64,000 nucleotides of DNA, taken from contig NZ_MQWA01000001.1 in NCBI RefSeq assembly GCF_002954445.1, positions 3,505,156 through 3,569,155 of the forward strand, read 5' to 3'. Under the pieces are notes generated by a model. It worked only from the letters and a program-made list of their open reading frames with translations. It was not told where the DNA came from and ran no database searches. This document shows positions 1 through 64,000 of this stretch, piece by piece (within the stretch, counting starts at the first letter, position 1; each line of letters opens with the position of its first letter). Source of the DNA: Rubritalea profundi. Its GTDB lineage: Bacteria > Verrucomicrobiota > Verrucomicrobiia > Verrucomicrobiales > Akkermansiaceae. Made by a program: the position numbers and the translations under genes.

Positions 1-69
1 AATAATAAATATTTGTTCTAGGCTAGAAGAATTCTTGCGCCAAGCCAACGACGCGGTAGGTTCTGCAAC

Positions 70-1650
70 ATGTCGCAGCGACGTCAACATAGATCAAAGA
101 GTTCAAAAAAGCAGAAAAAAGGATTTCCAGCGCTCTGGAAATGGGCACTTGGGGCCGTCACCTTATTACTGATAGCATCCGTCGTAGGCTATCAAATGGT
201 CATCCAATTTCTGCACAGTGATGGCTTTCGCGAGAAAGTAAGCACCAAGGTTAGCGGTGAGTTGGGCGTTCCTGTAGAGTTGGGTGAATTGACGTGGAGC
301 GGGTTACACCTCGACAACGAATCGGTCACGGCTTCCTCTCAAGGTGCGATCGAAAAAATAGAGGCCAATCAAATTTCTCTCAATGTCGATACTGATTACA
401 TCAAGCGTGATGTCTGGAAAATCTCCGATGTCGTGGTCCAGACCGCATCACTAGAGCTCGACCTCAGAAAAGAATTTACTAAAATTGACATCCCTCAGGC
501 TAAGAAGTCGTGGCTTGAAGAGATGCTGCCAGCTAAAGCTGAATTGCTAGATGCTTCGGTTGTCCGAGCTGATGCTAAAATCATAACCAAAGGTGGAGCC
601 TATGTCGTAGAGGGAACTCAAATCGATCTAACAAAGGAAGATTTTGGCTACAAAGCTGAACTCACAAAAGGGATGTTAAAATTACCATTTCCTATCCTGA
701 ATGAAGCGGAACTGAAAACCGCATCCCTGCGTCTTATGGAGCAGAGAGTGGTGGTAGATCGAGCGAGCTTTGATGTTTTTGGCAGTGGGAAACTAGGGCT
801 AGATGGTCAGGTGGAACTAGGTGCACCAACCCCCAATTATAGTTTCTTTGGAATTCTTTCTGGACTAAAATGTGCCGATATAGTCGATGAGGACTGGAGG
901 CAAAAACTGAGTGGTGATGTCGAGGCGAAATTCACAGTGAAACCAAAAGGCGGGAATGAGCCTGAGTTCAATGGAAGCATCAAAATTATTGACGGACAAC
1001 TAACTGCTCTACCGGTTTTAGACACGATTGCTGCCTACACTGTGATTCGTGATTTTAAGCGTCTACGATTCTCTGAATTTAGCTGTGACTTCTACCGCTT
1101 CGGAGAGCTACTACGAATCAGCAATATTTATGTCCATTGTGATGGCCTTATGCGCATCGAAGGGAAACTGGATATGAATGGAGATCGTTTGAGTGGTCGG
1201 TTCAATGTAGGACTGAATCCGGGCACACTCAGTCACATCCCAGGGGCAGAGGACAAAGTATTTCTCCCCGGTAAAGAAGGCATGCACTGGGCAGTCGTCA
1301 ATATTGGCGGCACTGTGGATGCTATCGAGGAAGATCTCACAGATCGAATCAAAGCTGCGGCTCTAGATCGCTTGTTCGAGATGGCAGGGGGGCAACAAGT
1401 CCTTCGCTTCACCAATCAAGCTGTTGAATCGCTCGGGGACTTACCTAGTGCTCTTGATGCTTCAGGTCTCACAGATGTAATACGCGATAATAATGTCATC
1501 CAAGCTGGACGAAATATACTCGATTCCGGAAAAAATGGAGACATCACAGATCCAATCAAAACGGGTTCTGATATCATTCAACGCGGACTCGGTGGGCTCT
1601 TCGGTGGTGGTTCTCAGAAAGAGGAAGAAACTGACGAAAACAAGGAGTAG
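70..1650 (+). CDS. AsmA-like membrane-anchored protein
   Basis: The 526-residue product starts with a basic, Lys/Arg/Ser-rich stretch of about 22 residues followed by one hydrophobic segment near residues 28-48, so it is a type II-like inner-membrane protein with its bulk in the periplasm. The segment just after the anchor (FREKVSTKVSGELG, then a beta-rich stretch) resembles the start of AsmA/DUF748-type proteins, which are thought to act in envelope lipid transport. The C-terminus is a Gly-rich stretch followed by an acidic tail (EEETDENKE). No catalytic motif is visible. The next gene begins 124 bp downstream behind its own Fur-like box. The family assignment is by general resemblance only. 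Confidence 0.72.
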   Translation: MSQRRQHRSKSSKKQKKGFPALWKWALGAVTLLLIASVVGYQMVIQFLHSDGFREKVSTKVSGELGVPVELGELTWSGLHLDNESVTASSQGAIEKIEANQISLNVDTDYIKRDVWKISDVVVQTASLELDLRKEFTKIDIPQAKKSWLEEMLPAKAELLDASVVRADAKIITKGGAYVVEGTQIDLTKEDFGYKAELTKGMLKLPFPILNEAELKTASLRLMEQRVVVDRASFDVFGSGKLGLDGQVELGAPTPNYSFFGILSGLKCADIVDEDWRQKLSGDVEAKFTVKPKGGNEPEFNGSIKIIDGQLTALPVLDTIAAYTVIRDFKRLRFSEFSCDFYRFGELLRISNIYVHCDGLMRIEGKLDMNGDRLSGRFNVGLNPGTLSHIPGAEDKVFLPGKEGMHWAVVNIGGTVDAIEEDLTDRIKAAALDRLFEMAGGQQVLRFTNQAVESLGDLPSALDASGLTDVIRDNNVIQAGRNILDSGKNGDITDPIKTGSDIIQRGLGGLFGGGSQKEEETDENKE

Positions 1651-1743
1651 TCACTACTCGGCTAGTATTTCAGACTATGGTCTCAGCTGGTAAACTCCCT
1701 TTTACACCATGTTAGGTTGCATATTTCTGTAAATCTAAGATAT

Positions 1744-1758
1744 TGAGATTCATTATCA
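1744..1758. promoter_or_regulatory. Putative Fur box
   Basis: TGAGATTCATTATCA matches the 7-1-7 Fur consensus TGATAATNATTATCA at 13 of 14 defined positions or close to it (differences at positions 4 and 6). It sits 16 bp before the ATG of the small Cys protein and about 240 bp before ferritin. An iron regulator acting on a ferritin transcription unit is plausible. The match is by eye only. Confidence 0.45.
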
Positions 1759-1774
1759 ATAGTGAGTCTTAACC

Positions 1775-1954
1775 ATGGCAAAAATAAAAACATTCTGTAA
1801 GTGGAGCGGAAAAGATATTCTCAAGAATATGGATCTGCTCAGTAAGCTGACAAGCAAGCCTGAGTACGCTTGTCGCAAATGTGCACGTGTATCGAATACC
1901 AAAAAATCACTATGCAAGCCTGTGGCGCTTTCGACCAAAGCTTATAGTATTTGA
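1775..1954 (+). CDS. Small cysteine-containing basic protein (59 aa)
   Basis: This short reading frame (59 codons, ATG to TGA) encodes a Lys-rich protein with four cysteines: one near residue 8, a CRKC pair around residues 34-37, and one in a KSLCKP motif near residue 50. The spacing suggests a small metal-binding (zinc-ribbon-like) protein. It lacks a signal peptide or membrane segment. A Fur-like box lies 16 bp upstream and the ferritin gene follows after 45 bp, so the two genes may be cotranscribed and linked to iron. I cannot assign a named family. Confidence 0.6.
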   Translation: MAKIKTFCKWSGKDILKNMDLLSKLTSKPEYACRKCARVSNTKKSLCKPVALSTKAYSI

Positions 1955-1999
1955 GCTAGATTTTATTGTTAGTATAGGGTATCTTTAAAAATAAATTTT

Positions 2000-2506
2000 A
2001 TGATACATCAAGAATTACAAGACGCACTGAATAGTCAGATCAATCAAGAACTGACAGCCGCTTACAATTATTTAGCAATCTCGGCTTACTTTGAGGAGGA
2101 TAACCTAGACGGTTTTTCCTCATGGATGCATTTGCAGCACTTGGAAGAGTTGTCCCACGCTCAAAGGCTGCAAACCTATCTTTTGGACAGAGGTGGCCAG
2201 CTTGAGCTAGAAGCTATCGAGAAGCCTCGTTCTAGTTTTTCTGGACCCCTAGAAGCATTTGAATTTTCGCTCGAGACTGAACAAGAAAACACAAAGTCGA
2301 TCAACAAGCTTTATGAAATAGCTTTGCGACTCAATGATCATACTACAAAAAGCCATTTGCAATGGTTTTTAGACGAGCAAGTGGAGGAAGAAAAAAGTGT
2401 GGAAGAAGTGATCACAACACTGAAACGTATTGATGACGATGTCACAGGGTTACTTTACCTCAACGACAAGCTAGGAGCCCGGAAACCCGGGACCCCAACG
2501 GTTTAG
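2000..2506 (+). CDS. ftnA: Ferritin, iron-storage protein
   Basis: The 168-residue protein is a non-haem ferritin that oxidises Fe(II) and stores the iron as a mineral core inside a 24-mer cage in the cytoplasm. Numbering coincides with E. coli FtnA: Glu17, Tyr24, Glu49/Glu50, His53, Glu94, Glu126 and Gln127 are all present, so the ferroxidase centre is complete, and Glu129/Glu130 of the third iron site are kept. The C-terminal tail after the fourth helix (ARKPGTPTV) is encoded by a GC-rich stretch. A Fur-like box lies upstream of the preceding small gene. Identification is very secure. Confidence 0.96.
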   Translation: MIHQELQDALNSQINQELTAAYNYLAISAYFEEDNLDGFSSWMHLQHLEELSHAQRLQTYLLDRGGQLELEAIEKPRSSFSGPLEAFEFSLETEQENTKSINKLYEIALRLNDHTTKSHLQWFLDEQVEEEKSVEEVITTLKRIDDDVTGLLYLNDKLGARKPGTPTV

Positions 2507-3024
2507 ATTTGAGCCGGCGACGGGGACAAGCCTGTCCAATAAAGCGATCTAACCACGAAAGGTTCGAAAGGCCTCCACGATGAAACAGCTCTAACACGAA
2601 TCCGCACCGATTGCACGAATCTTCAGGCTGGGATTTTTCTCCGAAGCGTCCGATTAGGTGGATAAAGAGAACACAATAAAGCTCTGGACTGCGCGTGGCC
2701 GAAGACTTTGGATGGTAGATCGAGATGAAAAGCCCGTTATCAGCTCCAACCAATATCGTCTTGAAGCACTCACACGAAGATTCTGCTGCGGTTGACTTTG
2801 CTATCGCAGTTGATAATTCACCTCGGAAATGCAGTTGGAAGCGTTTTAGATTTTGTCGACCTCTCCAGTTTTTAAGTGACGCTGGCGTCTGATGTGCGCG
2901 AGGTCATGACATCAGACGCAGATATAGAATTTGTTACCGATCTTTTCGATAGCTAGCTTGAGAGGTAGTAAGGCCATCATGATGAAAGCGGCTGGAAGCA
3001 GGCTTCTACGTGAGAGAGGGGACT
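2507..3024. other. Intergenic region with strong hairpin
   Basis: No gene is visible between convergent ferritin and the membrane protein. A perfect 11-bp inverted repeat (GCGTCTGATGT at 2885-2895 and its complement at 2909-2919, 13-nt loop) may serve as a two-way transcription stop, although it has no T tract. Around 2551-2625 there are degenerate CACGAA-type short repeats like those at 53.5 kb. Confidence 0.4.
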
Positions 3025-3582
3025 CTACTCCTTCTCTTTTTCGTCTTCTAAGAGGTGGTTAGGAATTTCGATTTCCACGAAGTCATCACCTTCGTAAATT
3101 TTCCTAACGACGTTGAAACTCATAAGCAGGAAGAGTCCGATAAGGAAAAATCCGAGCTCCATGAATACAGGGGAACTCATGTAGCCTGCGATCTTAGCCG
3201 CGACTTCACCGGCAAAACCGTCTAGTAAAAAAGCGCTCGCTCCTAGGATACTGAGAGCGAGGAAGAAGCCGCTCATAAAGAGGCAGCCGATGATGAGCGT
3301 CTTCACCCATGATTTTTCCCACTCAGGTGAGCGCTTAGCGATAGCGAAGAGGGCGAGTAACCAAGTGATGAATCCAACTCCTAGCGCTAGTCCCCAAGTT
3401 ACGAGATTCTTGACAGTGAAAAGCACCTCGGCCCACTCTGAGGCAACGTCGCCAAGTCCACCTGGGCCAACCACAGCAATGACTTTGATGGCTAGTAGAG
3501 CGATCACTAAAATGAGGAAGGTGGCATAACCACCGATGAAGCAGATGCGAAGCATGAGTGACTGGTGCACTGGCAATTGCAT
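3025..3582 (-). CDS. Four-helix integral membrane protein
   Basis: The 185-residue product has four clear hydrophobic segments at about residues 10-33, 57-80, 91-116 and 136-156, with a charged acidic tail (EDEKEKE) at the C-terminus. A second ATG nine codons inside could also be the start. No conserved catalytic or transport motif is recognisable and I cannot name a family. It stands alone, convergent with ferritin and divergent from the DUF3820 gene. Function unknown. Confidence 0.6.
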   Translation of the reverse strand: MQLPVHQSLMLRICFIGGYATFLILVIALLAIKVIAVVGPGGLGDVASEWAEVLFTVKNLVTWGLALGVGFITWLLALFAIAKRSPEWEKSWVKTLIIGCLFMSGFFLALSILGASAFLLDGFAGEVAAKIAGYMSSPVFMELGFFLIGLFLLMSFNVVRKIYEGDDFVEIEIPNHLLEDEKEKE

Positions 3583-3800
3583 AATTTCAACCCTAATCCG
3601 AGCAGAAAGACACTAACCACGCTCATAATGAACGCTAGGTAGAGGAATGCCTCTGGCTCGCTACATCCTAGCTAGATGGATCTCACGGTGCTAAATCTCA
3701 GAAGAAATTTGTAAAACCTGAGTAATTTTGATAATTCTGTACGAACGCTTGTCGTCTTAGCTTGTAGCCGACGTCGGATTTGCTAAAAAAAGCGTGAAGA

Positions 3801-4109
3801 ATGGATTTTACAGAAATTGATCGCGGGGACTTTCGCAATTTGCTCATCGAAATTGGCCAGTCCTGGATGCCATTCGGTAAGTTTGGGCCCAAGGATTATC
3901 CACCACGCGGGGTGCCAATCATGGACCTTCCTCCAGAATATCTTTCTTGGTTTAAGGAGCGCGGATTTCCCAAGGGCCGGCTAGGTGAGCTGCTGGAGTC
4001 AGTCTGTGATCTCAAAGAAGTGGGGATGGATTTGGTTTTCGAGCCGATGCGTAAGGTGAATGGCGGTCGAGTGAGCGTTAGGAAATACAAGCCGAGAACC
4101 GATTTCTAG
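3801..4109 (+). CDS. DUF3820 family protein
   Basis: The 102-residue product carries the core of the DUF3820 family: MPFGKFGPKDYPPRGVPIMD followed by LPPEYLSWF and GFPKGRLGELLESV. In this family the motifs resemble the exonuclease-associated 'MPFGKYKG' module, and one member was described as a quorum-sensing-regulated virulence factor, but no activity is established. The ATG is preceded by GAAGA. The gene is upstream of a VOC protein in the same direction, with no clear operon link. Confidence 0.82.
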   Translation: MDFTEIDRGDFRNLLIEIGQSWMPFGKFGPKDYPPRGVPIMDLPPEYLSWFKERGFPKGRLGELLESVCDLKEVGMDLVFEPMRKVNGGRVSVRKYKPRTDF

Positions 4110-4170
4110 CTTGAGATATTGAGGAGGTTTTTTTCTGTGATGGTTCAAAATTAGTGTGTTAGACTCCACA

Positions 4171-4686
4171 ATGATTGAAAATAAGAAAGCTATGAAAACG
4201 TACCCGAAAACGATGTCGCATATTGGTCTATCTGTGCCAAATTTAGAGAAAGCCGTTGAGTTTTATAGAGAGGTGATGGGCTGGTATGTCATCATGGAGC
4301 CTACAGAAATAGAAGAAGACTCGAGTACCTCTATTGGGGTGATGTGCGCAGATGTGTTTGGTGAAGGATGGGGAGGTTTTAAAATCGCTCACATGTCGAC
4401 TGGTGATAAAATGGGAGTCGAGCTCTTTGAATTTAGAAACAACCATCAGCCAAATGAATTTGAATACTATAAAACAGGAACATTCCATTTCTGTGTTCAA
4501 GACCCCAACTTAGAAGAGTTGGTGGAAAAAATTATAGCGCATGGAGGCAAACAGCGGATGCCAGTTCGCTATTATTATCCGGGAGAGAAACCCTACAGGA
4601 TGGTCTACGTAGAGGATCCGTTCGGTGTGGTCTTTGAGATTTATTCTCATAGCTATGAGCTTACTTACTCTGCTGGTGCCTATTGA
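4171..4686 (+). CDS. VOC family (glyoxalase/dioxygenase-like) protein
   Basis: The product folds as a vicinal-oxygen-chelate protein: SHIGLSVPNLEKAVEFYREV opens the first beta-alpha-beta module, TFHFCVQDPNLEELV the second, and VEDPFGVVFEIYSH closes it. The His of SHIGL, the His of FHFCV and the Glu of VFEIY are the usual metal ligands, so it is probably a metal enzyme (glyoxalase, extradiol dioxygenase or lyase type); substrate unknown. The start is uncertain: a GTG at 4156, ATG at 4171 or ATG at 4192 are all in frame, and none has a strong ribosome-binding site. The stop is TGA. Confidence 0.82.
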   Translation: MIENKKAMKTYPKTMSHIGLSVPNLEKAVEFYREVMGWYVIMEPTEIEEDSSTSIGVMCADVFGEGWGGFKIAHMSTGDKMGVELFEFRNNHQPNEFEYYKTGTFHFCVQDPNLEELVEKIIAHGGKQRMPVRYYYPGEKPYRMVYVEDPFGVVFEIYSHSYELTYSAGAY

Positions 4687-4741
4687 TTCGAGAAAAATGC
4701 TTCTTCAAGGGCTTGACCTAGAGGGGAGTTAGCCGTAGGAA

Positions 4742-5461
4742 ATGACCATGGAACCACTTTACGAAGGCAAAGCCAAGCGACTCTACACTACTGACGACCC
4801 AAATGTCCTCCGCATGGAGTACAAGGATGAAGCTACAGCATTCAATGCTGAGAAGAAAGCTGAGTTCGAAAACAAGGGCCGCCTCAACACTGCAATCACA
4901 CTTGCAATGTACCGTATGCTCGAAGCTAAGGGCGTGGAGACACACCTTCTGGAGTCCATCGATGACACCAATCTTCTGGTTAAGAATGTGGATATCCTCA
5001 TGGTGGAAGTCATCGTGCGTAACGTCGCGGCAGGTTCTTTTTCCAAGCGTCTAGGCGTAAAAGAAGGCACACCATTCAACCAGCCAATCGTTGAGTTCTC
5101 CTACAAGAGTGACGAACTAGGCGATCCATTGATCAACGACGATTACGCTCGCGAAATGGGTCTAGCAACTCCTGAGGAGTGTGCTGAGCTTAAATCTAAG
5201 GCACTTATCATCAATGATGTGATGATCGAATTTTTCCAGCACGCTGGACTCAAGCTCGTTGACTTTAAAGTCGAGTTTGGCCGTACAAAGGATGCTGACG
5301 CGAAGATCGTTCTTGCTGACGAGATCAGCCCAGACACATGCCGTCTTTGGGACATAGAGACTGGCAAGAAAATGGACAAAGACCGTTTTCGCCAAGACCT
5401 CGGTGGTGTGATGGAAGCCTACGAAGAAGTGCTCAAGCGCGTTGAAGCTACTGTAAAGTAA
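4742..5461 (+). CDS. purC: Phosphoribosylaminoimidazole-succinocarboxamide synthase
   Basis: The 239-residue protein ligates aspartate to CAIR using ATP, making SAICAR in purine synthesis. The N-terminal LYEGKAKRLY motif, the KAEFENKGRLNTAIT segment, VRNVAAGSFSKRLG, and VDFKVEFG followed by LADEISPDTCRLWD are all diagnostic, and the length is that of the short bacterial form. An alternative start is the ATG two codons further in. A strong terminator follows 23 bp after the stop, so it appears to be a single-gene unit. Confidence 0.96.
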   Translation: MTMEPLYEGKAKRLYTTDDPNVLRMEYKDEATAFNAEKKAEFENKGRLNTAITLAMYRMLEAKGVETHLLESIDDTNLLVKNVDILMVEVIVRNVAAGSFSKRLGVKEGTPFNQPIVEFSYKSDELGDPLINDDYAREMGLATPEECAELKSKALIINDVMIEFFQHAGLKLVDFKVEFGRTKDADAKIVLADEISPDTCRLWDIETGKKMDKDRFRQDLGGVMEAYEEVLKRVEATVK

Positions 5462-5484
5462 GCTTCGGCCCTCTCCAAAATTTC

Positions 5485-5521
5485 TAAAAACCTCGCAGAG
5501 TTAGACTCTGGGAGGTTTTTT
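5485..5521 (+). terminator. Rho-independent terminator of purC
   Basis: AAAACCTC and GAGGTTTT flank CAGAG-TTAGA-CTCTG, giving a long stem closed by a short loop and followed by a T tract directly after the purC stop. Confidence 0.85.
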
Positions 5522-5592
5522 GGTGCTCACCAAGCCTTACGCATGATGAGTTGTTTTTTAGAAAGAATTGACAGAATTATTTTGAGAACCCT

Positions 5593-5830
5593 TAGTGGTA
5601 CTAGATAGCCCATCGGGCTTACCTAGCTTAGCCCAGTGTTGGCTCTCAGTGTTGGCTCAGTGAGCCTACGCTGGGTGACTATGCAGAAGAGTAAACTACG
5701 CTGAAAGTGTTGAGGGCGCGATTTCACGAAAATGTTATACTCTGGGATTTGCTCATCATTGCTGGCATAACAACCTTAAACGTAACACCACGTTGCGCTG
5801 AAAGGGATGCCCAAGGCTTCATCGCTCATT
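5593..5830 (+). repeat. Dispersed intergenic repeat, copy A
   Basis: This non-coding stretch is homologous to the reverse complement of 53012-53415. Shared blocks in the same order are TAGCCCA..CGGGCTT, AGCCCAGTGTTGG, ACGCTGGG, ACGTAACACCA, GCGCTGAAAGGGAT and GCTTCATCGCTC. The first part contains a hairpin-like CCCAGTGTTGG / CCTACGCTGGG pair. It has no coding capacity and ends about 40 bp from the MBL gene stop. Similar GCCCAACGGGC..AGCCCAG elements are scattered in planctomycete and verrucomicrobial genomes as far as I recall. Confidence 0.6.
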
Positions 5831-5867
5831 CTAAATTTCACAAATATTGATGCGTGTCAGTACCGCA

Positions 5868-6476
5868 TTACACAAATGGATTGTGCTCTTTCTCGTGACC
5901 AATAGTGGTTTGGCTGCCATGGCCTGAGCAGACGACTGTTATGTCTGGCAGAGTGAAGAGTTTTGTCCGAATGCCTTCTAGCAATTGCTCGTGGGAGCCA
6001 CCTGGTAGGTCAGTTCTGCCGATCGATCCCTCCATCAGAGTGTCGCCAGCAAAAACGGCACCTACTGCTGGGAAGTAGTAGCTGACTGAGTCAGGCGAAT
6101 GCCCAGGAATATGAGCGATCTTGAACTCAAGCCCACCAATCGTATAGCTTGCATTACCATCGAGTAAAACGTCAGGGGTAAAGGGAGCGATCTGCACTGG
6201 TAGCCCCCAGTTCTCACGAGCTTCCTTTTGGCGGATCAACGTCTCTGAGTAAGGCGAGTGCATCAAAACCTCCACGCCCATTGTCTGAAGCGCTTCGACA
6301 TCCTCAGTGTGATCAAAATGTTGATGAGTCAGCAAGAGGTGCGTAGGCTTGAGCCCTTCTTGCTCGATTATTTCATGAATCAGAGCTGGGGCATCGATCA
6401 CGATACATGCACCCTCGTGCTCAATAATATAACCATTAGTGGATACATGGCCTCCTGTGTAGCTGTGAATTGGCAT
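5868..6476 (-). CDS. MBL-fold metallo-hydrolase (glyoxalase II-like)
   Basis: The 202-residue protein has the metallo-beta-lactamase signature THQHFDH near residue 50, followed by IPGHSPDSVSYYF, FAGDTLMEGSIGRTDLPGG and CSGHGSQTTIGHEKEHNPF, which supply the remaining His and Asp ligands of a binuclear metal site. The architecture is that of the short YcbL-type hydroxyacylglutathione-hydrolase-like enzymes, which hydrolyse thioesters; the true substrate is not evident. It is the only gene on this strand here, convergent with purC, with the dispersed repeat between them. Confidence 0.9.
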   Translation of the reverse strand: MPIHSYTGGHVSTNGYIIEHEGACIVIDAPALIHEIIEQEGLKPTHLLLTHQHFDHTEDVEALQTMGVEVLMHSPYSETLIRQKEARENWGLPVQIAPFTPDVLLDGNASYTIGGLEFKIAHIPGHSPDSVSYYFPAVGAVFAGDTLMEGSIGRTDLPGGSHEQLLEGIRTKLFTLPDITVVCSGHGSQTTIGHEKEHNPFV

Positions 6477-6901
6477 AGATGTATGATCTCTAGCGATTGT
6501 GACGAATCAATAAAAAATTAGAAATTTGCCAAATTCATGCGGCAAACCCAACACAATGAAACGAGCTCCCACCACGAATCACAGGGACTTAACAAATCAA
6601 TAGGCAGGGTAGATTCTCCTGGAGCTGGTCTCTTACGGGCTTGTGCCTGCCCACTTAGGGGCTGTGCTGATAGGGTTTCATGACCGAGGGGCTAAGCCGC
6701 GTTGCTATACGGAGAGTTTTGAACTGTGGCCAAATTATCGAGAAGTGTACTAAATAGACTGTCACACCCTTAGTGTTTTTTTAAATCTGAACTTGGATGT
6801 GCTCAAATACTTAACTCTCAAAATGAGGACGGTGAATGGTTTCTCCCGTGATACTCCGGTAGGGGTTTCTGCCTCACGGCGTCGTGTAGTCTCGGGGGCA
6901 C
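6477..6901. other. Intergenic, nothing recognised
   Basis: Stretch between the MBL gene start and the tRNA-Ser terminator. It contains CACGAAT-like fragments near 6570 but no convincing gene, operator or structured RNA was seen. Confidence 0.4.
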
Positions 6902-6933
6902 AAAAAAGCGAATCGTTTCCGATTCGCTTTTTT
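6902..6933 (-). terminator. Terminator downstream of tRNA-Ser
   Basis: AAAAAAGCGAATC and GATTCGCTTTTTT form a perfect stem of about 13 bp around a GTTTCC loop, 11 bp past the CCA end of the tRNA gene. The A and T flanks would allow it to work in both directions. Confidence 0.85.
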
Positions 6934-6944
6934 AGCTGCCACGC

Positions 6945-7034
6945 TGGCAGAGGGGGTGAGATTCGAACTCACGGTAGGTTTAACCCTACGTCGGTTTTCA
7001 AGACCGGTGCATTAAACCACTCTGCCACCCCTCC
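6945..7034 (-). tRNA. tRNA-Ser (anticodon UGA)
   Basis: On the minus strand the sequence starts GGAGGGGTGGC and ends CCCCTCT-G-CCA. The acceptor stem pairs with a terminal G-U, the anticodon loop reads CTTGAAA with anticodon TGA, there is a long variable arm built on CGTAGGGTTAAACCTACG, and the T arm is GTGAG-TTCGAAT-CTCAC. The long variable arm and the discriminator G are typical of serine tRNA. The CCA is encoded. A strong terminator follows. Confidence 0.95.
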
Positions 7035-7130
7035 GTGATGCGTTAGCTGCGGGGGAAAGAAAACTTATTTCTTCGGATTTGGCAAGTAAACAGTGGTATT
7101 TTTTTGCACTTTTTTTATAAGTGTTTGATT

Positions 7131-8228
7131 ATGAAAATACTGATTGCATGCGATAAGTTTAAAGGATCGATGACCGCCGCTGAGGCGTGTGAGGCTATCG
7201 CCAAAGGCTTGTCGGAGGGATGCCCCGGATTGGAGATCGAACAAGCTCCGATAGCGGATGGTGGTGAAGGATTTACCGAGGCTGTACGTGACTCCATTGG
7301 TGGCGAGTGGGTTAGCTGTAGTTCTCTGGATGCTCTAGGGCGTGCTTGCGAGTCGCGATACCTCATCATCGGAGACAACGCAGTGATGGAAATGGCGGAG
7401 TCCTGTGGACTAGAAATGATTGAAAAAGACCTTAGAGATCCAGAATATTCTAATACGGCTGGTGTGGGAATAATGATGCGGGATGCTATTTTAACCCACA
7501 AAGTGAAGAGAATAGTGATGGGAATCGGCGGTAGCGCCACCAATGACGCTGGTACAGGAATGGCGGTCGAATTGGGTGCCAAGTTCTACGATGCCGAGGG
7601 ACAGCACTTGATGCCAGTCCCAGCCGAGCTTGAGCGGGCAGCAAAAGCTGACCTTGGTGGGATAATGCAGATGCCTGAAATCTTAGTTGCCTGCGACGTG
7701 CGCAACCCGCTGTTAGGCGAAAATGGAGCAACCGCCATTTATGGCCCACAGAAAGGCGTGGAGAATATTCCTAAGATGGAGAAAATTATTGAGACTATCA
7801 TGCGTGTGAGTGGCGGCGAGGCTGTCGCCAGTCTGGATGGCTCAGGAGCTTCAGGTGGACTAGGATTTGGCCTGATGCATTTTTCTGGAGGCACATTGGT
7901 GAATGGTTTTGAGTGGCTAGCAGGTGAGTTGAAGCTAGAGCAACGCATCGCCGAGGCCGATGTGGTGATCACCGGGGAAGGTAGTCTCGATGCACAAACT
8001 GCAGAAGGTAAGGGGCCCGCTGGCGTCGCTCAGATGGCCAAGGCCGCAGGCAAGACTGTGGTGGTCATGGCTGGTCGTATCGAGGACGGAGCCGAAGCCA
8101 TGTTCGACCGTCACTATGCTATTACAAACCTAGGTGTCCAACATGATCAATGTATAGTTCGTGGCAAGGAGTTGCTTAGAGCTTTAGCAAAAGAAGAAGC
8201 AGCTAAATTGAGTAGAAGTGTTCAGTAA
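7131..8228 (+). CDS. Glycerate kinase (GlxK/GarK family)
   Basis: The 365-residue protein phosphorylates D-glycerate with ATP, feeding it into glycolysis or photorespiration-like salvage. The start MKILIACDKFKGSMTAAEA matches the family N-terminus, and IGGSATNDAGTGMA, DVRNPLLGENGATAIYGPQKG and TGEGSLDAQTAEGKGPAGVA are the characteristic type I glycerate kinase motifs. The frame is open nine codons further upstream, but the ATG at 7131 gives the canonical start. It stands alone, divergent from the tRNA-Ser gene. Whether it yields 2- or 3-phosphoglycerate cannot be told. Confidence 0.93.
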   Translation: MKILIACDKFKGSMTAAEACEAIAKGLSEGCPGLEIEQAPIADGGEGFTEAVRDSIGGEWVSCSSLDALGRACESRYLIIGDNAVMEMAESCGLEMIEKDLRDPEYSNTAGVGIMMRDAILTHKVKRIVMGIGGSATNDAGTGMAVELGAKFYDAEGQHLMPVPAELERAAKADLGGIMQMPEILVACDVRNPLLGENGATAIYGPQKGVENIPKMEKIIETIMRVSGGEAVASLDGSGASGGLGFGLMHFSGGTLVNGFEWLAGELKLEQRIAEADVVITGEGSLDAQTAEGKGPAGVAQMAKAAGKTVVVMAGRIEDGAEAMFDRHYAITNLGVQHDQCIVRGKELLRALAKEEAAKLSRSVQ

Positions 8229-8472
8229 CCAGTTTTCAGACCAACACGAAACGATTTTTACCGCAAAACACGCGAAAGCATAAAAATTCCTAATTAGGAG
8301 CGAAGCGCCCCCCGGCCATGAAGCGCACTAATTATCACGAGTGGAGTTGGATTCTAGAGTGTTGTTTCAGTCGGCTTTGATGTCGATTTAGCTCTGTGTG
8401 TAGTGCAGATAATCAATTAGATATAACAGGGGTGATCTATCTATACTAGCAATTATGTGAGTTAGGAAGGCT

Positions 8473-8850
8473 ATGAAAAGGAATCATGTATTTGTGGTGT
8501 CATTGTCGCTTATCATCCCAATGACAACAGCCTTCTCAGAAGAGGTTAAGCCTTCTGCACCAGTTGAGAAGGCAACACCAGATGAGAAACCTAAGAAGGA
8601 AAAGCATTCCTTTGCTGATCTTAGTGTTTCGGATCTGAAAGCTGAGCTAGCAAAAGGTGCCATTACAGTGATTGATGCGAATCGCATAAAGAAGTTCAAT
8701 GCTGGTCACGTGCCAGGAGCTATGCATTACGCAGATATTCAGGGGGAGCAATTTACCGATTCACTACCAAAGCAGAAAGATGCACTGATTGTAGCTTACT
8801 ACGCTGGTCCCATATGATCAGCATGGCGTAAAGTACGGGTCGCAACTTAA
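8473..8850 (+). pseudogene. Truncated rhodanese-like exported protein
   Basis: An SD (AGGAAGG) precedes the ATG. The product has a signal peptide (ending near TTAFSEE), a Lys/Pro-rich linker, and the first half of a rhodanese domain: VTDANR-type VIDANRIKKFNAGHVPGAMHY followed by DALIVAYYAGPI. It then hits TGA at 8815-8817, where relatives continue with a Cys-Ser-Ala-Trp-Arg-Lys segment; the ten codons after the TGA begin SAWRK and then a TAA closes the frame. The active-site loop cysteine is also missing (AYYAGP where YCGGP is usual). The C-terminal half of the domain is absent, so it is most likely a decayed gene rather than a selenoprotein. Confidence 0.7.
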
Positions 8851-9038
8851 AAATTAGCTTACACCAATATAGATTAGTTGGAAAATTATTGATTGTTAAT
8901 TCTTAATTAGAGCGCAGCGACACGTGAACTTTGTTTTGCATCTGGTGGCATTACATGTAGAGCTGCGGGGCGGCAATGCACTTTCGTGCTCAATTTTCTT
9001 TATGAGTGAGTGGTGTTGCCATTTATCCAGAACTGATT

Positions 9039-9338
9039 ATGAAAAAAGTATTTACCCTTATTGACGAGAACAAGAAACCAGCACGCATGGTGGAAGCTGC
9101 AAAAAAAACGATCAATAAGTACATCAAGCGCGAGCGCAAGAAGACGCTCACAGAAGGTATGGATTTCTGGGACTTCAATTGCCAGTTCGGCGCGGATGCT
9201 GAAGTTGCTCTTCCTGTGCATTTAAAGCAACTCTTTGTAGCGATCGATCAAGCCGAGAAGGATGTACTCGAGTCGTTCTACGTAGAGATCGTTGCTAAAG
9301 AGGTGAAGCGCACCAGAAAGCCGACCGAAGATCAGTAA
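9039..9338 (+). CDS. DUF6172 family protein
   Basis: This 99-residue protein begins MKKVFTLIDENKKPARMVEAA, then IKRERKKTLTEGMDFWDFNCQFG and ESFYVEIVAK, which I recognise as the DUF6172 pattern. Function is unknown; the basic helical middle could contact nucleic acid, but that is only inference. The frame is open upstream, but the internal ATG at 9039 matches the family start. A hairpin terminator follows at 9459-9487, shared with the convergent peptidase gene. Confidence 0.72.
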   Translation: MKKVFTLIDENKKPARMVEAAKKTINKYIKRERKKTLTEGMDFWDFNCQFGADAEVALPVHLKQLFVAIDQAEKDVLESFYVEIVAKEVKRTRKPTEDQ

Positions 9339-9458
9339 GAGTGTTCGGTTTTTAGTGTTCCGACGAGCACTATGAAGCCTTGGCTGTTAGAGCCGTTTTC
9401 TAGCACTAGTAGAGTGGAGAAACGCAGTCCAGAGCTGAGACTCTTTTTAAACTAAAAA

Positions 9459-9487
9459 AGCCCTGTCGCTGGTGGGCGAGCAGGGCT
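9459..9487. terminator. Hairpin terminator between convergent genes
   Basis: AGCCCTG and CAGGGCT enclose an inner CGC/GCG pair, preceded by AAAAA. It lies between the DUF6172 gene and the M42 peptidase stop and could serve either, best for the minus strand because of the A run on the left. Confidence 0.65.
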
Positions 9488-9512
9488 GGTGTTGCTTTAT
9501 TAGTAGAATGGA

Positions 9513-10739
9513 CTACGTGAGTGATGTTGCTGTATCGAGTCTTGGGTGGCCATTTTTGAGGTCATCACGGGTGATTCCTTTGCCACGGTTCATTTCGTCC
9601 ATCGCGCGGAAAGTGGCAATCATGCCGTGAATGGCGGCTAGTACGTCGGCGGTGTGGCCAGTCTCGGAGATGGTGTGCATGTTGCGGATTGGGAAACCGA
9701 TAGAAGTGGCTGCGGCATCGAATCCAGCGAGGGCTGCGGCCATCGCGTCAGTGCCTGTGTCACGACCAGAGAAGTCCATTTGGTAGGGGATGCCCTCGGC
9801 CATACATGCTTCTTCGATGATGGAGTTGAGATGTTCGCTGGTGATGGAACCTTTGGTGATTGAGAAGCCTTTACCCATTGTGAGTGGGTTCATGCGCTTG
9901 GCGCTCATTCCTGGTGCGGCATCGTAGTCGTGGTTGACGTCTGATCCAATGAGGATGTCCGGCTTGAGTTCACCTGCGATAGCTGTGGCACCAAAGCGAC
10001 CGATTTCTTCGTGGGTAGCAATGGTGTAAAGCACGCGGATGTTTTTGAGTGGTGACTTTGCGAGTAGCTTAGCGATTTCAGCAACCACGAAACAACCTAG
10101 CCCGTTGTCGAGGTAGGCACCGTAGAAGGAATCTTCGGAGAATCCGCGCTTGATTGGGCGGTTGAGGATGATCGGGTCACCTGCGCGAATGCCGAGTTCT
10201 TCAATGCGCTTCTTGCAGTCTTTTCCGTGCATTTGGAGTTCGAGATACATCATCTCAGGCTTGAGACCTTTTTCTCCAGTGCGCTGGGCTGGCTCTGAAA
10301 AGTGGATGGCTCCGAGGGCCTCGATAGTGCCACCGTCAATACTGCGGTAGTTGCCTGGATTTTTAGGGTTCTGGCAGAAAAGTGTTACTTCGTGGCCAAC
10401 GAGGGTGCAGGGGAGGAACGAATCGGTGTTGATCCAAATCTTGCCGTCGGAGTCGATTTTACGGACTTGAAGGCGAATCTTGTCAGCGTGACCGATGATC
10501 ATCACGGAGGTCATGTCGTCGCGGCCTGGATGGGTGTCGACGACAATGCCTGCATTGCCTTTGAATTGGTGGATAGCCGATGATTTCGGCATAAACTTTT
10601 CAAATGCGGGCTTGAGCACACCGTAGGACATGGCGGCTTCGAGACCGATTGGACTAGGAGCGGCGAGGACTTTACGCATGAAGTCGAACTGAAGTTTCGG
10701 CATGGATTTCTCCCATGCGCCTTTGATTTTATTAGACAT
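9513..10739 (-). CDS. M42 family aminopeptidase
   Basis: The 408-residue product (starting MSNKIKGAWEKSMPKLQ) is a di-metal M42 (TET-type) aminopeptidase that trims N-terminal residues from peptides in the cytoplasm. Visible ligands and catalytic residues are the His-Asp of IIGHADKIRLQV, the Asp of LDNGLGCF, THEEIGRFGA (catalytic and metal Glu), IGSDVNHDYD, and MHTISETGHTADV. The frame is open 20 codons further upstream without a better start. RibBA lies just upstream on the same strand with a 90-bp gap, but a functional link is not evident. Confidence 0.9.
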   Translation of the reverse strand: MSNKIKGAWEKSMPKLQFDFMRKVLAAPSPIGLEAAMSYGVLKPAFEKFMPKSSAIHQFKGNAGIVVDTHPGRDDMTSVMIIGHADKIRLQVRKIDSDGKIWINTDSFLPCTLVGHEVTLFCQNPKNPGNYRSIDGGTIEALGAIHFSEPAQRTGEKGLKPEMMYLELQMHGKDCKKRIEELGIRAGDPIILNRPIKRGFSEDSFYGAYLDNGLGCFVVAEIAKLLAKSPLKNIRVLYTIATHEEIGRFGATAIAGELKPDILIGSDVNHDYDAAPGMSAKRMNPLTMGKGFSITKGSITSEHLNSIIEEACMAEGIPYQMDFSGRDTGTDAMAAALAGFDAAATSIGFPIRNMHTISETGHTADVLAAIHGMIATFRAMDEMNRGKGITRDDLKNGHPRLDTATSLT

Positions 10740-10828
10740 TTTTTGAGAATTAAGAAGAGGAAAGAGCAAAGAGAGGTCAAGCCTGCGGCTACTAGCCACT
10801 CGCTACTGAATACTTGCTACTACTCAAA

Positions 10829-12028
10829 CTAGAGCAGGTGGTCCATGCGGTCTTTTTTAGTCTGAAGGTACTTTTCGTTATGCTCGTTAGAGGTCTGACG
10901 AATCGGAAGTTGTTCTACTATATCGAGACCGTAGCCTTGAAGGCCCACCATCTTTTTTGGGTTATTAGTGAGCAGTCGAATGTGGCGTACTCCAAGGTCG
11001 TGGAGGATTTGGGCACCCATGCCGTAGTCACGAAGGTCGGCACCGTAGCCGAGCTTTTCGTTTGCTTCGACGGTGTCATAGCCTTGCTCTTGGAGCTTGT
11101 AGGCGTGGATTTTGGCTGGGAGTCCAATGCCGCGGCCTTCTTGACGGAGGTAGAGTAATACGCCGCCATCTTTGGCGATGTGCTCAAGTGCTTGGTGGAG
11201 CTGGCCACCACAATCACAACGACGGGACATGAAAACGTCACCAGTGAGGCATTCTGAATGGACTCGCACGATGATGGGTTTAGTGGGGTCAATTTCACCG
11301 CGGACGAGGGCAAGGTGGTGAGAGTCGTCGGTGTCGACTTCATACAGGTGGCAATCGAACTCACCGAAATCTGTTGGAAGCTTAATGACTTCTGTGCAAT
11401 GGACTAGCTTTTCAGATTTGCGTCGGTGTTCTACGAGCTGGGCAATGGTGCATGCTTTGAGGCCGTGTTGTTGTTGGTAGTCGCCGAGGTCACCGACACG
11501 TGCCATCTCACCATTTTCGTTCATGATCTCACAGATCACACCGGCGGGTTCTAACCCAGCGAGGCGTGCAAGATCGACGGCGGCTTCTGTGTGGCCAGTG
11601 CGGCGGAGTACTCCGCCTTCGGCTGCCTGTAGCGGAAAGACGTGTCCAGGCTTAACTAGCATGTCAGCAGAGCTGTCAGGGTTGGCCAAGATTCGCAATG
11701 CGAGAGCGCGATCTGCTGCAGATATGCCCGTGGTGATTCCATCTTTGGCGTCGACTGAAACGGTGAATGCAGTCTTGAGAGCTTCCGTGTTACGTCGGCT
11801 CATTTGTGGTAGATCCAGTTTGTCTGCTTGTTCCGCAGAAATGGGAGCGCAGATAAGCCCGCGTCCGTGGGTGGCCATGAAGGCTACGATTTCTTTGGTA
11901 ACCAGACTGCCAGCGCAGATGAGGTCTGCTTCATTCTCGCGGGATGGGTCGTCGGCGCAGATGATGATCTTGCCGGCAGCAATGTCTGCGATGATTTCCT
12001 CGATTGTACTGAAAATAAGTTTGCTCAT
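10829..12028 (-). CDS. ribBA: Bifunctional DHBP synthase / GTP cyclohydrolase II
   Basis: The 399-residue protein makes both early riboflavin precursors. Residues 1-205 are 3,4-dihydroxy-2-butanone-4-phosphate synthase (DDPSRENEADLI, RRNTEALKTAFTVSVDA, RRTGHTEAAVDLARLAG), and the rest is GTP cyclohydrolase II with its zinc motif SECLTGDVFMSRRCDCGGQL (Cys-x10-Cys-x-Cys) and YLRQEGRGIGL and LRDYGMGAQIL. The usual Gly of RENEGD is Ala here, which I expect to be tolerated. No FMN riboswitch is seen in the 300 bp upstream. Confidence 0.96.
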   Translation of the reverse strand: MSKLIFSTIEEIIADIAAGKIIICADDPSRENEADLICAGSLVTKEIVAFMATHGRGLICAPISAEQADKLDLPQMSRRNTEALKTAFTVSVDAKDGITTGISAADRALALRILANPDSSADMLVKPGHVFPLQAAEGGVLRRTGHTEAAVDLARLAGLEPAGVICEIMNENGEMARVGDLGDYQQQHGLKACTIAQLVEHRRKSEKLVHCTEVIKLPTDFGEFDCHLYEVDTDDSHHLALVRGEIDPTKPIIVRVHSECLTGDVFMSRRCDCGGQLHQALEHIAKDGGVLLYLRQEGRGIGLPAKIHAYKLQEQGYDTVEANEKLGYGADLRDYGMGAQILHDLGVRHIRLLTNNPKKMVGLQGYGLDIVEQLPIRQTSNEHNEKYLQTKKDRMDHLL

Positions 12029-12185
12029 GCTAATGAAACTACCATTGGTCAGTATCCGTCAAAAAGAAAGTGATTTCTATCGCTGGGATAAGCAAAAATA
12101 GTTCTCAGCAACTATTGGACTCTCTCCATTTCTCAAACGAATTACTGAATCTTAGTTTGTGATGATAAAATGAATGCTTGTGAAT

Positions 12186-12207
12186 AAAATTAGCCTAGAC
12201 TAATTTT
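12186..12207. promoter_or_regulatory. Palindromic operator, DtxR/MntR-like
   Basis: AAAATTAG and CTAATTTT are perfect 8-bp arms around CCTAGA, whose centre CTAG is itself symmetric. The length and the TTAG..CTAA outline resemble DtxR/MntR operators (TTAGGTTAGCCTAACCTAA type). It sits 124 bp before the metal-uptake operon, whose fourth gene encodes a DtxR-type domain. A TTGACG (12213-12218) immediately downstream could be the -35 element; the matching -10 is weak. Divergent ribBA starts 158 bp away on the other side. Confidence 0.55.
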
Positions 12208-12330
12208 TGTAGTTGACGCAAATAATGGGTCGGTCTACAAGCCTACCAGATTGGAGAGACATCGAAGAGGTGGTCGTGTGAAAGCGCCTTACAATCGAGA
12301 AATTCGATCACCATTTTAGAAGTTGAGAAT

Positions 12331-13620
12331 ATGAAGAGTGAATTACTAGTGGTCGGCACTATGGCTGCGGCTTGTGTTTCAGTGCTAGCTGAGTCGGCCC
12401 ATCCACACCACGGAGAGGATGGTCAAAAGCACCCTATCCAGCCCCATGAGCATGCTGAGTCGAGGATGTTGTTAAATAAATTTGAGAACTCACTGGAGCG
12501 GGCGAGTGATGCGGGCGTCTCGATCGCAGGTGAGTACGTCTACGAATACACCAACGTACTCGATGGCGGCGTGAAGAGTGGCGGGTCTGACCGCAACCTT
12601 TTTGTCTTTGATGCGGAGTTTGATCTGGAAAATATTTTTGGTCTTAAAGGTGCAACAGTGTTTGCGCAGTATTTGCATGTGAACGCCGAAAGAGGTGGAT
12701 CCGCAGATGCTGGCGACATTCAAGGATTCACCAATATTGGGTCAGATCGTTCAATGGATGTCTTGTACGAACTTTGGTTTGAGCAGAAATTTGCAGACGG
12801 AAAATACCGAGTCAAAGTGGGTAAGGTCGACGCGAATAGCGAGTTTAACTATGTTGACGCAGGTGGCAATTTTTCGAATTCCTCAGCTGGTTTCTCACCA
12901 ACAATCTTTACTTTTCCAACGTATCCAAATCCAGCGATGAGTGTGAACGTGTTTGCTACTCTGGTAGAAAATGACGTTACTGCATTTACCGTAGGCTACG
13001 GCCTAAACGATGGTGGTACCGCTGTTGATGGAGTGGAAACGGGTCGAAGTGGTCCATCCTCGTATTTCTCGGGTGATAGCTCTAACGATTACTTTCATAT
13101 CCTTCAGGGGGAACAAACTTGGGAGTCACTTTGCAGCTTGGACGAAGGTCGCCTCAGCGCAGGTGCCTGGTATCACAGTGGCAGCTTTGAAACCTTTTCT
13201 GGTGGCTCCGACTCCGGCGCGTTTGGTTTCTTTTTCACCGCAGAACAGCGACTCACAACGCGTGCTGAAGATTCAGCAGAAGGAATTTACGTATTTGCAC
13301 AGTACGCAACAGCTGACGAGAACGTGAGCGAGATTGCTCAGCACATTGCTCTTGGACTTATGAGCGAAGGCTCTGTTGCTGGCCGTTCTTCTGACTCAGC
13401 AGGTGTCTATGTGACTTATGTTGATCTTTCAGATGATTCCTATGCAAACGATGGTGATGGTTTTGCCAAAGATGAGTGCACTATCGATGCATTCTATCGT
13501 TTCCAACTGAACGACCACTTTGCGTTACAGCCAGAGGTTCAATACATCCTCAACCCATCAGGAAGCTCGAGTGTCAGTGACGCACTTATCGGCGGCGTCA
13601 GATTTTCAGCATCATTCTAA
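12331..13620 (+). CDS. Outer-membrane porin of a metal-uptake operon
   Basis: The 429-residue protein has a signal peptide (cleavage near VLAES-A) and a mature N-terminus rich in His (HPHHGEDGQKHPIQPHEH). The rest is Gly/Ser/aromatic beta-barrel sequence ending in Phe (SFSASF-type C-terminus), which fits an OprB/carbohydrate-porin-like barrel; VKVGKVDANSEF and FQLNDHFALQPEVQYI are typical of that group. It is the first gene of a cluster with a complete Mn/Zn ABC importer, so it probably carries the metal across the outer membrane rather than sugar; this role is inferred from position and the His-rich tract. Confidence 0.8.
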   Translation: MKSELLVVGTMAAACVSVLAESAHPHHGEDGQKHPIQPHEHAESRMLLNKFENSLERASDAGVSIAGEYVYEYTNVLDGGVKSGGSDRNLFVFDAEFDLENIFGLKGATVFAQYLHVNAERGGSADAGDIQGFTNIGSDRSMDVLYELWFEQKFADGKYRVKVGKVDANSEFNYVDAGGNFSNSSAGFSPTIFTFPTYPNPAMSVNVFATLVENDVTAFTVGYGLNDGGTAVDGVETGRSGPSSYFSGDSSNDYFHILQGEQTWESLCSLDEGRLSAGAWYHSGSFETFSGGSDSGAFGFFFTAEQRLTTRAEDSAEGIYVFAQYATADENVSEIAQHIALGLMSEGSVAGRSSDSAGVYVTYVDLSDDSYANDGDGFAKDECTIDAFYRFQLNDHFALQPEVQYILNPSGSSSVSDALIGGVRFSASF

Positions 13621-13645
13621 AATTTAAATTTAAACAAATATACTT

Positions 13646-14596
13646 ATGAAACTAACAAAACTAATTACAGCTGCAGCAGCAGGTCTCGCACTTGCGCTCA
13701 CGAGTTGTGGTAACAAAGATGGAAAGTCTGCAGGCATCTGGCAGGAAGACGCTAAGATCCATGCGGTAGCGACTTCGACGATGGTGACTGACATGGTGAA
13801 AATCATTGGCGGAGATCAAGTCGAGGTGATCGGCTTGATGGACCCAACAGTGGATCCTCACGCTTACGCTCAGACCTTCGAAGACACAGCTGCGATCAAA
13901 AGTGCGGATGTCGTGTTCTACTCAGGACTACACCTTGAAGGTAGAATGCAGGAAGGACTCGAGAAGCGCACTGCGAAAGGCGATAACGTCTACGCTGTGA
14001 CGGATGCGATCCCACACGAGCAGATCCTCGGAGCTGACCATGCACACGATCCACACGTATGGGGAGATCCAGAGATCTGGGCGCACACTATCGATGAGGT
14101 TGTTAAAGGCCTCAGTGCTGTGGATGCAGCACACGCAGCTGAGTTTCAGCAGCGTGGCGAAGCATATCGTGCACAACTCATCGAGCTCAAATCATGGGCG
14201 CTCACACGTGTTCAAGAAATCCCTGAAGGACAGCGCGTGATGGTGACTAGCCACGACGCATTCGAGTACTTCGGAAATGCATTTGGCTTCAAAGTAAAAG
14301 GTCTTCAAGGTATATCATCTGCTGATTCAGCAGGACTAGGCAGCGCGAACATGCTCATAGCTTTCATCAAGGAGAACAACCTCAAGATGATCTTCCCTGA
14401 GTCCAGCGTGAACGACAAAGGCATCAAAGCTGTCGCTGACAATGCTGGTGTATCAGTCAGTAAGCAGCACCTCTTCTCAGACGCTTGCGGAACTCCTGGA
14501 GATGTCGTCGACGTCCATGGTGAAAAGTACGACAAAGGCACTTACATCGGAATGATCAAGCACAACGTGAATGTTGTGGTTGAAGGACTGAAGTAA
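13646..14596 (+). CDS. Metal ABC transporter substrate-binding lipoprotein
   Basis: The 316-residue protein is a cluster A-I (ZnuA/MntA/PsaA) binding protein. Its signal sequence ends in the lipobox LTSC, so it is a lipoprotein. Likely metal ligands are the His of DPTVDPHAYAQTF, the His of HDPHVWGDPEIW, TSHDAFEYFG, and the acidic residue of FPESSVNDKG. The long His-rich loop of zinc-type ZnuA is short here (DHAHDPHV), which together with the MntR-like domain in the neighbouring gene favours Mn(II), but Zn(II) remains possible. It lies 25 bp after the porin gene. Confidence 0.92.
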   Translation: MKLTKLITAAAAGLALALTSCGNKDGKSAGIWQEDAKIHAVATSTMVTDMVKIIGGDQVEVIGLMDPTVDPHAYAQTFEDTAAIKSADVVFYSGLHLEGRMQEGLEKRTAKGDNVYAVTDAIPHEQILGADHAHDPHVWGDPEIWAHTIDEVVKGLSAVDAAHAAEFQQRGEAYRAQLIELKSWALTRVQEIPEGQRVMVTSHDAFEYFGNAFGFKVKGLQGISSADSAGLGSANMLIAFIKENNLKMIFPESSVNDKGIKAVADNAGVSVSKQHLFSDACGTPGDVVDVHGEKYDKGTYIGMIKHNVNVVVEGLK

Positions 14597-14722
14597 GCTG
14601 AAAGAATCTAGAGGCCAGAAGTAAGAATTTCTTCATAACACGAAAAAGTGTGATCTTTGGTTTTGAGGCCGAACATTGCATTTTTCCCTTTTCCCTTTTT
14701 CTCTATCACTTAAGCAAAGTAT

Positions 14723-15496
<774 letters not shown>

Positions 15497-15498
15497 TG

Positions 15499-16863
15499 AT
15501 GGATTATGATTTCACCACCTTAGCCTCCTTTACCATCAACCAGAAGGCGTTTCTCGCTACCATTATCTTAGGTGTGGCATCAGGACTCTTGGGGGCATTT
15601 GTTGTCGTCAGGCGGATTGCGCTAGTGGGGGATGCCTTGTCCCATGCTGTGCTGCCAGGTGTGGTGTTAGGTTTTGTGATGTGTCATATGCTCGGCATAG
15701 ACAAAAACCCGTGGGTTATTTTTAGCTGCGCGGTGAGCATTGGCTTACTGGGGGCGGGGATGGTACGCGCGATCGAGTCTACCACTCGGCTGAAGTCAGA
15801 TGCCGCACTGGGTATTGTACTGGCGAGCTTTTTTGGAGTCGGTCTAGCAATGCAGTCTGGACTGAAGGATTATATCGATAACAGAGCGGGAATTAGCACT
15901 TACATCTACGGCAATGCTGCGATGATCAGCGACGCTGACTTGGCGGCAATGTTCTGGACTACATTTGTGTTAGTAGTAGTTGTTTGGTTGCTGATTCGTC
16001 CATTGTTGGTTGTCAGCTTTGATAGTGGATTTGCAGTAGGTTTGGGCTACCCAGTGAAATGGCTGAACTTTATATTTTACACATTACTTACATTTTCAGT
16101 GGTGGTTTCGATGCAGGCTGTAGGAGTGATCTTGGTGTCGGCATTGTTGATTACACCTGCTGCTACGGCCTATTTGCTGACTGATCGGCTGTACCGGATG
16201 ATGCTTTATGCAGTGGGCTTTGCTGTAGCCTCTGGTCTGTTAGGTTGCTACGTTTCCTTGACTATAGATTCTGCCGATGTTCCGACAGGCCCTTTGATTG
16301 CCCTGACAGCGGCCATATTATTTGGCCTTGTCTATCTAATGGCTCCTCAGCATGGAGTAATTTCAAAGTCCTTGAAGGTGTTCAGAAGAAAGCAGCGAAT
16401 TAACCGCGAGAATACACTCAAAGCTATTTATAAAATGCTAGAGAATGAAGGTTTCGCCCATGATGGCGTGGGGCTGCGTGATCTGGCTGAAGTCCGCAAG
16501 CGCTCGATCGAAGAAGTAAAATTGGATGTGCAGAGGTTGAGGAAATCAAAGGAAGCTTCCTTTGACGATGCAAAATCGGGGATTTACCTCACACCATCTG
16601 GTTGGAGGCGTGCGGTTGAAATTGTCCGAAATCACCGACTGTGGGAACTTTACCTCACCAACCAAGCTGACTACGATGCGGATCACGTCCACGACGATGC
16701 TGAGAAGATCGAGCACGTGATCGGTGCCAGCACTGTGCGCCAGTTAGAGCGTGATTTGGATTTCCCCGTGCTAGATCCACATGGAAAACCGATTCCTTCT
16801 GTCAGCCAGACTATGGCTCAGCAAAGCGATGGTGGATCTCAGAAAGGAGCAACAGGTTATTAA
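15499..16863 (+). CDS. Metal ABC permease fused to DtxR/MntR-type domain
   Basis: The first 290 residues are an ABC-3 family permease with about eight hydrophobic segments (GAFVVVRRIALVGDALSHAVLPGV, LKSDAALGIVLASFFGVG, VSALLITPAATAYLL). A cytoplasmic extension of about 160 residues follows: a winged-helix-like part (NRENTLKAIYKMLENEG, LRDLAEVRKRSIEEVKLDVQ, GIYLTPSGWRRAVEIVRNHRLWELYL), then DHVHDDAEKIEHVIG. The Glu-x-x-Glu-His near residue 403 equals the metal site of MntR/DtxR repressors (E99/E102/H103 in MntR). The start overlaps the ATPase stop (GTG at 15496 or ATG at 15499). It is thus a permease with a built-in metal sensor. Confidence 0.9.
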   Translation: MDYDFTTLASFTINQKAFLATIILGVASGLLGAFVVVRRIALVGDALSHAVLPGVVLGFVMCHMLGIDKNPWVIFSCAVSIGLLGAGMVRAIESTTRLKSDAALGIVLASFFGVGLAMQSGLKDYIDNRAGISTYIYGNAAMISDADLAAMFWTTFVLVVVVWLLIRPLLVVSFDSGFAVGLGYPVKWLNFIFYTLLTFSVVVSMQAVGVILVSALLITPAATAYLLTDRLYRMMLYAVGFAVASGLLGCYVSLTIDSADVPTGPLIALTAAILFGLVYLMAPQHGVISKSLKVFRRKQRINRENTLKAIYKMLENEGFAHDGVGLRDLAEVRKRSIEEVKLDVQRLRKSKEASFDDAKSGIYLTPSGWRRAVEIVRNHRLWELYLTNQADYDADHVHDDAEKIEHVIGASTVRQLERDLDFPVLDPHGKPIPSVSQTMAQQSDGGSQKGATGY

Positions 16864-16864
16864 T

Positions 16865-17788
16865 ATGGTTGAGTGGATTGAGAGACCGTTTATTTTAGGG
16901 GCGGAAGATGTCTTTTACCTAGTTATGATGGCGTTTTTTGTGGCTCTACCGTGTTCACAATTAGGGGCGTTTTTAGTGCTGCGTCGCATGTCTTTGGTGG
17001 GGGATGCCATTAGCCATAGTGTACTCCCTGGGATTGTTGTGGCATTTTTGTTCACCGAGGATCTATCCTCACCCTGGTTGCTCGTTGGGGCTTCGGGCGC
17101 GGGACTCCTCGTTACTTTCATGATCGAGATGATCCATAGTAAAACGAGGGTGAAGCAAGACGCTGCCATCGGTATCGCCTTCACCAGCCTTTTCGCAATA
17201 GGAGTCATTCTTGTCAGTGTATACGCCAGTAAGGTGCACATCGATGCCGACTGTGTAGTCTACGGCAAGCTAGTCAGTATCCTCGACCACGATAGCGTTA
17301 CTATGTTGGGCTACGATGTTCCCAAGCCGCTCGTTACCTCGGCAATTGTTGCCATACTGACCATGCTGACTGTTATTGTTTGTTACCGAATTCTTCTTTT
17401 GAGCTCCTTCGATCCTGGTATGGCTGCGTCTATTGGCTACCGTCCACGTATTGTGCATTACGCATTGATGGCGGTGCTTTCGATGGTGGTGGTGACTTCT
17501 TTTCAGGCGGTGGGGGCCATCCTAGTGATAGCACTGCTAATTATCCCGGCAGCGAGCGCGTATCTATGCTCGCATCGGCTAAAGGTAATGCTATTGCTCT
17601 CTGGAGTTCACGCGCTCATTTCCTCAGTGATGGGGCTCTACCTCTACGTTTGGATGGATTGTTCATTTGCTGCTGCAATGGTGGTGGCTGGCTCCATTCT
17701 CTTCCTGTTCGCTTGGTTCTTTGGCCCAGCAGACGGCATTATAATAAAAGCGTTCCACCGAAGATCCATCAGCCTCGGTAACGACTAA
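16865..17788 (+). CDS. Second metal ABC transporter permease
   Basis: The 307-residue protein is a second ABC-3 permease with the family motifs GAFLVLRRMSLVGDAISHSVLPG, KQDAAIGIAFTSLFAIGVI and LVIALLIIPAASAYL and around eight to nine hydrophobic spans. It has no C-terminal regulatory domain. The ATG at 16865 follows the fusion-permease stop by one base, and an AAAGGAG lies 18 nt before it. Two non-identical permeases in one operon probably form a heterodimer. The operon appears to end here; no strong terminator was seen. Confidence 0.93.
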   Translation: MVEWIERPFILGAEDVFYLVMMAFFVALPCSQLGAFLVLRRMSLVGDAISHSVLPGIVVAFLFTEDLSSPWLLVGASGAGLLVTFMIEMIHSKTRVKQDAAIGIAFTSLFAIGVILVSVYASKVHIDADCVVYGKLVSILDHDSVTMLGYDVPKPLVTSAIVAILTMLTVIVCYRILLLSSFDPGMAASIGYRPRIVHYALMAVLSMVVVTSFQAVGAILVIALLIIPAASAYLCSHRLKVMLLLSGVHALISSVMGLYLYVWMDCSFAAAMVVAGSILFLFAWFFGPADGIIIKAFHRRSISLGND

Positions 17789-17960
17789 AATCGCACCAAT
17801 GAACCCGGACATTAATTGGTGTTGTACGGCAAGGAATAGGGGGCGTAGGGCTCACCGAGTTTCACCTCTATAAGAGAAATTACTCCAGATATCTTAGGGG
17901 CTGTGACATTCGGTGATTGGAAAGTAATGAAAAACAAGTTATAAATTATAGATAGTAATT

Positions 17961-18128
17961 ATGGATGAAGAACCAAAAATCAAAACTGTGCGTGTGCGTA
18001 TCAATGTTGACGAGGGAGCGCCGCCGCGCTCTCGTACCGGTGAAATGATCCATGATCTTGTCACTTATACTAAAAATCTGATTCCATTCACGTCTAAAGA
18101 GGACTCTAAAAAAACAAAGAAAAAGTGA
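17961..18128 (+). CDS. Small acidic/basic hypothetical protein (55 aa)
   Basis: A 55-codon frame (ATG to TGA) starts MDEEPKIKTVRVRINVDEG and ends in a run of lysines (SKKTKKK). Charge changes from acidic to very basic, and there is no membrane segment or motif. It follows the metal operon by 172 bp in the same direction. Coding is suggested only by even codon use and the clean start; it could be spurious. Confidence 0.4.
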   Translation: MDEEPKIKTVRVRINVDEGAPPRSRTGEMIHDLVTYTKNLIPFTSKEDSKKTKKK

Positions 18129-18385
18129 GATTTGTACTGCGATGTATCATGTTTTGATCGGTGCCGACAATTGGAGTATGTGTCACTAATACTGGCCACT
18201 CGATCCCTACAGATGTTGGATGAGTCTACGGTTGGAAGGTCTAAGGACTAGAGATCTAAGTCTTGTGATTTTGATCATTTAATATCGCTACCATGCGCTC
18301 TCACTGGAATTCGACTTTTAGGCATTTGACAGTCTGAAGGTAGGAGCGGAGATCGTAGGTAAAAGGCTCAAATATCTGAGCGATC

Positions 18386-19401
18386 TTAGTGCCTGAGAGT
18401 AATATTTTTTGAGCGGAAACTATCCAGTTTGGCTTTACTTATGTTCAATCTGTTTGTTTGAGTTGTACAAGCCACTCGTTTCTTTTGGTGAGTCACATGA
18501 GCTTTTGGCATTCTTGGTGAGTGGCTATTGGAGCTTGTGGCTCTGCTGTTGAGCTTTGACTGCAGGCTGCGGACTTCACTTTCGAGGGAGTTATTTTTTG
18601 AGTGTTCGGCATCGAGTTGGCAGTGCAAACGATTCTTCTCAGATTCTAAATTGTGGAGCCGTTGGCGGTGGTGGTGGATGTTAGTATTCCTCGTGGAAAG
18701 TTCACTCTTGAGTTGGCAAATATCATTTTCTAATGAGCTTATTTCTCTCTCTAGAGCATTGTGTTCTCCGATCACTTGGTTTGCCTGAGCGCTTAGTGCT
18801 TCTGCATCGTCCATTTGATATTGAACGTCTTGCTGAAGTTTAGCGAGATTCACGCTCTCATTTTTCATTTTATCAAACTCCCTCAAGGACCTCGAGTGGG
18901 AGGTTTGATATTGTGATTTGGCTGCTAGAGATTCTTTTTCTGCAGCAGTAGCCAGCACTTGAGCATCGACATAGTGCGATTGCAGTTTGCTGCTTTTGTC
19001 GGCTTCTCGTTTGGCTGAACGAGAAGCATCGTCGGCACGGGAGCGGGCTAGCTCAGCTTGTTTTTGTGCCTGTGCTGATTCGTTGATCTGATTTTCTAGC
19101 TTATGATGTAGTTTGGTGGCGTGTTCTTTTTCTGCTTGAGACTCAGAAATTGCCTGTAGTGATTGGTGCTTAGCTGCTGTGCAATTTTTTGTAAATCCGC
19201 AGCAGCATTTTCTCGAGAAGCAATCTTGTGTGATCGAGCTTCAACGTCCTCTTTGAGCTCAAGTGTCTCAAATTTTGAGGAACGTAGGTCTTTCCACCCC
19301 GAGTTGAGTTGATGGTGTGAAAGATAAACTCCAGCGGATGAGCCCAGGCTGAGAGCTAGAACTACCGACGTATAGAATACATTTTTTTGCCTCATGCCCA
19401 T
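18386..19401 (-). pseudogene. Membrane-anchored coiled-coil protein, frameshifted
   Basis: The N-terminal part (from ATG at 19401) begins MGMRQKNVFYTSVVLALSLG, a signal anchor, and then a helical Glu/Lys/Ala-rich region. At an A6 run (minus strand, 19185-19190) the frame changes: the first frame ends soon after, whereas the second one continues without a stop as Ala/Gln/Glu/Lys-rich heptad sequence (for example SESQAEKEHATKLHHKLENQ, then AKSQYQTSH) down to 18386. Joined, the protein would be about 338 residues, nearly all coiled coil. Either an indel in the homopolymer or decay explains it; a -1 slip at A6 is also possible. No family can be named. Confidence 0.6.
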
Positions 19402-19586
19402 TCGACGTGAAGCTGGAGCTATTTATTCAAATGCTTCACAAGGACACGACAACAAACCCTGTGAAATTATACAGAATTGCAGAATGTCTCAAAATTTACA
19501 AAATCCATGGTTCCTGTATCAGATGCAAATTTTGTGAATTCTGATTTTTTTTGATAATTCTGTATAAAACTCTCTGAGCTGAAGGG

Positions 19587-20595
19587 CTAATAGTAATGAT
19601 GGTCGTCAAGGTGATCTTTCTCAGCTTGGTGACGCAGTGAGTCACGGTGTTTCTCTAGCTGTTTGATGGTTGCTAGGAGAAGTGGTTTGTCCTCTTTGAT
19701 AATCTCTTTCTTCGTCGGGTTGTCCCAAGGGAATTCCTCTAGCAGCTTGAGTGGTAATTCTTCGTCGGCCCATAGTTCATGGTGAGTCTGAGCGACTGCG
19801 AGAGCTTCTGAGGCGTGGCGCGTTGTGAGTTTGAGTGGTAGCTTAATTTTGCCGCATTGCGGGTTGAGCATGAAGGTGCAAAGAAAGGTTGGCATGATTG
19901 ATAGCGCGAATGTGGCGCTTCATGCCGTTGGATTGCTCGTGCATCCATTGCCAGAGTGTGCGACCGCAGAGTTGGTCGTCGATCTCGTCCATTTGATCTG
20001 GCGTCCAGTCAGGAAGTTCCGTTTTGAAATGGAGGTAAGCTTGAGCTACTCTACTGGCGAGCGATTTTTCAAAATTCTCATTACTGGCTAGTTTTTCGGC
20101 CTCATCGAACTGTTGGTCAAAAAGCAAAGTGGCGCAGAGATCCGCGCGCAAGTGGAGTGGATCTTCCTCCGTGTAACTGAGGCCTAGATGTAAAATTTCA
20201 ATAGCCGAGTCGTAGTCTTTCGTTTTGAAGTAGAGCTTGGCCATATGCTGAATGATCGCGAGGAAGCTATGCTCTTGCACATCTAGCTCACGGGTGATGA
20301 CTACTTTTTCATCACCTTCTCCAGTTTCGACCTCGAGCTCAAACGGGCAGGGGAGAATCGCTTTTCCGATACTGATAGCGTTGAGTGCTTTTTCCCTAGA
20401 TTGTGGAAATCTACTGTAAGTTTGAGTAAGAATCAACCAGGCTGGTAGGCAATTCAATGAAATATCAATAGCTCTGCGTGCAATAGTGCGTTGTTTCAAT
20501 AGGCTGAATTTTGGCTTCCATTCCTGCAGTAGATCTTGAGCTCTGATGAGTGGGTCGGTGTCGTAGAATTCAAAAGTGTGGTTTTCTTTCTCCAT
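19587..20595 (-). pseudogene. Tetratricopeptide-type protein, frameshifted
   Basis: The ATG at 20595 opens MEKENHTFEFYDTDPLIRAQ; helix pairs such as RRAIDISLNCLPAWLILTQTY, HMAKLYFKTKDYDSAIEILH and RADLCATLLFDQQFDEAEKL are TPR-like. The frame ends shortly after HIRAINHANL, where a second frame carries on with FLCTFMLNPQCGKIKLPLKL and WDNPTKKEIIKEDKPLLLAT to 19587, matching the usual C-terminus of such verrucomicrobial proteins. The shift lies near 19880-19895 (GCCAACCTTTC on the minus strand). The gene starts just after the sufD terminator. Function unknown. Confidence 0.65.
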
Positions 20596-20660
20596 GGGAA
20601 ATGTGCTGTTCAGCTTGAGATAAAGTGAACGATAGCCTTCATTCTGATCAAGACTATAAA

Positions 20661-20693
20661 CGAAAAAAGGCGACCTCACATTGAGGTCGCCTT
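20661..20693 (-). terminator. Terminator of the SUF operon
   Basis: On the minus strand a perfect 12-bp stem (AAGGCGACCTCA / TGAGGTCGCCTT, ATG loop) is followed by TTTTTT, 23 bp after the sufD stop. Confidence 0.9.
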
Positions 20694-20715
20694 CGTAAAG
20701 TGTGCGTTTAGCTAA

Positions 20716-22002
20716 TTACGCGATGGTGGCGAACTTGGCATCGACGTAGCTGAGAACGAGTGCTTCGAGTGCTTCGTTGCCGATGCGTTCGATGACTTCC
20801 ACGCAGAAGCCGCGAGCGATGAGCTGGCGCGCTTTCTTCGGGTGGATACCACGCGCCTGAAGGTAGAAAATTTCCTCGTCGCTGATCGCAGAAGCTGTGG
20901 AGCCGTGCGAGCATTTCACTTGGTCAGCGCTGATCTGAAGACCAGGCATGGAGTTGATTTCAGTGGTGTCGTCCATCAGCAAGTTACGGCAAGTCTGGTA
21001 GGCGTCAGTAAAATGCGCTCCAGGGTCCACAGTGATCAGGCCAGAGAACACAGTCTTTGATTTATCGTAGAGTGTGTTTTTGTAGAGCAAGTCACTGAAT
21101 GTGTGCGGTGCAGCGTGGTGCTGGAATGTGCGTTGGTCAAACTTCTGCTCACCAGATGGGATGTTGAGCGAAAGCATGTCGGAGTTAGCCCCTTTGCCGC
21201 TAAGCAATGAGAGTGACTCGTTACGTGCCCATGCACAACCGATGTTGAGCGTGAATGCCTTTGCGTTGGAGTCGCGCTCAGCTGTCGTGTTATTGATCTG
21301 GATGATCTTCGAGCTGAGGTTGAAGTCTTGAATCGCGGAGTAGTTGAGCTGTGAGCCCGGCCCTGCGATGAGGTCGTTCATTGCGATGCAGAGACCAGCA
21401 CCATCTCCGGCGCTCTTGAAGTAATCGACCACAGTGACCTTTGCATTCGCTTCTGTAACGATGAGGGTGTGCGGGAAGATCGCTAGCTTGTCACCTGCGA
21501 GAATGTGATACACCTCGATTGGCTTTACTACCTCCACGCCCTTAGGAACGTAAACGAAGAGTCCGTTGGAGAGGTGCGCTTTATGCAGTGCTGCAAACTT
21601 GGCTGAGCCGAGCTTGGAGTCACCCTTCATGAAGTGTTTCTCAACCAGCTCTGGGTGCTGCTGAAGTGCGTCTTCGAGTGGGAGACAAATAACACCATCT
21701 GGAAGATCCGCTTCAGCATGTGCGAGCGAGTCGTTAGTGAAGATGAACTGAGCAGATGTTTCGTCGAGACCTGAGATGGCAACATCGATGTCTTGAGAGT
21801 CAGCGAATGCCGCCGGTGTGAAGCTATCGAAATCGAGCTGCTTGAGTTCACCGAAACGCCAAGTCTCCATCTTGCGGGAAGGGGCTGGTGAGTCGAGGTA
21901 GGTCTGCCAAGCCGCGTTTTGCGCGTCAGTGAACCATTGTGGAGCATCAGCAAGTGTGCTGGGCTGTTCAGCAGTGATGCTTGGTAATTCTAAAGTTGTC
22001 AT
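20716..22002 (-). CDS. sufD: Fe-S cluster assembly protein SufD
   Basis: The 428-residue product pairs with SufB in the SufBC2D scaffold that builds Fe-S clusters. It shows the SufB/SufD beta-helix core (LFVYVPKGVEVVKPIEVYH, HTLIVTEANAKVTVVDYF) and the conserved C-terminal block LQISADQVKCSHGSTASAI followed by DEEIFYLQARGI, with the KCSHGST His typical of SufD. The open frame extends upstream, but the ATG at 22002 (MTTLELPSITAEQ) is the sensible start; repeats fill the 120 bp between it and sufB. It is the last SUF gene before a strong terminator. Confidence 0.95.
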   Translation of the reverse strand: MTTLELPSITAEQPSTLADAPQWFTDAQNAAWQTYLDSPAPSRKMETWRFGELKQLDFDSFTPAAFADSQDIDVAISGLDETSAQFIFTNDSLAHAEADLPDGVICLPLEDALQQHPELVEKHFMKGDSKLGSAKFAALHKAHLSNGLFVYVPKGVEVVKPIEVYHILAGDKLAIFPHTLIVTEANAKVTVVDYFKSAGDGAGLCIAMNDLIAGPGSQLNYSAIQDFNLSSKIIQINNTTAERDSNAKAFTLNIGCAWARNESLSLLSGKGANSDMLSLNIPSGEQKFDQRTFQHHAAPHTFSDLLYKNTLYDKSKTVFSGLITVDPGAHFTDAYQTCRNLLMDDTTEINSMPGLQISADQVKCSHGSTASAISDEEIFYLQARGIHPKKARQLIARGFCVEVIERIGNEALEALVLSYVDAKFATIA

Positions 22003-22123
22003 TAAGTGAGTATTAAGTGTGAAGTGTGAAGAGTGAAGTGGACTGGCAGCTACGCTGCAAAGAGTTTGGCACCAGCCTGAGCACAATTCTTAATTCTTAA
22101 TTGTTAATTCTTAATTGTCGGAT
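22003..22123. repeat. Heptamer repeats in the sufB-sufD spacer
   Basis: Two short tandem arrays with a 7-nt period lie here: GAAGTGT-like units around 22016-22043 and four TTCTTAA-type units at 22087-22114 (the third is TTGTTAA). The latter unit, or its complement TTAAGAA, recurs near 8893, 49769 and 52923. No ribosome-binding site or gene is hidden here. Confidence 0.65.
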
Positions 22124-23569
22124 TTATCCGACTGAACCTTCCATTTCGAGGTCGATGAGACGCTTGAGTTCGACCGAGTATTCCATAGGAAACTCGCGGA
22201 CGAGCTCGTTGATGAATCCGTTGACTGCGAGCGACATTGCTTGGCCTTCATTGAGTCCGCGTTGCTGCATGTAGAAGAGCATGTCTTCAGAAACCTGAGA
22301 GACGGATGCTTCGTGCTGCGTTACGTGCTGGTTACCGCGAACTGTGATTGCCGGGTAGGTGTCAGTGCGCGAGGTGCTATTGATAAGCAATGCGTCACAC
22401 TCGGTGTTGTTCTTACAGCCTTTGAGGTGTTTAGGAATGTGAACCTGGCCGCGGTAAGTTGAGTTGCCTTTACCTACGGAAATGGACTTAGATACCACAT
22501 TGGACGTGGTGTTGTCTGCAGCGTGGATCATTTTGGCACCAGTGTCTTGGAGTTGTCCGTCGTTGGCGAGAGCTATGGAGATTACTTCACCACGGGCACC
22601 TTCGCCTTTCATCACAACACCAGGGTATTTCATGGTGAGGCGTGAACCGATGTTGCAGTCGATCCAGCGGATCTCGGCATCTTCGTGAGCGATACCGCGC
22701 TTTGTCACGAGGTTGAATACATTGGATGACCAGTTTTGAACTGTAATGTACTGGATCTTAGCGCCTTTGAGAGCTACTAACTCAACCACTGCTGAGTGGA
22801 GAGTCGCTGTTTCAAATTTAGGAGCAGTACAGCCTTCCATATACATGACCTCAGATCCTTCGTCAGCGATGATGAGCGTGCGCTCAAACTGACCGAAGTT
22901 TTCAGAGTTGATACGGAAATAGGCTTGAAGTGGTTGCTTGAGCTTCACGCCCTTAGGGATGTAGATAAATGAGCCCCCGGAAAACACTGCGGAGTTGAGA
23001 GCAGAGAATTTGTTGTCTCCAGTTGGGATAACTTTACCGAAATACGGGCGGAAGATTTCTTCGTGCTCGCGGAGGCCTTCAGTAGAGTTGACAAAGATCA
23101 CACCTTCTTTACTGAGAGCTTCTTTGACGTTCGAGTAAGCTGCTTCTGAGTCGAACTGAGCTTCCACACCTGCGAGGAATGCCCGTTCTTGTTGAGGAAT
23201 ACCGAGACGCTCGAAAGTTTCCTTGATGTCGTCTGGAACATCGTCCCAGCTACGTTTTGGCTGCTGACCATCTGAGAGGTAGTAGCGGATCGCGTCGAAG
23301 TCGATGTTGTTGAGGTCGTCCGTTGCCCAGTTAGTAGGCATCGGCTTGGATTCGAAAACGTCGAGTGCTTTGAGGCGGAACTCGAGGATCCAGTCCTTTT
23401 CTTTTTTGACGTTCGAAATATAGCGTACGGTGTCTGCATTGAGACCGTAACCAGCATCAAATTTGTGGTTCTCTGGGAAACGGAAGTCGCCCGTAGCGCG
23501 GTCGACGTCGATCGCGGCCTGAGTGTCCTGATCGATCTCAGGAGCAATTGTTGTGTCTGAAATTTCCAT
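22124..23569 (-). CDS. sufB: Fe-S cluster assembly protein SufB
   Basis: The 481-residue protein is the cluster-building subunit of SufBC2D. Diagnostic segments include [79 protein letters not shown] and [19 protein letters not shown], with the C-terminal [19 protein letters not shown]. The Cys of NTECDALL corresponds to the essential cysteine of E. coli SufB (Cys405). Length and start are standard. Two hairpins lie between it and sufC upstream, so its expression could be tuned relative to sufC. Confidence 0.97.
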
Positions 23570-23576
23570 AATCGTA

Positions 23577-23680
23577 GAAGAGCCTTTTAGGCTCTTTTGA
23601 GTTAGGTGTTTTTAGGTTGAGTATAAAAGTAAGTATTGAGTTTGCCTGTATTTGCAAAGAGGCTGGAAGCCTCTTTTACG
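23577..23680 (-). other. Two hairpins between sufC and sufB
   Basis: On the minus strand the 112-bp spacer contains AGAGGC-TTCCA-GCCTCT directly after the sufC stop (23658-23676) and AGAGCC-TAAAA-GGCTCT just before sufB (23578-23595). The second is followed by TCTACG rather than a T run on this strand; read on the plus strand it has TTTTG. They may act as partial terminators or mRNA-processing/stability elements in the operon. Confidence 0.5.
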
Positions 23681-23681
23681 T

Positions 23682-24433
23682 TTAGACTGCTACAGGCTTG
23701 TTAGTGAGGTGGTCGTAACCTTTTTCCTCAAGCTCGAGAGCGAGCTCTGGGCCGCCACTCTTGACGATTCTTCCGTCAGCAAGAACGTGCACGTAGTCTG
23801 GTTTGATGTAGTTGAGGAGGCGCTGGTAGTGGGTGATCACGAGGAAGCCGCGGTTTGCGTCGCGAAGCATGTTTACTCCATCAGAAACAACCTTGAGAGC
23901 ATCGATGTCGAGGCTGAGTCAGTCTCGTCTAGGATACAGTAACGCGGGTCGAGCATCATCATCTGGAGAATTTCATTACGCTTTTTTTCACCACCCGAGA
24001 AACCTTCATTTACTGCACGTGCAGTGAACTTACGGTCCATGTCTAGTACTTCCATCTTGGAGTAGAGATTCTTATAATAGGCTACAGCGTCGAGCTCGTC
24101 ACCATCAGGAAGGCGGGCTGAAAGTGCTGCACGGATGAAGTTAGCATTAGAAACACCTGGGATTTCCATCGGGTACTGGAATGCGAGGAAGATACCGGCA
24201 CGTGAGCGCTCATCTACGTCGAGTCCGAGCACGTCAACTCCGTCCATTGTGATAGAGCCAGCAGTCACTTCATAGTCGTCGTGTCCAGCAATGACTTTAG
24301 AAAGAGTGGATTTACCTGAGCCATTTGGTCCCATGATAGCGTGTACTTCACCCGTCGGGATTTCGAGGTTGAGTCCTTTGAGTATCTCGGTGTCACCGAT
24401 TTTAGCGTGGAGATCTTTGATGATTATTGACAT
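23682..24433 (-). pseudogene. sufC: Fe-S assembly ATPase SufC, frameshifted in this sequence
   Basis: The first 160 or so residues are a clean SufC ATPase: [20 protein letters not shown] (Walker A), [18 protein letters not shown] and [19 protein letters not shown] (signature) and CILDETDS (Walker B). After DETDS the frame goes wrong, and the expected [19 protein letters not shown], then the H-loop [11 protein letters not shown] and [19 protein letters not shown], continue in the next frame. One missing G in CAGGCCTC (read as CAGCCTC near 23913) restores everything. SufC is normally essential with SufB, and sufB and sufD are intact, so a consensus error is likely. Without repair the product would end at about 186 residues. 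Confidence 0.9.
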
Positions 24434-24519
24434 GACTTTTGTTGTGTAGTGTTTTGTTGATTTATTTAGGTTTTGGTTGCGATCGAAACCGCAAAAATTG
24501 TTTGGTGGGGGAAAGCTCT

Positions 24520-24924
24520 TTAGTTCTTAGGTAAAATACCGCGGAGTGTGATATCAAGGTTGGTGATATGAGTGTCTTCTGGGATATCGAGAAAATCGCT
24601 AAGCTTGATGCCATCTTTGAATTTGATATCGTGAATCGTACCCGTTATTTCATCGTGGAAGTGCCCGTGTTCATTGAGATTTGGACAATAGCGAGAAGAT
24701 TCGCGCTCGAAGTTTACTTGCTTCACTGCCTTGTGCTCTACCAGTGTCTCGAGGCAATTATAGACTGTGGCAAGTGAGATGCCTGGTGTGCTGAGTTTCA
24801 CCCGATCGTAAACATCAGCGGCAGTAGGGTGATCACGAGTTTCAGTGAGCACGCGATACACCTCCTTGCGCTGTTTTGTCATGCGCAAGCCTGGGATATT
24901 GAGTGTGTCTGTTGATGTGCTCAT
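24520..24924 (-). CDS. Fur/PerR-family transcriptional regulator
   Basis: The 134-residue protein has the Fur winged-helix ([29 protein letters not shown], then [21 protein letters not shown]) and a short metal-binding half ([19 protein letters not shown]). The structural CxxC zinc pairs of Fur are absent; the HGHFHD cluster and downstream Asp residues could bind Fe or Mn as in PerR/Irr. It is first in a gene string with sufC, sufB and sufD (86 bp before sufC), so it may control the SUF genes. A perfect 7-1-7 palindrome lies 49 bp upstream of its start. Confidence 0.9.
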
Positions 24925-24972
24925 AACTTATGAAAAAGCTTAGCTCGGGGATTTAGCGCGATCAAGCCTTAT

Positions 24973-24987
24973 TTAGAATAATTCTAA
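24973..24987. promoter_or_regulatory. PerR/Fur-type operator (7-1-7)
   Basis: TTAGAATAATTCTAA is a perfect 7-1-7 inverted repeat matching the Per box TTATAATNATTATAA with one symmetric change per arm. It lies between the divergent Fur-family gene (49 bp away) and hpt (66 bp away). The most direct reading is autoregulation of the regulator plus the SUF genes. Confidence 0.65.
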
Positions 24988-25053
24988 GTCTTAATAAAAA
25001 CAAGAAATGCCGATGTTGATTGCTCAAAAGTGATTATTGGCTATAAAGAGTTA

Positions 25054-25587
25054 ATGCATAGAGACGTGGAACGCATACTAATTAATGAGGAGGAGATTCG
25101 AGAGAGGCTCGATTTTGTAGCGAAGAAGGTGATGGCTGAATTTGCCTGCGATGGTCTAGTAGTCGTCATTTTACTCAAAGGAGCCTTAGTTTTTGCGGCA
25201 GATATGTGTAGAAGACTGCCTGTGACCATGACGGTAGAGTGTCTCAATATTTCTAGTTACCATGGTGATATTAAAACGAGTGGGAAAGTAGAGTTCCTCG
25301 ATAAGAAAATGCCAGAGGTCGCGGACAAGAAAGTTCTCATTATGGACGACATTCTCGACACTGGACTGACGATGCGTGCTGTGACAGATGCTTTGCTGGC
25401 ACTGGGAGCCGCCGAAGTGCGTAACTGTGTGCTTTTGAATAAACGGAAACAACGCGCCGGTGACTGCGAGGCCGACTTTAAAGCCTTCGATATCGACGAT
25501 GAATTCGTCATCGGCTACGGTCTCGACTACCAAGGACGATATAGGAATCTTCCTTACGTGGGTGTGATGAAGCAGGGGGATATCTAG
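25054..25587 (+). CDS. hpt: Hypoxanthine phosphoribosyltransferase
   Basis: The 177-residue enzyme salvages hypoxanthine and guanine using PRPP. The PRPP-binding loop VLIMDDILDTGLTM, the upstream VVILLKGALVFAADM, and FVIGYGLDYQGRYRNLPYVGV at the purine-binding end are standard. The ATG at 25054 (MHRDVERILINEEEIRERL) fits the family start and has AAAGAG before it; an in-frame GTG at 25030 is less likely. It is divergent from the Fur-family gene and convergent with miaB. Confidence 0.94.
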   Translation: MHRDVERILINEEEIRERLDFVAKKVMAEFACDGLVVVILLKGALVFAADMCRRLPVTMTVECLNISSYHGDIKTSGKVEFLDKKMPEVADKKVLIMDDILDTGLTMRAVTDALLALGAAEVRNCVLLNKRKQRAGDCEADFKAFDIDDEFVIGYGLDYQGRYRNLPYVGVMKQGDI

Positions 25588-25670
25588 CAGTTTCATTCAG
25601 AGTCAACCAATCGTCTACTCATACAGAATAATCAGGAGTTCTCAAAATTCTGTTTAGAGTAGGACACGAT

Positions 25671-25700
25671 AAGGCCCAAACCATTGCTGGATTGGACCTT
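25671..25700. terminator. Imperfect hairpin between hpt and miaB
   Basis: AAGGCCCAAACC and GGATTGGACCTT can form a 12-bp stem with two mismatches around a six-nt loop in the convergent spacer. A T tract is weak. It follows AATTCTGT-type motif copies at 25622-25655. Confidence 0.4.
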
Positions 25701-25725
25701 GTGGGAATTTGGTATTTCTATTGGT

Positions 25726-27114
25726 CTAGTCTTCGATCGAATCGACTATAGGCGTGCCGTAGAGAGTGAAGCCGGTGCAGGCGTGAATCTTCGTTTTGAA
25801 GATCTTGCCCACTAGACGGTCTGAGTTGCCCTCGATGATGACAATTTTGTTCTGCCCCGTGCGTGAGTTGAGTGTGTCTGGGTTATTCTTAGATGGCCCA
25901 GTACAGAGCACTTCTTGAACGGTTCCTACTAGTGCGTGGTTCGTGCGCTGGGCGACTTCGTCGACCAAGGCGAGAAGGACTTGGTTTCGCTTCTCTTTGA
26001 TTAGCTCAGGGATTTGATCCAGCCTTTCCGCAGCAGGTGTGTTGCGGCGTTCTGAGTAGCGATAGACAAAAGCATTGTCGAACTGGAGCTGCTCCATGGT
26101 GTCGAAAGTTTGCTGGAATTCCTCGTCAGTCTCACTCGGGAAGCCAACGATGACGTCGGTGGTGACTGACATCTCTGGACGCACCGCTTTGATTTTCTCA
26201 ATGATATCGATAAACTTCGCGTTCTTGTACGGCCGGCGCATTTGTTTCAGTACTCGGTCGCTGCCACTTTGCATTGGGAAGTGAATGTGGGAACACAGCT
26301 TAGGCAGGTAGCCATACGCTGATATTAAGTCATCGCGGAAACCGATCGGGTGGGGCGAGGTGAAGCGGATGCGCTTGATCCCATCGATCGCATGCACTGC
26401 TTCGAGCAGCTGGACGAATGGTGACTTACCATCGACCTTTGGAAATTCTGTACGACCGTAGAGGTTGACGATCTGGCCAAGCAAAGTGACTTCTTTCACA
26501 CCACGTTCGGCGAGGGTCTCACATTCTCTCACAATGTCAGCGATCGGCCGGCCACGCTCGCGGCCACGGGTGTCGGGCACGATGCAGTAGGAACACTTCA
26601 TGTTGCAGCCCTGCATGATTGAGACGAAAGCTGTCGGGTCAGTCGTCGTATTGACGTGATCCTTGATCGTGTTCTGAGAGTCCTTTTCCTCCTCGATGTC
26701 GCAAATATTGTCGCCCTTGTAAGTCAGCTTGAGATCATCCATTCGGCGCTCAAGTCTGTCTTGCAGGATACTATTCACATATTCAAAGACCTTGTGGTAC
26801 TTCTGGGTTCCAACTACCACATCGAGGTGGGGGATGTTTTGGAACAACTCGGAGCCGCGCGACTGAGCCATGCAGCCCATGAAGCCATAGACCACGTGTG
26901 GTTTACGCTGACGGTGCGCGCCCATGTGGCCCATTTTCCCCAGTGCCTTTTGCTCAGCTTGATCGCGAACCGAGCAAGTGTTGACAAGGATAGCATCTGC
27001 ATCGAATTCATCTTTGGTGACCGTGTATCCACCTTCCGTAAACATCCGAGCAACCTGCTCAGAATCACGTTCGTTCATTTGTCATCCGTAAGTTTTGATA
27101 AATACGTTGGGCAT
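25726..27114 (-). CDS. miaB: tRNA methylthiotransferase MiaB with in-frame TGA at codon 11
   Basis: This radical-SAM enzyme adds methylthio to i6A37 of tRNAs. Visible are the MTTase domain (TCSVRDQAEQKALGKMG and FMGCMAQS), the SAM cluster motif MQGCNMKCSYCIVPDTRG, and a C-terminal TRAM domain (NKIVIIEGN, then LVGKIFKTKIHA). The canonical N-terminus MPNVFIKTYG-C-QMNERDSEQ is encoded from ATG 27114 (AAAGGA nearby), but the Cys codon is TGA at 27084-27082. That Cys is one of three ligands of the auxiliary [4Fe-4S] cluster. If TGA terminates, translation from ATG 27078 gives 450 residues lacking the ligand. Candidates are error, damage or selenocysteine; a 7-bp G-loop hairpin lies at 27046-27062. 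Confidence 0.93.
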
Positions 27115-27277
27115 CGGTTTGTTATCCTTTTAGGGTGAATGAGATAGCGCATTTCATCGTGAAACACCTAGATCGGGGTCGATGTCATAGCTAGGATTAT
27201 ACGGATTGCAAGTGGATTGAAGGCTTGTCACCACTAACATTCATGTCTAGCTTTGCACCGCAATCCCAGCACCCAAC

Positions 27278-27349
27278 GCCCTGGTAGTTCAATGGATAGA
27301 ACAAGGCTTTCCTAAAGCTTAGATAGCAGTTCGACTCTGCTCCGGGGTA
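27278..27349 (+). tRNA. tRNA-Arg (anticodon CCU)
   Basis: GCCCTGG pairs with CCGGGGT (terminal G-U), the D stem is GTTC/GAAC, the anticodon stem AGGCT/AGCTT holds loop TTCCTAA with anticodon CCT, and the T arm is AGCAG-TTCGACT-CTGCT; the discriminator is A. CCA is not encoded. It reads AGG codons. No promoter was defined in the gap to miaB. Confidence 0.9.
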
Positions 27350-27524
27350 TTTTCTGGATTTGTAGATTTTGACACTCAATCACTTATGAAATTTATTGCT
27401 TGAAAGAGTGGTCTAATAATTGTGGTGTCTGCCGATGACCACCAAACCTATCAATGCAGAAGGATCGTCTATTCGGGAGTGGAAGCTCTATGTGTATAGG
27501 ATGAACTGCAATTGTCTCAATAAA

Positions 27525-28373
27525 ATGATGAGGTATCGGGATGTGGGCTTTGAATGGAAATACGCCATGTGGTGTATTCTCATTTTATTTACAAGTATTC
27601 GGGCAGGGGCTGGGCCCGCCAAAGGTGGTGGCAATAGAGAAGTAAAAATATTTCCAATTATAGCGAGCCAGGGGGTCGCAGTTGGCAAGGATCACTTCTA
27701 TGCGATTAGCAACACATCTGTGCAGATGTGTGACAAATCCTCTGGACGAGTTCTGCGGAAATGGAAGGCAGATACTTCTCAGGAAGAGTTTTCCCATTTT
27801 AAACATTTGAATAGTGGGACCGTGGTTGGTGACAAACTCTATTGTGCGCATTCGCGCTACGGCGTGGATGCGAACAATTGCTCGGTCGAAATCTGGGATT
27901 TGGCAGGGGGGGAGATGGCGCATGAAAAATCGATCAAAATGCCGAGAGATCATGGCTCGTTGACCTGGGTCGATAAGGATTCCAATGGGGATTGGTGGAT
28001 GTGTTATGGCGTCTATGGGAAAATAAAAAATCGCCAAACGCAACTACTACAATACCAATATGTTGATGGGGAGTTCACTCAGAAGGCGCACTATTTTTTC
28101 CCACATAGCGTGGTGGAGCATTGGGGCCGGATGAGTTGCTCTGGTGGTTCATGGGAGGCTGATGGGAAGCTTTACATCACAGGTCATGATCACGCGAGCG
28201 TCTACGTTCTGCAGATGGTAGAAGGCGAATTGCGCTTCCTACGTGAAGAAAAAGGTCTGGCGATAAAAGGCCAAGCCATTGCTTGGGACCGCTTCTCCGA
28301 GCATCCAACTCTCTGGGGAATAGTCAGAAATAAGCATGTGTCACGGACCCTGATGGCTCATCAGAAGGAGTAA
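27525..28373 (+). CDS. Exported beta-propeller-like hypothetical protein
   Basis: The product has an N-terminal hydrophobic stretch (MWCILILFTSIRAGAGP) that looks like a signal peptide. The remainder is rich in aromatic and His residues with WD-like repeats (GVAVGKDHFYAISNTSVQM, TVVGDKLYCAHSRYG, DGKLYITGHDHASVYVLQM). This suggests a propeller or cycloisomerase-like fold outside the cytoplasm. The exact start is unclear: in-frame ATGs occur at 27501, 27525 and 27567, and none has a good ribosome-binding site. No named family recognised; isolated between tRNA-Arg and the DUF2779 gene. Confidence 0.6.
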   Translation: MMRYRDVGFEWKYAMWCILILFTSIRAGAGPAKGGGNREVKIFPIIASQGVAVGKDHFYAISNTSVQMCDKSSGRVLRKWKADTSQEEFSHFKHLNSGTVVGDKLYCAHSRYGVDANNCSVEIWDLAGGEMAHEKSIKMPRDHGSLTWVDKDSNGDWWMCYGVYGKIKNRQTQLLQYQYVDGEFTQKAHYFFPHSVVEHWGRMSCSGGSWEADGKLYITGHDHASVYVLQMVEGELRFLREEKGLAIKGQAIAWDRFSEHPTLWGIVRNKHVSRTLMAHQKE

Positions 28374-28509
28374 ATAGAATGTGCAGCAGCCCTATCGATA
28401 AGCGCTTATTCTAACACCAAAATCTGGTGGAGCTTTGTTCATCGTGATGCTCAAGTATCTAATAACTCCAGCAGTTCATCGACTTGTTTATAGCCCGCTG
28501 TTGGGCACT

Positions 28510-30015
28510 CTAACTCACAATGGATCTGGTTTGTTTACCAGTAAAGACCTCCCAGATGCGAACCATCGCCAGGGTGTCTAGCTGACAGTACTTGTCGAGC
28601 TGGTTGTAGATTTCGGTTTTACGTTCTTCGCTGGTGTCTGGGTGGATGGCTTCTTGGAAGGCGACCATGGCCATGTTGCCGTCTTTTACTCCATCTAGCT
28701 CAGAGTAGTCGAGGTCCGGGCTGATGGCTGGCAGGACAGATTTGATGCCCCACTTGCCGCACTGGCTTGGGTGGTAGTAGTGAGCACGGGCAATAGGTAG
28801 TAGGTCGACCAAGCGATCGGCGATAGCGCCGAGTTGCTTAGCATGCTGAGGGAAGTGCGCTGCTTGTTGGTTGATAATCTTTCGCTCAAACGCGATATTG
28901 TAGACAAAGATGGGACCGGAGTTGCCACAGTTTTGTAGCAGTGACTCGGTGAAGCCTAGGCGGGGATCATTGCCACTGAGATCAAGGAAGCTCTCCTGAG
29001 TGAACGTCCCGTCTTCATCTAGCACGTGGACACTGAATTGGAAGGGGAGTTGTTGGTAAGGACGTGTGCCTTTCCACATCGGTACGGCGCTGTTGGAGGT
29101 CTCGAAATCTAGGAAATAAGCTGGGAATCCGTACTGTGAAAGTTCTTCAACAGTGGCTTCACTATCGAAATAAGTTTCACCTGAAAGCGTGCACTGTTGG
29201 ACCCTTTGTTGGATCTCCGAGAGGAAGTCCTTCGGCACATCCGCGAGCTCGACGACACCTTGTTCTGCTAGGAGATTAGCTTTCTTTCCATGAAAATTTG
29301 GCAACAGGCTGAGAGGGTGCTCAGCTTTACCATCCTCACGCGAGCAATGTGCTAGGAATGGGCAGGTAAATGGACTATGGCACTGAGTTCCACAGCCTAT
29401 CTCAGGTTCATCTGTTAGCTTTATTGTGGCTTGAGCATCAGCGATCCATTGATTCATTTCAGCCACCCGCGACCTTACCTCCTCGGTGATGTCGTTCTCC
29501 AGCAATAAGCCCTGGTAATTTCCGTCGCCTGCGTAGACAAAGCTATTATCGATGTGTGCAACCGAGACTGAGTGTAACTTCGCTCCAGCTTGCTCGAACA
29601 GGTAATGCAGCAGGGCTGCGTCGTCGCGGTGGTAGTCTTTGGTTTTAGTGGCTGATTTCACTTCTACCATCTTCCAGCACAATTCGCCGCTAGTGCGACT
29701 GGGGATCATCACGTCGGCAAAGGCCAGTCCTCCAGCAACTTTGACTCCCGCTTCAAATATAGGTCTATCACCAGCGTCTAGCAGCTCGGCACTTTTCTGA
29801 AATACCTCATTGAATCCGAGCTCACTGATACTGATCTCGTAAGCATCTCCCGTCGTGTCGTAGATCTTCATAGCAATTTCCCCCACCCGGTTGCCGATAC
29901 CAAAGACGTGCTGGTATGCCGAGTTGTCCCGGAGTTCGGGCTTGTGGATGTCTAACCAAAGCCTCTTCGGGCATTGTCTGAATGATACGAGCTTTGATTT
30001 GGAAAGATGACGCAT
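28510..30015 (-). CDS. DUF2779 protein: Cas4-like nuclease plus RNase H-fold exonuclease
   Basis: The 501-residue protein starts MRHLSKSKLVSFRQCPKRLWL, has the PD-(D/E)xK-type MVEVKSATK, and a Cys cluster CGTQCHSPFTCPFLAHC near residue 210-230, as in Cas4-like RecB nucleases with an Fe-S cluster. Its C-terminal half has LDFETSNSAVPMWKGTRPYQ, VYNIAFERKIINQ and KYCQLDTLAMVRIW, the DEDD pattern of an RNase H-fold exonuclease (DUF2779). It lies among unrelated genes, so its partner pathway (DNA repair or phage response) is not shown. Full length. Confidence 0.86.
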   Translation of the reverse strand: MRHLSKSKLVSFRQCPKRLWLDIHKPELRDNSAYQHVFGIGNRVGEIAMKIYDTTGDAYEISISELGFNEVFQKSAELLDAGDRPIFEAGVKVAGGLAFADVMIPSRTSGELCWKMVEVKSATKTKDYHRDDAALLHYLFEQAGAKLHSVSVAHIDNSFVYAGDGNYQGLLLENDITEEVRSRVAEMNQWIADAQATIKLTDEPEIGCGTQCHSPFTCPFLAHCSREDGKAEHPLSLLPNFHGKKANLLAEQGVVELADVPKDFLSEIQQRVQQCTLSGETYFDSEATVEELSQYGFPAYFLDFETSNSAVPMWKGTRPYQQLPFQFSVHVLDEDGTFTQESFLDLSGNDPRLGFTESLLQNCGNSGPIFVYNIAFERKIINQQAAHFPQHAKQLGAIADRLVDLLPIARAHYYHPSQCGKWGIKSVLPAISPDLDYSELDGVKDGNMAMVAFQEAIHPDTSEERKTEIYNQLDKYCQLDTLAMVRIWEVFTGKQTRSIVS

Positions 30016-30336
30016 GGAAATTAGATGGGAACGACCGCTAAGATGATGCCGAAAAACTGAGGCAAACTTTGAGAATTCGCCAGCCTAGAATGCTGTCGAT
30101 CGTCATCTAATATGAATCGGGCACGACATTTCCACTTAGCCCACGTCACTTGCTTAAAACCTCACCTTGTATAATTGCGGCGCACTATTTCATTCTATCG
30201 GTGATAGAATGCACCTATATGATAGTTTCAACGTGCGGCCATGGCTGAACAGTAATCATCTGCTTGGCGCCAGTATTACGGCTAGAAGGGGCCTTGAGTA
30301 TATCCTATTATTACAGGTTGTTATTGTAGCTATGCG
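30016..30336. promoter_or_regulatory. Leader with TATAAT and 21-bp palindrome
   Basis: A TATAAT hexamer lies at 30170-30175 (no good -35). From 30191 to 30211 there is a perfect inverted repeat CATTCTATC-GGT-GATAGAATG. It would sit at about +10 to +30 of a transcript heading to the DoxX gene at 30337. It could be an operator or, as RNA, a short hairpin. The rest of this gap shows no gene. Confidence 0.5.
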
Positions 30337-30681
30337 GTGCGAAGATACAATATCGACACCGTACTCATCTGGATCTCTGCAGTTTCCTTTACCCTATTTG
30401 GATTTGGGTGCTTCTTCTCACGTGTGATGCGCCAAGAATATGATCGCTACGGGCTGCCTAAATTCAAAAATTTGATAGGCTTTTTACAGATACTAGGTGC
30501 GCTTGGGCTAGTGATTGGTATTCAGATACCTTGGGTAGGTCAGATAGCATCCATCGGCCTAGCAATCTTGATGCTCTGTGGGGTCGGTGTGAGGGTCAAG
30601 ATCAAGGACACTACGAAGCAAACTCTGCCAGCGTTCGTCTACATGGTACTCAACGCATACCTCGCGATAGCTATCTATTAG
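30337..30681 (+). CDS. DoxX-like membrane protein
   Basis: The 114-residue protein has four hydrophobic spans (TVLIWISAVSFTLFGFGCFF, FLQILGALGLVIGIQI, IGLAILMLCGVGVRVKI, FVYMVLNAYLAIAIY) and the YGLPKFKNLIG segment common in DoxX/DoxD-like proteins. It starts with GTG (alternative starts not clear). Its stop codon abuts the stop of the convergent DoxX gene: the two coding regions end on adjacent bases. Role unknown; DoxX proteins are often linked to thiol redox stress. Confidence 0.78.
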   Translation: MRRYNIDTVLIWISAVSFTLFGFGCFFSRVMRQEYDRYGLPKFKNLIGFLQILGALGLVIGIQIPWVGQIASIGLAILMLCGVGVRVKIKDTTKQTLPAFVYMVLNAYLAIAIY

Positions 30682-31047
30682 CTAGGCTAATAAAATTACG
30701 GCAATGGCCATGGCGAGCATAAGTAGAGAGGGAGTCGCTTTTGCTAATGGGTCTTTCACCTTGATGTGCATACTGAAGGCTCCAAGCATCAGCAGAATAA
30801 GAAGCGCAGCTGATGGTCCAACGAGAGGCTGTAACCAAATGCCTGCAATCATCGATAGAGCGATGATCACCTTGAGAGCACCTATCAGATACATCATGAA
30901 GGCGGGTAAGCCATATACTTCAAACTCCTCACGCATCGATTGTGCTCCTCCACCTCGGTAGGGCGTCTTTTTACCTAAACGAAGCAGCCAAACATTCAGT
31001 AGTCCGACGGCAATGATCACTTGAAAAACATGTCTCAAAATATCCAT
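30682..31047 (-). CDS. DoxX-like membrane protein (second copy)
   Basis: The 121-residue protein is a paralogue-like partner of the previous gene with the same outline: hydrophobic segments at FQVIIAVGLLNVWLL, MMYLIGALKVIIALSMIAGI, SAALLILLMLGAFSMHIKV and SLLMLAMAIAVILLA, and a matching EFEVYGLPAFMMYLIG motif. The gene faces the first DoxX gene tail to tail. A perfect 9-1-9 palindrome lies 12 bp upstream of its ATG, so it probably has its own repressor control. Confidence 0.8.
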   Translation of the reverse strand: MDILRHVFQVIIAVGLLNVWLLRLGKKTPYRGGGAQSMREEFEVYGLPAFMMYLIGALKVIIALSMIAGIWLQPLVGPSAALLILLMLGAFSMHIKVKDPLAKATPSLLMLAMAIAVILLA

Positions 31048-31058
31048 AGGTCAGAACG

Positions 31059-31077
31059 TATCGGATAATATCCGATA
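31059..31077. promoter_or_regulatory. 9-1-9 palindrome upstream of DoxX
   Basis: TATCGGATA-A-TATCCGATA is perfectly symmetric and ends 12 bp before the ATG of the minus-strand DoxX gene. It resembles the operator of a dimeric repressor. The palindrome at 30191-30211 also contains TATC and GATA half-sites, but with different spacing. Confidence 0.6.
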
Positions 31078-31193
31078 ATACAATCAACACATTGCCGATA
31101 CTTATAGTTTCAACTTGTTTCAGTCTGTGGCGGTAGGCTGCCAGCTCAGAGCATGCGGCCAGTAGACTGATATATCTCGAGGGTTCTCGCGGA

Positions 31194-32156
31194 TCAAATG
31201 TCATGTAGATTAGCGGTCCAGTTCGCAACTTTTTCAGGTTGAGAGATCGCAACGAGGGCGCCGACGACTGCTGCGCGGTGGCAGTTGTCACCGCCGACTT
31301 TTGCATTGGCTATGATTGCAGCCTCAAAGTCATTGTGGTATTTCCAAGCAAGATAAAGAGCGGCTGGGAAGGCTTGGTCAATGTAGCAGGCTGAGCTGAG
31401 CTTTCCCCCGACTATATCCCGGTCTTCTTGCCTAGCCCATACCGTCGATTTTTTTGTAGAAATCCAATCACCAGCAGATTGCATGATGGCTTGGCGCAGT
31501 GGGATTTCTTCTGAGAGGTCAATGAGTAATCTCGTTAGGCAGTCAGCAGCGCGCAGGACATTGCTGTGGCGATGCGTGAGTGTGACGTGGCTCTTAACTG
31601 TCAGTCTAATTTCATCTCGATCTCGTCCCTGTAAGGCTGCGACGAGTGCAGGGACGGTGGCAAGACCACCAATATGTTCGTCCTTGATACCGCACTTTCG
31701 AGGGTCTTTGCCTTGGGAGTATCGGGTGAAAAATCCGCGATGGTATTCTTCAAGGTAGGTATCGCGATGCCATCCAGGAGTGAGCATCTTTTCTATATAG
31801 AGCTCGAGCCATGCATTTTCTGAGTAGCCGCCAGCCTCTTTTACTTGTGCGTAAAGAAGTCTAGCCAGCTTGTAGTTAGCTGTATTTTCTCCAGCTAACA
31901 GGTTTTGATGGTAATGGATGTCAGGTTGTCCCCAGAAGCATGCTTGGTCGTGTAAGATATTTCCTTTTTCGTTGAGGGATGAGTACTGGGACCTCCACAG
32001 TATGCTATCAGGGTGCAGTTTCAGAGGACTAGTAAATACAGTAAGATCGGGGTAATCTCGATCTAATGCCTGACGATTATAATACCAGTGAACAGGCATA
32101 GCTAAAGCATCTGCGATGAGAGATCCGTGGTAGGCTGGTATGAGTGAGGGTGACAT
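31194..32156 (-). CDS. ADP-ribosylglycohydrolase family protein
   Basis: The 320-residue product (MSPSLIPAYHGSLIADALAM) has the ADP-ribosylglycohydrolase fold: AYHGSLIADALAMPVHWYY opens it, DEHIGGLATVPALVAAL lies in the middle and NAKVGGDNCHRAAVVGALVA at the end carries the metal-binding Asp with Asn/Cys in place of the usual Asp-Asp-Thr. In the family such proteins cleave ADP-ribose from proteins or nucleotides. The frame runs 36 codons further upstream but the internal ATG is preferred. No partner ADP-ribosyltransferase is nearby. Confidence 0.85.
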   Translation of the reverse strand: MSPSLIPAYHGSLIADALAMPVHWYYNRQALDRDYPDLTVFTSPLKLHPDSILWRSQYSSLNEKGNILHDQACFWGQPDIHYHQNLLAGENTANYKLARLLYAQVKEAGGYSENAWLELYIEKMLTPGWHRDTYLEEYHRGFFTRYSQGKDPRKCGIKDEHIGGLATVPALVAALQGRDRDEIRLTVKSHVTLTHRHSNVLRAADCLTRLLIDLSEEIPLRQAIMQSAGDWISTKKSTVWARQEDRDIVGGKLSSACYIDQAFPAALYLAWKYHNDFEAAIIANAKVGGDNCHRAAVVGALVAISQPEKVANWTANLHDI

Positions 32157-32405
32157 GCTGAGTGCTTTGTAGAGGGGGGGAGAGTTTACTGCAGTTATGT
32201 GTGTTAGGGGATTGGTTATTATAGTTGGTGGTGCTAACTCGTAGGAGTGATCCTGTTTGTGCAATCTGCGGAGGGAAGTCTATCAGATATATTGTTGAGC
32301 TGTAGTTGCTTCACATGCCTCATATTTTCACTAGAGGGGAATGAATCATCTATTCACAAGATTAGCGCGATATCTGAGTCCGCAAACACTATTTTGATAT
32401 TCACC

Positions 32406-33305
32406 CTAGGCCTCCTGCGGCGAAGTGTTGGGGGGGGGGGAAATGGTAGTGACTTGTTGCTGAAGGATGAGTCGTGAGGCATTGCTCTCTGGTAAGGGGC
32501 TTCCAATCAATGATTTCTCTAGGGCTGAGGTGGTGTGCTGGTCTCCGTCGTAGGCTATGACGAGGATCTCGTCGTCTTCTTTGAGGAATCGCATCTCGCT
32601 GTTGCCAAATTCGGAATAGCAGGTGGCTCCGATGGCGATGATGCCGTAGGCGGGTTTAGAGGTCACTAACATCTGCCCAATAGGCTCGAGAGGGCCGTTG
32701 TCTTGCTGGGTGTTGATCTGGTTTACCATCCAATCAACCAGAGTCTGATTGGAATAACAGTAGTCGGTGACGGCGGTGTCTTTACCGTATTGAAGAAGCT
32801 CGCCATCGCGCTTGAGGTAGCAGGTGAGGCGGTAGTTGTCGCTTGTGCCTCCTTCGCGGGTGAAGTCATCGATGGATAGGATTTCTTTAGCCATCCCTTG
32901 AGAGGCGGCTCCCCAATTCTTTTTCTGACTGATTTTTGCAGCTGCGACTCTGCGAGAGCAGTCATTGAAGGCACTAAAGCCAAGTACTGAGATGTCATCT
33001 AACAATTTTTCATCACGGTCTGAGTACTCGAATTTTACCACCAGTGCGATTTCTGGCTCAGGCTGGAGGAATCCCTCGCTATTGTTATTGAGGCGATCGT
33101 GGGAAAGGGGATGGACGCCGAGAAAACTATCAGAACCTGGGATATACCATGGAAACATCCCCTTTGGAGCATTCTCCAGCGCCACGACTTCTTTAAAATC
33201 ATCAGCCTCACCCGCTTGAGCAAGGTGCTCAGCCTGGTTCCCAGCAATACCTAGACCGACCCAGTCTTGCCCTTGGGTGATTTCATCGAGTGTGACAATT
33301 TTCAT
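32406..33305 (-). CDS. DUF5718 family protein with C-terminal C-tract
   Basis: The 299-residue protein reads MKIVTLDEITQGQDWVGLGI, then AGNQAEHLAQAGEADDF, and CYSEFGNSEMRFLKEDDEI, a pattern I associate with DUF5718 and, more distantly, fumarylacetoacetate hydrolases. Enzyme activity unknown. The last 14 residues (TTISPPPNTSPQEA) run over an 11-base C tract (G run 32430-32440 on the plus strand), so the C-terminus is slippage-prone. It stands alone. Confidence 0.7.
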   Translation of the reverse strand: MKIVTLDEITQGQDWVGLGIAGNQAEHLAQAGEADDFKEVVALENAPKGMFPWYIPGSDSFLGVHPLSHDRLNNNSEGFLQPEPEIALVVKFEYSDRDEKLLDDISVLGFSAFNDCSRRVAAAKISQKKNWGAASQGMAKEILSIDDFTREGGTSDNYRLTCYLKRDGELLQYGKDTAVTDYCYSNQTLVDWMVNQINTQQDNGPLEPIGQMLVTSKPAYGIIAIGATCYSEFGNSEMRFLKEDDEILVIAYDGDQHTTSALEKSLIGSPLPESNASRLILQQQVTTISPPPNTSPQEA

Positions 33306-33560
33306 GGATACTAACTATCCTAGATTTCATATAATTCAAGACTCACTTAGGGCGCTAGTGATGATGGTTGCGGAGGGGTGCAGTGTTCAGTGTTCAGACA
33401 AGCTTGATGAATCAATGGCTAATTGTTGTTGAACTTATGTTGAATGCTATCAGTCAAAGGCCATTCAGATAAGTTTCAGGTTGTAACTAAAGGTAGCCTC
33501 AGTGACGCAGCAGTGGACTATCAACAACCTTAGCTTTCATCTAGCGAGCCCATTAGCCCA

Positions 33561-33637
33561 ATGACTGATGACTGATGACTGATGACTGATGACTGATGAC
33601 TGATGATTGATGATTGATGATTGATGATTGATGACTA
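33561..33637. repeat. Heptamer tandem repeat (6x ATGACTG, 4x ATGATTG)
   Basis: Six copies of ATGACTG are followed by four of ATGATTG and a final ATGACTA, 11 units in all. The MATE stop codon (TAG on the minus strand, 33637-33635) is inside the last unit. The rest of the 330-bp gap from 33306 holds nothing else recognised. Confidence 0.9.
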
Positions 33638-34975
33638 GCTCAGTCTACGCAGCACTGACTGGCCGTAGCTGATTGTGATGACGGCCATTGCGATATTGAT
33701 CGCACACATGGCCATCCAAAACCCCTCAAGGCTTAGGTCGAAAACATGCACGACTAAGCTGAATACAATGACGGGCAGGATGACCTTGCGGGTTAAAGCC
33801 TCGAACAGTCCATACATCGGTCGCTTCATGGCCTGAAAGAAGCCGATGTAGACGAACCCTGCGACGTAGGCCCACTGGATGAAGGTGACGATACGAACGT
33901 AGCGCGTGCCGATCGCTATGACTGCTGGGTCATCAGTGAAGATCTGCACCAAGGGAGTGGCGAAGGCGAAGAGTAATATGGATGCTGTAATAATGAGGTA
34001 GAGGCCGTACTTAAAACAAAGTCGCACACATTCCCGAACGCGATCGGTTTGGCCGGCTCCATTATTCTGGCCGACGATGGAGACGATAGCTGAGCTTATG
34101 CCGATAGCTGGGAGCAAGGCGATCTGTTCTATCCGTGTGCCCACACCGAAGGCTGCGACTGCTCCCTCGCCATAAAATTTGAGGAAGTAGGTAGTGACAA
34201 AAAATCCCATGGCGATCGACATGAGGTTGAAGCTGGTAGGGATCCCTTGGCGCAGGATCTGCGCGTAAGTTTTTAGATTTGGTAGCAAGTGTTCAGCGCA
34301 TCGGATGGTCACATGGCCACGGCTAATCACCACTGAGAATAAATAGATGCCACCAATAGCTTGGATCAAGACTGTTGCCCACGCTATCCCTTCAATCCCC
34401 ATAGCGGGAAGACCAAAGCCACCATAGAGAAACCATGGGTCGAGGATCAGGTTTAGGAAGAAACCAATGATCAGCACTCTGCTGTATGTTCTGCTGTCGC
34501 CGTGGGCGAGAAGGATTGCATTGCTCATGCTACTGAGCAAAAAGAAGATCGCGCCGATGAAGAGGGGCGTGGTGTAGCCGGTTGCTAAATCTAGGTAGCT
34601 TCCACTGGCACCGAGAATCTTAAAGAGCGGGCTTGCTGCATTGAGCCCGACGATGCTGACCCCTGCAGCGCAAATGCACGCCAGCGAGAAAACTTGTCCG
34701 GAGAGGGTGGCTTCTTCTTCCTTGTTGTTGGCTCCAATGGCATTAGCTATCAGTGCGGATGCTCCACGTGCGAGTCCTCCACTGATAGCAATAATGATAA
34801 AGAATACTGGGAACGATAGAGCCATCGCAGCCAAGGCTTCCGTCGAGATGCGTCCTGCGTAGAAGGAATCTACAACATTATACATCGTGTTAAAGAAATA
34901 CCCGATGCTCATCGGCAGGGCAATCCGCCGAATGTGGGTTGGAAGAGAGCCAGTTGTTAGTGAAGGTGCCGCCAT
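33635..34975 (-). CDS. MATE family multidrug efflux pump
   Basis: The 446-residue protein has about 12 membrane segments and the two-fold NorM/DinF-like arrangement: PMSIGYFFNTMYNVVDSFYAG (first half) and FVTTYFLKFYGEGAVAAFGV, IEQIALLPAIGISSAIVSIVGQNNGAG in the second half. It uses an ion gradient to expel cationic compounds. The N-terminus has only one ATG in place. The gene ends inside the heptamer array, so the final residues are sensitive to repeat changes. Confidence 0.92.
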   Translation of the reverse strand: MAAPSLTTGSLPTHIRRIALPMSIGYFFNTMYNVVDSFYAGRISTEALAAMALSFPVFFIIIAISGGLARGASALIANAIGANNKEEEATLSGQVFSLACICAAGVSIVGLNAASPLFKILGASGSYLDLATGYTTPLFIGAIFFLLSSMSNAILLAHGDSRTYSRVLIIGFFLNLILDPWFLYGGFGLPAMGIEGIAWATVLIQAIGGIYLFSVVISRGHVTIRCAEHLLPNLKTYAQILRQGIPTSFNLMSIAMGFFVTTYFLKFYGEGAVAAFGVGTRIEQIALLPAIGISSAIVSIVGQNNGAGQTDRVRECVRLCFKYGLYLIITASILLFAFATPLVQIFTDDPAVIAIGTRYVRIVTFIQWAYVAGFVYIGFFQAMKRPMYGLFEALTRKVILPVIVFSLVVHVFDLSLEGFWMAMCAINIAMAVITISYGQSVLRRLS

Positions 34976-34997
34976 TTGGAGAATGATAAAAAGTGAA

Positions 34998-37900
34998 TTA
35001 TGCTGTTAGCTGGTGGAGTTGGAGTTCGGGGGTGGTCTCTTGGGCTAGCTGGTTGAGGTGGGAGTGGTGGGTGAAGATGAGGATTTGGGTCTTCTTGCTG
35101 AGTTCGGCTAGGACGGGGAGAAGGGCGCGGGTGCGTTGGTCATCGAAGGTCATCAGCAGGTCGTCTAGGATGAGGGGGATGGGTGTGTGCTTGTCGAGGT
35201 GGAGGTCGATGGCTGCTAGACGCAGGGCGAGGTAGAGTTGGTCGGCGGTGCCTTCGGATAGTCCTGCGGTGTGGACTTCTAGATTGTTGTCTCCCTCTCT
35301 GCGGAGGGCGACGAGCTGGGGTTTATCATTGTCATCTAACTGGGCGGCGACTCCGCTGTAGAGATTGCTGGTGAGGGCGCTGAAGTAGTGGGAGGTTTTT
35401 TCCATCATCGGGCCTTGAGACTTCTTGCGGAAGGCTTCGACTTGATCACGCAGGAAAGTGATGGCGTACTGCAGGCGGATGAAGCGCTCGGTGTCGGTGA
35501 CGAGGAGGGCTAAAGCATTGGCGGCGTCTTGTTTGTGGGCGGCAGCCGCGTCGCTGGCTTGCTGCAGCTCATTTTGCTGTTGCTTGAACTCGTCGAGCGC
35601 TTTGAGTGAGGTGTCGCGTTCGTGTTGTAGTGGCCGAGCTGCCGCTGACAGAGCTTCGAGTTCTTGCTGGAGTTGGTCGCGGTCGAGCCCGTCGAGTTCG
35701 GCAAAGAAGGAATCGAGCTCGGGCTGTTTGCTTTGGTCGGCGAGTGACTGGAGGGTGTCGCGCTGGGAGGCGAGTGCTTCGCTGAGTTTTGCCTTGGATT
35801 CGATTGCAAGGATGGCGGGTTCCATGGCATCGAGGTGATCGACCTGAGCTTGCTCGAGGAGTTTTTTAAGTTCTGCATCGAGGTCCTTGCTCTGGAGTTC
35901 GAGCTCGGGGAGTTTCCTTTCCTCGGCAGTGATGGAGTCCTGGATGGTGGATGCTTTGGTGTGTGCTTGCTGCGCTTGAGCGATGTGATGCTTGAGCTGG
36001 GGCACACTGAGGGTGGCATCCTCTGAACTTTCTTCAAGAAGCAGCTGAGTGAGCTCGCTGGCCTTGGAGTTGTAACTTTTGATCGCCTCTGTCTTCGATT
36101 CAATCTCCATGAGGCTGGTGTTGAAATCGATCGATTTTTGCTGAGCGAGGCTGCGCTTGTCGATGAGGTCGAGAACTTGGTCTGGATGCAGGTTCGCGGG
36201 GAAATCATCACTAGCGCAAAGGGTTGACCAGGACGACTGGGAGTCAGCGAGGGCTGACTCGGCGGAGTCGAACTTTTCGATTGCCGTTGTGCGTTTGAGT
36301 TGGGCGGATGCGAGCGCTGTCTGCGCTGCTTCTAGCTTTCCTTGGCCGCGGGTGGCTGCTTTGAATTCAGATTTGAGCGTTGAGAGCAGGGCGCGGAAGT
36401 TGCTGTCTTTGCTTTGCAGAGTGACCTGCATCTGGGCGATGAGGTCTTGGCTGAGGTCGCTGTGTTTTTGAATTTTCCGCTGGAGTTCGTTGAGGTCTTC
36501 GATGGAAGAACACAGCTCTAGCCACTGGGATCTCCATTGGAGGAGGTCGGTAGGTGACTGTGGGTTCACAGGGATGGCGGCGCAGCGTGCTTGCCAGGCT
36601 GTGGACCATTTTTCGAGGTCGGTGAGGACTTCTTGTTTGTAGCGCTCTGAGTTTTGTTTTTTCAGAGTGAGTGTCTCGATTTTGACGAGATGGGTCTCCG
36701 CTTTCGCTATGTTTTCAGCATTGCTGTGAAGGGCGTCGGCGATGGTGTCTGCTAGCTTGACCGATGCGCTGAGCTGAGTGATAGCGTCGTCAGGAAGGCT
36801 CATGTCGGCAGTGATGTTGGCACTGATCTGGCTGAGTTGGCCGTCTCTGTTTTCGCGAGCTTTGGTGAGGTCGGCCTGGCTGTAGATGGCAGCCTGCGCC
36901 TTGAGGCTATCGAGTTGGGTTTGCTCGGTCGCTAGTTCTTCATCGTAGTCTTCGATTTTTTGTTGGTGCGACTGGAGTTTTTCTAGCAGATCGTTTTCTC
37001 GCTCTAATTCTTGCTTGATAGATGCCTCACTGGGAACTGCGAGTGTGGGAATGTCGTCTTCCGTAATATCAAGATTGAGCTGAGAAATGAGAATTTCTTT
37101 ACTGCGGTTGAGACCCTGGGCTTGCTCTTCTCTGTCCTCTTGGTGAGGGAATTCGGCAGCATGAGTTTCGCACTGCTGGATGAGGTCTTCTAGTGCGGTG
37201 GTGTCGGAGCTATTCGAGAAGCATTGCAGGTCGTCATGGTATTGGGCAATGTTGGACTCGATCTCTGCGAGTTCGGACTCGGCGATTTGTCTGCGGAGTT
37301 CTTGCTTGCTGAGAGCTTGGGCGAGTTGCTTGAACTGGCTGTGTTGCTTTTCTGAAATAGTGCTGAGCTGGGAGATTCGGTCGGACGAGTCGAGTTCGAG
37401 TTGTTCGGAATAGAGCTGGAGGGTGGACTCTAGGGATTCGATTTCACGCTGCAGGTGGTCGACAGCTTCAAGGTTCGCCAGGTAGGTTTCGAAGCCATTG
37501 CTGAGTGCTTCGACGTCGGCTTTGTGTTGTAGGGCTTCATCGCTTCTAGGGATGTTTGCTAGATCTTGTTGTTGGTCGGCAATCATCTGCTGCTGAATCT
37601 GCAGACTGCGGCTGAGATCTTTCTGCTGAGCGAGTGTGCTGCGGAAGCGTGGGATAAAATCCGAGCTGACTTCCGGGGCTGTGTTTTCCGAGAGTTCCTT
37701 GCTGAGTTGGAGGAACTTGCTGTAGGTAGGCAGGGCGCTGGTGAGGTTGCTGAGCTTGACTGCGCGCGAGCGATTTCCGCTGAGGCCTTGGTCGATGTTT
37801 TCGAACTCTGCTTGCGCTAATTTGATGTCTTTGAGAAGTGCGTTCCAGGTGGTGACCTTGGTGGCGCTAGATTTCGCTAGTTTTTCACCTTCCTTGTAGG

Positions 37901-38462
37901 CTTTAAGCGCTGGAAGGATGGTCTTGTTCTTTGAGCCAGAACCTTTGTAGAGAGAGTCAGCTTCGGTTTCTAACTTGGTGATGGCAGCTTCGATCGGGGT
38001 GCCGCCGAGGCTGGCTGAGAAGAGCTGGGTGCCGAGGTCACCCTCACCTGAGAGTAATGCGCCAGCCCCATCGCGCAGTGATTGGGTGTCGAGTCCGAAC
38101 ATGTTGTCGAAGAACTCGCCATTGACGGTGCCGAGGAAGGCTTCTAGATGAGCTTCGTCGATGGTGTTTCCTTGGGTATCGAGTAGGGTGTTCTTGTTTC
38201 CCTTTTTACGGAGGAAACTGAATTTGTTGGTGTCGTTAGAGACAGTGCCGCCGATGCGCAGTTTAGTGTTGTCGTGGACGAAGTTGTCTTTTGACTGCAC
38301 TGGGATGCCGAAGAACATCTGATGGATGCCGCGGAGCAGTGAGCTCTTGCCCGCTTCATTGGCTCCGTAGACGAGGTGGATGTCGTGGCCGTTTTTTACG
38401 AAATCGCGGGAGAAGTCGGTGAACGGGCCAAAGGCTGGAATGTGAATGGTGTCGAATCGCAT
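34998..38462 (-). CDS. YhaN/SbcC-like AAA ATPase
   Basis: The 1154-residue protein begins MRFDTIHIPAFGPFTDF and has Walker A YGANEAGKSSLLRG near residue 35, a long coiled-coil central region, and at the C-terminus LSEGTADQLYLALRLAA (signature-like) and PLILDDLLMTFDDQRTR (Walker B), then QILIFTHHSHL. This is the SMC/SbcC-type nuclease-associated ATPase architecture of YhaN. It lies 61 bp downstream of the YhaO/SbcD-like nuclease gene on the same strand, so the pair acts as an Mre11-Rad50-like DNA end-processing complex. The length fits YhaN rather than shorter RecF-type proteins. Confidence 0.88.
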   Translation of the reverse strand: MRFDTIHIPAFGPFTDFSRDFVKNGHDIHLVYGANEAGKSSLLRGIHQMFFGIPVQSKDNFVHDNTKLRIGGTVSNDTNKFSFLRKKGNKNTLLDTQGNTIDEAHLEAFLGTVNGEFFDNMFGLDTQSLRDGAGALLSGEGDLGTQLFSASLGGTPIEAAITKLETEADSLYKGSGSKNKTILPALKAYKEGEKLAKSSATKVTTWNALLKDIKLAQAEFENIDQGLSGNRSRAVKLSNLTSALPTYSKFLQLSKELSENTAPEVSSDFIPRFRSTLAQQKDLSRSLQIQQQMIADQQQDLANIPRSDEALQHKADVEALSNGFETYLANLEAVDHLQREIESLESTLQLYSEQLELDSSDRISQLSTISEKQHSQFKQLAQALSKQELRRQIAESELAEIESNIAQYHDDLQCFSNSSDTTALEDLIQQCETHAAEFPHQEDREEQAQGLNRSKEILISQLNLDITEDDIPTLAVPSEASIKQELERENDLLEKLQSHQQKIEDYDEELATEQTQLDSLKAQAAIYSQADLTKARENRDGQLSQISANITADMSLPDDAITQLSASVKLADTIADALHSNAENIAKAETHLVKIETLTLKKQNSERYKQEVLTDLEKWSTAWQARCAAIPVNPQSPTDLLQWRSQWLELCSSIEDLNELQRKIQKHSDLSQDLIAQMQVTLQSKDSNFRALLSTLKSEFKAATRGQGKLEAAQTALASAQLKRTTAIEKFDSAESALADSQSSWSTLCASDDFPANLHPDQVLDLIDKRSLAQQKSIDFNTSLMEIESKTEAIKSYNSKASELTQLLLEESSEDATLSVPQLKHHIAQAQQAHTKASTIQDSITAEERKLPELELQSKDLDAELKKLLEQAQVDHLDAMEPAILAIESKAKLSEALASQRDTLQSLADQSKQPELDSFFAELDGLDRDQLQQELEALSAAARPLQHERDTSLKALDEFKQQQNELQQASDAAAAHKQDAANALALLVTDTERFIRLQYAITFLRDQVEAFRKKSQGPMMEKTSHYFSALTSNLYSGVAAQLDDNDKPQLVALRREGDNNLEVHTAGLSEGTADQLYLALRLAAIDLHLDKHTPIPLILDDLLMTFDDQRTRALLPVLAELSKKTQILIFTHHSHLNQLAQETTPELQLHQLTA

Positions 38463-38522
38463 GTGGGAAGATTTCAGGTTTCAGTGTTCAGATCTGGGGA
38501 TGATGAAACTGCCAGTGTGAGG

Positions 38523-39764
38523 TTAGTGAGCGCTACTCGAAATGCTTTGGAGGACGATGGCGGTGACATCTTCTTTGAGTTGTTCGTCATCCTCTGTAGC
38601 GAGTACGCTTTGGAGGTCTTGACTCTCGATGCCTTTGAGCTTTTCACTTAGCTGAGCCACTGGGGCGGGGACTTGTGCTGGTGTGAAATGGTCAAGAGCT
38701 TCGAGAACGAGCTTGGTGAGGTCGTCGCGCTCCGCAAGTTCCTGTGGGTCATAGGTGGGCTTTGTTTTGATCCGTAGACGCTCGAACCAGATCCGTTCGT
38801 CCTCTATTTCTGCCGCGATGCTGACGCATTCGGCCTGCCATTGGGTGAGGTCTGCGTGGAGTTGGTCGTGCAGGGCTGAGTCTCCTGTGAGGGTGATGCG
38901 GAGAGCGAGAAGACGTTCGTTCGCTTCAGCTAGGGCTACTTCGATAGACTGGGTGATTGACTTCCGCACTTCGTCAGAATCGGATAGATCGCTGATGTCG
39001 ATTTCTAGAGCTTGCCAGCGCACCACGTCAGTGACTTCGAAGGTGGCCTTTTTGATGGTGAGGTTTTCGTCGACCTCGATGAGGTAGCACCCCCGCTCGC
39101 CGGTCTCCTTGATGTGACGTCCTTGTGGGTTTCCGCTGTAGATGATGTGTGGGGACTCGTGGACGATCGTGTGTTGGTGGATGTGACCGAGCGCCCAGTA
39201 ATCGTAGCTTTTTTCCGTAAGGTCGCTGATGGAGCATGGGGCATAAGTGTCGTGCTCTGGGTTGCCAGCTAAACTAGTGTGGAGCATGCCGATGTTGAAA
39301 TGCTCGGGAATGGCTACCGGGTATTCCAAGGCTAGGTTCTCAGGCACACTCTGAGTGGCAAATCCTTGACCGTGGATAGCGACGGGGAGACCGTCGATGA
39401 TGACTGTTTCAGGCTTCTTCGTCGAGAGAGTCGTCACGTTCGAAGGCGGCTTGAGGCTCTTGGTTATTTTAGAGGCGGCATCGTGATTGCCGCTGATTAG
39501 ATAGACGGGGATGTTAGCTTCATTCAATCGGCTCATCTGCTTGTTGAAGAAGAGGCCGGTGCTGTAGTCTGGCCAGTCGCCATCGTAGAGGTCGCCAGCG
39601 ATGAGTACGAAGTCTACTTCTCTATAAAGAGCGAGTTTGACTAGGTTTTCGAGAGCCCGACGGGTGGCACCACGGATCTGCTCGATAGGTGCCTCAGCGT
39701 GTTGATTGAGCCCTCGAAGTGGACTGTCGAGGTGAATGTCAGCGGTGTGTAGGAAGGAAAACAT
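38523..39764 (-). CDS. YhaO/SbcD-like DNA repair exonuclease
   Basis: The 413-residue calcineurin-like phosphoesterase starts FSFLHTADIHLDSPLRGL and continues with VLIAGDLYDGDWPDYS, YLISGNHDAASKI, IGMLHTSLAG and YWALGHIHQHT, which supply the whole D-x-H ... GD ... GNHD ... H ... GHxH metal site. It is therefore a Mn-dependent Mre11/SbcD-type nuclease. The YhaN-like gene follows 61 bp downstream. Its C-terminal part is presumably the ATPase-binding region. Confidence 0.9.
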   Translation of the reverse strand: MFSFLHTADIHLDSPLRGLNQHAEAPIEQIRGATRRALENLVKLALYREVDFVLIAGDLYDGDWPDYSTGLFFNKQMSRLNEANIPVYLISGNHDAASKITKSLKPPSNVTTLSTKKPETVIIDGLPVAIHGQGFATQSVPENLALEYPVAIPEHFNIGMLHTSLAGNPEHDTYAPCSISDLTEKSYDYWALGHIHQHTIVHESPHIIYSGNPQGRHIKETGERGCYLIEVDENLTIKKATFEVTDVVRWQALEIDISDLSDSDEVRKSITQSIEVALAEANERLLALRITLTGDSALHDQLHADLTQWQAECVSIAAEIEDERIWFERLRIKTKPTYDPQELAERDDLTKLVLEALDHFTPAQVPAPVAQLSEKLKGIESQDLQSVLATEDDEQLKEDVTAIVLQSISSSAH

Positions 39765-39998
39765 GGGGAAAGTTGACGAATGCTAAGCGTAGCAAACGGA
39801 TGCTGGGGTGTATCAGTTTGTGAACGACTGTACCAAGAGGAAAGTAGAGAGGGGATGGGGCTGTGTTGGAGGTGTCTTTAATAGTGTGACTTGTGTCTAT
39901 TTTAAACTTTGTTTTGCGTAGCTGGAGGTAGCCTTTGGAGGCTAAGAGCCAGTCGGACTTACCTACCTCTCAACTTTAAAATCTGCTAGAGTTCGCGC

Positions 39999-40529
39999 AT
40001 GGCTGAGAGATTCGTAATTATAGGCTCCGACACCTGCGTTATGCGCAAAAGTAAAACTGCAGCCTATACCCAAAGTATCAATCCTCAAGCCAGTGTCGAC
40101 GCCGGCGGCAGCTACCTCATCGTGAGGAAACACATCAGCCAGTGTTCAAGTGACTCAAACGAACTACTCCCAGCCTACGAGGCGATTGAACACTTAACAA
40201 AAGAAACCAACTGCGAAATCTACCTCACAGTCCACCTTGAAGACGCATACAACGAGTGCAGCTAGATTACCGCACAGAAATCTCCAAGGTGAAGAAAAAC
40301 CTCAGCAACGAAACCCATCTCAGGATGCGGGATAAACTCAGCAGCGAAGACGGAAAATTAATTTACAAACTTCAATCCCAAACCATAGAAACCATTTTTG
40401 GAATCATCAAAGCAGACATTGGCTTTCGTGGCTTTCGACTCCGAGGATTCAAAAAAATGGCAGGCGAATGGGAACTGTCTGTCTAGCCTACAACTGCAAA
40501 CGCCTGCATGAAATGCTCCAAGTGAGTTA
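39999..40529 (+). mobile_element. IS1182-type transposase remnant
   Basis: Two broken pieces are recognisable. The first contains INPQASVDAGGSYLIV and SQCSSDSNELLPAYEAIEHL, which is the catalytic-domain block of IS1182-family transposases. The second contains ETIFGIIKADIGFRGF then RGFKKMAGEWELSV, followed in another frame by AYNCKRLHEMLQVS, the usual C-terminus. Sequence around the join is degraded and frameshifted, and no transposase start or intact terminal repeats were found. It is a relic next to oriC. Confidence 0.75.
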
Positions 40530-41190
40530 ACGAGTAAAGAGACTAATCGAACACTCCGCTCGCGATAAAACCTCCCTAGAACGCTTAAAATCATGCTAAA
40601 CTGCCAAAATATCACCGTGGGTTCAGTCTATAGCGCAGAAATCTCCCTCATTCGAAATGAGGTGGAAAACCCTCTAGTAAATTTAATTTTCAGCAAATAA
40701 ACCTAACTCAGACAGACTCTTGATACTTGAGTCCGATGAATTTTAAATTGGGCCTCAAAACCTGTCGTGTCCGCGGTTTCTAACTATCCTAAGTGGTTAT
40801 CCGCTCGAGTGCTGTGGTGGAGTAATTTTTTTTAAGCGTAAAATTTATATTTAGTTACGCCTATTTTTTTTTCAAAAAAAATTCCGTTAGAATATGTTCA
40901 AGTGCGCTTTAATCATTGAGAACTAAGGCATTCGTAGGTTTTTCAATGACTTGTGAACGGTCGTTAAAAGTTAGTTTAGAGAAGTTAATGATCGGTCTCG
41001 TCAAGCCTCTAAAAAAAAATACCCGTGGAACCCTTGTGGAAACTCTAAAAACTTTTTTGGATAGTTCCTAGTTTTAAAAAGTTTTTCCAACCGAGGGAAT
41101 GTATGTGTATAAACTCGGTCACATCGCAGTAGGAATCCTTATCCTACTCAAGCCTCAGGAAAGAATACTACACGAGCGGAAGCTACCAAA
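40530..41190. other. Putative oriC upstream of dnaA
   Basis: About 660 bp without a gene. One perfect TTATNCACA DnaA box (TGTGTATAA on the plus strand, 41104-41112) and weaker candidates (TTATCCGCT at 40797-40805, TGTGGAAAC at 41035-41043) are visible. An AT-rich block (40823-40895, long T and A runs) could be the unwinding element. Genes diverge away from it (minus on the left, plus on the right), as expected at an origin. A CCTCATT-CGA-AATGAGG hairpin at 40646-40662 may belong to the IS relic. Confidence 0.5.
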
Positions 41191-42618
41191 ATGCCCGAAA
41201 TAAAAATCAAACCCACCGACCTATCATATGCATCAAAAATTACTACTCCCAGTACAGCAGACCAAACGATCTGGAACGCCGTTTCCGGACATCTGCAAGA
41301 GCTGCTAAGTCCAGACGCCTACCAGCGCTGGTTTGACGGTGCGGCTTGTGGCGAGATTTCACAGAATGAAATCAGAATAGCAGTGCCAAGTGACATCCAC
41401 CAAGTTTGGATTGAAACGAACTTCATGCCTGAACTTCAGTCAGCAGTTTCAAAAGTTCTCGATGCGACCGTTGTTGCCAGAGTTTGTGTTGCAGGCTCAG
41501 AAGAGATGTCCTCGGGCGATTCTGATGAGAATGGCTCACAGTCCGGTCTCTCGATGCCAGCTGCCGACAAAGCGAACCTCAATAAGAAGCTTAAGGGAGT
41601 AGGCCTGAACCCGCTCTTCAACTTCAAGCGCTTTGTTGTAGGACAGAATAGTGAGTTTGCTCACGCTGCCTGTACCGCCGTCGCTTCAGGATCTGGAGTT
41701 TCTTATAATCCACTTTTCATCCACGGTAGCTCAGGGCTCGGTAAAACTCATTTGATGCAGTCTGTGGGGAACCGCATGCTCTCGGAAAATCCCAATGCCA
41801 AGGTGGTCTACCTCACCAGTGAAAAGTTCACTAACGAGTTTATCGATGCGGTGAAGAAAGGGGACCTCGAAAAGTTCCGTCGCAGGTATCGCAAAGCTGA
41901 TGTTCTCCTCATCGATGATATTCAGTTTCTCGCAGGTAAAGAGCGCTCACAAGAAGAATTCTTCCACACCTTCAACACATTACTCGATCTCCAGAGTCAG
42001 ATTGTCCTTACTAGTGACCGTCCAGCATGTGAGATCAAGAATTTTGAGCCACGTCTCATTTCTCGTTTTGAGAGTGGACTGACTGTAGAGACGCAGACTC
42101 CTCGCATGGAGACTCGTGTAGCGATTCTTCGTAAGAAGATGGATGACTGGGATGTGAAACTCTCAGACGAAGTTATCCGCTTCTTAGCAGAGCGCATTCG
42201 CAGTAACGTGCGCCGCCTAGAAGGTGCGCTCGTGAGACTAGCAACGTATGCGTCGCTCGGTGGCACATCGATCACTATCGAACGAGCAGAAACACTTCTC
42301 CGCGACATTTTACGCGAAGAAGGGTCTAAGCAGGTCAGTATTGATGCTATTCAGAAAGCAGTTTCAGAGCACTTCGATATTCGTCTTGCGGATATGAGTA
42401 GCAGACGCCGCCCAGCAAATATTGCATTTGCCCGGCAGGTTGCCATGTACCTTAGTCGAAAGATGACTCAGTCTTCTTTGATGGAGATTGGCGACGCTTT
42501 TGGCGGTCGCGATCACGGGACCGTGATCCACGCAGTAAAGAAAGTGGAGCAGCGCATTGGTAATGAATCAATGGTGCGCGACACTGTAGACTTGCTCGAT
42601 GCAATGCTACAGCGCTAG
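41191..42618 (+). CDS. dnaA: Chromosomal replication initiator protein DnaA
   Basis: The 475-residue initiator has domain I at the N-terminus (LQELLSPDAYQRWFDGAAC), Walker A HGSSGLGKTHL near residue 178, Walker B DVLLIDDIQFLAGKERSQEE near 240, and the domain IV signature GRDHGTVIHAVKKVE near 439. RRPANIAFARQVAMYLSRKM also fits domain IV. It binds oriC boxes upstream and loads the helicase. A terminator follows 29 bp after the stop. Expected length; no anomaly. Confidence 0.97.
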   Translation: MPEIKIKPTDLSYASKITTPSTADQTIWNAVSGHLQELLSPDAYQRWFDGAACGEISQNEIRIAVPSDIHQVWIETNFMPELQSAVSKVLDATVVARVCVAGSEEMSSGDSDENGSQSGLSMPAADKANLNKKLKGVGLNPLFNFKRFVVGQNSEFAHAACTAVASGSGVSYNPLFIHGSSGLGKTHLMQSVGNRMLSENPNAKVVYLTSEKFTNEFIDAVKKGDLEKFRRRYRKADVLLIDDIQFLAGKERSQEEFFHTFNTLLDLQSQIVLTSDRPACEIKNFEPRLISRFESGLTVETQTPRMETRVAILRKKMDDWDVKLSDEVIRFLAERIRSNVRRLEGALVRLATYASLGGTSITIERAETLLRDILREEGSKQVSIDAIQKAVSEHFDIRLADMSSRRRPANIAFARQVAMYLSRKMTQSSLMEIGDAFGGRDHGTVIHAVKKVEQRIGNESMVRDTVDLLDAMLQR

Positions 42619-42646
42619 TGGTCTCACTCACACATACATTTTAACT

Positions 42647-42680
42647 AAAGAGGTCATCGTTCGCGAGGGCCTCTTTTTTT
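42647..42680 (+). terminator. Terminator after dnaA
   Basis: AAAGAGG and CCTCTTT pair around a 16-nt interior and a T tract of seven follows, 29 bp after the dnaA stop. The remainder of the 312-bp gap to dnaN has no gene; a partial ACCA..TGGT inverted repeat occurs near 42778. Confidence 0.8.
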
Positions 42681-42931
42681 GGAGGGTAGCCTCTGAGGTG
42701 GTTCCCAGCGATGACTACTGTTGTGGAACATTTACATTTCTAAAATCGTTAGGGTATTCACACTCTAAAGTAACATACCATATATTGTGGTGTTGCGAGT
42801 AAATGTAGCCATATAGAGCAAAAGTGGTGGTTTGTTCTAAATGGGACTTGCGTTTGCTGGGGGAAAGTTCAATTTAATCCCGAACATCACTTCTTCCTAA
42901 TTCTCGGGGAGAATAACCAACGGCCAAACTC

Positions 42932-44029
42932 ATGAAATTTACTATTTCCAAGCAGTCTTTTCTCGATGCTCTCCAGCAGGTGCAGCACGTGGTAAGTAAC
43001 CGCACAACTCTTCCTATTCTATCAAACGTATTGATCGAGGCTAAGGGGAGTGAACTCAAACTTACCACCACAGACCTCGATGTTGGAGTGAGTGGTTCAG
43101 TCATGGCTGATGTTGAAAAGGAAGGTGCTACTACTCTCCCAGCAAAACGTCTCGTTAGCATTATCCGTGAGCTGCCAGCTGAGAATGTTGAAATATCAGT
43201 CGATAGTAAAAACTACGCGAGCATTAAGTCTGGCCCATCATTTTTCAAGATCATTGGTCTAGGTGAAGATGAGTTCCCACCACTTCCAAAGTTTGAAGAG
43301 GCAAAGGAGTACAAGATGTCTCAAGAAGTTCTCTTAGATTCTCTGAAGAAAACATCCTACGCCATTTCTACCGACGAGACACGTTACGTTCTCAATGGTA
43401 TTTACACTTCATTTAAAGATGGAAAAATCACACTTGTTGCAACCGACGGCCGTCGTCTTGCAATGGTTGAGAACGATCTAGAGTTCCCATCCAGCCACGA
43501 AGCTGATGTGATTATCCCGTCTAAAGCAGTTCAGGAACTCCAGCGTCTTTTGACCGACAAAGGTGATGTTATCATCCGCCTTACTGACAGCCAGGTAGCT
43601 TTTGAAATCAATGGAAGCCTCTTGGTCTCTAAGTTGATCGAAGGTAACTACCCTAACTACCGTCAGGTTATTCCAAACAATACATCTGAGCGAATCCAGG
43701 TAGGCCGCGAAGCCTTCCTCGAAACCGTCCGCCGCGTTTCATTGATTGCTTCAGATAAGTCTAACTCAGTGAAGCTAGCATTCGGCGCTAACAGCATCGA
43801 TGTCATGGCAAATACCCAAGACATTGGTGAAGCTACCGAGCGTATCGATGTGACCTATGGTGGTGCTGAGTTTGCCATCGCATTCAACCCAGAATTCCTC
43901 ATGGCTCCTTTGAAGAACCTAGACACTCAAGATGTCTACCTCGATCTTATTGATGAAATGAGTCCAGGTGTCATCCGTATCGATGGCTCCTTCCTCTACG
44001 TCATCATGCCAATGCGTGTGACTAACTAA
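42932..44029 (+). CDS. dnaN: DNA polymerase III beta subunit (sliding clamp)
   Basis: The 365-residue clamp has the three-domain repeat pattern: MKFTISKQSFLDALQQVQ and TTDLDVGVSGSV in domain I, LDSLKKTSYAISTDETRYVL, LVATDGRRLAM in II, and FLETVRRVSLIASDKSNSVK, GGAEFAIAFNPEFLMAPLK with the C-terminal VIMPMRVTN in III. It tethers DNA polymerase III to DNA. dnaN follows dnaA with the conserved order. The piece of an acyltransferase starts almost immediately after its stop. Confidence 0.97.
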   Translation: MKFTISKQSFLDALQQVQHVVSNRTTLPILSNVLIEAKGSELKLTTTDLDVGVSGSVMADVEKEGATTLPAKRLVSIIRELPAENVEISVDSKNYASIKSGPSFFKIIGLGEDEFPPLPKFEEAKEYKMSQEVLLDSLKKTSYAISTDETRYVLNGIYTSFKDGKITLVATDGRRLAMVENDLEFPSSHEADVIIPSKAVQELQRLLTDKGDVIIRLTDSQVAFEINGSLLVSKLIEGNYPNYRQVIPNNTSERIQVGREAFLETVRRVSLIASDKSNSVKLAFGANSIDVMANTQDIGEATERIDVTYGGAEFAIAFNPEFLMAPLKNLDTQDVYLDLIDEMSPGVIRIDGSFLYVIMPMRVTN

Positions 44030-44033
44030 TCTA

Positions 44034-44309
44034 CTCAGCTGGCTGATGATCTTCGGCTGTATTGGCTTTTTCCGTGAAAAGCTCTCCCAACCATCCCCGA
44101 AAATGCGCTACCTATCAGACGCCTCCTACTGGCTCTATCTCGCGCACCTCCCGCTGGTATTTGGCCTCCAACTCGCGCTCCAAGACTAGCCGCTATCCTG
44201 CTGGGTTAAATTCCCCCTCGTCAACCTCTTCAGCTTTACCCTCCTCCTCCTCAGCTACGATTATATGGTTAGAGGTAAAATTGTAGGCAAGCTATTAAAT
44301 GGAAAATAG
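44034..44309 (+). pseudogene. Acyltransferase-3 family C-terminal fragment
   Basis: Translation in one frame from just after the dnaN stop reads SWLMIFGCIGFFREKLSQ, then KMRYLSDASYWLYLAHLPLV, FGLQLALQD, an in-frame TAG, and WVKFPLVNLFSFTLLLLSYD..GKLLNGK ending in TAG. This is the last two membrane helices and tail of an acyltransferase family 3 (OpgC/NodX-like) protein. The TAG stands where relatives have Trp (DWPL). No start or catalytic N-terminal half exists nearby, so it is a relic left by a deletion. Confidence 0.7.
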
Positions 44310-44358
44310 GACATAGAATTCCCTTACTCCGCGTCACAGTTGCGAGTAATAGTACTCT

Positions 44359-46287
44359 ATGGAGAAACTGATCCACCAAATTCTCGCCAGGTCCTACCCG
44401 TCCACCGAGTCCGCTGTCTACGAGATCGCAGCACTCAAAGCTCAGCTCGAACTGCCGAAAGGTGTCACGCACGTTATATCTGACGTTCATGGCGAAGCGC
44501 GTAAGCTGCGTCACGTCATCAACAATGCCTCAGGCAGACTACGTCCCGTGGTGGCGGAACTTTTTGGTGGCGACACAGAGTCCAGCGAGTTCAAGGAATT
44601 CCTCCACCTCCTCTACTACCCAACTGAGCTCCTTCAACTCAAAGCTGAAGAGTTTAAAAATGATGACGAAGCGCGTTATCAATGGGTGCTCAAGACCCTT
44701 ACCCAACAGTTCACAATCATCCGCGCCGAAGTTCGCACCAAGAGACGTAAAGACATAAAGAACTACACCCCAAAGCAGTTCAGAGAACTTTTTGAGATCT
44801 TGCTCAATTTCCCAGCGGATGGTCATCACGAAGCCTTCCTCACTGTCTCTATCAGAGAATTGGTACGTAGAAAAATGGATTTCCAAGCGCTGCGTGCCGC
44901 CTCACGCTTCATTCGTAATATCACGGTCGAAGAACTGATTGTAGCCGGCGACTTAGGAGATCGTGGTGCTCGTCTTGACTGGGTCGTTGACTACCTAATG
45001 AAACAACCCAACGTCACGATTGTTTGGGGTAATCACGATGTGAGTTGGATGGGCGCCTGCCTCGGGCACGAAGCTCTGATCGCAATCGTCCTACGTGTTT
45101 CGTTACGCTACAGGCGGATGTACCAGTTAGAGGAAGGCTACGGCATTCTAACAAACGCTTTAGAGCTACTAGCCAGAGATGTTTACAGCGATGACCCCGC
45201 CGAGTTTTTCAAGCCGAAGCGTGGTGGTGAACGCGATGAACTCACCATCGCCAGAATGCAAAAAGCAATCGCTATCATCCAGTTCAAACTCGAAGGCCAG
45301 ATTGTAGAGCGTCATCCAGAATGGGAGATGAGTGACCGCAATGTTCTCAAAATGATCGATTACTCCAACGGCTCCATCGAGCTCGCTGGCCAGAGCTACA
45401 AGCTGCGCGACGCACATTTCCCAACGATCGACCCGCAGGACCCTAACAAGCTCTCAGCCGAAGAAGAACACTGCATGCAAAGGCTAGTAGAATCATTTAT
45501 TAGCTCTTCTCGCCTTTGGGAGCATATGAAGTGGGTAGTCGAGCGCGGCAGTATGGCCGAAGTGAGAGACCGAGCCGCCATTTTCCACGCCTGCCTCTCA
45601 CTCGATGAAAATGGAGACTATCTCCCACTCGAAATTGATGGCGAAGAAAAATGCGGGCCAGAGCAATTTGGAGCATTCAATAAGGTGATCAAACGCGCTT
45701 TCCGCAAAGGCTCCATGGCACAACAAGATGACAAAGACTGGCTCTACTACCTCTGGGCCGGCCCACGATCTCCTCTCTTTGGTAAAGACAAGATGGCAAC
45801 CTTCGAATCCTACTTTATTGAAGATAAAGGGGCCCACAAAGAGACACGTAACCCATGGTTCGACTTCCTCAACGACAAATATTTTTGCGAACAAGTATGC
45901 CAAGACATGGGCGTAGAGAGCGGCGGTCTGATCGTGAATGGACATGTCCCCGTCAAAGTGGAAAAAGGGGAAGACCCTGTAAAGCGAGGCGGCAATGCTG
46001 TCACTATTGATGGCGCATTCTCCGAAGCCTACGGCGACCGAGGGTACACGCTCATTCTCACTGATAGTGGTGAGTTTCTCGCCGAACATCACGGTTTCAA
46101 AGACCCAGTTTCAGTCGTTCGATCAGGGGAAGACATTATCCCTATAATGCGTAAAATTCGCACCTACGACAGTCCTCGACTCATCAAACATACGGAACAA
46201 GGTGAAAGGCTAAATCAACAAATTCAAGCACTCGAAGGACTCGTGGAAGCCTACGAAGAGGGACTCATAAACGAGGAACCAGTTTAG
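44359..46287 (+). CDS. fbp: Fructose-1,6-bisphosphatase, class III
   Basis: The 642-residue protein is a class III (Firmicutes-type) FBPase that converts fructose-1,6-bisphosphate to fructose-6-phosphate in gluconeogenesis. Diagnostic metallophosphatase motifs are VISDVHGEARKLRHVINN, ELIVAGDLGDRGARLDWVVDYL, TIVWGNHDVSWMGACLGH and LIVNGHVPVKVEKGEDPVKRGG. The NH2-terminal MEKLIHQIL and the C-terminal KHTEQG are as in relatives, and the length is standard. It lies after the acyltransferase relic; a strong hairpin and tRNA-Asn follow. Confidence 0.95.
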   Translation: MEKLIHQILARSYPSTESAVYEIAALKAQLELPKGVTHVISDVHGEARKLRHVINNASGRLRPVVAELFGGDTESSEFKEFLHLLYYPTELLQLKAEEFKNDDEARYQWVLKTLTQQFTIIRAEVRTKRRKDIKNYTPKQFRELFEILLNFPADGHHEAFLTVSIRELVRRKMDFQALRAASRFIRNITVEELIVAGDLGDRGARLDWVVDYLMKQPNVTIVWGNHDVSWMGACLGHEALIAIVLRVSLRYRRMYQLEEGYGILTNALELLARDVYSDDPAEFFKPKRGGERDELTIARMQKAIAIIQFKLEGQIVERHPEWEMSDRNVLKMIDYSNGSIELAGQSYKLRDAHFPTIDPQDPNKLSAEEEHCMQRLVESFISSSRLWEHMKWVVERGSMAEVRDRAAIFHACLSLDENGDYLPLEIDGEEKCGPEQFGAFNKVIKRAFRKGSMAQQDDKDWLYYLWAGPRSPLFGKDKMATFESYFIEDKGAHKETRNPWFDFLNDKYFCEQVCQDMGVESGGLIVNGHVPVKVEKGEDPVKRGGNAVTIDGAFSEAYGDRGYTLILTDSGEFLAEHHGFKDPVSVVRSGEDIIPIMRKIRTYDSPRLIKHTEQGERLNQQIQALEGLVEAYEEGLINEEPV

Positions 46288-46299
46288 TAGGCAAAAGGA

Positions 46300-46330
46300 A
46301 GGCCTCATTCCCTATAAGGAAATGAGGCCT
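46300..46330. terminator. Terminator between fbp and tRNA-Asn
   Basis: A perfect 10-bp stem (AGGCCTCATT / AATGAGGCCT) with an 11-nt loop lies 12 bp past the fbp stop and 7 bp beyond the CCA end of the convergent tRNA gene. T tracts are short on both sides (ATTAAAT), so it is more a processing/terminating hairpin than a textbook terminator. Confidence 0.7.
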
Positions 46331-46336
46331 ATTAAA

Positions 46337-46411
46337 TGGCTCCGGCACTTGGGATCGAACCAAGGACCTAGTGATTAACAGTCACCCGCTCTACCGCTGA
46401 GCTATGCCGGA
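46337..46411 (-). tRNA. tRNA-Asn (anticodon GUU)
   Basis: On the minus strand TCCGGCATAGCTCAGCGGTAG opens a normal cloverleaf; the anticodon loop reads CTGTTAA with anticodon GTT; the T arm is CTTGG-TTCGATC-CCAAG; TGCCGGA-G-CCA ends it with an encoded CCA. Confidence 0.96.
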
Positions 46412-46518
46412 ACTTTCTGTCAGTGAGTGTTACCCCTCTCAACGGCGGGAAAATGCACTAATTTATTTTTAGAAACAAGGACAAGTACGTAATTTTTTTC
46501 GTGTAAGTAAACTCCTCC

Positions 46519-47694
46519 TTATTCTCTATTTTCGATTTCAAGAATACGTCGTTTGGCTCGTTCAATGATATTGCCTAGCTGACGCAGCTCTTTGGCTTCA
46601 ACTGCCGTAATTCCGGCCTTACGCCGATCGATGAGACGCGTTTTTTTCTCAAGACCGACGGACATGTTAGGCTCTTTCTCTAACTGTATAGCAAGCTTAT
46701 CAGCTGTGATTATATAGGTCTTTATGCGACTGGCTCGGGCGACGACCAATCCAACGAACTTCCCATCGAGATCGAACACTGGAGAGCCAGCATCGAGAGC
46801 TTCAATTTGCATATCGCTTTGGAGTACATCGGGGAAACCTTCAGCTACATCATTGATTGTACCGCCCATTCGCTTCATTTGCTTCAAACGTTGCGGAGAA
46901 AATTGCCCCCTCTCTGGGCGGGCACCTAGAACGACATCGACTGAGAACTCTCGGGCATTTCTGCGAAAATGGAGCACCATCTGGTCACCTGGTTTGAGCG
47001 ACTGGAGAAAGTTGCCCATTTCATGGAGTCCGTCGACTTTTTTTTCATTCACCTGCGTCACTACATCTCCAGAAACCAAGCCCGCTCTGGCTGCTGCTGA
47101 TCCTTTCTCAACTGACTCTAGACGCACACCACCGCCTTTGATTGGATTGAAATCCATGCGCACACCGAGGAATGCTTTATCGGACTCTCTGAGACTTCTG
47201 GGAGCAACGCTCACAATCCCAAGTCCATGCGCTTCTTTAGCTGGCCCCACTGCGATGAGGAACTCACCAGGTTTCACCGCTTCGGCTTGCTTAATATCTA
47301 CAGCTGAGAGCCCGCCGCCGTAGTCAAGTAGAGCTAGGTCATATTCTAGATAGACTCCTTTGACAAAAGCATCACGTTTGACCCCGTCGTGGCCAATAAC
47401 CCATATGTTGTCACCTTTGGAAACGAGTTCGGACCATTTAGTCAGCACTCCGTCAGCGGTGACTGTACCTCGTGCCACCATTCTGCCGGATGAGAAGACA
47501 TTGACCGCGTTCTCACCAGTCTTATCCGCAATAGGATCGATTGCTTTGAAAAAACCCTCCGATTGTTTTTGGAGGATTTGTTGATCGTCTGGCCTAAGGA
47601 ATGGCAAACCACGGCGAGCCGATTCACGGCTCTGAGAAAAACCGGTGGTTATGAGAGTGGCCCAAACGCTGACTGATAGAACTGTATGTTTCAT
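46519..47694 (-). CDS. Trypsin-like pseudoprotease with PDZ domain
   Basis: The 391-residue exported protein (signal MKHTVLSVSVWATLITTGFSQ) has an HtrA-like outline: AENAVNVFSSGRMVARGTVT, then GVLTKWSELVS where active proteases have ILTNxHV, YDLALLDYGG keeping the Asp, a PDZ domain (VRLESVEKGSAAARAGLVSGDVV), and DAGSPVFDLDGKFVGLVV in place of GNSGGPL. The catalytic His position is replaced (LTKWSEL) and the Ser loop is altered, so proteolysis is unlikely. A second, better conserved protease gene lies 14 bp upstream on the same strand, so the two probably work together, one as regulator or scaffold. Confidence 0.82.
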   Translation of the reverse strand: MKHTVLSVSVWATLITTGFSQSRESARRGLPFLRPDDQQILQKQSEGFFKAIDPIADKTGENAVNVFSSGRMVARGTVTADGVLTKWSELVSKGDNIWVIGHDGVKRDAFVKGVYLEYDLALLDYGGGLSAVDIKQAEAVKPGEFLIAVGPAKEAHGLGIVSVAPRSLRESDKAFLGVRMDFNPIKGGGVRLESVEKGSAAARAGLVSGDVVTQVNEKKVDGLHEMGNFLQSLKPGDQMVLHFRRNAREFSVDVVLGARPERGQFSPQRLKQMKRMGGTINDVAEGFPDVLQSDMQIEALDAGSPVFDLDGKFVGLVVARASRIKTYIITADKLAIQLEKEPNMSVGLEKKTRLIDRRKAGITAVEAKELRQLGNIIERAKRRILEIENRE

Positions 47695-47708
47695 AGATGA
47701 TATGGTGA

Positions 47709-48703
47709 TTATTGTTTGTACAGGTCACCCCTACGGGCTAGCGTGGCTTTGATTTGCATAACGGCAGAGCTGCGAAGGATCTCCAACTTCACGGTTTGAC
47801 CTGGTCGAAATTTATTCAGTTCAATCAAGAGCTGCCCACCATCGAGCACTTTGTGCCCCTCCACATTGAGAATAATATCACGTGATTTAATGCCAGCCGT
47901 TGAGCTGGCCCACCAGGGACAATTTCACCTAAAAGAACTCCTTGTCGAGTTGCTCCGAGAATAGCGACTCCGAGAATGGGGCTATCAATATTTGCCAGTG
48001 GATTGGAGCCTAGGCTCCCCCAAGTCTCACCAGCTTCTAACCTCTTCCAGTCAGCCTTCAAGGCACTCAGACCTGCGTGATTATTTGCTTTCCTGTCCTC
48101 TCCAATCGAGGAATTGATCCCTACCAGTTTCCCATCAATATCAAAGATCGGTCCGCCAGAGTCGCCACCGATCAAAGTGCAGTCACTAGAGAAATAGCCT
48201 CCGATGTTTTTAGAAACCAAACGGCCAAATCTAACTGGCGGTTTGCGTAGTGCGTCATATCCACCTGCGTGGCCCATCGCAACGAGGAAGCTTCCGACTT
48301 CGAGTGGATCTGAGTCGCCGACTTCTACATAAGGATACACATCTGCCTCACGGATTTTCAGCATAGCTGTGTCCTTGGTACGGTTCGCACCTAGAACATC
48401 AGCTGAGGCCTCAGTGCCATCGGGAAATATGACAACTAGCGTCTTGGCTCCTTGAACCACGTGGGCAGCTGTGAGAATTGTCCCACTCTCAGAGACAACT
48501 ACTCCACTCCCCCAAGATCCAGTACGGCTAGAGGTGAGGGCTACAGTCGCGGGCTGGGCAACGCTCACAACCTTTTGAATTTTACTTTGTAGCTCTTTAA
48601 GCTGAGCGATACTAGTCACGCTCGGGGTATCAGCTGTGAGAGTCGATGTCATTAAGCCAAGGACTCCAATCAGATTTATGCAATACTTCGTTAAATGGGT
48701 CAT
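47709..48703 (-). pseudogene. HtrA-like trypsin protease, frameshifted before its PDZ end
   Basis: The N-terminal 270 residues are an exported serine protease: GTILTAAHVVQGAK (His), NRTKDTAMLKI (Asp) and LIGGDSGGPIFDIDGKLVGI (Ser). After VPGGPAQ the frame breaks; in the next frame AGIKSRDIILNVEGHKVLD, GGQLLIELNKFRPGQTVKLE and ALARRGDLYKQ continue to a TAA at 47709. One missing base near 47895-47905 rejoins the PDZ domain. Thus the catalytic domain is complete and only the PDZ is affected. It is upstream of the pseudoprotease gene in the same operon. An error or a recent mutation is equally possible. Confidence 0.8.
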
Positions 48704-48825
48704 ATGATATTTGTTCTTTAATATGTAGCTACTATAGGCGGCATTTTTTAATTCTCAAAATAAAATTCAGAGGGGACTAGGTGTATCTTAAGGGAATAAC
48801 TCCTGCATTAGTCACTTTTAAAAAT

Positions 48826-49494
48826 CTAAGTGGTATAATTTCTGGTACTATCTCGTGCGAAATAAATGCAGTGTCTTGATCGCTTGGCCTTGATCTGTGG
48901 TCGGGCGGCGTGTTCCTCGACCTTGAACCCAGCTTTACCTAGCAGTTTCTTTAACTTAGGAGCCGGTTCTGAAAGCCAGTAAGTGACGTATCCGCCGGGT
49001 TTCAGAATACACTGAAGCTTCGCAAGGAAAGTCGGAGAATAGAGTCTATAATTGCCAGCAGTGATCAACTCGTCGGGCGTGTTGTCGATATCGATCAGAA
49101 GCACATCATAGCTGCTGGTGGATTTGCTATGGATGGTGTCAAAGAAGTCACCCTGAGTGATTTTAGTGCGCGAGTCATCGAGCAGTGGGCCATTGTATTC
49201 GACCAAGAACGTGCGGTTCCATGCGATGAGCTGTGGCATCAGCTCGGACACTTTGACCGTGGCTGGCTTTCCCACAAGCTGCAGGGCGCGCTTGAGTGTG
49301 AAGCCTAAGCCCATCTCTCCAATCAACACACATGGGTGCTCAGGTCTTGTTTTCTTGTCTGGAAGAATGTGTTTGCAGCCGATGTCAGTCAGCATCTCCT
49401 CAGAGTATGTCTGCTCTGTACTCATCAGCTCTAAAGCCATTGAATTTGAGGTAAAAATCCTCTTCATGCTTGTGTAGAGAGAAAACTGTTCCAT
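48826..49494 (-). CDS. Spermidine-synthase-like methyltransferase-fold protein
   Basis: The product has the Rossmann-like motif VLIGEMGLGFTLKRAL with VKVSELMPQLIAWNR behind it, ITQGDFFDTI, YDVLLIDIDNTPD and LKPGGYVTYWLSEPAP. This is the pattern of spermidine-synthase-like proteins (PF01564 relatives) that lack the usual polyamine-binding lobe. No catalytic claim is made. In-frame starts are GTG at 49512 and ATG at 49494; neither has an obvious ribosome-binding site. Isolated on its strand. Confidence 0.78.
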   Translation of the reverse strand: MEQFSLYTSMKRIFTSNSMALELMSTEQTYSEEMLTDIGCKHILPDKKTRPEHPCVLIGEMGLGFTLKRALQLVGKPATVKVSELMPQLIAWNRTFLVEYNGPLLDDSRTKITQGDFFDTIHSKSTSSYDVLLIDIDNTPDELITAGNYRLYSPTFLAKLQCILKPGGYVTYWLSEPAPKLKKLLGKAGFKVEEHAARPQIKAKRSRHCIYFARDSTRNYTT

Positions 49495-49512
49495 TTGCCA
49501 TAATTGACTCAC

Positions 49513-49890
49513 CGAGATCTGTGTAAGGCTTCACTAAAAGAGAGCAATCATCAAGGCTATAGGTGGTTGCGTATCATTTCTCGCAGCCGCACCAACGGTG
49601 GCGGCGGGTGGAGTGCGAGGACTTATTTAACATCATATTTTTTTGAACATGATCCACGAGGACAGCCTATATAGTTGAGCTCAGAGTCAGTGCTCGCGTC
49701 TTTGAAGAGCAGGTCATCGATATTTTGAAAGTTTGTTCGAACATGGAGTTGGGGCCGCGAACGGCCAATTAAGAATTAAAAATTAAGAATGAGGAAAGTG
49801 TTGGTACCGGTTACGAGTCAGAACATGGGTAACTTACTTCAGTAAATGGTGTTGGACAGATGCTAGCGTAAACCTCATGGATAGTAGCAA
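49513..49890. other. Intergenic with heptamer-type repeat
   Basis: No gene. A short TTAAGAA-type tandem stretch occurs near 49769-49792, related to the sufB-sufD spacer repeat. Otherwise nothing recognised. Confidence 0.5.
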
Positions 49891-51850
49891 ATGATGAATC
49901 GTCGAATTATTCTCACCGCCCTAAGTTTGCTGAATGCTCAGTCTATCCTTGCTGCGGAAGTGACACGCGCTCCCTACCTCCAGTTAGCGACCTCTGATAG
50001 CATGCAGATTGTCTGGCGTACCGATGGTGCTACAGCTCCAGTTGTTCGTTTCGGAACGACGATGGATAATCTCGATAATTCTGTGCCACTGGCTGATATT
50101 TTTGGTGCGTATGGTCGCAGGCAAAGATGCTTCTGGTTATCCGCTGTGGCAGGGGAAAGAGGCTGTGTCCGCGCCATCAAATACAGTCTAGTACGAAGCT
50201 CGTGTCACTGGGCTAAAGCCTGCGGTGAGGTATTTTTACGCTATTTACGACAAGGATAAACGTATCACACCAGCAGATGCCAGTTACCAATTCACGACTC
50301 ACCCGTCTATAGGGAGCAAGAAGCCTGTGAAGTTTTGGGTGGTTGGAGATTCTGGTACAGGTGGCGCTATGCAGAAAGCTGTCCACGAAGGAATGCAGAA
50401 GTATATGGAATCTTTAAAGCTCGATTTCTATATTCACGTGGGAGACATGGCCTACCGTTCAGGAACTGACCCAGAATTCTCAAGAAACTTCTTCAATATG
50501 TACGAGCCAACACTGCGCAATACCGTGTGTTGGGCGTCGATGGGGAATCACGAAGGCCAGACATCGAGTGGTGAGACTCAGAAAGGTCCCTACTACGATG
50601 CCTATGTGTTGCCGACTAAAGCTGAAGCTGGAGGTCTGGCCTCTGGCACGGAAGCGTATTACTCATTTGACTATGCTAATACCCACTTCATTTGTTTGGA
50701 CTCACACGATCTGGATCGTCGTCCGTTAGGGGCTATGGCTATGTGGTTAAAGGCCGATCTCCAGAAGACAAAAGCTGATTGGTTAGTCGCATTTTGGCAC
50801 CATCCACCTTACACCAAAGGGTCTCACGATAGTGACCGAGAACAGCAACTTATTGAGATGCGCGAGCATATCATGCCTATTCTTGAAGCATCTGGAGTTG
50901 ATGCAGTATTCACTGGTCATTCGCACATCTATGAGCGTTCGATGCTGATCGATGGAGCCTACGCTACTCCTAGCACCAATCAAGGAGTGGTGCTGGACGA
51001 TGGTGATGGCGACCCAAAGGGCGACGGAGCTTATAAGAAAAGTGCTGGGCTGGCTCCACACAACGGAACTGTTCAGGTTGTGACTGGTCATGGTGGAACA
51101 GGTCTGCGCCGAAAGTCTAATCACCCGCTTATGAGCAAGGTAATCATGCTTCATGGATCAATGATCATGGAGATAAAGGGCGATAAGCTTACTGGAGAGA
51201 TGATTGATGTTCACGGAGCTGTGCTAGACACATTCGTGATAGAAAAAGGGGGCAAGGTCACTCGGTCGATCGTCGAAAATCCCCGTGCACCGAAACTCAT
51301 TGAACCTGAACCAAAGGCGAAGTCATCCAAGCCACACTCAATGCCTAAAAACTATAGCAATGTTATTCCTAGAGGGGCGACGTGGCACTACCTAGCAGGT
51401 GCTAAGCTTCATCCAGCAAAAGGCTGGGCATCTGCACCTTTCGATGTTTCCGACTGGAAGTTAGGTGCGGCTGGATTTGGATACAGCGACAAGGATGATA
51501 AAACTGATTTGGATATGAAAAACAAGTACAGCGCGGTCTATATTCGCAAGGAATTCACGCTTGAAGCTGGAACGGATTTTAGCGCTCTAGGGCTTGGTGT
51601 GAGCTACGATGATGCGATCATTGTTTACCTCAACGGCAAAGAAATCGTACGCAGAGGAGTGGACTCAGGGGCTGGTTCTAAAGCCAAAGGGTTCCATACG
51701 CACGAAGCAGGTAAACTAGAATATTTCCCACTTGGGGCGAATAAAAAATTACTCAAACCTGGAGTGAATGTGATCGCTATAGAAGGGCATAATGCAGGTA
51801 TTGGTAGCTCGGATTTCTCTCTCGACCCGGTTCTTATTTTAAAGAAATAG
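49891..51850 (+). pseudogene. Purple acid phosphatase-like metallophosphoesterase, two lesions
   Basis: An exported protein begins MMNRRIILTALSLLNAQSILAAE and a FN3-like domain (VTRAPYLQLATSDSMQIVWR). A T5 run at 50099-50103 (GATATTTTTGG) causes a frame change; in the correct frame RMVAGKDASGYPLWQGKEAV continues, but TAG at 50189-50191 replaces a probable Gln. Downstream, the full phosphoesterase is intact: VVGDSGTGG, HVGDMAYRSGTD, SMGNHEGQ, FWHHPPYTKGS and FTGHSHIYERS supply the metal ligands, with a C-terminal domain of another 200 residues. Repair needs both an indel and a substitution. The TPR gene follows 3 bp later. Confidence 0.78.
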
Positions 51851-51853
51851 TCG

Positions 51854-52792
51854 ATGTCTATTAGGTTTTTTATTAGACGCGTGGTAGTGGGAGAATTCCT
51901 GCTATCGGCAATATTCCTAACTGACGGTCTCCACGCGCATGAATCGCCACACGACACGATTCATAAGCTGAGTCATCGAATAGAAAGCACTCCGACAAAT
52001 GCTGCGCTCTACTACGCGCGCGCTATTGAATACAAATCTCTGGGGAAAGCGTCCCATGCTGTGGCTGATTTTAGAACAGTACTGAGGATCGATCCGAGTA
52101 ATCTTAATAGCACTCTTGCTTTAGCCCGTTTATTGGCGGTTCAGTCAAAGCCCGATCAATCTTTAAAACTATTAGATGGCAGACTCAAAGGAGCTGTCTC
52201 TGATGAAAGTAAAGCGAGGCTGCTGAAAGCCAAATCCGATATCTATTTCACCACCAAGCAATACCAGCGCTCGTACGATGGTGTCACAGAAGCACTGACT
52301 CTAGTGGCCAAGCCATCGGATGATTGGTATTTACAGCAGGCGATAACTAACTTGCAGTTAGGTGAACTGATTCGTCGCCACCAACAACTGGCAATTGGGT
52401 TTAAAAAATCAGCTAGCGAACTTCTTCACTACTCGTGGATTGATGCCAAGCTGGATGCCGGCGAGGGCAAAGAGGTGAAGCCAACGATTCTGAAATACCG
52501 CACGGAATCTCGGTTTGTAAGCACTTGGAATATTCGCCTAGCTCAAACACTTCCTCTGGAGGCTACTGAGCGCAAACAGGTGTTAGCGGAAGCTGTCGTC
52601 GAGATGAATCAAAGGCTAAATATGACCCGACCAGATGTCACATTGCTTATGGATCGTTGTCTGGCATACCACTTACAGGGAGATCTAAAACGCGCTAAAC
52701 AAGATCGACAATGGCTCGAGACAATGAAGATTCAATCTTTCCAGATCCTTTGGCTAGACTGGAAACTGCAGTCACCTGCAGCAGCCGAATAG
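51854..52792 (+). CDS. Exported TPR-repeat protein
   Basis: The 312-residue protein has a signal-like N-terminus (RFFIRRVVVGEFLLSAIFLT) followed by TPR helices (YYARAIEYKSLGKASHAVADFRT, LNSTLALARLLAVQSKPDQSLKLL, KAKSDIYFTTKQYQRSYDGV). It starts 3 bp after the phosphatase stop, so it is cotranscribed. The last codons (QSPAAAE) enter the octamer repeat, so the stop codon is part of it. No enzymatic motif; likely a scaffold for the phosphatase. Confidence 0.75.
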   Translation: MSIRFFIRRVVVGEFLLSAIFLTDGLHAHESPHDTIHKLSHRIESTPTNAALYYARAIEYKSLGKASHAVADFRTVLRIDPSNLNSTLALARLLAVQSKPDQSLKLLDGRLKGAVSDESKARLLKAKSDIYFTTKQYQRSYDGVTEALTLVAKPSDDWYLQQAITNLQLGELIRRHQQLAIGFKKSASELLHYSWIDAKLDAGEGKEVKPTILKYRTESRFVSTWNIRLAQTLPLEATERKQVLAEAVVEMNQRLNMTRPDVTLLMDRCLAYHLQGDLKRAKQDRQWLETMKIQSFQILWLDWKLQSPAAAE

Positions 52793-52855
52793 CCGAATAG
52801 CCGAATAGCCGAATAGCCGAATAGCCGAATAGCCAGTAGTTAGTAGTTAGTAGTT
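52783..52855. repeat. Octamer and heptamer tandem repeats at a gene end
   Basis: Six AGCCGAAT units (52783-52830) begin in the last codons of the TPR gene; the stop TAG (52790-52792) is formed by the junction of the first two units. Three AGTAGTT heptamers follow at 52835-52855. Confidence 0.85.
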
Positions 52856-53736
52856 AGTGCGAGAATTTGGCCAAAAATCTGTGTGAATCAGTGTAATCTG
52901 TGGTGGGAGTCGCTGTGCTTCAATTAAGAATTAATAATTCCGTTGCAGCAGTACGGGCAGAAGATTGGATGAGCTGTAATATACTGACGCGCATCAAGAA
53001 TTGTGAGTCTGAGAGCGAGCGATGAAGCTAATCGGATCCCTTTCAGCGCTATCTGGTGTTACGTTTTACGTGTTAAGTTATTATGCCCAAACTTAACGTT
53101 GAAACCCCAAAAGATGGCGCGTGGCAGTATACCACTAGATAGTCAAAAGGGCTAAAGTATTACGACTCAGAAACTAATTCTGTAAATTCTGACAATTCTG
53201 TCAAAAGAAGTACCCACCGTTGAGTTGCTTCGCTCTGATTAAGACTCGAGCTAGATGAGTAAGGTCAGAACATGGAATGAGCTGTAACTGAAATCACGGT
53301 GGTATTGCTCCACAACTCCTTCAGAGTTGCCTAGGCTTTTGATTGAATCCCAGCGTTGCGACAGCGTCCCAACACTGGGCTGAGTTCCGCAAGCCCGTTG
53401 GGCTACCAGTAATGCAGTTTTCGTTAGCCTGAGGCAATGCGGGCCACTACTATGGTCTGTAGGCTGCCGAGTTGGGGCTCAGCACTCCTAGGAGGACGAC
53501 TCACCGCTTCATTGAGCTAGCGAACATTCGTGAAATGAGTGCTATTCGTGGTAAAGCTGTTTTATTGTGCTGGCCTTTTAGCGTCTTTCGTTTTTTTCAC
53601 GGTAGAAACGATTCATCTGGCTGGGAGAATCTGTGTAAACCTGTGGTTAAAACTTGGTTCATCGTCCAAGGTTCCACCCTACGAGCCCAATGACCATTGA
53701 CTCTTGACCAATGACCGCCGCAGGCTCTCTGAACAC
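52856..53736. other. Long non-coding stretch with degenerate repeats
   Basis: No gene is seen in about 900 bp. From left to right: ATCTGTGTGAATCAGTGT-type sequence (52877-52905); TTAAGAA heptamers (52921-52936); AATTCTGT motif copies (53174-53206); the dispersed element B (53012-53415, separate entry); ATTCGTG fragments (53524-53550); and AATCTGTGTAAACCTGTGG (53628-53646). These look like remains of short intergenic repeats. Confidence 0.6.
53012..53415 (-). repeat. Dispersed intergenic repeat, copy B (inverted)
   Basis: Read on the minus strand, this contains the same blocks as 5593-5830 in the same order: TAGCCCAACGGGCTT, CAGCCCAGTGTTGG, ACGCTGGG, then after a longer interior ACGTAACACCA, GCGCTGAAAGGGAT and GCTTCATCGCTC. 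The copy is longer because of additional interior sequence. CCCAGTGTTGG..CAACGCTGGG can form a hairpin, and CAACTC-TGAAG-GAGTTG is another. Confidence 0.6.
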
Positions 53737-56244
53737 TTAGAGTCTTCTGATGACTAGTCCGCCAAGTATCAATGAGAAGCCTAGTAAGACAAATATCCAA
53801 GACGCATTTTTATAGCTATGAGTCGGGCTGATATTGGTAAATACGGAGTCGGATCTTGGTTGGAGTAGGCTAGTGATGCCTGAGTCTGTGGTATTGGTAA
53901 GCTTGTACTCCCTGGGGTAGTCTCTTTGCCAATTAATAGATTTTGTGAGGTCGGCGAGTTTGTCGTGTAATCGAATATTTAAGGAATTGATGCCTTCAGT
54001 GGATAGGGATCCTTGATAGGATCCGAGTCCATTTTGGGTGAGTTGGAGTGTGACTTCTTTGCCATTTTCGTCGCTGGCCTTGATGTCCCATGGGACGAGT
54101 TCTACACTCTCACCGCGCTCATTGCGTCGCTGAGCGGTGATGATCATTCGTTCTCCGTCGTGGGTGATTTTCGAGGTCAGTCCAGCTGATTCTTCTTTTC
54201 TAGCAATAGCTCGTAATGTTTGAGCCCAGAATGGTCCACCAGTGGCTGAGCTAAGCCACTCGCCACCCCACTTCTCAGTGAGGTCTGAGGTGTATGCTGC
54301 TCCGATGCCTAGGCCGTAGCGAGAGATAGCTAACAAGGGGTCACCAGTCTCGGCTGCTAGCAGGACCTGAGCTGTCGGCTTTGGTCGAGTCATGACATAT
54401 CCTAACACGAATGGTAGTTCACCGTCGGCATAGCCATTGAGCACTGGATGATCTCCGACAATCAGTGAGTTGAAGAGGTCTTCTTTGATCGACGACCTGG
54501 ATGCCTTCATCGTTTCTTTGGTGAAAATTTGTGGCATTTTCTGCGGGTCATTAGTTTCGTAATAGCGCCCCATTCCTTCGTTGGCAATTTGCTGCATCAG
54601 GTCTTTGGCTGCACCGCTACCGAGTGCGACAGTGGAGATAGTCATTTGTTCATTAGCCATCTCTTGAGTGAGCGACTGGAAGTTTGCTGCTCGCGTTTGA
54701 CCGTCAGAGAGGATGATCATGTGCTTAATCTTAGCTGTGGCTTCTTGTAGGATATTGCGGCCTTCCACCATCGCAGGGTAGAGGTTGGTGCCACCAGAGG
54801 CTGCAAGTGAACTAATGGCGGCCTGAATGCTAGCTTGGTTAGCAGCAGAGGTGAGCGGACAGATGAGCTGGGGAGATCCATCAAAGCCAACAATGGCAAT
54901 TTGGTCGTTAGGGCTGAGAAGTTCCGCTGCAGCCATCGCTGAGGCCCTTGCCATTGCGATTGGTGTGCCACTCATGGAGCCACTTTTATCGATGACTAAC
55001 ACCATAGCGAGGCTCGGCTTTTGCTTCTCTTTTTCGTAGCGAGATGTGAGTGGTAGCACGTCTTCAACAGGAGATTTGAAATAGCCGCCTAGTCCGTAGG
55101 AATTTTCTGATCCAAGCATCAGCAATCCGCCACCAAAGTCTGTGACGTAGCGACTTATGTTTTCCATCTGTTCAGTACTCAACGAGGTTGCGGAGACGTT
55201 GGCTAGGATTAGTCCATCGTAGGCGAGCAGCTCGTTGAAGCTGTTGGGGATGCCGTATTCGCCGCGGAGTTCGAGCGTGACTCCTTGCTTTTTCATGGAG
55301 CGCACAAAGGGACGCATCTGCTTTTCATCTTCGTGGATGACTAGGAAGCGGGGCAGTCCTTTGACCTTAATGGTGGTGGATGCAGAGTTGTTTGAGGCAA
55401 AGAAGTCTTCTTTAGGAATGATCTCTAACGTCCATTGGCTGGCTCCAGCTGTGTGCATTTCGGCGTCGATGTTGATGACCTTTTGTTCATCTGAGACGAG
55501 CTTTACTTCTTCTCTGGTGACTACAATGCCGCGGTTGAGTAGTCTGGCCTCGACTGTTTGGTCACAATTAGAAATGAGGGTGGCTGAGAGACGGAGCATC
55601 TCACCTTGGTAGGCAAAGTCGGTGGAGGGGGTGAGGGAGGCGACCGCGACTTCTGGCTTCTGTAGTGGATCGAGCACGTGGTAGACAACACCGACACCTT
55701 CATCGCTGAGTGTTTCTAAAGCATCGGCACTGAGCGCGCCAGTGTTGCGGGCATCAGTTAGGATGACAAGACGCTTAGCTTTATTGGTCGGGAAGACCGT
55801 GCGCATGGATAGCAGAGCTTTGGAGATCGGGGTGGCAGATCTGAAACCACTCTCAGTGGTGCCTGCGATCGCCTGCTCAGAAAATTGTTTGAGTTGGGCG
55901 CTGGTCATCTTGCGCACCTTGGTGCCGAAGATGAAAATATCTGAGCTGTCGTTAGGGCCTTGTTTACGCCTGCTGTCATCGATCCATTGTTGGGCGTCGC
56001 TTAGTGACGCGGGGTCGATTGATTGCGATGAATCGACGAGGTAGACAACGTGCAAGTCATTGATTTCTTGTTTGAGATATGGTCGGCAAAGGGCAATAAC
56101 GAGGGCGACAAAGCCCAGTAGCCGCAGGACGAGGCTAAGCTTTTTCTTAGCTGAATCTTGGTCGACAAGCGAACGACGCCAGACCCATACCATCGGTATG
56201 AGCAGTAGAATGAAATAGAGGGATAAGGTATTTCCGAAGGTCAT
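53737..56244 (-). CDS. VWA-domain protein with glutamine-amidotransferase-like region
   Basis: The 835-residue membrane protein has two N-terminal helices (SLYFILLLIPMVWVW and LVLRLLGFVALVIALCR) and a C-terminal one (WIFVLLGFSLILGGLVI). A first MIDAS-like segment HVVYLVDSSQSIDPASLS near residue 68, then a GATase1-like part (DGLILANVSATSLSTEQMEN, LMLGSENSYGLGGYF), and a typical VWA domain with MIDAS LVIDKSGSMSGTPIAMARA and IVGFDGSPQLI. It is the last gene of the MoxR operon, starting 11 bp after the previous stop. Such proteins are suspected chaperone/regulatory partners of the MoxR ATPase. Confidence 0.88.
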   Translation of the reverse strand: MTFGNTLSLYFILLLIPMVWVWRRSLVDQDSAKKKLSLVLRLLGFVALVIALCRPYLKQEINDLHVVYLVDSSQSIDPASLSDAQQWIDDSRRKQGPNDSSDIFIFGTKVRKMTSAQLKQFSEQAIAGTTESGFRSATPISKALLSMRTVFPTNKAKRLVILTDARNTGALSADALETLSDEGVGVVYHVLDPLQKPEVAVASLTPSTDFAYQGEMLRLSATLISNCDQTVEARLLNRGIVVTREEVKLVSDEQKVINIDAEMHTAGASQWTLEIIPKEDFFASNNSASTTIKVKGLPRFLVIHEDEKQMRPFVRSMKKQGVTLELRGEYGIPNSFNELLAYDGLILANVSATSLSTEQMENISRYVTDFGGGLLMLGSENSYGLGGYFKSPVEDVLPLTSRYEKEKQKPSLAMVLVIDKSGSMSGTPIAMARASAMAAAELLSPNDQIAIVGFDGSPQLICPLTSAANQASIQAAISSLAASGGTNLYPAMVEGRNILQEATAKIKHMIILSDGQTRAANFQSLTQEMANEQMTISTVALGSGAAKDLMQQIANEGMGRYYETNDPQKMPQIFTKETMKASRSSIKEDLFNSLIVGDHPVLNGYADGELPFVLGYVMTRPKPTAQVLLAAETGDPLLAISRYGLGIGAAYTSDLTEKWGGEWLSSATGGPFWAQTLRAIARKEESAGLTSKITHDGERMIITAQRRNERGESVELVPWDIKASDENGKEVTLQLTQNGLGSYQGSLSTEGINSLNIRLHDKLADLTKSINWQRDYPREYKLTNTTDSGITSLLQPRSDSVFTNISPTHSYKNASWIFVLLGFSLILGGLVIRRL

Positions 56245-56255
56245 GGTATGTGGGT

Positions 56256-58043
56256 CTAACCGACTTTACGTCGGTGATATAAGGCTTCTTCTGTGAGAGC
56301 GATAGCGGCTGCAGCGAGCAAAACCCACCAAGCTATGGGCCAACCACTAGAGGGTTGGCCGTGAGTTAGGTGTTTGGTTGTTCCAGCCTGAGCGCCCGAC
56401 TCAGCTTCTGAGAGAACAGCGGCGCCGGTAAACCAGCTCTGTGAAGGGGTGTCGTAGCTGTAGCCACCTATAGATTGCAGCGAGTGCATAGTGGGGAGTT
56501 CTACCTCAATGTTATTCTCAGGATCGGTTGCGTGGAAATGCTGGATGACATCTGCAGTCTGGCTAGGGACCCGGACTGTGGAGCCATTTCTAACGACGGA
56601 TGGTAGGTCGGCTTCTCGACCAGCTAAATACCGTGCTGCATTGTGGACCATGATCGGAAACCATGGTGAAAGGTAGAAGTTATCTCTAGATGGTTGGAAG
56701 TTGGCGACGACAACCTTTTGACCGGCGTCAGAGATTTCATAGAGTAATGGTGAGCCGCTGATATCTTGGAGGATCACGATGGCTCCTTCCGGGGCGGTTA
56801 GATTTCTGGCACCTGAAAATGTGAGGTTATCAATCTTCAAGTGTTGGGTTAGTGGGTGGTTTTTGACCACCTTTTCCACCACGACATGCTCGATCTCATC
56901 AGTGGCGCTGATCCAGTAGGGACTGGCTTCTTGGGGCGCAAAAATGAGTGTGGCTCCTTGTTTTTCTAGTGCTGTTGACTCGGTAATGTGGACTTCAGCT
57001 TTTCCTTCTGGAAGGATTTCTAATAGGTTGTCTGCTGCGCTAAAGGCATTGATACAGCGCGAGTAGAAGTACTGGTTAGCTGCCGCAATGGAAACGCCAA
57101 TGGCCTTAGGCTGGCTGAGTCCTAGGACTACTCTGTTGTCTTCTGTGAATGAATCGTCGTGTCGGAGTTCGAGCACCCAAAGCCCAGCTTGTGCGTCATC
57201 GATCTCTATGACTTCGCTGAGCGTTTCTTTTGCTGGGATATTGACGGTGATGAGTTTGGCTATGCGACCGCTCGATTTTTCTATGAGCTCTAATTCCAGC
57301 TCGGTTTCTTCTTCAGCATTCGAATAGAGGGTGAAGAATAGTTTTGCTCGCTGGCCAGGGAGCGGCGCCATGTCGACCGAAGTTATTCCAATATTGTCGC
57401 TAGTCGGTTCGCCAATGCTGACTAGTTCGATTTGGTCGGGCATCTGGTCAGTTGGATTGGCCAGATCTGAAAGCAAAATGATCCTGCATCCTCGAGTTCC
57501 GTCAGAGGATTTCTCTAGCATGGACAGCTCAGAGAGTGATTGGGGTGAGAGCGGGAATTGGCTCGGCTCTAGTTGCTTGAGAGCTGCCTGTAGTTCGTGT
57601 GTGTTGGAGCTGAGATTACAATGGTACTTGAGGTCCTTATCGATTGAGGCGATTGCTACTCGTGATCCGCCCTCAACAGACTTGAGCCAATCAGCCACTT
57701 TATCGCGAGCAATGTCGAAGCGGCTTTGACCATCCTGAGTTGCTCTCATGGATACCGAGGTGTCGATGATGATAAGCAGGTCATGGGTTTGTTGTTTTTC
57801 TCCCCACTGTGGGTTGGTGAGTGAAAATGCAGCGAGCGCGAAAACTAGAAGCATCAATAGCAATGACCACAGATTGCGCATTTTCTTGAATGCAAAATGC
57901 GATGACTTTTCTTCTAGGATTTTTTGCCAAAGAAAAAGCGCATTGGTGACACGCTTGCGCGGTTTGGTCTTCATGAAGTAGACCGCACCAAGCGGGATCA
58001 AGGCTAAGAATGCCCAGAGAAATGAAGGAGTGAGAAGGTTCAC
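56256..58043 (-). CDS. BatA-type VWA membrane protein
   Basis: The 595-residue protein opens with the BatA domain (LLTPSFLWAFLALIPLGAVYFMK then KRVTNALFLWQKIL) and a hydrophobic segment (NLWSLLLMLLVFALAAFSL), followed by a VWA domain with MIDAS IIIDTSVSMRATQDGQ. A C-terminal membrane helix (WPIAWWVLLAAAAIAL) ends it. The GTG start overlaps the DUF58 stop by four bases (GTGA). It belongs to the aerotolerance-like Bat group; exact job unknown. It sits in the operon between DUF58 and the long VWA gene. Confidence 0.88.
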   Translation of the reverse strand: MNLLTPSFLWAFLALIPLGAVYFMKTKPRKRVTNALFLWQKILEEKSSHFAFKKMRNLWSLLLMLLVFALAAFSLTNPQWGEKQQTHDLLIIIDTSVSMRATQDGQSRFDIARDKVADWLKSVEGGSRVAIASIDKDLKYHCNLSSNTHELQAALKQLEPSQFPLSPQSLSELSMLEKSSDGTRGCRIILLSDLANPTDQMPDQIELVSIGEPTSDNIGITSVDMAPLPGQRAKLFFTLYSNAEEETELELELIEKSSGRIAKLITVNIPAKETLSEVIEIDDAQAGLWVLELRHDDSFTEDNRVVLGLSQPKAIGVSIAAANQYFYSRCINAFSAADNLLEILPEGKAEVHITESTALEKQGATLIFAPQEASPYWISATDEIEHVVVEKVVKNHPLTQHLKIDNLTFSGARNLTAPEGAIVILQDISGSPLLYEISDAGQKVVVANFQPSRDNFYLSPWFPIMVHNAARYLAGREADLPSVVRNGSTVRVPSQTADVIQHFHATDPENNIEVELPTMHSLQSIGGYSYDTPSQSWFTGAAVLSEAESGAQAGTTKHLTHGQPSSGWPIAWWVLLAAAAIALTEEALYHRRKVG

Positions 58044-58924
58044 GCGACCAAGCCTCCTTTACGTAGTAGGCCTTGAATAACCACTTCGAAGTGGTCCTCA
58101 GTGGTGATAGATGTAAGGCCGATCCCTTTGCGCCTACAGTAGTTCTTTAGTGAGTCGTTCCAGTCGCTCATGGCTTTCTTGTAGGCCGCAGCTTCAGATT
58201 CGGTGATGGTGACTTTCTGGTGGGTTCCAGTCTCACTACAGATGAGGTCGGCATCGCCTAACCATTGGCACTCGAGGTCAGCTTTGTCGTGGATCTGCAG
58301 ACAGTACACGTCATGGCCAGCGCCTTGCAAAATACGCAGCCCATCATCAAAGCCATTAGCGAAGAGAAAGTCTGAGATCACAATGACGATGCCTTTTTTT
58401 CGATGCCGTGCCTGTAGGGCCTTGCAGCACTGCGTGAAGCGAGTGTCGTTCCCTTTGCTGGCTGTCGCCTCTAACGTACGCAGGAAGGTGAGAGTTTTTG
58501 CTCTGCCACGCGCTGGAGGCATGATGTTTTCTAACTTGTCTGCAATGCTGTAGGTGACAAGTCGGTCGAGGCTGTTGAGAGCAATGTAGCCAAGGCTTGC
58601 GGTCAGACGTTTGGCCGCATCTAGCTTGCTCTCCATCGAGGGACTAGAGTCGAGCATTAGGTAGACGGTAGTGTCTTCTTCAACTTCGAAGAGCTTGACT
58701 AGGAGTTGCTCATTCCGAGCATAGACTTTCCAGTCGATTGCTCGGTAGTCGTCGCCTTGTTGGTACTCAGCATAGTCGGCAAAATCGATGCCGCTACCTT
58801 TGCGCTCAGTTCGTCTATCAGCTTGTAGATTGCCTTTTAGAATCCGCTGAGCGAGTAAGTAGAGTGCGTCGAGCTGGCTGATGAACTTTGAGTCCGTCAG
58901 CGATTTGTGCTTGGGTGCAGCCAT
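58040..58924 (-). CDS. DUF58 domain protein
   Basis: The 294-residue protein has the DUF58 motif YAEYQQGDDYRAIDWKVYAR near residue 50 and VWA-like LMLDSSPSMESKLDAAKRL behind it. DUF58 proteins are the constant partners of MoxR ATPases. The stop codon is TGA and overlaps the BatA start, which shows that TGA acts as an ordinary stop here. It follows moxR after 13 bp. Confidence 0.93.
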   Translation of the reverse strand: MAAPKHKSLTDSKFISQLDALYLLAQRILKGNLQADRRTERKGSGIDFADYAEYQQGDDYRAIDWKVYARNEQLLVKLFEVEEDTTVYLMLDSSPSMESKLDAAKRLTASLGYIALNSLDRLVTYSIADKLENIMPPARGRAKTLTFLRTLEATASKGNDTRFTQCCKALQARHRKKGIVIVISDFLFANGFDDGLRILQGAGHDVYCLQIHDKADLECQWLGDADLICSETGTHQKVTITESEAAAYKKAMSDWNDSLKNYCRRKGIGLTSITTEDHFEVVIQGLLRKGGLVA

Positions 58925-58937
58925 CGGTTTTTGAGAT

Positions 58938-59927
58938 TTATGCGAAGCTTGGCTCTTTAGCCGAAATGCTGCTGATGATTTCTTCGATCAGCTGGTCAGT
59001 CCTGATGCCTTCTGATTCACCTTCAAATGAAAGGATCATTCTGTGGCGCAGAGCTTGGCGGGCGACCGATTGGACATCTTCAGTGGAAACATGGTAGCGA
59101 CCGTCTAATAACGCCTTGGCGCGTGCTGCCGAGAGCATTGCTTGTCCCGCACGTGGCGAGGCACCATTGCGGACAAATTGCTTCACGCTCTTTGGCGATT
59201 GCTCATCTTCTGGGTGGGTGGCACGCACGAGCTTAACCAGGAATGACTGAACTTCAGGAGCCACTGGGACATCGCGGAGGGTGTTGCCAATGCGGAGAAC
59301 ATCCTCTCCAGAGGCTACGGCATGCACTTCAGGCATGCTCTTGCCAGAGGTGCGGTTGAGGATTTCAAAGAATTCATCGTGGCTTGGTAGGCCTACTTCG
59401 AGCTTGAAGAAAAAGCGATCCAGTTGAGCTTCAGGCAGTGGGTAGGTGCCATCGTTCTCGATCGGGTTTTGAGTCGCCATTACAAAGAATGGAGAAGGCA
59501 GCTTGTGCGTGATGTTCGCTACAGTAACTGTTTTTTCCTGCATAGCCTCTAACAATGCTGACTGGGTTTTTGGTGTGGCTCGGTTGATCTCATCCGCGAG
59601 CAGGAGGTTGCAAAAAATAGGACCGGGCTGGAACTCGAGTTCGCGCTTTCCTCCTTTGTCGATCAGCACCTGAGTTCCCACAACATCACTAGGGAGAAGG
59701 TCGGGAGTGAACTGGATTCTTTTGGATTCCACTGATAGGGCTTTTGAAAGGGCATTGACCAAGGAGGTTTTACCGACTCCTGGGACACCTTCTAAAAGTA
59801 CGTGGCCGCCGCAGCAAATGCTGATCATGACGTCTTCGATGATGTCGCTCTGGCCAACAATGAAGCGTGAGACTTCATCTTTTACTTTGAGAAAGGTTTC
59901 TTTGAAATGTTTGACGTCGTTTTCCAT
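58938..59927 (-). CDS. MoxR-family AAA ATPase
   Basis: The 329-residue ATPase has Walker A LLEGVPGVGKTSLVNALSK, Walker B LLADEINRATPKTQSALLEA, sensor MATQNPIENDGTYPLPEAQL and the C-terminal helical lid. It presumably remodels or inserts a metal or ligand into a target together with the DUF58 and VWA proteins. The start ATG lies 20 bp after the TAA of the upstream gene (if the TGA of that gene is passed), which is the usual spacing in an operon. Confidence 0.95.
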   Translation of the reverse strand: MENDVKHFKETFLKVKDEVSRFIVGQSDIIEDVMISICCGGHVLLEGVPGVGKTSLVNALSKALSVESKRIQFTPDLLPSDVVGTQVLIDKGGKRELEFQPGPIFCNLLLADEINRATPKTQSALLEAMQEKTVTVANITHKLPSPFFVMATQNPIENDGTYPLPEAQLDRFFFKLEVGLPSHDEFFEILNRTSGKSMPEVHAVASGEDVLRIGNTLRDVPVAPEVQSFLVKLVRATHPEDEQSPKSVKQFVRNGASPRAGQAMLSAARAKALLDGRYHVSTEDVQSVARQALRHRMILSFEGESEGIRTDQLIEEIISSISAKEPSFA

Positions 59928-59947
59928 AGGTGAGTTTTGTTAGGTAT

Positions 59948-61528
59948 TTATTTTGAGGTTGCTGCGTCGTGGATACTTTTGAAATATTCACGTACGCCAA
60001 TTTTGAGTTCTTCTGGCACATCGTCGCGCTCGACGAACGATTCCATTTGTCTAGAGAAGCTTTGAGCTTTCCTGGTGGTGTAGTTGGCGCTGGTGCCTGA
60101 ACCACTTTCGGCCTCTTCGATTTTTGAGAGCGATGGTCCGCTACCTTTCTGTCCGGAGAGTTGCTCAAGCGAGCCATTATTCTCGAGTTCGTTACCAGGC
60201 TTTTTACGGGCATCTGATGAGCCAAATCCGGCTTGGAGTCCGTTACTTGATTTTAACGAAAGACTGCTAGTTTGTTTGTCAGAAAACTTCTGACATTGAG
60301 CGAGGCTTTTTCAGAGCCCGTCGAGTCGTTTTTTAGCGCTCATCTTGGCCTGCATCCGAATCCATTTGTTGGCGACTTGGTTCACCGCCATGGTCGTTTG
60401 TGGAAGCTTCGCGTTGAATGCGTTGAAGTTAGCATTCGGGTTGCGCTGGAACTCTAACTCGACTTGCTTGAGTTTGTTTTCTAGCTCCTTGGCTTGTCTG
60501 TCGAGAGCCTCCATGTCCGCTGCTAATCCCATGCTGCCAGCAGACCCAGCACCTGCAGCGCTGGCTGATGAAGACTTTGATGCTGCGGCAAGTTGCTTAG
60601 AAACCGCACGCAGTTTTTCGATTTGTTTACGCGCGAGAGCGATCTTTTCCTTAGTCTTTAGTTTTGAATCAATCTTCTTGGGAGCGAGCTTCTTGAGCTT
60701 TTTAGCAGCTTCAGCGAGCTTCTTGTTCTCGAGGTCTTTGGCTATTTCTTTGGCTTCCTTATTGGTAGATTTTTTAAGATTCTTGATCGCCTTCTTTAGG
60801 GCTTCCTCGTCTTTTTTCTGCTCTAGGTCCTTGGACATTTCGCGAGCTTTTTGTTCGAGTCTGGCAAACTGGCGGGTCGCTTCTTTGCGGTCGCCCGTGG
60901 CCTCTAGCTCATCCACTTGCTTTTTGATAGAATCCAGTTTGAGCACCTTGGCTTCTTCATCGCTGAGATCGTCCTCCATTTCTTCGACGACTTTTTTGAG
61001 TTCTTCGATTGCGTGAGCTGAACGCTGGAGGGTGTGTGCTTCTTCAGCTTCTTGTTCTAACACGCGCTGAGATGTGGGAATGAGAGCCATAGAGGCGGTG
61101 CCAGAGGTGAGCAACAGAGCAAGCACCGCAAGTTTTCTGGAGTAGCGCAGAGGAATGTTAGTGGGGTCGCATTGTTGGATCTGATCTGCGGTCCATTTTT
61201 CTTGAAGCTTGCTGAAGGTCTCATCTGATTGGCTGAGATGGATCGAGGTGACGATACCATTCTTTAGTTGAAAGTGCTTGTCGGCAAAGTGCGCCGCTTT
61301 GTGTGTGTCCGACCACGACTTGACCATGCAGACTATGGCTACAGTGGCGCTTAGAGCGCTGGCTATGGCAAAGATGTACCATGGCACAGCATGACCTTGA
61401 ACTAGATAAACCAATGCCAAGCTAGCACCCAGCAATGAGAAGCCTAGAGCTCCGATGGTTAGAGACCTGAGTGTGGTGCTCAGATTGAGCCTGCGCGAGA
61501 CTCGATGTAGAAAAGATTCTAGTTTCAT
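59948..61528 (-). CDS. Membrane coiled-coil protein of MoxR operon, in-frame TGA at codon 406
   Basis: The first 405 residues include three hydrophobic spans (TIGALGFSLLGASLALVYLV, YIFAIASALSATVAIV, LAVLALLLTSGTASMAL) and a Lys/Glu-rich coiled coil. At 60313-60311 the codon is TGA. The same frame then runs 120 more codons without a stop: KSLAQCQKFSDKQTSSLSLK, ..., ESFVERDDVPEELKIGVREY and SIHDAATSK, ending in TAA 20 bp before moxR. The extension looks like real protein. So the TGA is a nonsense change, an error or a recoded (selenocysteine) codon. A perfect 8-bp stem with a GTT loop follows it at 60277-60295. No family name recognised. Confidence 0.75.
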
Positions 61529-61554
61529 AGGTGGTTTGGGTTGTTTAGCTGTTT

Positions 61555-64000
61555 TCAAGCAGGCCTAGTTTTTTCAACAATGTGTTCCTTCGTTTTTTTT
61601 TCTCTAGGAGAAATATTTTGAAGTCTTAGTGACTTAGCTAGTTCGACAGCTTTATCTTTTTCATCAAGTTCCAGATGGATCTCAGCCGAATAGATAGCCG
61701 CGTCATCGTAGATTGGATCCCATGTTTTAGAGGGAGTCTCCATCAGAGTCATGGCTGCGGCATAGTCAGCTAGAGCCTTGGTGTACTCCTTCTTTTCGTA
61801 GTAGTGCCAAGCACGGTGAACGAGTAGCGACTTCTTCGCATCTGGGTGGGTCTGTTCAGCCCCAGTGAGCTCAAAGGCCTCTGCTTCAGTGAGGCCTTTT
61901 CCTGGAACATCTTTAGCGGCCCAGGAAAGGCTTTTAGTCGAAAGGCTTTTAGTCATACTATTTGCAGCTTCAGAGTTGGCATAGACCCATTTATACAGGT
62001 CGATGCGGTACTCTTTGTTCTCAGCTGAGAGCCAATGGCTGACACCTGAAGATGGCAATGCGATGTAGGCTGGGATGTTTGCGCGCTTCATAGAAGCATC
62101 AAACTTCTTCTTTACTTCCTCAGTTAGGTTGTCGCCCCAGCTGTCGAGCTCATCACGTCTACCGAGCGCGTGTGAGACTAATTTAGCATAGGCCAATGGA
62201 CTAGTGCAGCACCTAATAACGGAGTAGCCCTTCTGATGCGCATGGATGGCGAGACGCTGGAGCAAGGGCAAGATGGCCTCTAACTGCTCAGCTGTCTGTG
62301 AGCGAACTGCTTCCACCAGTGGGTAGCACATGGTGAAGGCCATATTTGACTGAATTCTTCTCGCTAAATAGCTGATGTTTCTGTCGTCATCAGCTTTGAT
62401 GATAGAGTCTACTATCGATTTCAATGGCGCTATATTGCCCTTGAGCATCTCGTTCATCGCATGGAATTGATAGAGTTCGGTGAGCCAGCGCTTGTACTTG
62501 TCTGAGCTGTTTGTGGCATAGGCTGTGAGAAGGGAATCGAAGCTTTTGCCTTTGACCGTATCGGCGACGAGTTGCTGGTTAGTAATCACTCCAAGTCTGC
62601 ATCTGTTGAGTCCAACGAGAGCTTCAACTTTTGCTTCTCTATTAATCGCGCCAATAGCGACGAGTTCTTTTGAAAGTCGGGCGGTGCGCTGAATGAAACT
62701 CTCTTCTGGAGCAGCATCATTTTGGCCATCTTTGGTGTAGAGGAGTTCGCATTCAAAGCGGAAGCTAGTACGCGGATTGTTGATGAATTCCTTGAATCCT
62801 TTGACTGCGGTCTCGAGTTCCTTATCGTACAGGGAATTTTTATTAGTTACTTGGTAGAGTTTTCCTGGCAGAGGAAGTAGCCGCTTCGCTATGGCGTATT
62901 GCTGGCCTTTGATCAGAGTAATGATGATAGGTGTGTTGCCGCGTATTCCGCCATTAGTGTTTCCTAACAACCAATTGGTGGTGTTGTGGTTTTCAGTTAA
63001 CACTGATAGGGAGATTGCAGCTTTGGAGAGACTACCATAAATGGTTTGTACTTCGCCACGCATTGGTCTCTTGGCGCTGGTCGCCCAAGTTTCGAGCATG
63101 GCGTGGGCGGCTGAGTTGGATCCTTGTGACTTTGCCGCACGAGCATATGCCTCAATCAGCTCTTGCTGGAGGCTAGTCCGCGCACTGCGGTTTCCATTGA
63201 GATGTGCTTTGTTGAGAGCAATGACAGTTGAGTTAAATTCTTCGTCTTTGATCAGGGCTGGATAATTTTTCAAGTTATCCGCAGCACAATAAAGGCGGAA
63301 TGAATCAGGCACGTTTTTATCGGCTAGGTAGCTTATGAGGAAGGGTTTGAAGCGTTCGAACTTACCCTCGCTCGGTTTACAATACCTAGCAGCAACCATG
63401 CTAAGGGCGTTGTAGATAGGGGATTCATCAGCCTTTTCGAGCCAGTCGACAATGACGGGGTTGTGCATCTCAGTGCTCCAGCTGCTGCTATTAGTGTATT
63501 CAGAGTATTCGTGAATGATTGCGGCGGCAGCAATAGATTGCGCGCCATAGGATAGTGCTGAAAATTCCTTAGCCATGGTATCAAGGTAGAGCCATTGTTG
63601 TTTCTTCTTCGCATGCTTCTTGGATCCTCTAGCTCTCTCGAGAGGGTAATAAGTGTTATAATTCCAATAAAGTTTCTCACTGAGGTCCTTGTCGCTTTGC
63701 ACAGCAGCGATGAAGTTGAAGTACACTTTCGCTGGCTGGTTGGCCTGTCGGAGGAGTCCGAATGTGTCTTCTAGTAGCTGGTCCTTAGTGGCAGAGATGG
63801 CTGTGTTTGATGAACTGCTGCGGGAGTAGGATCCACCTGTCCTTACATGCTTGCTGTAGGCAGCTTCGTAGGATTTAACGAATTGGAGAGCCTTTTTTGG
63901 GTAGCTCTTAACTACAGAAGACAGTAGCTGGGCGGCGGTTTTTTCTGTCTGATAGATGATATAGGAGCTGTTGTTGGAGCTTGAGAAGGTCTGTCCGCTG
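61555..64000 (-). CDS. Large hypothetical protein, first gene seen of the MoxR operon (partial)
   Basis: This frame runs off the right edge; 814 codons are visible and the true start is outside. It is Lys-rich and mostly helical, with repeats of the TPR type near the C-terminus (HRAWHYYEKKEYTKALADYA and YSAEIHLELDEKDKAVELAK). No catalytic motif is seen. Its TGA stop lies 26 bp before the ATG of the next gene, so both belong to the same minus-strand operon. The part before 63727 is clearly coding (AAQLLSSVVKSYPKKALQFV). Confidence 0.75.
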   Translation of the reverse strand, partial: SGQTFSSSNNSSYIIYQTEKTAAQLLSSVVKSYPKKALQFVKSYEAAYSKHVRTGGSYSRSSSSNTAISATKDQLLEDTFGLLRQANQPAKVYFNFIAAVQSDKDLSEKLYWNYNTYYPLERARGSKKHAKKKQQWLYLDTMAKEFSALSYGAQSIAAAAIIHEYSEYTNSSSWSTEMHNPVIVDWLEKADESPIYNALSMVAARYCKPSEGKFERFKPFLISYLADKNVPDSFRLYCAADNLKNYPALIKDEEFNSTVIALNKAHLNGNRSARTSLQQELIEAYARAAKSQGSNSAAHAMLETWATSAKRPMRGEVQTIYGSLSKAAISLSVLTENHNTTNWLLGNTNGGIRGNTPIIITLIKGQQYAIAKRLLPLPGKLYQVTNKNSLYDKELETAVKGFKEFINNPRTSFRFECELLYTKDGQNDAAPEESFIQRTARLSKELVAIGAINREAKVEALVGLNRCRLGVITNQQLVADTVKGKSFDSLLTAYATNSSDKYKRWLTELYQFHAMNEMLKGNIAPLKSIVDSIIKADDDRNISYLARRIQSNMAFTMCYPLVEAVRSQTAEQLEAILPLLQRLAIHAHQKGYSVIRCCTSPLAYAKLVSHALGRRDELDSWGDNLTEEVKKKFDASMKRANIPAYIALPSSGVSHWLSAENKEYRIDLYKWVYANSEAANSMTKSLSTKSLSWAAKDVPGKGLTEAEAFELTGAEQTHPDAKKSLLVHRAWHYYEKKEYTKALADYAAAMTLMETPSKTWDPIYDDAAIYSAEIHLELDEKDKAVELAKSLRLQNISPREKKTKEHIVEKTRPA

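Follow-up and report, generated by a model that had tools for sequence, protein, structure and literature searches.

A predicted selenocysteine codon at the first auxiliary-cluster position of MiaB in Rubritalea and related marine bacteria

The miaB locus of Rubritalea profundi

The window analysed here is a stretch of 64,000 nucleotides from the genome of Rubritalea profundi (NZ_MQWA01000001.1, positions 3,505,156 to 3,569,155). Its minus strand carries, at 25726-27114, the miaB gene, an ORF of 462 codons plus the stop. The frame begins MPNVFIKTYG-TGA-QMNERDSEQ, codon 11 being the lone in-frame TGA, after which it stays open until a TAG. The features of the locus, all on the minus strand and numbered along the window, are the following.

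25726-27114, minus strand: miaB, tRNA i6A37 methylthiotransferase, read through one UGA (translation with TGA as U, TIGR01574, Pfam, 7mjv)
27125-27130, minus strand: Shine-Dalgarno-like AAAGGA, 10 nt 5' of the ATG (sequence)
27082-27084, minus strand: UGA codon 11, predicted Sec11 at the position of the first auxiliary-cluster Cys (alignment to 7mjv and 18 Cys homologues)
27045-27063, minus strand: SECIS-like hairpin with an 8-bp stem and a GGU apical loop at 27053-27055 (folding, conservation)
26974-26976, minus strand: Cys47 codon (NTCSV), second auxiliary-cluster ligand (alignment to 7mjv)
26872-26874, minus strand: Cys81 codon (MGCMA), third auxiliary-cluster ligand (alignment to 7mjv)
26584-26607, minus strand: radical-SAM CxxxCxxC motif, Cys170, 174 and 177 (PF04055 match)

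The protein scores 462 bits against the TIGR01574 model, above its cut-off of 355.3, and harbors the Pfam domains UPF0004, Radical_SAM and TRAM. It matches the solved MiaB structure 7mjv over its full length (E 3e-90), and in this alignment codon 11 falls on the Cys of YGCQMN. A preliminary description of this DNA had placed an in-frame TGA at the first cluster-ligating Cys of MiaB, in a frame opened by an ATG with AAAGGA upstream and with the other two ligands present, and all of this is borne out. Together with codon 11, Cys47 and Cys81 give the spacing CX35CX33C, which is the motif of the auxiliary (UPF) [4Fe-4S] cluster in methylthiotransferases (PMC5352715). Compared with the pattern of a three-Cys auxiliary cluster (CX35-36CX32-33C), the spacing is exact, but only the second and third ligands are Cys; a UGA stands for the first, so that the set of three Cys is incomplete. 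The radical-SAM CxxxCxxC motif is unbroken, and the same genome encodes MiaA, the enzyme that supplies the i6A substrate. As a separate observation, the canonical MiaB motif GQNVNSY reads GQIVNLYG here (window ~26470-26455, minus strand), a difference found in every verrucomicrobial MiaB examined, whether of the Sec or the Cys form.

Codon 11 in other genomes

miaB was found in 11 genomes of the genus; in 10 of these codon 11 is TGA, with the frame intact, and in the remaining one (G006) it is TGC. Within the genus the TGA-containing genes share 73-81% identity across independently sequenced genomes, and the same arrangement occurs in the more distant relatives G012, G018 and G019. A scan of ~85,000 species genomes (GTDB) with an exact pattern retrieved 64 matching stretches, 59 of them verrucomicrobial and 5 scattered in other phyla. 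The 59 records come from Rubritalea, Roseibacillus, Akkermansiaceae and others, and include the cultured species Rubritalea marina DSM 17716; one is titled only 'Bacterium', and the tree places it among the verrucomicrobial records. Neither TAA nor TAG was seen at codon 11, including in a pattern scan of 388 genomes in the phylum. The 18 Cys homologues have TGC (16) or TGT (2) at this codon, and no other residue is exchanged with TGA. A candidate 'TAG inside' the miaB of three relatives was rejected, as codon 11 is TGC or TGT there and the TAG is the terminal stop of those genes.

The nine codons that precede the TGA were compared among the 59 distinct TGA genes, and their pairwise difference is 1.6% at positions 1 and 2 and 50% at position 3. 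This conservation of positions 1 and 2 relative to position 3 indicates purifying selection on the protein, and hence that the ribosome reads through the UGA. An in-frame UGA is thus found aligned to the Cys of homologues, with the frame conserved on both sides, as is expected of a selenoprotein gene.

The preliminary description had preferred a simpler account, in which the codon is really TGC and the TGA is a sequencing error, or the gene is dead through a recent lesion such as a C-to-A change. The consensus may indeed contain errors, given a 1-nt frameshift in selB of the same assembly, and the five isolated TGA matches in other phyla resemble errors or decay. These five, from Elusimicrobia (L063, L074), Hyphomicrobiales (L069), Terriglobus (L083) and Omnitrophota (L049), are MAGs with no selB over the cut-off and no strong SECIS, and in three of them the frame closes soon after the TGA; they are probably errors or decaying genes, and they offer a picture of what error looks like. 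In the verrucomicrobial group, on the other hand, dozens of independent genomes share the TGA, and never TAA or TAG, in intact frames under purifying selection and with a conserved hairpin. An error or lesion is refuted by these relatives, and the probability left to it is minimal. The two Elusimicrobia, for their part, have an isolated miaB TGA in common.

It could also be argued that the UGA is a true stop and that a short MiaB, devoid of the first cluster ligand, is made from the ATG two codons later (27078). This ATG lies 3 nt past the UGA, so that re-initiation is possible, but it belongs to the QMN motif, which is universal, Cys forms included. The short protein would lose the first beta strand and a cluster Cys that is otherwise invariant in the family, and a stop at codon 11 would leave the SECIS and the link to the Sec machinery unexplained. 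Moreover, the codons 5' of the UGA evolve as coding sequence, and the purifying selection on them argues that the short form is not the main product. A true stop is therefore considered very unlikely.

A further feature of this region is the Gly codon immediately 5' of the UGA (window 27085-27087), which is GGA or GGG in 59/59 Sec genes, whereas Cys genes often use GGT or GGC; the 5' context may influence how the UGA is decoded.

The downstream hairpin and the selenocysteine machinery

The hairpin at 27045-27063 has an 8-bp stem and a GGU loop of 3 nt located 26 nt after the UGA; its MFE is -10.3 kcal/mol (z = -4.25), and none of 200 shuffled sequences folds as well. The preliminary description had reported a hairpin with a GGT loop, which is real, and a stem of 7 bp, which is one pair too short. 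Its placing of the hairpin within the range of a bacterial SECIS also holds, since all these values agree with the published bSECIS model (G at position 1 or 2 of a 3-9-nt loop, stem of 4-16 bp, 16-37 nt from the UGA, MFE <= -7.5).

The structure is conserved among the Sec genes (59 distinct), all of which have the GGT loop and form 7-8 of the 8 pairs, pair 6 of the stem exchanging between U-A, U-G and C-G. The Cys homologues (n=18) form 2-7 pairs, mostly 3-5, and their loop is often AGT; the median energy is -10.3 kcal/mol in the Sec genes versus -2.3 kcal/mol in the Cys genes. Folded alone, ten of the 59 Sec-gene hairpins are weaker than -7.5 kcal/mol, owing to a single A-C mismatch or to a closing pair that is A-G or A-C. 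Hairpins were assessed by direct folding, as a mismatch-free SECIS finder overlooks stems with one A-C mismatch. Of 71 conserved columns, the six with the most restricted codon use include codons 7-11 past the UGA, and codon choice at these five differs between Sec and Cys genes with Fisher p values of 3e-7 to 5e-11, which are indicative only, since the genes are related. The scan pattern left out the hairpin region, so that its conservation was not selected by the scan, and the conservation of the UGA and hairpin across dozens of species takes their combination far beyond chance.

The absence of selenocysteine machinery had been named beforehand as an outcome that would speak against Sec, and the machinery is present. 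The R. profundi genome carries a tRNA-Sec (49.6 bits, cut-off 47; anticodon TCA according to ARAGORN) and encodes SelA, SelB and SelD, the set expected for selenoprotein synthesis. In this assembly selB lacks one base and so falls into two parts (L136:9860-9890, G000:C1 near 1,021,860), the two halves of the product being 78% and 57% identical to SelB of R. marina; selB is intact in relatives, and the split may be either an assembly error or a recent loss. SelD (G000:C1:4054761-4055690, L168) has an in-frame TGA of its own at CGGU-ASKL, also found in relatives and followed by a hairpin with an (A/G)GU loop. SelD being Sec-encoded, this genome has a second gene in which UGA specifies Sec, and Sec-SelD is the best internal control for UGA as Sec in R. 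profundi.

Among 36 genomes, SelA was detected in 12/13 with TGA-miaB versus 7/23 others (p 0.0004), and SelB in 12/13 versus 8/23 (p 0.001). The two exceptions are G007, where SelB was not detected and SelA, SelD and tRNA-Sec are present, and G008 (83% complete), where SelA was not detected and SelB and SelD are present. No Sec-MiaB genome devoid of any trace of the Sec system was found among the TGA-miaB genomes examined.

UGA read-through by routes other than Sec insertion is known in bacteria, and the codon could be decoded as another residue, either near-cognate Trp or Cys through a suppressor tRNA. All exchanges at this codon, however, are with Cys, UGA is the ordinary stop of 5/33 long ORFs in the window, and the dedicated hairpin, SelB, SelA, tRNA-Sec and Sec-SelD point to Sec, so that such decoding is highly improbable.

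The evolution of the codon was followed on a protein tree of 74 MiaB sequences with codon 11 masked. It implies 7 changes between Sec and Cys, at least 5 of which are forced by well-supported branches. Two genomes, G006 (L021) and G022 (L027), have a Cys-MiaB amid Sec relatives; both have kept SelA, SelB and Sec-SelD and have lost the miaB hairpin, and on these sequence grounds they are recent Sec-to-Cys switches. A close strain with TGC had been anticipated as evidence against Sec, and one genome of the genus, G006, does have it; as nine other relatives keep the TGA and the G006 hairpin is lost, this TGC is best read as such a switch and not as the correction of an error. L090 (JAHDID010000022.1), from another family of the order, has a Sec-MiaB with the same SECIS among Cys forms and SelB in its genome, and represents either an independent gain or a transfer of the 5' end. 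A search for other MiaB residues that vary with the Sec/Cys switch found none.

Proposed function and comparison with known systems

Sec insertion at the miaB UGA, which the preliminary description had raised as a reading, is strongly supported in Rubritalea and related marine bacteria by the comparative evidence of the conserved TGA, the hairpin and the machinery. It is very probable that UGA 11 is a Sec codon decoded through SelB and the hairpin, yielding a full-length MiaB with its cluster on Sec11, Cys47 and Cys81. The proposed model is that SelB, bound to the GGU-loop hairpin, would bring Sec-tRNA-Sec, produced via SelA and SelD, to codon 11. The full-length protein would then hold its auxiliary [4Fe-4S] cluster by one Sec and two Cys instead of three Cys, the role of Sec11 as a ligand being inferred from the alignment with the solved MiaB. 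With SAM, Sec-MiaB should still methylthiolate the i6A37 made by MiaA on tRNAs for UNN codons.

As for what Sec contributes, it may be guessed that the selenolate tunes the redox properties of the cluster, or resists irreversible oxidation in marine bacteria, in line with claims made for Sec at other metal sites. Alternatively, Sec could be inserted mainly for regulation, selenium supply throttling MiaB with no chemical advantage at the cluster. A checkpoint at codon 11 would act very early, Sec and Cys interchange with no other consistent changes in the protein, MiaB products tune the decoding of UNN codons, and tRNA-Sec carries the A36-A37-A38 target motif of MiaA. That Sec occupies exactly a metal-ligand position, and does so in many species, is nevertheless better explained by chemistry, and a mainly regulatory role is considered unlikely. 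A more speculative proposal, and a rather improbable one as a whole, combines both aspects: the methylthio-donating cluster would have Sec11 as a selenolate ligand, and Sec11 would also tie MiaB translation to selenium, the enzyme modifying UNN-reading tRNAs and possibly tRNA-Sec, which in R. profundi has this A36-A37-A38 motif, so that selenium supply and UGA decoding would feed back on each other.

If the Sec reading is true, a selenoprotein family is added within a near-universal tRNA-modification enzyme, and a radical-SAM methylthiotransferase is predicted to bind its catalytic auxiliary cluster directly through Sec. The sulfur-donor chemistry of MiaB is debated, and Sec-MiaB would be a natural probe of it (77Se or 75Se, EPR, redox), directly testable in the cultured R. 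marina DSM 17716. Annotation that takes every TGA as a stop would truncate miaB across a group of marine bacteria.

MiaB is absent from the prokaryotic selenoprotein reviews, the deep-Sep paper and the marine selenoproteome studies in their open-licence main texts, and a search of the open-licence literature pairing selenoproteins with MiaB or methylthiotransferase returned only unrelated papers. No Sec-MiaB model is among the NCBIfam matches listed for the Rubritalea protein (June 2026). By these sources, the Sec form of MiaB appears to be a new selenoprotein family.

The Rubritalea protein resembles known MiaB (TIGR01574; solved structures 7mjv-7mjz) in its three domains, its radical-SAM motif, the second and third cluster Cys and its full-length alignment, and differs from it in having a UGA and a SECIS for the first auxiliary-cluster Cys. 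The preliminary description had regarded the replacement of a cluster Cys by Sec as new, which appears to be so for MiaB and is not so in general, as Fe-S selenoproteins such as HdrA, GlpC/Fe-S oxidoreductase-like and HesB-like have been reviewed (PMC13188914). These resemble Sec-MiaB in that their Sec lies at an iron-sulfur site or close to one, but their domains are unrelated and none is a radical-SAM methylthiotransferase. TIGR04167 (rSAM_SeCys) and TrsS (NF045646) are, like Sec-MiaB, selenoproteins of the radical-SAM superfamily, but they are different families, absent from the best 25 NCBIfam families listed for Rubritalea MiaB. Sec-SelD, finally, shares with miaB the UGA for a conserved Cys, the downstream hairpin, with its comparable (A/G)GU loop, and the same genomes; SelD, however, is a long-known selenoprotein, whereas MiaB is not listed as one.
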